A stretch of DNA of 21,863 bases from a virus. Below, one piece after another: positions 1-21,863 of the stretch (the stretch's first letter is position 1; every line of letters starts with the position of its first letter). The stretch lies in the IMG/VR virus record IMGVR_UViG_3300037150_000008, positions 1-21,863 of that record; one strand, written 5' to 3'. Below the pieces are notes generated by a model that was not told the origin of the DNA, did no database searches, and worked only from the letters and a program-made list of their open reading frames with translations. The position numbers were made by a program, and so were the translations under genes.

Positions 1-305
1 CATTCAAGGCCGAAACGATCATTGACCCCTACATGGGCAGCGGGACAACGCTAGTAGCGGCGAAGAACTTGGGGCGCAAGGCAATCGGAATCGAGATCGA
101 GGAGAAATACTGCGAGATCGCGGCGAAAAGATTGAGCCAGTCTGTATTTGAATTTTCGCCAGAAACAACTACCAAACGGCTTCCGCAAGATGTAAACTTG
201 TTCTATGAAGAGCAAGGAAAAGGAATACGTGGCAGCGTACTGGAAGCAGTGGAGGATGAAAAATCAGCCTCCGAGACTCCGCCTTTGTTCATCGTGCCGG
301 AGTGA
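1..305 (+). CDS. Site-specific DNA-methyltransferase (adenine/cytosine-N4 type), C-terminal fragment
   Basis: The reading frame is open from the window edge (first whole codon at 3), so the N-terminus, including any DPPY catalytic motif, lies outside. What is visible is the AdoMet-binding motif DPYMGSGTT followed by the strand [17 protein letters not shown]. This is the usual C-terminal end of beta-class amino-methyltransferases, which place motif I last. Such phage enzymes modify phage DNA, often to escape restriction. The protein normally stops soon after the KRLSQ-V-F helix; here it continues about 50 residues with no recognisable domain. That tail holds a second, degenerate copy of the same motif ([11 protein letters not shown], 171-203). 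The last 101 bases overlap the HNH gene. Methyltransferase identity is secure; target base and specificity cannot be read. Confidence 0.9.
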
Positions 306-801
306 GTTTTTCCCTCATGGTCCACAAAAAAGATGCGACAAATGCCGGACGCTGATATGTAAACAATGCGGAGAGCCATTCATTCCGCAAGAGGCAAGGA
401 TGAGTCAGGTGTTCTGTTGCAAGGATTGTGACAACGCGAGCCGGAAAGGGAGGGTACCCCCACAGTTAGAAGGGAAGCGTGGGACGAAGCCCCGCACCTA
501 CCATCTTCGGAATCGAGATAAGCATGGTTCGGCGGAAGACAGGGAATGGCGTATCGCCATATTTGAGCGGGATCATTACACCTGCCAAGATTGTGGCCAG
601 ACTGGAGGACGGTTGCAAGCACATCATATTGAAGCGTTCAAAGCGCGTCCTGATTTGAGGCACGTTCTCTCAAATGGGCTAACGCTCTGTATTCCCTGCC
701 ACAAGAAAACAGACACGTTCGGATGGGCTAATTATTGGCGTTCACAGATCGCAGCCAAGCGCCTGAGCCAAGAGGTATTCGCCTTTGAGACAATTGCATG
801 A
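205..801 (+). CDS. HNH endonuclease with N-terminal zinc-ribbon region
   Basis: A 198-aa protein. Residues 28-75 hold two Cys clusters (C28/C31/C44/C47 and C52/C55/C71-C72/C75), typical of treble-clef or zinc-ribbon modules preceding phage HNH nucleases. Residues 116-168 form the HNH core: YTCQDCG supplies the first zinc pair (C127, C130), LQAHHIEAF the catalytic His pair (H140-H141), then N157, and CIPCH the second zinc pair (C162, C165) with H166. Such enzymes nick or cut DNA, as homing endonucleases or in packaging. The C-terminus, [12 protein letters not shown], copies the C-terminal motif of the neighbouring methyltransferase and is not part of the HNH fold. The start at 205 has a weak ribosome site; an in-frame ATG at 256, directly after GGAGG, is an alternative giving a 181-aa protein that keeps all motifs. 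The stop overlaps the next ATG (ATGA). Confidence 0.88.
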
Positions 802-1034
802 GAAAGCGCCGGTCTGAAGAGGAAATGCTGGCCGAGCCTACGCCAGTGATGTATTCCAAGAGTCAGATTGCCTTACATGACGGTGTGCGGAGCAGCTTCC
901 CATGCTGGCGCGGGTCACGTCCGTTTGACTTCCGTAACGGTTGGACACGCTTAGGCGATTTCTTCGCTGAGGGATACTACCTGCGTGACGAAATGAGAGA
1001 ATTGGTGCATAATCGTTTTGGAGTGAGCCTTTAA
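798..1034 (+). CDS. Hypothetical protein, 78 aa
   Basis: A small protein of unknown function. Its ATG overlaps the HNH stop (ATGA at 798) and its TAA overlaps the portal ATG (TAATG at 1032-1036), so it is translationally coupled on both sides; this is the main support for it being real. The N-terminus is charged (RKRRSEEE). The C-terminal half is rich in aromatic and basic residues (WRGSRPFDFRNGW, then a predicted helix near RDEMRELVHNRF). There is no signal peptide, membrane segment or Cys cluster. Its place just before the portal gene suggests a role in packaging or head assembly, but nothing in the sequence demonstrates this. Confidence 0.7.
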   Translation: MRKRRSEEEMLAEPTPVMYSKSQIALHDGVRSSFPCWRGSRPFDFRNGWTRLGDFFAEGYYLRDEMRELVHNRFGVSL

Positions 1035-3022
1035 TGGAAAACGAAAAGCCTACCGAGCAGCCGTCAAGCAGCCGTGATCGTGTCCGCCGTTACCGCGAGA
1101 GGAAACGCAAAGGTAACGAACTTGCAACGCAGCGAATCAGTCCGTCTGCGATTCGGTTGGCTCTTGAGGAGCCAGTCGAGCGCGTCCACTATCCTATCCG
1201 CATCCCTGTGATACCGAAGGGAGTAGCTCCGCATGGGGTTACGCTCCAGGTGGCAATGGACTCAGAGCCAGCCTACGAGTGTGCGCGTCTGGCAATGGAC
1301 GCTGGGCCGCAGTTCGGCTCACAGCTTTATGCGTACAGCAACATCGAAGGCTTCCCCGGCTACCCGTACCTGATGCTTTTGGCTCTGCGGTCTGAATACC
1401 GCAACATGGCGACGGCGCTGGCTACGGAATTGACGCGCAAGTGGATTAAATTCAACAGCACAGACACCGAGGATGAATCGACCAAGACGAAGATCACGGA
1501 GATTGAGCAGGCGTTCACTGCACTTGGAATTCAGGGCATTATCCGCAAGGCTGCTGAGCATGATGCGTTCTACGGGACAGGCCAGATTCTCATCAATATC
1601 AAAGGGGCGGACCCAAAGACGCCGCTCATCATCGACTCGCGCACAGTCAAGAAAGACAGCCTGATTGGATTCAAGAACGTCGATCCGATCTGGACTACGC
1701 CGCTGATGTACAACTCCCTGACGCCCTCCAGCCCGAACTTCTACAGGCCGGATAGTTGGTGGGTGATGGGTGAGCATTGGGACGCATCGCGGCTAATCGT
1801 CACAATCACACACGAAGTGCCCGACATCTTCAAGCCCGCGTTCAACTTCTCAGGTATGAGTCTTTCGCAACGTGCGGAGCCTTATGTCAATAATTGGCTG
1901 CGTACTCGGCAGAGTGTTTCTGACCTCATCAACAACTTCTCTGTCCTTGTTCTCAAGACGGCAATGGACCAAGTACTCACAGGCGGGGATGATGGCTCAA
2001 ACCTGTTCGCCCGTATCAAGTTATTCACGGCCACGCGAAGCAATAAGGGCGTGATGGTGCTGGACAAGGATCGCGAAGAGCTTGAGCAGTTAGCTGTACC
2101 GCTGGGTGGCTTACACGAATTGCAGGCCCAGGCGCTTGAGCAGCTTTGCGTGGTGTCACGGATGCCGTCAACCGTTCTAACGGGCATTACTCCATCAGGC
2201 TTTGGCAATGTAGCCGAGGGCGAGGTTCGCATCTGGTACGACTACATTCACGCCCAGCAAGAGGCGCACTGGCGTGATGCGATAGACAAGATGTTCAAGA
2301 TAGTCCAGATGTCGATGTATGGAGCGATTGACCCGGAAATCACGTTTGAATTTGTGCCACTGTACGAAATGACGGAAGAGCAGGAATCAACCATCCGCGT
2401 CAACGACAGCATCCGGGCCGGGAACTTGATTGACAGGGGCGTGATCGATGCTCAAGAAGAGCGCGAGCGGCTGGCGCGTGATCCAGAGTCGGGCTACCAG
2501 GGGATTGATATTTCTAAGGAGATTGCGCCGCCGGATGAAGCGGAGGAGCAGGCGCAACTTGGAAGGGGAACAGACTCAGCTTTGGGATACGACGCTGATT
2601 TTGTTGAGAGCGAGCATCCGCGAGATGAGGATGGGAAGTTTGGGAGCGGTGGAGGTGAAACAGATAATCAGGGTCGTAATTTGGCTGCGGTAAAAGAGCA
2701 TTTCGACTTTCTTTATAGAGAATCGGAAGAGGGGAGGGAACGATCTCATGCAGCGCACGAAGAACTGGTCAAAAAAGTTCCACTTCCAACATGGGCGCAA
2801 GTTAAAGGCGTTCAGGTTCTTCGTTCTGGGAATAGCAAATACGTGGCCGCTCCTCGGAATGGGAAACAAAGCGCAGCATCTTACGATGTCATAGACATAG
2901 AAAAGGGGGAACTTGTAACCCAGTTAAAACGTGACGAAGTAGCGAAATGGTTGCACAGTTCAGCAATTAGGGAATACGAAGAGAAAGAGCGCATGGACGA
3001 GATTGGAAGGGGGACCGCATGA
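1034..3022 (+). CDS. Portal protein (DUF1073/phage_portal_3 type) with extra C-terminal domain
   Basis: A 662-aa protein. Portals form the dodecameric ring at the DNA-entry vertex that docks the terminase and later the tail. Residues about 95-510 follow the DUF1073-type pattern: the membrane-like stem start EYRNMATALATELTRKW (121-137), the segment EHDAFYGTGQILINI (175-189), the SRMPSTVLTGITPSGF loop (375-390), then EGEVRIWYDYIHAQQEAHW and the distal FEFVPLYEMTEEQES. The N-terminal ~95 residues are Arg-rich (SRDRVRRYRERKRKG) and end in two AMD(S/A) motifs, perhaps a removable propeptide. After residue 527 the linker HPRDEDGKFGSGGG leads to an added domain (about 545-645), compositionally different from the portal body. 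The start ATG overlaps the previous stop, and the stop overlaps the ATG of the 44-aa gene. Some portals of this family carry an Acb1-type nuclease; its paired HxT/S motifs are not seen here. Confidence 0.88.
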   Translation: MENEKPTEQPSSSRDRVRRYRERKRKGNELATQRISPSAIRLALEEPVERVHYPIRIPVIPKGVAPHGVTLQVAMDSEPAYECARLAMDAGPQFGSQLYAYSNIEGFPGYPYLMLLALRSEYRNMATALATELTRKWIKFNSTDTEDESTKTKITEIEQAFTALGIQGIIRKAAEHDAFYGTGQILINIKGADPKTPLIIDSRTVKKDSLIGFKNVDPIWTTPLMYNSLTPSSPNFYRPDSWWVMGEHWDASRLIVTITHEVPDIFKPAFNFSGMSLSQRAEPYVNNWLRTRQSVSDLINNFSVLVLKTAMDQVLTGGDDGSNLFARIKLFTATRSNKGVMVLDKDREELEQLAVPLGGLHELQAQALEQLCVVSRMPSTVLTGITPSGFGNVAEGEVRIWYDYIHAQQEAHWRDAIDKMFKIVQMSMYGAIDPEITFEFVPLYEMTEEQESTIRVNDSIRAGNLIDRGVIDAQEERERLARDPESGYQGIDISKEIAPPDEAEEQAQLGRGTDSALGYDADFVESEHPRDEDGKFGSGGGETDNQGRNLAAVKEHFDFLYRESEEGRERSHAAHEELVKKVPLPTWAQVKGVQVLRSGNSKYVAAPRNGKQSAASYDVIDIEKGELVTQLKRDEVAKWLHSSAIREYEEKERMDEIGRGTA

Positions 3023-3153
3023 GTAACGACACATTCATCCTGCGCAAGCCAAGGCCGCTGACGAAGCTGGAAGTCATTGACATTCACCTGCTCGTCAAAG
3101 CGACACATCCTATGCTCGGATTGCCGCCGAAAACTGAACCGAGGAAACCATGA
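3019..3153 (+). CDS. Small hypothetical protein, 44 aa
   Basis: A 44-aa frame beginning MSNDTFILRKPRPLTK and ending PKTEPRKP. Its ATG overlaps the portal stop (ATGA at 3019) and its TGA overlaps the start of the next micro-gene (ATGA at 3150). Double coupling in a tightly packed operon supports translation. The sequence is basic and proline-rich at both ends with a short hydrophobic centre (VIDIHLLV) and no recognisable motif. It may be a minor head protein or an accessory peptide. No function can be assigned. Confidence 0.6.
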   Translation: MSNDTFILRKPRPLTKLEVIDIHLLVKATHPMLGLPPKTEPRKP

Positions 3154-3227
3154 AAACAATACGGTGGACAATATGCGTTGCCGCATTTCTGGCGTTCACG
3201 CTGTACTGTTTTTGGGCTAGCCTCTAG
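3150..3227 (+). CDS. Membrane micropeptide, 25 aa
   Basis: A 25-aa frame, MKTIRWTICVAAFLAF..., that is almost wholly one hydrophobic segment after a positively charged N-terminus (K2, R5), as for a single-span membrane peptide. GAGG at 3141-3144, six bases before the ATG at 3150, is a good ribosome site, and the start overlaps the previous stop (ATGA). The stop at 3225-3227 is followed by a G-run that serves the next gene at 3238. No family is recognised. Possible roles include a holin-like or superinfection-exclusion peptide, or simply a translated leader coupling portal to MuF expression. Confidence 0.5.
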   Translation: MKTIRWTICVAAFLAFTLYCFWASL

Positions 3228-3237
3228 GGGGGCATGG

Positions 3238-4047
3238 ATGCAGCCAAAGCCAAAAATAGCTCGTGCCGTCTGGCCCAACGCCGGTATCCGGCAGCGGTAT
3301 CAGCGGCGCATGGGCGCGTTGATACGTGAGATGGCTGATTCTGTGGAGTATTGGCTCCAGGCTAAGCGCAAGGCCACGCCGCCGGTCCTGGCCACTGACT
3401 CAACCCCCGCAGATCAGATGCAGTTTGAGTTCAGGAAGTTGGCGGAACGCTGGCAGGGCAAGTTTGACGACATGGCTCCCAAGGTAGCCGACTCATTCCT
3501 CAAGAACCAATTTAGGGGCACCAGCGCGGCCATGAGGATGGCTCTACGCGAGGCTGGCTGGTCGATTGAGTTCACTATGACAGCGGCTATGCGGGATGCG
3601 TTTGAGGCGTCACTGGCGGAGAATGTGGGGTTAATCAAGTCGATACCCTCTCAGTATTTGCAAGAGGTTGAGGGCATCGTGATGCGCAACTACGCGGCGG
3701 GGCGCGATCTCAAGTCGATGGCGGCGGAGATTCGAGCGCGATACCACGTCGCCGCGAACCGAGCGGTTCTTATTGCAAGGGACCAAGCCAACAAAGCGAA
3801 TGCGGTCGTACAGAGGGCTAGACAGCGAGAAATCGGAGTGACTCAGGCAATCTGGATGCACAGCCATGCAGGAAAGACGCCCAGGCGCACGCACGTCGCC
3901 ATGAACGGCAAGCGGTATGATGTGGCGAAGGGGATGTGGGATTCAGCGGTGCAGAAGTTTATCTGGCCGGGTGAGCTTATTTCTTGCCGGTGTCAGCAGC
4001 GATCGGTATTACCATGGACTCCTGCCGTGAGTCCTGATGTAGTCTAG
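3238..4047 (+). CDS. Minor head protein, MuF/SPP1 gp7 family
   Basis: A 269-aa minor capsid (head morphogenesis) protein, probably bound to the portal and present in few copies. The MuF signature fills residues about 165-257: a helix with RAVLIARDQANKANAV, then WMHSHAGKTPRRTHVAMNGK and the closing PGELISCRCQQRSV, where C250-R-C252 is the hallmark pair. A helical N-terminal region includes RKLAERWQGKFDDMAPKVA (66-84). ATDSTP at 52-57 resembles the AxD(S/A) motif in the portal and capsid protein. The ATG at 3238 follows a G-rich ribosome site at 3227-3232; an upstream TTG at 3178 would overlap the micropeptide and is less likely. The last ~39 bases overlap the minus-strand 58-aa gene, so the final residues may come from the inserted cassette. 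Confidence 0.88.
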   Translation: MQPKPKIARAVWPNAGIRQRYQRRMGALIREMADSVEYWLQAKRKATPPVLATDSTPADQMQFEFRKLAERWQGKFDDMAPKVADSFLKNQFRGTSAAMRMALREAGWSIEFTMTAAMRDAFEASLAENVGLIKSIPSQYLQEVEGIVMRNYAAGRDLKSMAAEIRARYHVAANRAVLIARDQANKANAVVQRARQREIGVTQAIWMHSHAGKTPRRTHVAMNGKRYDVAKGMWDSAVQKFIWPGELISCRCQQRSVLPWTPAVSPDVV

Positions 4048-4185
4048 TTTCGCCTTGCGAATGATGGCCTCTTCTTTGCGGATGCGGTTGTCTTTGATGC
4101 CTTTAGCAATTCCACAAATGGTCCCGATTGGTAGCACCACGAAGAAGAGCAACAGACAGAAAATAAGAACCCCGAAGAAAATCAT
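4009..4185 (-). CDS. Small membrane protein, 58 aa (minus-strand cassette)
   Basis: A 58-aa protein opening MIFFGVLIFCLLLFFVVLP, a single strong membrane span, followed by a basic cytoplasmic-looking tail (GIKDNRIRKEEAIIRKAK) and ending GRSPW. The start is fixed by a perfect AGGAGGT (4190-4196) four bases upstream; an ATG eight codons earlier lacks such a site. The AGGAGGT lies inside the end of the preceding 25-aa gene, whose TGA overlaps this ATG, so the two are coupled. The gene opposes its neighbours and converges on MuF with a 39-base overlap. Topology (short N-out, long basic C-in tail) would suit a superinfection-exclusion, anti-holin or membrane-anchoring role, but there is no recognised family. 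Confidence 0.7.
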   Translation of the reverse strand: MIFFGVLIFCLLLFFVVLPIGTICGIAKGIKDNRIRKEEAIIRKAKLDYIRTHGRSPW

Positions 4186-4259
4186 TTGTACCTCCTGATA
4201 GCCCACCATGCAAGCATGGCAAGTGCGATGAATACCGCGTTGGCGAAAACGTCACTCAT
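4182..4259 (-). CDS. Membrane micropeptide, 25 aa (minus-strand cassette)
   Basis: A 25-aa frame, MSDVFANAVFIALAMLAWW, ending AIRRYK: one hydrophobic span with an acidic N-terminus and a positively charged C-terminus, predicting N-out/C-in topology. Its ATG lies inside the last codons of the zinc-finger gene (8-base overlap), and its TGA overlaps the ATG of the 58-aa membrane gene. Its last codons, encoding RRYK, also form the AGGAGGT ribosome site of that gene. It could be a functional micropeptide or a translated coupling leader. No family is recognised. Confidence 0.55.
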   Translation of the reverse strand: MSDVFANAVFIALAMLAWWAIRRYK

Positions 4260-4383
4260 GCGCTTTCTTCTGTTTCGCCCGCCACTCCCGCAGGTATCTG
4301 GACTGGCATATCGGGCAGCGTTGGCGTCCATCCTTGCCGGTTTTCAGCTTGTGACCACGGCGGCATAAGGGGAAGCGGGTCAT
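4252..4383 (-). CDS. Small zinc-finger protein, 43 aa (minus-strand cassette)
   Basis: A 43-aa protein MTRFPLCRRGHKLKTG... with the pattern C7-x3-H11-x11-C23-x2-C26, then a basic helix YLREWRAKQKKAHE. This is the layout of small C-H-C-C zinc ribbons common in phages and related to HNH or treble-clef modules; it probably binds nucleic acid. A longer overlapping minus-strand frame (4256-4462) has no such motif, so this frame is preferred. The ATG at 4383 lies only about ten bases after the expected transcription start of the promoter at 4400-4429 and has no evident ribosome site, suggesting near-leaderless translation. It is the first gene of the three-gene cassette and could regulate it or act on host or phage DNA. 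It might also be a remnant of an HNH homing nuclease. Confidence 0.62.
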   Translation of the reverse strand: MTRFPLCRRGHKLKTGKDGRQRCPICQSRYLREWRAKQKKAHE

Positions 4384-4399
4384 AGGCAAACTCAAAACC

Positions 4400-4429
4400 A
4401 CTATAAGGCAAATGCCTTTCTTTTGTCAA
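4400..4429 (-). promoter_or_regulatory. Sigma70-type promoter for the minus-strand cassette
   Basis: Read on the minus strand there is a perfect -35 box TTGACA (4424-4429), an 18-base spacer and a -10 box TATAGT (4400-4405; 5 of 6 to consensus). Transcription would start near 4393, about ten bases before the zinc-finger ATG at 4383. The boxes lie in the only non-coding gap in this part of the window (4384-4482), exactly at the head of the three minus-strand genes. The match is visible in sequence; activity is inferred. Confidence 0.65.
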
Positions 4430-4482
4430 GTGGGGTCTTGCGCTCCTATTTTCATAGTGCAATTCTCGAAATCGAGACAGCT

Positions 4483-5817
4483 ATGGAGATCGCTTGCGAC
4501 TCGAAATTGCTAAACCGGCGATACGACGCGGACGGACGCTTGCATATTCTGCGGACGCCAATCTCCAAGGCGACGGTCAATCCCTATTACGGACGCGAGA
4601 TTCCAGACGCGGACAAGCTAGGCCTGGAGCCGGAGCGGGTGTATTACCTGTTGCGCGATCCGGGGGAACTAGCCAAAGCCGCACCATCATTCGCTCGGAA
4701 TCAATTAATGTTCGTTCACACGCCGGTGAGCGCGGACGATCCCAAACAGGACAGCATAGCGGGGACGATAGGCTCGGATGTGGAGTTCCAAGCTCCGTAC
4801 CTGATAGCGGACTTGTGCATTTGGGATGTGGAAGCGATAGCGGGAGTGGAGACGGACACAGTGAGGGAACTATCGGCCTCGTATCGCTATCGGGCAGATA
4901 TGACGCCTGGGATGTACGAAGGACAGCGGTATGACGGTGTAATGAGAGACATTCAGGGGAATCACATTGCGTTAGTTAAATCAGGCCGCGCCGGGTCAGA
5001 TGTGATGGCAGCGGACAGCAAACTGGAGATGAAGATGGAAACGAAATTCGGCAAAGCTCTTTACGCAATTCTCTGTGCTGCATCGCCCAAGCTGGCAGCG
5101 GACTCCGCTCTCAAGCCCCTGGTGATCGGCCTGACGCGCAAGCAATGCGATTTGCGGGCGCTCGAACCCAAACTGCTCGCCATGGACGCCGAGCTTCGCA
5201 AGCCGGAAACCCTGGCCGCGATGCAAGCTGCCAAGGACGCGGAATCCGAAGAGGAGACCGAGGCTGAGAAGAAGGCCCGCGAAGAGAAAGAAAAGGCCGC
5301 AAAGGACAAAAAGGCGAAGGACGGCAAGCGCGGCAAGGACGAATCTTTCGGGGAATGGGCGAAGGAAGAAGAGGACGAGTCCGACCACAAGGCCAAGGAC
5401 GCCGAAGAGGAGTCCGAAGAGGAGTCCGAGGAAGAGCGCAAGGAACGCCTCGAAAAACGCGCCAAGGACAAAAAGGCCAAGGATTGCTCAGCCAAGGACG
5501 AGGAAGAGAAAGCTGAGGACAAGATGAAGCACGCAATGGATGAGTTCAAAGCTGACCTTCGCGCCGCCGACGAAGCGCGCCGCGCTGTTCGCACGGTGGT
5601 TGGGGACGTGCTGGCTCAGGATTCGGCGGAAGGCATCTACAGCTTCGCCCTTGACCAGATGAAGGTTGACCACAAGGATGTGGTTGGCGTGCCGGCTCTT
5701 CGGGCGCTTTTCAATCTCGCACAACAGGCTTCCAAGCCCGCAGTGCGGCAAGCGTTCGATGCGGTTTCAGTGGAAGAGAAGTTCACCGGCGCAGGCCGTC
5801 AAATTCAGGTGATGTGA
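4483..5817 (+). CDS. Prohead protease (DUF2213 type) fused to scaffold-like region
   Basis: A 444-aa protein. Residues 1-180 match the DUF2213 pattern: LHILRTPISKATVNPYYGREI, then RVYYLLRDPGELAKAA, FVHTPVSADD, PYLIADLCIWD, ELSASYRYRADMTPGMYEG and DIQGNHIALVKSGRAG. DUF2213 proteins occupy the capsid-protease slot between portal/MuF and capsid genes. H79, S131 and H161 fall in the order His-Ser-His known from herpesvirus-type assemblin proteases; a triad is inferred. Residues about 250-360 are an extreme Glu/Lys/Asp/Ala coiled-coil-like stretch with repeated AKD units, and 360-444 a helical end, as expected of an internal scaffold in the same polypeptide. The ATG at 4483 begins the conserved region; a TTG at 4423 would lie over the opposing promoter. 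No strong ribosome site is visible. Confidence 0.85.
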   Translation: MEIACDSKLLNRRYDADGRLHILRTPISKATVNPYYGREIPDADKLGLEPERVYYLLRDPGELAKAAPSFARNQLMFVHTPVSADDPKQDSIAGTIGSDVEFQAPYLIADLCIWDVEAIAGVETDTVRELSASYRYRADMTPGMYEGQRYDGVMRDIQGNHIALVKSGRAGSDVMAADSKLEMKMETKFGKALYAILCAASPKLAADSALKPLVIGLTRKQCDLRALEPKLLAMDAELRKPETLAAMQAAKDAESEEETEAEKKAREEKEKAAKDKKAKDGKRGKDESFGEWAKEEEDESDHKAKDAEEESEEESEEERKERLEKRAKDKKAKDCSAKDEEEKAEDKMKHAMDEFKADLRAADEARRAVRTVVGDVLAQDSAEGIYSFALDQMKVDHKDVVGVPALRALFNLAQQASKPAVRQAFDAVSVEEKFTGAGRQIQVM

Positions 5818-5827
5818 GGAGACGATC

Positions 5828-6997
5828 ATGGGAAGTCCTTTAATCGGTAGTTTTCAGACGCGAGTCAACCAGCAGAACCCTTTCGGGGTTGCGGGAGACT
5901 TTGCCAGCGCCAATCCACGGTCAACCGCCCTCACGCCAGAGACAGGGGCGTTCATCGCGGGTCCGAATGGTGTTACTATCGGAAAATTTGCATGGGTAGA
6001 ATCCGATAATCGCACAGTGACCAACTACGGTCAGGCCGGAACCATTCCGAGGGGATTCGTTCACCGCGACCAGCAGGGTCTTCTGACTCAGTATTTGCAG
6101 GCTGCGGGATCAGTCATTCCTCCGGGGTTCCCTGTGACGCTGATGGTTGCAGGAGATTTCCTGGCAACCAATGCGGGTACATCGTCCACTACCATAAATG
6201 AAGCGATCTATGCGGCTTATGCTGATGGATCGGTTCTGCCGGGCGCAGCCTCGCTTCCGGCTGTTCCTTCGAGCGTTACGGCGACTCTCGGTTCAACCAA
6301 TACCGCCTCGCTGGGTTCCACCAGCACTGGCACTGCGGTAGTCGGCAACGCCTACCAGATCACGCTCTCTGTGGTCACTGGTCTGGTTTCAATTGGCGAT
6401 ACAATCTCCGGCGTCGGCATTACCGCTGGGACGCAGATTGTCGGCTTTGTGAGTGGGACATCGGGTGGCGCGGGAGTATACACGCTGAACGAAGCGAACA
6501 CAGCGGCGGCGGCGACTATCACCACTTTCGGAAATGTGGTCAAAGTCACTGTTTCAACCGGTCTCGTTTCTGTTGGCGATACTATCAGCGGCGGCACAGG
6601 CTTCCCGATTGGTGCCACTGTGACTGGCGTGGTTAGCGGTGGCGGCGTGGCAACTGCGGGCGTCTATACCGTCAGCTCGCCCGGAACTCAGTATGTGGCC
6701 AGCGCAACCGGCGTCACCACGTTTGGAACGGTGCTGGACATTACCGCTATTACCGGAACACTGGCGATTGGCGCGCCCATCACAGCCACCGGTGGAATCC
6801 CGGCTGGGAGCAGTATTGAATCCTTCATCAGCGGCACTCTTGGTGGGGTTGGACTCTATAACCTCAACATTCCGGGCACAGCCTACACTTCCAGCGGAAC
6901 AATTGTCGTCACTGCGGGAGGAATCCTCACCAACTTTACAGCCCAGTCCGTTTGCAACGTCGGCGAACTGGTACAAATCTCGACGTGGGGTGCGTAA
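5828..6997 (+). CDS. Head decoration/structural cement protein with three tandem beta repeats
   Basis: A 389-aa protein between protease and major capsid genes, the slot of capsid cement proteins. Residues 40-130 (GAFIAGPNGVTIGKFAWV, then IPRGFVHRDQQGLLTQYLQ) and the last 20 (VCNVGELVQISTWGA) look like the two halves of one small beta domain. Between them lie three tandem repeats of about 60-65 residues (about 176-236, 237-300, 301-366), each with G-x-(V/L)-(S/A)-(V/I)-G-(D/A)-x-I near its start and a GVY or GLY-(T/N)-(L/V) strand near its end. The repeats probably project from the capsid surface. Gly, Thr, Ser, Val and Ala dominate. AGGAG overlapping the preceding stop sets the ATG at 5828. 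The gene ends in TAATG, shared with the capsid gene. Confidence 0.78.
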   Translation: MGSPLIGSFQTRVNQQNPFGVAGDFASANPRSTALTPETGAFIAGPNGVTIGKFAWVESDNRTVTNYGQAGTIPRGFVHRDQQGLLTQYLQAAGSVIPPGFPVTLMVAGDFLATNAGTSSTTINEAIYAAYADGSVLPGAASLPAVPSSVTATLGSTNTASLGSTSTGTAVVGNAYQITLSVVTGLVSIGDTISGVGITAGTQIVGFVSGTSGGAGVYTLNEANTAAAATITTFGNVVKVTVSTGLVSVGDTISGGTGFPIGATVTGVVSGGGVATAGVYTVSSPGTQYVASATGVTTFGTVLDITAITGTLAIGAPITATGGIPAGSSIESFISGTLGGVGLYNLNIPGTAYTSSGTIVVTAGGILTNFTAQSVCNVGELVQISTWGA

Positions 6998-8058
6998 TGG
7001 ACCGTCATCTTGAATCAGTATCGCAGAAGTGGGGCATCAATTTCATGGGGGTTGATGCCCAGTTGCAGCAGACCGAAAAGGAACGCGGTGGTCGGCTGGC
7101 TATGGATGCTCAACCCGCCTTGGTGACAGTCTCGAACAGCGGAATCCCTGCGTTTCTGTCTACCTACATCGACCCGAAGGTGATTGAAGTCCTTGTGGCC
7201 CCGATGAAGGCGACGGAGATCGTCGGCGAGGAAACCAAGAAGGGCGACTGGACTCTCGAAACAGCAATGTTCCCGATTGTCGAGTCTACCGGCATGGTTT
7301 CTTCCTACGGCGATTACTCTGAGACGGGCATCGCTGGCGCGAACGTGAATTGGGTTCAGCGCCAGTCCTACACGTATCAGGTCATTACGCAGTGGGGCGA
7401 ACGTGAACTGGAAAAGATGGGCCTTGCGCGTATCGACTGGGCCAATCGCCAGCGCGTTGCTTCTGTTCTGACGCTGAACAAGTTCCAGAACAAGAGCTAT
7501 TTCTTCGGCATCGCTGGGTTAGCAAACTACGGTTTGCTCAATGACCCGTCGCTCTCGGCCCCGATTGCTCCCATCGCCGATACCACGACCGGGAGCAGCC
7601 TTGTAACGTGGGCGCAGAAGGCAACTGACCTCACAAATGGAGCGATTGCTGTCTACAACGACATCAAGGCGCTCTATGGACAGCTTGTCTCCCAGGCCAA
7701 CGGCCTTGTCGAACTTGACATGGCCTCTCCTTTGACGCTGGTCATGTCTCCCACTTCGCAGGTATATCTCACCTTGACCAATCAATATAACGTCAACGTG
7801 CAGGATATGCTCAAGAAAAACTTCCCGAAGATGAAGATCGAGACGGCCCCGGAGTACCAAACTGTCTCCGGCAACCTCGTGCAGTTGATCGCAGATGAGA
7901 TGCAGGGACAAAGGACGGCAACCACCGCCTTTACCGAAAAGCTGCGCGCGCATCCGATCAAGATCGAGCTGTCGAGCTTCAAGCAGAAGCAGAGCCAAGG
8001 CACATGGGGAACGATTTTATTCAGGCCGTTCCTGATTTCGCAGTTGCTCGGCGTCTAG
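6997..8058 (+). CDS. Major capsid protein (DUF2184 family)
   Basis: A 353-aa protein matching the DUF2184 major capsid group. The conserved block AMDAQPALVTVSNSGIPAFL (35-54) is followed by YIDPKVIEVLVAPMKATEI, a GDW strand, YGDYSETG, and a C-terminal LFRPFLISQLLGV. It should adopt the HK97 fold and form the icosahedral shell. The first ~35 residues (MDRHLESVSQKWGINFMGVD...) are polar and may be a propeptide; RLAMDAQP at 33-40 is a candidate cleavage site resembling motifs in portal, MuF and protease. The ATG at 6997 overlaps the decoration-protein TAA. An upstream TTG at 6952 would overlap that gene further and lacks support. Confidence 0.88.
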   Translation: MDRHLESVSQKWGINFMGVDAQLQQTEKERGGRLAMDAQPALVTVSNSGIPAFLSTYIDPKVIEVLVAPMKATEIVGEETKKGDWTLETAMFPIVESTGMVSSYGDYSETGIAGANVNWVQRQSYTYQVITQWGERELEKMGLARIDWANRQRVASVLTLNKFQNKSYFFGIAGLANYGLLNDPSLSAPIAPIADTTTGSSLVTWAQKATDLTNGAIAVYNDIKALYGQLVSQANGLVELDMASPLTLVMSPTSQVYLTLTNQYNVNVQDMLKKNFPKMKIETAPEYQTVSGNLVQLIADEMQGQRTATTAFTEKLRAHPIKIELSSFKQKQSQGTWGTILFRPFLISQLLGV

Positions 8059-8124
8059 CAATCCAACAGGAGTCGCAGAGATGCGGCCTCAGCGCGGCCT
8101 AGCGCCGCTCCTTGAAGGGAAATC
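8059..8124 (+). other. Capsid-downstream intergenic segment with GC-rich repeats
   Basis: A 66-base gap, one of the few on the + strand. It contains a direct repeat GCGGCCT (8083-8089 and 8094-8100) and a 5-bp GC hairpin (8094-8098 with 8104-8108), with no T-run after it, so it is not a standard terminator. AGGAG at 8068-8072 precedes an ATG at 8081 whose short frame runs into the next gene. A processing or attenuation site following the most highly expressed gene is possible but unproven. Confidence 0.3.
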
Positions 8125-8484
8125 ATGGCAAAGGAAACAGTTCTCATTGGTTGCCGTCTACCAAACGGCCTTGTGTTGCATCACCCCAAGAACCGCAACC
8201 TGACAGTGACGCTTGCGGGGGTTTACGAGGCGAAGACTGAAAGCGGCCTCTATCTTCCGCCCAAGATGTTTTCTACCACGCCTGTCGATGCTGAGTTTTG
8301 GGCAGAGTGGAAAGCGGCTTATGCGGGATTCGGGCCTCTAAAGACACGGGCTGTATTTGAAGCGCGTTCGGACCAGGAAGCGGAATCGAAGGCGAAAAAC
8401 GCCGAGAAGGTCAAGACTGGGTTCGAGCCGATGAGCAAGACGGCCAAAATTGATGGCATTGTAATGGAGCCGGCCAATTCGTGA
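8125..8484 (+). CDS. Conserved phage protein downstream of capsid, 119 aa
   Basis: A 119-aa protein beginning MAKETVLIGCRLPNGLVLHH, an N-terminal pattern (V-x-IGC-(K/R)-LP-x-GL) recalled from uncharacterised phage proteins coded just after the major capsid gene. The middle has a short beta-rich stretch (LTVTLAGVYEAK) and an aromatic helix (DAEFWAEWKAAYAGF); the C-terminal third is Lys/Glu-rich with KAKNAEKVKTGFEPM. AAGGGA five bases before the ATG is a good ribosome site. A capsid-stabilising or head-completion role fits the position but is not shown. The end overlaps the GTG start of the next gene (GTGA). Confidence 0.72.
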   Translation: MAKETVLIGCRLPNGLVLHHPKNRNLTVTLAGVYEAKTESGLYLPPKMFSTTPVDAEFWAEWKAAYAGFGPLKTRAVFEARSDQEAESKAKNAEKVKTGFEPMSKTAKIDGIVMEPANS

Positions 8485-8942
8485 TTGCCTCGTTCAATCC
8501 CGCCGTTTTCGTTGGCCGCTACCCTGAGTTTGCAGCGGCTTATAGTGCGAATCCCGCGCTTTTCGCTTCGATGTTCGCGGAAGCTGGCCTGTATCTCAAC
8601 AACACGGATTGCAGCATCGTGCAGAATGTGACGTTGCGCGGCACGCTCCTCAACATGATTACGGCGCATATCGCGTTCCTGAGCGGATTGCTCACCGCAG
8701 ACGGCCAGCCCCGTCCCGTGGGGCGCGTCAGCGCGGCCAATGAAGGGGCGGTGGGCGCTACCTTCGACTTTACGCCAGCGACGCCTGGAAGCGGCGCATG
8801 GTTCGCGCAAAGCCAGTATGGAGCGGCGTTCTGGCAAGCTACGACCTGTTATCGGGGAATGAAGTATTTTGCAAACCCGACGCGGGTGGAAGGGTTCACG
8901 GGGAACGGAATGGGAACGAATTGGCTCCCTCGTCCGGTATGA
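8481..8942 (+). CDS. Head-tail connector protein, DUF4054 family
   Basis: A 153-aa protein whose start, FNPAVFVGRYPEFAA, and helical layout (LFASMFAEAGLYLNN, then LRGTLLNMITAHIAFLSG) match DUF4054 connectors, which in related myophages sit under the portal as an adaptor. A GRVSAANEGAVGATFDF beta segment follows, as in this family, and the C-terminus has FWQATTCYRGMKYFANP. The start is GTG at 8481, overlapping the previous stop (GTGA); the conserved FNP..F..RYPEF motif begins four residues later and there is no nearby ATG, which supports the GTG. The end overlaps the next ATG (ATGA at 8939). Confidence 0.8.
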   Translation: MIASFNPAVFVGRYPEFAAAYSANPALFASMFAEAGLYLNNTDCSIVQNVTLRGTLLNMITAHIAFLSGLLTADGQPRPVGRVSAANEGAVGATFDFTPATPGSGAWFAQSQYGAAFWQATTCYRGMKYFANPTRVEGFTGNGMGTNWLPRPV

Positions 8943-9094
8943 CGGTCACGCTCTCGATTGACGCTTCCGAGTTGGAGCGCGATCTGGAGCGAATCGAGAA
9001 TGAAGAGTTGGAGTTGCCGACAGTTTCAGCGGTCAAGTTTTCTTGCGATGGGGTTTTCGAGGAACAGGTGCCGATTTGGCTACCAGAGCAATAA
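8939..9094 (+). CDS. Small hypothetical protein, 51 aa
   Basis: A 51-aa, strongly acidic protein (MTVTLSIDASELERDLERIE, then NEELELPTV), coupled to the DUF4054 gene by ATGA and ending three bases before the next ATG. The first half looks like a beta strand then a helix, a common opening for phage neck and tail-completion proteins. The second half (KFSCDGVFEEQVPIWLPEQ) does not resemble anything known. The reading frame of the next gene is open back over the end of this one (from about 9022), so the two might once have been a single longer protein split by a frameshift. No function is assigned. Confidence 0.55.
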   Translation: MTVTLSIDASELERDLERIENEELELPTVSAVKFSCDGVFEEQVPIWLPEQ

Positions 9095-9096
9095 AG

Positions 9097-9597
9097 ATGT
9101 CCGATGCGGTGACAGCCAAGCTCCTCGACTTGGCAAAGCGGGCGCACGGAACAGTTCAGGTGGGATTCATCGACAGCGATCAGGCTCCTATTGCGTTCTG
9201 GAATGAGTTTGGACACAAGGGCAGGTTCCCTGCACCGCCGCGCCCCTTCTTCCGCACAATGGTATCGAACGAGTCCGGCAAATGGCCTGAGATGATGGCC
9301 GGCGAATTGAAGCGCAGCAAGATGGACGGGCATCGGACTCTGGCGTTCATGGGCGAAGAGATTGAGGGGGCACTCAAGCAAAGCATTATCGACTTGACCG
9401 CGCCGCCGCTCTCGCAGACCACGCTTCGCTTGCGCTACAAGTTTGGCAACAATCCACAGAACATTCGCGCCCGTGATGTGGTGCAGGCTCAGAGAGACGT
9501 TGCGGCAGGTGAGCCGGTTGCATCAGGAACGCAGGCAAAGCCGCTGATCTGGACAGCAGATATGCTCAACAGCACGTCTTACAAAGTGAGTGAGTGA
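9097..9597 (+). CDS. Neck/tail-completion protein, HK97 gp10-like
   Basis: A 166-aa protein with the familiar order of phage neck or tail-completion proteins: a VQVGFIDSDQAPIAFWNEFG strand-turn segment, the PPRPFFRTMVSN motif, a helical region GEEIEGALKQSIIDL, the APPLSQTTLRLR element, and a final KPLIWTADMLNSTSYKV ending. It probably caps or extends the head-tail interface. The ATG at 9097 comes three bases after the previous stop, with only a weak AGAG ribosome site; the frame is open further upstream (RGTGADLATRAIK) with only a TTG at 9043 as alternative start. The TGA overlaps the next ATG (TGATG). Confidence 0.72.
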   Translation: MSDAVTAKLLDLAKRAHGTVQVGFIDSDQAPIAFWNEFGHKGRFPAPPRPFFRTMVSNESGKWPEMMAGELKRSKMDGHRTLAFMGEEIEGALKQSIIDLTAPPLSQTTLRLRYKFGNNPQNIRARDVVQAQRDVAAGEPVASGTQAKPLIWTADMLNSTSYKVSE

Positions 9598-9968
9598 TGG
9601 ATTTGCGCGGAATCGCCAACACGGTTTCGGATACAGTGAACCCCAATATATCTGTCACTGTGAAGGCATCGACCGGATATACTATCGGCTCTGGCCTCAA
9701 GCAGGTTCCGAGCTATGCCGCTCCCGTTACCGGATTCGCTCAGGTCCAAGCTCTCACCGCTGCCGATCTTCGCCACCTCGACGGCCTGAATATCCAAGGT
9801 GCTACCAAGTCAATCATCCTACGCGGCGAATTGAACGCCATTGTGCGCGTCAACTCGCAGGGCGGAGACATTGTGATTATTGGAACGCAGACGTGGCTTG
9901 CCGTGGCCGTACTAGAGCAATGGCCTCTGTGGTCACGCTGCGCAATTCAGCTACAGGATGTGAACTGA
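9597..9968 (+). CDS. Conserved neck-region protein, 123 aa
   Basis: A 123-aa protein starting MDLRGIANTVSDTVNPNISV, then a beta-rich body (VTVKASTGYTIGSG, FAQVQALTAADLRHLDGLNI, KSIILRGELNAIVRV) and a WLAVAVLEQWPLWSRCAIQL end. I recall this pattern from uncharacterised genes between neck and sheath in related myophages. The size and all-beta look suit a head-closure or tail-terminator adaptor, but no experiment is known to me. The ATG at 9597 overlaps the previous stop; a GTG one codon earlier is possible. It ends in TGATG shared with the next gene. Confidence 0.7.
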   Translation: MDLRGIANTVSDTVNPNISVTVKASTGYTIGSGLKQVPSYAAPVTGFAQVQALTAADLRHLDGLNIQGATKSIILRGELNAIVRVNSQGGDIVIIGTQTWLAVAVLEQWPLWSRCAIQLQDVN

Positions 9969-10486
9969 TGAGCGCCCCGATTCAATACGTGTCCTCAATT
10001 GCGTTGGACTCTGTGTTTGATGCGCTCGGTGCGTTCATACAGCCATTCGTGGGAGCCGCTCAAGTCATCCGCGCTCAGGTGAACCGGGTTGCTATGCCGG
10101 TAGGGAGCTTTGTTGAACTGACCGAGATTGCAAGTAGTGATCTTGAAGTCCCTCGCTCCACATACGACGGGGTAAATTTTCAGAGTGACATTATCGGACC
10201 TAAGCGCATAATGATTCAAGCTGACTTTTACGGCGCATCGGCTGGCGATTGGTGTGCGGCAATCAAGACGGTTTGGCGTACGCCCTATGCCACCGCGCAA
10301 TTCCCGGCAGGTATCGCGCCGCTCTATTGCGATGACGGCAACGAATCACCGCTGATAACCGGCGAGGAACAGTACGAGCGCCGATGGATTCTGAATATGC
10401 TTTTGCAATACAACCCGATTGTAATTGTGCCTCAGCAATCTGCTGATACACTCAAGATGAACATCGTTGACGATGTGAACGCATAA
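9968..10486 (+). CDS. Neck terminator protein, LIC_12616-like
   Basis: A 172-aa protein resembling the LIC_12616 family of phage neck/tail terminator proteins: an N-terminal helix (LDSVFDALGAFIQPFV), VIRAQVNRVAMPVGSFVELTEI, a central IMIQADFYGASAGDWCAA strand-helix, the PLYCDDGNESPLITGEEQYERRW motif and a closing YNPIVIVPQQSAD. Its position directly before the sheath gene is where the tail terminator is expected; it would cap the tube and sheath and join the neck. The ATG at 9968 overlaps the previous stop. A gap of 11 bases with AAGGAG leads to the sheath gene. Confidence 0.8.
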   Translation: MSAPIQYVSSIALDSVFDALGAFIQPFVGAAQVIRAQVNRVAMPVGSFVELTEIASSDLEVPRSTYDGVNFQSDIIGPKRIMIQADFYGASAGDWCAAIKTVWRTPYATAQFPAGIAPLYCDDGNESPLITGEEQYERRWILNMLLQYNPIVIVPQQSADTLKMNIVDDVNA

Positions 10487-10497
10487 GGAGTAATTCG

Positions 10498-12048
10498 ATG
10501 ACGATCCCGGCTTCGCAAATTGCAAACGTAATCCCCGGCGTATTGAGTCCTGGTGGGGCAGGGCTAGTGATGAGCGGCCTTGTACTGACGCAAAACCCCC
10601 TGATGCCCGCTGGGCAAGTTCTTAGCTTTGCCAGCGCAACAGCAGTGTCAATATACTTTGGGCCATCGTCGGCTGAATATGCTTACGCGTCAATCTACTT
10701 TGCTGGGTATGTGAACAGCACACAACTGCCATCGGCAATCCTGTTTGCACCATTCAACGCGGCGGCGCGGGCCGGTTGGCTTGCTTCTGGTTCTCTAGCA
10801 ACTGTTCCGCTGGCTACGCTCCAAGGCTACAGTGGAACGCTGACCATTGATTTTGCTGGTGTGCCTCTGACATCAAGCTCCATCAATCTTACTGGAGTTG
10901 CAAGCCAAAGCCTGATGGCGGCAGCGATTCAGGCTGCTTTCACATCGCCTCCGTTTGCGGTGACGTGGAACGCGGTGCAAGGTACGTTTGTTTTCACAAG
11001 CACGCTGACCGGAGCAACGGAGACTATCGCCTACGCAACAGGCACGCTTGCTGCCGATCTGTACCTCACACAAGCAACCGGAGCAACGCTTTCACAGGGT
11101 GCTGCCGCTGATACCCCCGCAAGCGCCATGAACAACGTGGTGGCGGTTTCCCAGAACTGGGCGACGATGAGTTATCTTATCGAACCCTCTCTTGCCTCCA
11201 AGGAGTTGTTCGCAGCATGGTTCAGCGAACAGGATGATGAGTATCTCGCGGTGATGTGGGATAGCGACGTGCTGGCCTGCACTCAGAACGCAACCGAACC
11301 ATTCGGAGTGGTAGCGAAAACAAACAATTACAATGGCGTGATGTGTATCGGTGGCGATCCCTCTCTTGGTTCGCTTGCCCCTCTGGTTCTGAACACTGCG
11401 GCCTTCGTACAGGGCATGATTGCCTCCATCAACTTCTCACAAACCAACGGGCGCATTACGCTGGCTGGGAAATCGGCTATGGCGGCTGCGGTCCTTCCGA
11501 CGTGCGCAAACCTCCAGACCTACACGAATCTGCTTGCAAACGGCTATAACTGCTACGGAGCCTTTGCATCGCGCAATGCCGGATTCACGTTCTTTTCGAA
11601 CGGCAATATGCCAGGAGCGTTCCCGTGGGCTGATCAGTACGTCAATCAAATCTGGTTGAGCGCACAACTCCAACTCGCCTTACTCAATCTCTACACGGCG
11701 GTGAACGATATTCCTTATGACCCGACTGGCTACGGACTGATTCGCGCAGCCCTGGTGGGTCAGCCGACAGCCAATGGCGGAGTGACGTTTGATGGGCCAA
11801 TCAACAACGCGCTCAATGCTGGCGTGATTCAGACCGGCGTCACACTTTCATCGACTCAAGCCGCTGTGGTAAACAATGCCGCTGGCGCAAGCGTGGCGGG
11901 AACGATTCAATCCAACGGCTACTACTTGCAGATTCTCGATCCGGGGGCGACGGCCCGCAATGCGCGGCAAACGCCAATCATCAATCTGTGGTATACAGAC
12001 GGCGGCGCAGTCCAGCAATTCAGCATGTCGAGTGTGGACATTCTGTAA
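10498..12048 (+). CDS. Contractile tail sheath protein, DUF3383 family
   Basis: A 516-aa sheath subunit, the protein that contracts around the tube during injection. It matches DUF3383: an N-terminal domain with SIYFGPSSAEYAYASIYFAG (51-70), the inserted beta domain at about 105-205 (YSGTLTIDFAGVPL, then QAAFTSPPFAVTWN and LTQATGATLSQGAAADTPASA), FAAWFSEQDDEYLAVMWDSD, and a C-terminal domain ending in a beta strand (QFSMSSVDIL) as needed for sheath-to-sheath handshaking. A clear AAGGAG lies seven bases before the ATG. This gene identifies the phage as a myovirus. The 23-base gap to the tube gene holds only that gene's ribosome site. Confidence 0.9.
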   Translation: MTIPASQIANVIPGVLSPGGAGLVMSGLVLTQNPLMPAGQVLSFASATAVSIYFGPSSAEYAYASIYFAGYVNSTQLPSAILFAPFNAAARAGWLASGSLATVPLATLQGYSGTLTIDFAGVPLTSSSINLTGVASQSLMAAAIQAAFTSPPFAVTWNAVQGTFVFTSTLTGATETIAYATGTLAADLYLTQATGATLSQGAAADTPASAMNNVVAVSQNWATMSYLIEPSLASKELFAAWFSEQDDEYLAVMWDSDVLACTQNATEPFGVVAKTNNYNGVMCIGGDPSLGSLAPLVLNTAAFVQGMIASINFSQTNGRITLAGKSAMAAAVLPTCANLQTYTNLLANGYNCYGAFASRNAGFTFFSNGNMPGAFPWADQYVNQIWLSAQLQLALLNLYTAVNDIPYDPTGYGLIRAALVGQPTANGGVTFDGPINNALNAGVIQTGVTLSSTQAAVVNNAAGASVAGTIQSNGYYLQILDPGATARNARQTPIINLWYTDGGAVQQFSMSSVDIL

Positions 12049-12071
12049 ATCTGTTTTTCAAGGGGTGAAGT

Positions 12072-12536
12072 ATGGGCGGATTCATAAATGCACTGACAGG
12101 CGGAGCGAGTACAATCACTTCCGCAAATTCGGTAGTCAGCATGACAGTCGCGGGGCTTTTCCCGTCTCCCGTGCAACTCCAGGGATACTCGGCTGACAAG
12201 GCATGGGACACAGCGGCTGTCGTGGTCACTGAAACGCAAATCGGCGTGGATGGCCGCAAGACAGCGGGCTTGGTTTTCAACCCCGTAAAGCAGACATTCG
12301 CATTCCAGGCCGATTCTCCTAGCGTCCAGATTTTTGAGGCGATCTTCGCTGCACAGCGCGCGGCCCGCGACGTGTACTATATCTCGGCGACTATCGATCT
12401 GCCCGCAACTGGCGAGTCCTACGTGTGCAATAAGGGCACGTTGGAGGATTACAACTCAGTTGCATCGGCAGGCAAGGTTCTGACAATGCGCGAATTTTCG
12501 ATCAACTGGGCGTCAATTCAGCCCTCAGTCAGCTAG
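12072..12536 (+). CDS. Tail tube protein
   Basis: A 154-aa protein directly after the sheath gene, the usual place for the tube subunit of contractile tails. It is beta-rich (SMTVAGLFPSPVQLQGYS, then WDTAAVVVTETQIGVDGRKT and FAFQADSPSVQIFEAIFAAQ), with short helices and a final strand MREFSINWASIQPSV. The layout agrees with Pam3/Mu-type tube proteins that stack as hexameric rings. AAGGGG precedes the ATG at a good distance. It is expected to be copolymerised with the sheath and measured by the tape measure coded downstream. Confidence 0.82.
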   Translation: MGGFINALTGGASTITSANSVVSMTVAGLFPSPVQLQGYSADKAWDTAAVVVTETQIGVDGRKTAGLVFNPVKQTFAFQADSPSVQIFEAIFAAQRAARDVYYISATIDLPATGESYVCNKGTLEDYNSVASAGKVLTMREFSINWASIQPSVS

Positions 12537-12553
12537 CTAAATTGGAGGGCACT

Positions 12554-13030
12554 ATGGCGCGAAAGACGAGTACATACACGGTGGACTCTGAGGGCAGGGA
12601 CAAGGGAAAGCAGTTCCTACTCACAGAGATGGCCGCGACGAAAGCGGAGGATTGGGCTATTCGTGTGATGCTTGCGCTCGGAGCCGCGAACGTGGATATT
12701 CCCGATGGCGCTTTGCAGTTGGGAATGGCGGCGCTTGCGGAAATCGGCCTCAAAAAGCTGTTTGCGATTGATGCCGTATCAATCAGACCGCTACTCGCAG
12801 AATTGATGGAGTGCGTCGAGTTCGTTCCGAATCCGCAGAAACCGGCGGTCAAGGTGGGATACCCACTGTTTGAGAGCCAGGTCGAAGAAGTCAAGACGCT
12901 GCTGATGCTCAAATGGGAAGTGCTCAAATTGCATTTAGATTTTTCTCTCGCCGCCGGCCTCTCGGAATCACTCGGCAACACACTGGCGGCGGCAAAACAC
13001 AAGCCGGGTACGCGAACGTCCCAAAAATAA
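12554..13030 (+). CDS. Tail assembly chaperone, upstream part (gpG-like)
   Basis: A 158-aa protein between tube and tape measure genes, the conserved site of the tail assembly chaperones that keep the tape measure soluble. It starts MARKTSTYTVDSEGRDKGKQ and continues with helices (KAEDWAIRVMLALGAA, ALQLGMAALAEIGLKKLF, VKTLLMLKWEVLKLHLDF), as in gpG-like proteins. The ATG at 12554 has TTGGAGGG seven bases upstream; a TTG at 12542 is unlikely. The gene ends TCC CAA AAA TAA, and the -1 frame stays open for 41 more codons with no start codon of its own, so a fraction of ribosomes should shift here to make a longer chaperone. Confidence 0.85.
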   Translation: MARKTSTYTVDSEGRDKGKQFLLTEMAATKAEDWAIRVMLALGAANVDIPDGALQLGMAALAEIGLKKLFAIDAVSIRPLLAELMECVEFVPNPQKPAVKVGYPLFESQVEEVKTLLMLKWEVLKLHLDFSLAAGLSESLGNTLAAAKHKPGTRTSQK

Positions 13031-13152
13031 TTGGGGTCATAGTCGGCAGAAGATTGGCGACACTTTTGGAGCTTCAAACGGTCTACGGGGAAGAAGATGC
13101 TCATAACCTTCTCGAAATCATTGCCGTAGATTCAGAAAACGAGAGGGAGTAG
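13027..13152 (+). CDS. Tail assembly chaperone frameshift extension (gpGT-like), -1 frame
   Basis: From 13027 the -1 frame reads IIGVIVGRRLATLLELQTVY, then GEEDAHNLLEIIAVDSENERE and TAG. The LATL-ELQ-x-Y...EDA-x-x-LLEI-x-x-V pattern is what I recall from second chaperone products in related myophages. The segment has no ATG, GTG or TTG with a ribosome site in its own frame, so production by -1 slippage on A-rich CCCAAAAATAA is the simple explanation; the fusion would be about 199 aa. The slip would be unusual, since only the Lys-AAA tRNA re-pairs perfectly, with a stop codon waiting in the A site. The GAGAGGGAG at its end is the ribosome site of the tape measure gene. Confidence 0.7.
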   Translation: MIGVIVGRRLATLLELQTVYGEEDAHNLLEIIAVDSENERE

Positions 13153-13155
13153 ACC

Positions 13156-14943
13156 ATGGCAACAGTGATTGACAGCCTGATCGTCACCCTCGGACTTGAC
13201 AGTAAAGACGTTGACGCAAAGGCTCCCGGTGTACGCAATAAGCTCGCCGATCTGGAAAAGTCCGCATCGAAGACCGAGCATGGCGTAAAGGGAATCGGCA
13301 CTGCATCTAAAGGAACTGCATCTGAGCTTACAGTATTATCCGCAAAACTAGGTTCATTCCTCGCTGTTCTCGGCGGGACCGCGGCTGTCCGTGCGTTCGT
13401 CAAAGACACCATTGAGACGAATACTCAGCTTTACTTTCTCTCTCGCAATTTGGAGATGAACACGCAAAAGCTCTTTGCGTGGGGAGCGGCAGCGCAAGAG
13501 ATTGGCGGAAGCAAGGGTTCGATTCAGAATTTCATGCGGACTATCGCGGGGATGCCGGGAGAATTGCTGATCGGGAAGATGCCTCAACTGCTTCCGCTCT
13601 TTGCACGCCTGGGCATAAACTTTCGTGAGCCGTTCGATCAGATCATGGTGGATCTGTCGAAACGATTCGCAGGCATGGACCGCAAGGTTGCTTTCAGCTT
13701 CGGCATGGCGAGCGGAATCCCCGAAGATGTGATGAACCTGATTTTGCAAGGGCCAGGAGCTATGCAGGGGGCACTGGCAAGAACAAAGGGATTCGGACCT
13801 ACGGGGAAAGAGGCCGAGTCGGCGGCACAGTTGAAACTCCGCTTTACTGATCTGGAATTGTTGATTGTCAAGATCGGCTATGACCTGCTCTACAAGGTCA
13901 CGCCGCACCTTGAGAAGTTTCTCGACATTCTCCAGAAGATCGGAGTTTGGGCGCAGCGTCACGAGAAGATTGTAGCTATCATTGCCGGGGTTGCAGCGGG
14001 CCTGCTTGCTATTGCCGGACTCGCCGGGGCTATCGGTGCCGTGTCGCTCGCATGGACGGCTCTATCGGGCGCTTTTGTAGCCGCGCTGCCAGTTCTTGCT
14101 GTAGTTGGGATTGTTGCGGCGCTCGGAGCCGCGATTCTGCTCCTTTGGCAGGATTACAAGGTGTGGTCCGAGGGCGGAAAATCCCTGTTCAACTGGGGGG
14201 ATTTCGCGGAGGGGATCGATGTCTGTTCCACTGCGTTTGACGGACTCGCGGACAAGATCGAAAAAGCTACCGACAGATACGGGAAATGGTTGAAGTCTCA
14301 TGGAATTGATTTGCCTGCCATAGGATCGGCGATAGGCGGAGTCATCACTGGAAGCAGTGCGGCTGCTAATGGGCAGGCATTGCGTAAAAAGTTCGATGTA
14401 TTCATGGCGACGCATTCCGATAAAACCCTTTCCCAAGATGCGATAAACGGGTTTATCCTTCATGCGATTTATGAGGGAGAGGGTTTTTACGATTACTCTA
14501 AAGGGCAAAACATACCCCAGAGAGCGCACAACCCCGGAGACATAGAGTACGGGGATTTCGCAAAATCGCACGGAGCTACGGGTTACGTTCTCGCCCAAGG
14601 TGGTAAGAAGATTGCCACCTTTGCTAATGACGATATTGGTAAAGCCGCAGCCCGGGCTCTGCTTGGCACTAAAGGGTATGCGAGTCTTTCTCCAGAACAG
14701 AAACTTTCTAGGTGGCAAACAGGTTCCTCATTATTAAACGGCGTCTCGAATGCTTCCAGGGTTCCGGCTTCGGTGTCTTCGGCGACAAATACGAGTAGTA
14801 CCAGCAACGACAACAGCAAGGTAACACACATCGGAACGATCAATATGAGCAATCCAGCCGGAAGCTCTGCCATGACGCCTTCGATGGTGCGCGGGATGGA
14901 TTGGAACACGCTTTTAACGCAACAGAACTTTGGACTTTACTGA
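13156..14943 (+). CDS. Tail tape measure protein with lysin-like C-terminal domain
   Basis: A 595-aa protein. The N-terminal ~250 residues are helical and charged (DSLIVTLGLDSKDVDAKAPG, typical of tape measures, then NTQLYFLSRNLEMN and GMPGELLIGKMP). Residues 271-331 are a long hydrophobic block (IVAIIAGVAAGLLAIAGLAG...), thought to enter the inner membrane during injection. Residues about 430-525 form a separate domain with AIYEGEGFYDYSKGQ, RAHNPGDIEYGDF and a Gly/Ala-rich end, resembling the R-x-N-NPGN peptidoglycan-degrading domains sometimes carried by tape measures; E440 or E442 could be catalytic. That part is visibly more AT-rich than the rest. A Ser/Thr linker (532-555) follows. The protein sets tail length; the ATG follows GAGAGGGAG. 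It ends in TGATG shared with the next gene. Confidence 0.85.
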   Translation: MATVIDSLIVTLGLDSKDVDAKAPGVRNKLADLEKSASKTEHGVKGIGTASKGTASELTVLSAKLGSFLAVLGGTAAVRAFVKDTIETNTQLYFLSRNLEMNTQKLFAWGAAAQEIGGSKGSIQNFMRTIAGMPGELLIGKMPQLLPLFARLGINFREPFDQIMVDLSKRFAGMDRKVAFSFGMASGIPEDVMNLILQGPGAMQGALARTKGFGPTGKEAESAAQLKLRFTDLELLIVKIGYDLLYKVTPHLEKFLDILQKIGVWAQRHEKIVAIIAGVAAGLLAIAGLAGAIGAVSLAWTALSGAFVAALPVLAVVGIVAALGAAILLLWQDYKVWSEGGKSLFNWGDFAEGIDVCSTAFDGLADKIEKATDRYGKWLKSHGIDLPAIGSAIGGVITGSSAAANGQALRKKFDVFMATHSDKTLSQDAINGFILHAIYEGEGFYDYSKGQNIPQRAHNPGDIEYGDFAKSHGATGYVLAQGGKKIATFANDDIGKAAARALLGTKGYASLSPEQKLSRWQTGSSLLNGVSNASRVPASVSSATNTSSTSNDNSKVTHIGTINMSNPAGSSAMTPSMVRGMDWNTLLTQQNFGLY

Positions 14944-15656
14944 TGCCGCTGATACCCTATCCGTCGGTCCCGAACTATCCTGGTGTGCCAGCGATTCCCC
15001 GAACCGCGCCCGGATCGCCGAGTATCAATATCAGCATCGCGCCTGCTGCAGAATGGGTAAACCAATCGCCGGGAGAATTGCCGTGGGGAATCTTCACTTT
15101 AGCAAATGAGCCCGTCTATACGCCAACAGACGGCGGAACGCTTTCCGTTCTATCGTTCGGGTTTATGCGCTCGATGCAAGTCAGCGATTTCCCGATTGAA
15201 GCGAACAATGTAAGTCAGGGAGCATCTTTTGCGAGTTTCAATAAAGTTTTCGTTCCATCAAATCCAGTTGTCACTTTAGCTCTCAGCGGTACTGAGGGTG
15301 AGAAAATAGCCTTTCTTGCTGCGATTGATGCGGCCTGCCAGTCAACTTCTCTCTACAATGTCTACACCCCAGATGCTTCATATAGTGGATCGCAGGGGGC
15401 TTGCACGATAGAGCGGTACAGTTACCAGCGCACGGCCACGCATGGCGCTACCATGCTGATCGTAGAAGTATCACTCAAGCAGATTTTACAGGTCACGGCG
15501 GCGCTGAGCAATGTGGCAAATGGAACGACTGCGATTACTTCGCCGCAATCCCCAAGCGCAACGTCTCAGGTGAGCAACGGAATCACGCAGCCTTCTACGC
15601 CTCCTACTTCATGGCTGGCACAGATATTTGGGGGCGGCACGGTGGGAGTCAAGTAA
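14943..15656 (+). CDS. Baseplate/tail-end protein, 237 aa
   Basis: A 237-aa protein with a proline-rich start (MPLIPYPSVPNYPGVPAIPR), a segment ELPWGIFTLANEPVYTP, then VLSFGFMRSMQVSDFPIEAN, a KVFVPSNPVVTLALSG strand pair, a helix FLAAIDAACQSTSLYNVYTP and the closing IERYSYQRTATHGATMLIVEV strand. I recall this order from uncharacterised baseplate proteins coded right after the tape measure in simple myophages, where a gp48/54-like tube-initiator role is plausible. The C-terminus is a Ser/Thr/Gln-rich tail. The ATG at 14943 overlaps the tape measure TGA; a start at 14901 would overlap more and has no ribosome site. Confidence 0.72.
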   Translation: MPLIPYPSVPNYPGVPAIPRTAPGSPSINISIAPAAEWVNQSPGELPWGIFTLANEPVYTPTDGGTLSVLSFGFMRSMQVSDFPIEANNVSQGASFASFNKVFVPSNPVVTLALSGTEGEKIAFLAAIDAACQSTSLYNVYTPDASYSGSQGACTIERYSYQRTATHGATMLIVEVSLKQILQVTAALSNVANGTTAITSPQSPSATSQVSNGITQPSTPPTSWLAQIFGGGTVGVK

Positions 15657-15979
15657 TGCAGCAGATCGTTCTTCAATCCGTGCCTTCACAGCAGACACAG
15701 GTTGTGCTTGATGCACAGTCATGCTCTATTTCTGTGTATGTGAAAAACCAATGTATGTTCTTTGACTTGGCTGTGAATGGGACGCAGATCGCTTACGCCG
15801 TGCAATGCAAAAACCTCGTATCGCTTGTGTCTACATCCTACCTTGGATTTTCGGGATGGATGGTCTTTTTCGATACGCAGGGAACGGATGATCCCGTTTA
15901 CACTGGGCTCGGTACGCGCTGGGTTTTGCTCTATCTCGACTCAGCAGACTTGGAGGCGTTCAATGGGATCGGCTCCTAG
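15656..15979 (+). CDS. Baseplate plug protein (Pam3 plug family)
   Basis: A 107-aa protein that fits the baseplate plug family first recognised in cyanophage Pam3: QIVLQSVPSQQTQVVLDAQS at the N-terminus, alternating strands (CSISVYVKNQCMFFDLAVNG), a VSLVSTSYLGFSGWMVFF middle and the closing DPVYTGLGTRWVLLYLDSAD. It probably blocks or stabilises the tube end at the baseplate. The ATG at 15656 overlaps the previous TAA (TAATG). The end overlaps the hub gene by 17 bases, and GGAGG inside this gene (about 15953) serves that start. Confidence 0.78.
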   Translation: MQQIVLQSVPSQQTQVVLDAQSCSISVYVKNQCMFFDLAVNGTQIAYAVQCKNLVSLVSTSYLGFSGWMVFFDTQGTDDPVYTGLGTRWVLLYLDSADLEAFNGIGS

Positions 15980-16907
15980 TTCTTTCCAAAACACGAAAGC
16001 ATTAAGGTTTATTTTCACACTGGCGAACGGATCACTGTTTTCCTCTGGCGGGCAAACGGGAAACACGATTACTCTTGAAGGATTACGCGCCTCAGTTTAC
16101 ATCGACAATGCGGGCGGAGCGATGATGGGGACGCTTCGGGCGCAAATATTCGGCGTGACGGCAAGCGACATGAACACGCTAACCAGCATGCTATGGGACG
16201 ACTTGGTTGTGAGTTCTTCGGGATCGTCGTTTGCGTTTAACTCGATTCAGGTGTTTGCTATTGACGGGACACAGCAAACTCTTGTCTATAACGGAGACAT
16301 TCTGAATTGTTGGGGCGTCTATACCTCGATGCCAAACGCGTATCTCTACGTCGAAGCGCAGATCGGTTACTCCGCACTTGTGCAGCCCGTAGCTCCTCTC
16401 AGCATCGCAGCGAATACCGATGTGGCAACAGTCATGCAGCAGATCGCCTTCGGCATGGGATATCAGTTTGAGAATAACGGAGTGAATATCGCGGTGGCCA
16501 AAGGTTCCTACTGGGGAAACACTCTAATGGAGCAGGCCCGCTCACTCATGCAAGCATACAAATTTTGGATGTATCTCGACAGCACAAAGCCTAATACGCT
16601 AGCGATTTCTCCTTACGGGCAAGCTCGCAATACGGCGGTTCCTCTCATTTCTCCGCAGACCGGATTGGAAGGCTACCCGATATTCAACAGTACCGGAGTC
16701 AATTTCGAGACGCTATTCAATCCTGCCATCACCTTTGGGGGCGCGGTTCAAATAGCTCAGACTGATCAAAATGTTCCAAAGGCGAACGGGACTTGGATCG
16801 TGGTTTCGATGTCGCATCAGCTTTCAAGCCAGACGCCTGGCGGTTCATGGAAGACAACGGTTAATGCTGTATCGCCGACGACCGGCGCGCCGCAAGTGGG
16901 GGCATGA
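15963..16907 (+). CDS. Baseplate hub protein (gp27-like)
   Basis: A 314-aa protein in the hub slot between plug and spike. It has a beta-rich N-terminal half (FIFTLANGSLFSSGGQTGN, then LRAQIFGVTASDMNTLTSML) and IQVFAIDGTQQTLVYNGDIL, the strand-turn pattern of gp27/gpD-like hub domains. A middle part has SIAANTDVATVMQQIAFGMG and VAKGSYWGNTLMEQARSLM, and the end has GTWIVVSMSHQLSSQTPGG. Hub proteins form a trimeric ring linking tube and spike. The ATG at 15963 follows GGAGG at good distance. The stop overlaps the ATGATG start of the spike gene. Confidence 0.75.
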   Translation: MGSAPSSFQNTKALRFIFTLANGSLFSSGGQTGNTITLEGLRASVYIDNAGGAMMGTLRAQIFGVTASDMNTLTSMLWDDLVVSSSGSSFAFNSIQVFAIDGTQQTLVYNGDILNCWGVYTSMPNAYLYVEAQIGYSALVQPVAPLSIAANTDVATVMQQIAFGMGYQFENNGVNIAVAKGSYWGNTLMEQARSLMQAYKFWMYLDSTKPNTLAISPYGQARNTAVPLISPQTGLEGYPIFNSTGVNFETLFNPAITFGGAVQIAQTDQNVPKANGTWIVVSMSHQLSSQTPGGSWKTTVNAVSPTTGAPQVGA

Positions 16908-17602
16908 TGGGATCAGTTACCAATCCGGCGGGAATGTTGCAACCCTCGACGCTATGGGGAGTACACAATAATCTCGCGTTCATCATTCAACAGGCACTCT
17001 CTAAGGTGCAGACGGCGACGGTCGTCAAGGTCATTGCCTGCTCAAATGACGGCGGTGTGTCCCCTGTTGGCACGGTCGATGTGCAGATTCTAGTGAACCA
17101 GATCAGCGGGCAAAAGGTCGCCACTCCTCACGTAACAATGTACGGGCTTCCCTACCTACGCATCCAGGGCGGAGCGAATGCGGTAATTATTGACCCGCAA
17201 CCAGGAGACATTGGCATTGCAGTTTTTGCGAGCCGCGATATTACGACCGTAAAAAGCACTAAAGCGCAGGCCAACCCCGGAAGTTTCAGGATGCACGACT
17301 TTGCGGACGGGATGTATCTGGGCGGCCTGTTAAATGGAGTGCCCAGCCAGTACGTCCAGTTTGGCTCAGGAGGCGTCACGGTCGTTTCTCCTGGTACTAT
17401 CACCCTTCAGGCTCCAAATATCGTCCTACAGGGCGCTGTGGCCCAAAGCGGGGGTAATGTGACCATGGCGGAAGACCTGACGGTAGGCGGAGACGTTGTG
17501 GCTGATCTCACCGGCAGCACGTTTGATGGAATCCCGTTTGCAACTCACAAACATACAGGGGTAACATCGGGTAGTGGAAACACTGGAGGGCCAATAGCAT
17601 GA
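16904..17602 (+). CDS. Baseplate central spike, Gp138-N/gpV-like, with HxH tip
   Basis: A 232-aa membrane-piercing spike. Residues about 30-150 match the Gp138 N-terminal OB-fold: a helix LAFIIQQALSKVQTATVVKV, VDVQILVNQI, a PYLRIQGGANAVIIDPQPGD turn and IGIAVFASRDITTVK. Residues 150-205 are a beta-helix-like shaft (VQFGSGGVTVVSPGTITLQA). The end has FATHKHTGVTSGSGNTGGP with H215-x-H217, the residues that bind a metal ion at the tip of gpV and gp138 spikes. It would act as the tail point that perforates the host outer membrane. ATG at 16904 and 16907 are both possible starts; the stop overlaps the gp25-like ATG. Confidence 0.86.
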   Translation: MMGSVTNPAGMLQPSTLWGVHNNLAFIIQQALSKVQTATVVKVIACSNDGGVSPVGTVDVQILVNQISGQKVATPHVTMYGLPYLRIQGGANAVIIDPQPGDIGIAVFASRDITTVKSTKAQANPGSFRMHDFADGMYLGGLLNGVPSQYVQFGSGGVTVVSPGTITLQAPNIVLQGAVAQSGGNVTMAEDLTVGGDVVADLTGSTFDGIPFATHKHTGVTSGSGNTGGPIA

Positions 17603-17961
17603 GTTCGCCCCTTAATACGCTGCTTTTGGACAATTTGGCCTGGGACTTGGTTCTCGACTCTAATGGCGACATTGCGCTTGCGGCTCCTCCCTATGCCGTT
17701 GCTCAGGACGTGGCAAGTGCAATACGGCTGTTTTTAGGGGAGCTTTGGTACGACACGACCCAAGGCGTGGCCTATTGGCAGCAACTTTTAGGCCAGAATC
17801 CTGCTACATCTCAGATCGCGGCGGCATTCAATAAAGCGGCTTTGACAGTACCGGGAGTGGCCACGGCAAATACGGTCATTACCTCGATTGTGGGCCGCAA
17901 AGTAAGCGGGCAAGTGCAATTTACTACCAGCGACAGAACCGGCACTACGGTGAACTTCTGA
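17599..17961 (+). CDS. Baseplate wedge protein, gp25/gpW-like
   Basis: A 120-aa protein of the gp25 family, the wedge subunit that also initiates sheath assembly. Typical elements are LDNLAWDLVLDSNGDIALA at the start, VAQDVASAIRLFLGELWYDT followed by GVAYWQQLLG (the conserved loop of this family), IAAAFNKAALTVPGV and strands to the end (GRKVSGQVQFTTSD). ATGA overlaps the spike stop. The TGA overlaps the ATG of the GIY-YIG gene, so the homing gene is translationally joined to it. In phages without the insertion, the J-like gene would follow directly. Confidence 0.85.
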   Translation: MSSPLNTLLLDNLAWDLVLDSNGDIALAAPPYAVAQDVASAIRLFLGELWYDTTQGVAYWQQLLGQNPATSQIAAAFNKAALTVPGVATANTVITSIVGRKVSGQVQFTTSDRTGTTVNF

Positions 17962-18545
17962 TGAGCGGACACATCTACCTAATCCGAAACCTCGTGAATG
18001 GCAAGGGCTACGTCGGACAGACCGTGACGCTAGTTCCACGCAGGTTTGACAGACATAGGTACAGCGCCAATCAAGGAAGTGGGGATGCCCTCCATCGCGC
18101 CATGCGAAAATATGGGGTTGAGAACTTCTCTGTAACGGAAGTTTTATCCTGCGATCCTCTTTTGCTGAACGATCTTGAAAGGCACTACATCAGATTCTAC
18201 GGTACGCACGCTGTCCTTGGGCATGGCTACAATCTTACAGAAGGTGGAGACGGTTCTCCTGGTTCTGTTCCAACGACAGAGCAGAGAGAGAAAATGTCTA
18301 TTGCACATAAGGGGAAAACGATACCGAAGGAGCAAAGAGACAAGATTTCTGCTGCGTTAAAAGGCAGGGTGGTTTCAAAGGAAACCGCAGCGAGAATATC
18401 GGCAGCAAAAAAAGGTAAAAAGAACTCTACTGAGCATAAGTCTCATATGGCCGAAGCAAGAAGAGGTAAACATCATTCTAAGGAAACAAAACTTAGAATG
18501 AGAACAGCGCAAACAGAGCGTAGAAGGAGAGAAAATGTCAACTAG
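17961..18545 (+). CDS. GIY-YIG homing endonuclease with NUMOD3 repeats
   Basis: A 194-aa free-standing homing endonuclease. The GIY-YIG domain covers residues 1-95: IYLIRN (5-10) and KGYVGQT (15-21) are the two signature strands, R28 and R31 the basic helix, E73 in DLERHYIRFYG the likely metal-binding Glu, and N91 in YNLTEGGDGSPG. Residues 106-187 hold five NUMOD3 DNA-binding repeats at a 17-residue period, such as EQREKMSIAHKGK, EQRDKISAALKGR and ETAARISAAKKGK. Base use is more A/G-rich than in the baseplate genes, a sign of transfer. The gene sits exactly between the gp25-like and J-like genes, starting inside the TGATG and ending ten bases into the J gene; GGAGA within it (18530-18534) supplies that gene's ribosome site. 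Confidence 0.9.
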   Translation: MSGHIYLIRNLVNGKGYVGQTVTLVPRRFDRHRYSANQGSGDALHRAMRKYGVENFSVTEVLSCDPLLLNDLERHYIRFYGTHAVLGHGYNLTEGGDGSPGSVPTTEQREKMSIAHKGKTIPKEQRDKISAALKGRVVSKETAARISAAKKGKKNSTEHKSHMAEARRGKHHSKETKLRMRTAQTERRRRENVN

Positions 18546-19746
18546 CGTGCCTCCTATAGTCTTTACCGCGCAGGGTATTGTGTTGCCCACTGACGCGGCA
18601 ATTCTGGCCGGGGTAATGGCAGACTACGACTCAGCTTTTGGCGGAGGTTTGGGGCAAGGATTGTCAACTCCCCAAGGACAACTGGCTTCTTCTGAATCTG
18701 CGATTATTTCAGATAAGAACTCGGCAATCGCCTATATATCCAATGCTGTCGATCCGCAATATGCTGAAGGCCGCTTCCAGGACGCAATCGGAAGAATCTA
18801 CTTCATGACGCGCAACCCGGCTTCTTCCACGGTCGTCATTGCTACCATCGGAGGCTTGCCGGGAACCTACATTCCCGCAGGTGCTCTTGCGCTGGATACC
18901 TCTCAGAACGTCTACCAGCTTCTAGGCGCGGTCACAATCGGTCCCGGGGGCACAGTCCCTGCCGAGTTCGCCAATGTCTCTACAGGGCCGATTCCATGCG
19001 TGGCGGGAAGCCTAACACAGCTTTATCAGACCGTGCCAGGATGGGATACGGTGACAAATTCGGCGGCTGGTATCCTTGGCTCGGATGTGGAGAGTTCACA
19101 AGCCTTTGAACTTCGCCGCCAGAACTCCGTTGCGCTTAACAGCCATGGAACGCCAGATGCTATTTTTGCAAACGTGTACGCCGTTGCTGGCGTGCTTGAT
19201 TGCTACGTGATTGACAACCCTTCAGGAAACACGGTGGACTATGGACCGACAAATTATCCGCTTGCCCCACACTCAATTTATGTTGCGGTCGTTGGCGGCT
19301 CGGCCAGCGCAATCGCACAAGCTATATGGAACGCCAAAGACGGCGGCTGCAACTACAATGGAAACACAACAGAAACCGTCTATGATACCCGCTACGCTGC
19401 CCCACAGCCCGCCTACGCGGTGACATTCGAGATACCGTCGCCTGTTCCGGTGTATTTCTCCGTAACCGTGACGAATGCGGTGGCACTCCCTTCCGACTAT
19501 GCGACTCTGATTCAAAACGCGATCATCGCACAATTTAACGGAGAGAACGGCAATACGCCTGCCGGAATTGCCGCGCTAATTCTGGCGCTCAGTTATACTG
19601 GGGCAATCTTTGCTGCGGTTCCAGGGCTTTCGCTCGTAAGCATTTTTGTTGGCCTGACGTCTTCGCCAACCGGATACGAAGCGGCAATGGGAATTGACCA
19701 GAAACCAACTCTGGACCTGAGTGGAATAACGGTGACTGCGATCTAG
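18535..19746 (+). CDS. Baseplate J-like wedge protein (Mu gp47-like)
   Basis: A 403-aa baseplate wedge subunit of the gpJ/gp47 family. The N-terminus has VPPIVFTAQGIVLPTDAAIL, then STPQGQLASSESAIISDKNS and DPQYAEGRFQDAIGRIYFM, the conserved opening in which a helix and the DxxEGxxLDxLGxIxxxxR-like motif occur. Later come AGALALDTSQNVYQ and SSQAFELRRQNSVALNSHGT, where the latter matches the conserved D-x-E-x-R-x-R-x-x pattern, then PVYFSVTVTN and IQNAIIAQFNGENGNTPA. It joins the wedge heterocomplex with the gp25-like and DUF2612 proteins. The start ATG overlaps the end of the homing endonuclease gene; GGAGA lies directly upstream inside it. Confidence 0.85.
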   Translation: MSTSVPPIVFTAQGIVLPTDAAILAGVMADYDSAFGGGLGQGLSTPQGQLASSESAIISDKNSAIAYISNAVDPQYAEGRFQDAIGRIYFMTRNPASSTVVIATIGGLPGTYIPAGALALDTSQNVYQLLGAVTIGPGGTVPAEFANVSTGPIPCVAGSLTQLYQTVPGWDTVTNSAAGILGSDVESSQAFELRRQNSVALNSHGTPDAIFANVYAVAGVLDCYVIDNPSGNTVDYGPTNYPLAPHSIYVAVVGGSASAIAQAIWNAKDGGCNYNGNTTETVYDTRYAAPQPAYAVTFEIPSPVPVYFSVTVTNAVALPSDYATLIQNAIIAQFNGENGNTPAGIAALILALSYTGAIFAAVPGLSLVSIFVGLTSSPTGYEAAMGIDQKPTLDLSGITVTAI

Positions 19747-19748
19747 TT

Positions 19749-20321
19749 ATGGAAAATGTTCTACAGTCCGCGATCAGCCAGTATGGGAACAGTCCGACGA
19801 TCCTTGCGCTCATCGAATCGTTTAACGCTGCCGTTGATCCCTCCAGCGATATAGACAACTTCTATGTGTGGGTTTGGGATGTGGCAACGGCGCGAGGGTT
19901 CGGACTCGACGTATGGGGGCGCATCGTTGGAGTCACCAGAATGATTCCAACAAACCCAGTAACGATATTGACCGACGCACAGTTTCTTGAATTGATTCTG
20001 CTCAAGGCGCTTGCCAACATTTCACGGGACAGTTCGTATTCCATCAACACCTTGCTCATGGATTGGATGGCAGGGCGCGGACGGGCATACGTCAACGATC
20101 TAGGCAACATGGAAATCCGGTATATGTTCGAGTTTGTTCTAGCGCCGTTCGAGATTGATATTATTACTCAGAGCGGTATTTTCTTGCGACCAGCGGGCGT
20201 GGGCGGATGGATGGTTAACACCGCTCTCCCGGTTTTTGGATTCAAGGGAATGACGGACGGTGCGGCTCCATTTGGTCAAGCGCCATTTATGGGCGATGGA
20301 AATCCATTTGCTGTAGCGTGA
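19749..20321 (+). CDS. Baseplate protein, DUF2612 family
   Basis: A 190-aa protein matching DUF2612, a wedge-associated tail-end protein that follows gpJ-like genes in simple myophages. Recognised segments are SPTILALIESFNAAVDPSSD, FYVWVWDVATARGFGLDVWG, RIVGVTRM, FLELILLKALANISRDSSYS and INTLLMDWMAGRGRAYVNDL. The C-terminus, FGFKGMTDGAAPFGQAPFM, is the expected phenylalanine-rich end. It likely connects fibres to the baseplate, as gpI does in P2-like tails. It starts two bases after the J stop (TAG TT ATG) without a clear ribosome site and probably relies on reinitiation. Confidence 0.82.
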   Translation: MENVLQSAISQYGNSPTILALIESFNAAVDPSSDIDNFYVWVWDVATARGFGLDVWGRIVGVTRMIPTNPVTILTDAQFLELILLKALANISRDSSYSINTLLMDWMAGRGRAYVNDLGNMEIRYMFEFVLAPFEIDIITQSGIFLRPAGVGGWMVNTALPVFGFKGMTDGAAPFGQAPFMGDGNPFAVA

Positions 20322-20328
20322 GGGAACA

Positions 20329-21189
20329 ATGCAACTGAGCCAAGTACCAGTACAAATTGTTGAGGCCTGGGCAACGTCGGGGAGCAAGACAAACCCGATC
20401 CCCGTTCCATCTCAGGTCGGAATAACTCCCGGCGCGGCATCCTGGACTGACGGATTTCCGCCGCTTTGCGATACCCCGCTTATATCGGGTGGTATCCCGC
20501 CTTCGATGCAGGATATGAACGGCGGCCTATTCCAGATGTCAGCGGTTGACGTTTGGATGTGCGCGGGCGGCGGTTTCCCGTACAACTCTGCTTTTCAAAC
20601 AGCCATCGGCGGCTATCCGAAGGGCGCTCGTGTTCTCATGGCGAGCGGAAACGGCTATTGGGTAAGCACGGTGGATAACAACGTGACTGATCCAGACACA
20701 GGAGGCGCTGGATGGGCCAGTGCTGACGAGAATGCGATGACAGCTCTTACCGGCGATGTGACAGCTACCGGACCAGGAAGCGCAGCGGCGACACTGGCGT
20801 CAAGCGGTGTGACGGCTGGAAGCTATACGGAAGCAAATATTACCGTCGATGCAAAGGGGCGGGTTACGGCGGCAGCGAATGGGAATGGACTTAGCGGATT
20901 CACGTCTGGAAATAATGCCAACGGGTACTGGGTGAAAGACCCAACCGGACACATCCGCCAGTGGAGCAATAGCGTTGCCATAACAGGGCATCCGTCCTAT
21001 GTTCCCTTCCCAATTTCATTTGTAACCGCAGGCTCCATTAGCGTACAAATCAATGAAATTGGTCCAGATGGGACGTTCTATCAAATTTATCTTGATAGTG
21101 CAGCCATGCCAACTATTTCCGGCTTTACGATTGCCGGCGTTTCTTTTTCAGGGGCTCTTAGCCTTTGCTGGACAGCAGACGGTTACTAA
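20329..21189 (+). CDS. Tail fibre protein with gp53-like C-terminal domain
   Basis: A 286-aa fibre. Residues 1-130 are an N-terminal baseplate-attachment type domain (PVQIVEAWATSGSKTNPIPV, then GFPPLCDTPLISGGIPPSMQ and FQTAIGGYPKGARVLM). Residues 138-182 carry the fibre repeat pattern LTGDVTATGPGSAAATLASS, followed by VTAGSYTEANITVDAKGRVT, widespread in receptor-binding fibres. Residues 197-286 match the gp53-like fibre C-terminal domain (NGYWVKDPTGHIRQWSNS, YVPFPISFVTAGSISVQ, SGFTIAGVSFSG and the final aromatic WTADGY). It probably binds the host surface. GAGGGA lies six bases before the ATG. The TAA overlaps the AAGGAG of the next gene. Confidence 0.8.
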   Translation: MQLSQVPVQIVEAWATSGSKTNPIPVPSQVGITPGAASWTDGFPPLCDTPLISGGIPPSMQDMNGGLFQMSAVDVWMCAGGGFPYNSAFQTAIGGYPKGARVLMASGNGYWVSTVDNNVTDPDTGGAGWASADENAMTALTGDVTATGPGSAAATLASSGVTAGSYTEANITVDAKGRVTAAANGNGLSGFTSGNNANGYWVKDPTGHIRQWSNSVAITGHPSYVPFPISFVTAGSISVQINEIGPDGTFYQIYLDSAAMPTISGFTIAGVSFSGALSLCWTADGY

Positions 21190-21199
21190 GGAGATTGTC

Positions 21200-21863
21200 T
21201 TGAAACTATCGATGATGTTGACGCTGATTTTGGGAATGGCTTTTGCTCCTACTGTCTATGCACAGACTAGCGGAAGCACTCCACCGCCTCCGCCAGTCTG
21301 CGGCTCGACAAATGCAGGAGCGATCTACACGAACACCGGTACCAGCCCAGCGACGGTCTATACGTGCTCCTACTACAATCTGATGTGGCAATGGGTCGTG
21401 AATCCGAGCTATGGAGGTCTGGTATCGTATCCGACGGTGCCGACAACGTGCTCAGGAGCCCTGCCTGTATTTCTGGCAGGATGGCCGAATACGCAGATGT
21501 ATATGTGCGTCAGCGGTGTTCCTTTACTTATTGGAGGAACCGGAAACGCCATAGGTTCATTCACCTACGCCGGTACGAGTGCGCCGTCTGCTACTTGCTC
21601 GGCACTGGTGAATAATGGATTCATCGCCACAAATTCCACGCCGCAAGCGTATCAATGCTCCAATGCGACGGGAATCTATCAGTGGAACCCGCTTGGTGGC
21701 AGCGGCGGCGGTTGCCCTCTAACCGGCTGCACGTTTACCGGCGCACTCACCGGCACCAGCGCATCGTTCTCAGGCACTGTCGCGGCTGGCGCTGTGGTGC
21801 AAACCAAACTCCCCGCCATTGATCCAACTGCATCCGCTTATGCGGCAACTGCAAATATGGCGA
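21200..21863 (+). CDS. Fibre-like protein with Sec signal peptide and Cys-pair repeats (C-terminus beyond window)
   Basis: An open frame of at least 221 codons without a stop, running off the right edge. The start is TTG at 21200, placed six bases after a perfect AAGGAG (21188-21193); an in-frame ATG at 21212 is too far from it. Residues 1-21 form a signal peptide: K2, a hydrophobic core MLTLILGMAFAP and VYA before the likely cut after A21. Residues 34-162 hold three modules repeating every 49-50 residues, with Cys pairs C34/C56, C84/C103 and C133/C153 and an aromatic before the second Cys of each. A Gly-rich link and C172/C177 follow, then ALTGTSASFSGTVAAG, a pattern of tail-fibre shafts. 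It may be a second fibre, a receptor protein or a surface protein of the lysogen. Confidence 0.65.
   Translation, partial: MKLSMMLTLILGMAFAPTVYAQTSGSTPPPPPVCGSTNAGAIYTNTGTSPATVYTCSYYNLMWQWVVNPSYGGLVSYPTVPTTCSGALPVFLAGWPNTQMYMCVSGVPLLIGGTGNAIGSFTYAGTSAPSATCSALVNNGFIATNSTPQAYQCSNATGIYQWNPLGGSGGGCPLTGCTFTGALTGTSASFSGTVAAGAVVQTKLPAIDPTASAYAATANMA

Follow-up and report, generated by a model that had tools for sequence, protein, structure and literature searches.

In an uncultured soil phage, a small expression unit runs against the late operon between the genes for a MuF-like head morphogenesis protein and a head maturation protease. On balance we favor reading it as an antiparallel moron that occupies a recurrent insertion site and consists of a conserved small zinc-finger gene (zf) that limits its own promoter and of exchangeable cargo that acts at the cell envelope. 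What the sequences establish is a promoter directed against the late operon, a conserved zf at or near its head, and interchangeable cargo genes downstream and upstream. The window, i.e., the whole stretch analyzed, comprises the 21,863 nucleotides of a 21.9-kb virus record and has these features in the region concerned:

3238–4047, plus strand: MuF-like head morphogenesis gene; left border of the slot
4009–4185, minus strand: m58, a 58-aa membrane protein, variable cargo gene (phrog_5469 match)
4182–4259, minus strand: m25, a 25-aa single-span membrane microprotein, ATGAGTGA; conserved in this phage group only
4190–4196, minus strand: AGGAGGT, Shine-Dalgarno sequence of m58, 4 nt upstream of its ATG
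4252–4383, minus strand: zf, a 43-aa zinc finger (C7-H11-C23-C26) with a basic helix at the C-terminus, MTRFPLCRRGHKLKTGKDGRQRCPICQSRYLREWRAKQKKAHE
4400–4405, minus strand: −10 hexamer TATAGT, 16 nt from the zf ATG here and 6 nt in most relatives
4405–4418, no strand assigned: inverted repeat AAGGCA-TT-TGCCTT between −35 and −10; candidate operator
4424–4429, minus strand: −35 hexamer TTGACA, conserved in relatives
4483–5817, plus strand: DUF2213 head maturation protease, inferred start at ATG 4483; right border of the slot

The genes, their overlaps, the AGGAGGT and the TTGACA/TATAGT promoter all lie where a preliminary description had placed them. m25 overlaps zf by 8 nt and m58 overlaps m25 by 4 nt (ATGA). 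The 3´ end of m58 overlaps that of the antiparallel MuF gene by 39 nt, so that the cassette extends fully to the left-hand head gene. Neither zf nor m25 is preceded by a Shine-Dalgarno sequence. The longest minus-strand frames at this place are 66 and 68 aa and neither is that of zf, which was thus rightly described as hidden. Automatic gene-chain calling picked wrong starts in some cassettes lacking Shine-Dalgarno sequences, including that of the window, and these were read by hand. The plus strand carries genes for an HNH protein, the portal (Phage_portal_3), MuF, the DUF2213 protease, and minor and major head proteins, followed farther along by apparent tail proteins; as had been claimed, no further minus-strand gene was recognized in the window. 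The HNH endonuclease (205–798, plus strand), which adjoins the portal gene, and, in the tail module, an ORF (17961–18545, plus strand) whose start, GHIYLIRNLVNGKGYVGQT, is GIY-YIG-like are likely homing endonucleases. An inverted repeat (TTGCGCT..AGTGCAA, 4438–4463) located between the −35 of the cassette and the protease is conserved, its arm spacing being constant in 19 distinct relatives, with on average 6.1 of 8 pairs formed. A predicted RNA fold at 4448–4490 (plus strand; −20.5 kcal/mol, z −2.7) puts the protease ATG in a stem, which suggests translational control of the protease. A genome scan aimed at the host gave a single distant match, in a Proteobacteria MAG at 42% identity.

Scanning viral contigs with MuF as query gave 75 related loci, and 73 MuF-protease intervals were examined. 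zf is present on the minus strand in 57 of these, representing 28 distinct DNA sequences. The 16 intervals without it comprise seven truncated contigs (one with a partial zf), six distant loci, L033, in which zf is truncated, and L065 and L066, in which another gene takes its place at the head. All close relatives (MuF at least 69%) with a complete interval carry zf or, in three loci, a gene for a ribbon-helix-helix-like (RHH) protein, and no empty site was found among them. No distinct sequence has a stop in the zf frame, whereas the other two minus-strand frames are interrupted by stops in 19 and 11, respectively. Differences in zf gather at codon position 3 among the distinct sequences, and dN/dS values of 0.30, 0.58 and 0.43 were obtained for zf, m25 and m58, respectively, that of m58 from 2 distinct sequences only. 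Lack of conservation and frequent stops, both named beforehand as grounds for doubt, were thus looked for in relatives and neither was seen. Residues C7, G10, H11, C23, C26 and R35 of zf are invariant, even when two paralogues from other sites are added. Zinc-finger paralogues lie antiparallel upstream of terminase, at 559–422 (minus strand) in L052 and L088, with a leaderless promoter that in L088 contains the palindrome TACGCA-GAG-TGCGTA, and at about 158–328 (minus strand) in L066. In viral contigs, close relatives of zf were found essentially at the MuF-protease locus alone, and a search of 50,697 phage records gave no match. m25 (25–27 aa, single span, mean column identity 71%) occurs in about half of the cassettes, and m58, having been found in only four relatives, is one among many alternative cargos. 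Of the proposed three-gene unit, all three frames are real in the window; across relatives the conserved core is zf with its promoter, m25 being frequent and m58 rare. A fixed three-gene unit is therefore ruled out.

The promoter matches 11 of 12 sigma-70 consensus positions with a spacer of 18 nt, and close relatives with a zf-type promoter conform to TTGnnA-17/18-TAnnnT. The most conserved block is not the hexamers themselves but AAAGGCA between them, which, allowing one-base variants, was seen in each of the group's 25 distinct cassette promoters and was not found ahead of other genes in the genomes scanned. It forms half of AAGGCATTTGCCTT in the window, of AAAGGCAAATTGCCTAT in L034 and of GTACGGCATTTACCGTAC in L007. 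The window palindrome is only marginally better than in shuffled sequences (p about 0.05), and the second arm is missing in several zf promoter types. The distance from the end of the −10 box to the ATG or GTG of zf amounts to 6 nt in the majority of relatives. With this spacing the start codon would coincide with +1 or adjoin it, and the mRNA is predicted to be leaderless. When 80 kb of these phages were scanned for leaderless promoters, 5 were detected, compared to 0–1 in shuffles, and matches before real genes, taken over all loci, mostly precede small zf, RHH or HTH genes. The same −10-to-start geometry is found in the −10-adjacent, leaderless genes of Deinococcus-Thermus (PMC12340547), and lambda cI and the prophage regulator PaaR2 are examples of leaderless regulators (PMC8630535). 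An intrinsic minus-strand terminator was not seen at the 3´ end of the cassette near 4009 and is present in only 6 of 51 related regions. Antiparallel to late genes near terminase lies another gene with a near-perfect leaderless promoter, encoding a small protein rich in Cys, MDDKTVSAVMSYLGRKGGRPP..CPKC.. (L083, 7178, plus strand; L011, 291, minus strand; L012, 1415, minus strand).

In L065, L066 and L033, the cassette is headed by a 55-aa RHH-like protein that starts 6 nt from the −10 box and matches phrog_3887, “transcriptional regulator” (E 4e-4 to 2e-3). In L065 a 23-bp palindrome with 10-bp arms, TTATACCGCAGAGTGCGGTATAA, overlaps the −10. L033 retains zf-type DNA through the −35, whereas the spacer, the −10 and the 5´ half of zf have been replaced by the RHH promoter and gene and a GIY-YIG-like gene, followed by the 3´ half of zf, m25 and an exported protein. 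The head gene has thus been exchanged together with a promoter element, as expected of a regulator and its operator, although co-inheritance of neighboring DNA could mimic this link. A broader and more tentative interpretation, to which we give roughly one chance in three, is that the MuF-protease junction is a general slot with an exchangeable regulator-promoter head, either zf with AAAGGCA or RHH with a palindromic operator, that is leaderless and drives recombined-in genes. Together with the related zf heads at the second antiparallel site upstream of terminase, these would form a family of small self-regulated expression platforms in the late operon.

The same junction was compared in isolated phages whose MuF identity reaches at most 48%. 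Antiparallel genes lie between MuF and protease in Aeromonas phages 56, 4_D05 and 62AhydR11PP and in Burkholderia phage BcepNY3, plus-strand inserts are found in Pseudomonas phage Orisa03 and Acinetobacter phage Brutus, and no insert was found at the junction in Klebsiella phi2.1, Bordetella IFTN4, Pectobacterium ZF40 and Vibrio 1.029.O. In SPP1, three morons (ORFs 8–10) follow the MuF gene gp7 (PMC6316719). Filled, plus-strand-filled and empty junctions argue for a recurrent insertion site with a specialized occupant in the present group. The Aeromonas phages carry at this slot a variable MKISNSKKELARI... protein (L156, 6114–7010; L157, 4283–5326; L146, 4153–4827; all minus strand), an unrelated cargo family. 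In BcepNY3 (L159), an alternative basic 37-aa ORF at about 3280–3393 (minus strand) has an upstream start and a better Shine-Dalgarno sequence, and the annotation of gp14 at the junction is possibly in the wrong frame.

The cassette had been described as having the layout of a moron, and this stands: it is antiparallel, has its own predicted sigma-70-like promoter that is conserved in relatives, and varies in content among them. The junction is empty in distant phages only. Under the strict definition a moron also has its own terminator, which this cassette lacks, and the term is kept here in the wider sense, which does not call for one (PMC6316719). The suggestion of expression in lysogeny did not gain support, as no integrase or resolvase was found in close relatives: tyrosine integrase was not found in 16 related records, except one distant record, nor serine recombinase in 14. 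In the longest close relative (40.8 kb), the sequence stops within a tail gene, and the only part missing from it corresponds to a structural stretch of the window. BcepNY3, with antiparallel genes at the same junction, is presumably virulent.

The length of the MuF-protease interval varies from about 135 to 2070 bp, from zf alone in a gap of about 140 bp (L034, L067, L070) to 2 kb of cargo (L030). Cargo is mostly placed between zf and MuF and sometimes between the promoter and zf, so that zf is not the first gene in L014, L028, L052 and L061. It includes exported proteins of 113–183 aa (about 10 distinct loci), a 48-aa membrane protein (L044–L048), a PTPS/QueD homologue, an AP2-HNH protein, a GIY-YIG-like endonuclease, a REase-like protein and many ORFans. 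Start and stop codons overlap or nearly so at the cargo junctions, as expected for translational coupling. The PTPS/QueD homologue (PF01242, E=6e-24), which shares the L018 interval with a 217-aa uncharacterized protein, is possibly linked to deazaguanine chemistry. The phrog_5469 match of m58 (E=0.006) is to a family of unknown function; no family match assigns a function to m25 or m58, a modest model of an exported cargo protein gave no significant match in PDB, and neither PADLOC nor known families gave a match for the cassette.

Antiparallel moron layout is typical of superinfection-exclusion and anti-defense genes. One possibility, to our mind on the unlikely side, is that m25 and m58 block the entry of other phages' DNA at the inner membrane, with zf serving only as regulator. 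Small membrane or exported products recur as cargo, as seen in m58, the 48-aa protein and the exported proteins, and small exclusion proteins are known from phage Fc02 (PMC9936078). However, m58 does not resemble the HK97 moron product gp15 (BLASTP E=0.16 over 14 residues) and so does not belong with gp15-type exclusion proteins, PADLOC is silent, the PTPS and nuclease cargos are not of exclusion type, and lysogeny is unsupported.

The conservation and direct coupling to zf of m25 as a single-span peptide could also indicate an addiction or toxin-antitoxin-like module, in which a leaderless regulator is followed by a tiny hydrophobic protein that is toxic when uncontrolled, similar to paaR2-paaA2-parE2. 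A three-gene toxin-antitoxin operon headed by a leaderless regulator is known (PMC8630535), and late antisense transcription would silence the cassette. Against this, many cassettes have zf without m25 (L042, L044, L050, L054, L059) and others zf alone, so that a role as antitoxin of m25 does not account for the retention of zf. Without obligate pairing and without any match to a toxin-antitoxin family, we regard such a module as improbable.

An AlphaFold2 model of zf (pLDDT 83) has a knuckle/hairpin followed by a basic helix at 24–42. Neither sequence nor fold comparison with PDB yielded a significant match; the best fold match in BFVD was an uncharacterized 212-aa Klebsiella phage protein (E=0.1, TM 0.75 over 34 residues). 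The Pfam family zf-UDP was rejected, its match (E=7e-5) being below the cut-off and reflecting C/H spacing only. In profile and BLAST searches the family repeatedly showed a weak link to the zinc finger found in HNH endonucleases of phages, the weak profile match covering the finger stretch only. With 43 aa and no nuclease domain, zf is not itself an HNH endonuclease, and from these links we read it as a stand-alone DNA-binding finger. AAAGGCA is conserved in the spacer and a palindrome is present in part of the promoters only. In our reading, zf is a small, putative DNA-binding protein, probably autoregulating, that heads the cassette. The similarity to HNH fingers, which reaches E=5e-6 to phrog_826 for the paralogue at L052 559, and the HNH and GIY-YIG genes among the cargo and elsewhere in these genomes could instead mark zf as a remnant or companion of an HNH homing endonuclease, a selfish DNA or recombination anchor with no regulatory role, the cargo turning over through flanking recombination. 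We consider this doubtful: if zf were a dead remnant, one would expect neither purifying selection nor the retention of a dedicated leaderless promoter and a conserved promoter motif over 28 distinct sequences, and an RHH gene bringing its own promoter would not take its place. Chance antisense frames, suggested by the very short ORFs and the missing Shine-Dalgarno sequences of zf and m25, are hardly credible given that the ORFs and their promoter are conserved, the frame stays open and changes are biased by codon position, which refutes a chance origin for zf and m25, the case for m58 being built on 2 distinct sequences.

In the self-limiting moron that we favor, host RNA polymerase would transcribe the cassette once the DNA is in the cell, independently of late transcription, or alternatively in a carrier or lysogenic state, if any exists; lysogeny is neither needed by the model nor supported. 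The mRNA of zf would be leaderless or nearly so, and the product, as a treble-clef-like DNA binder that is small and basic, may bind AAAGGCA between −35 and −10 and thereby restrain the promoter from which it is expressed. In the present cassette the cargo consists of m25 and m58, whose site of action would be the cell envelope; the most plausible role is that of a small membrane factor for exclusion or for modifying the host. The unit would then be shut off when late transcription of the plus strand passes through it in the antisense direction.

Morons are usually regarded as isolated accidents. Retention of a promoter and a 40-aa regulator-like gene while the cargo is swapped would explain how accessory genes arrive already controlled in a head operon. 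Genes of 25–45 aa without Shine-Dalgarno sequences are likely overlooked by annotation, and the combination of the AAAGGCA promoter with CxxGH..CPIC may serve as a marker for collecting new phage accessory genes from soil and peat viromes.

Among the closest known systems are moron loci in late operons, pid of P22 in particular (PMC3573128). Whereas pid is a single gene, the present locus has a conserved zf head and promoter, changing cargo and a predicted leaderless head mRNA. SPP1 ORFs 8–10 are moron genes at the same junction, between MuF and capsid-building genes, but are unrelated, belong to a phage of a Gram-positive host and lie in a segment with a replication origin; the accessible part of the source describes no antiparallel regulator head (PMC6316719). 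HK97 gp15 (NC_002167), a 62-aa membrane protein, resembles m58 in size and topology but not in sequence, and is located in the tail genes on the same strand; HK97 also has a reverse-strand moron, Gp23. paaR2-paaA2-parE2 shares the arrangement of three small genes with a leaderless regulator first, in phage DNA, but PaaR2 is another type of regulator and the cassette has no toxin or antitoxin homology (PMC8630535). Finally, the HNH-associated fingers of phrog_826 and phrog_1492 share with zf a CxxGH...CxxC finger followed by a basic helix, whereas the zf family consists of stand-alone proteins of 38–60 aa from which the nuclease domain is absent.
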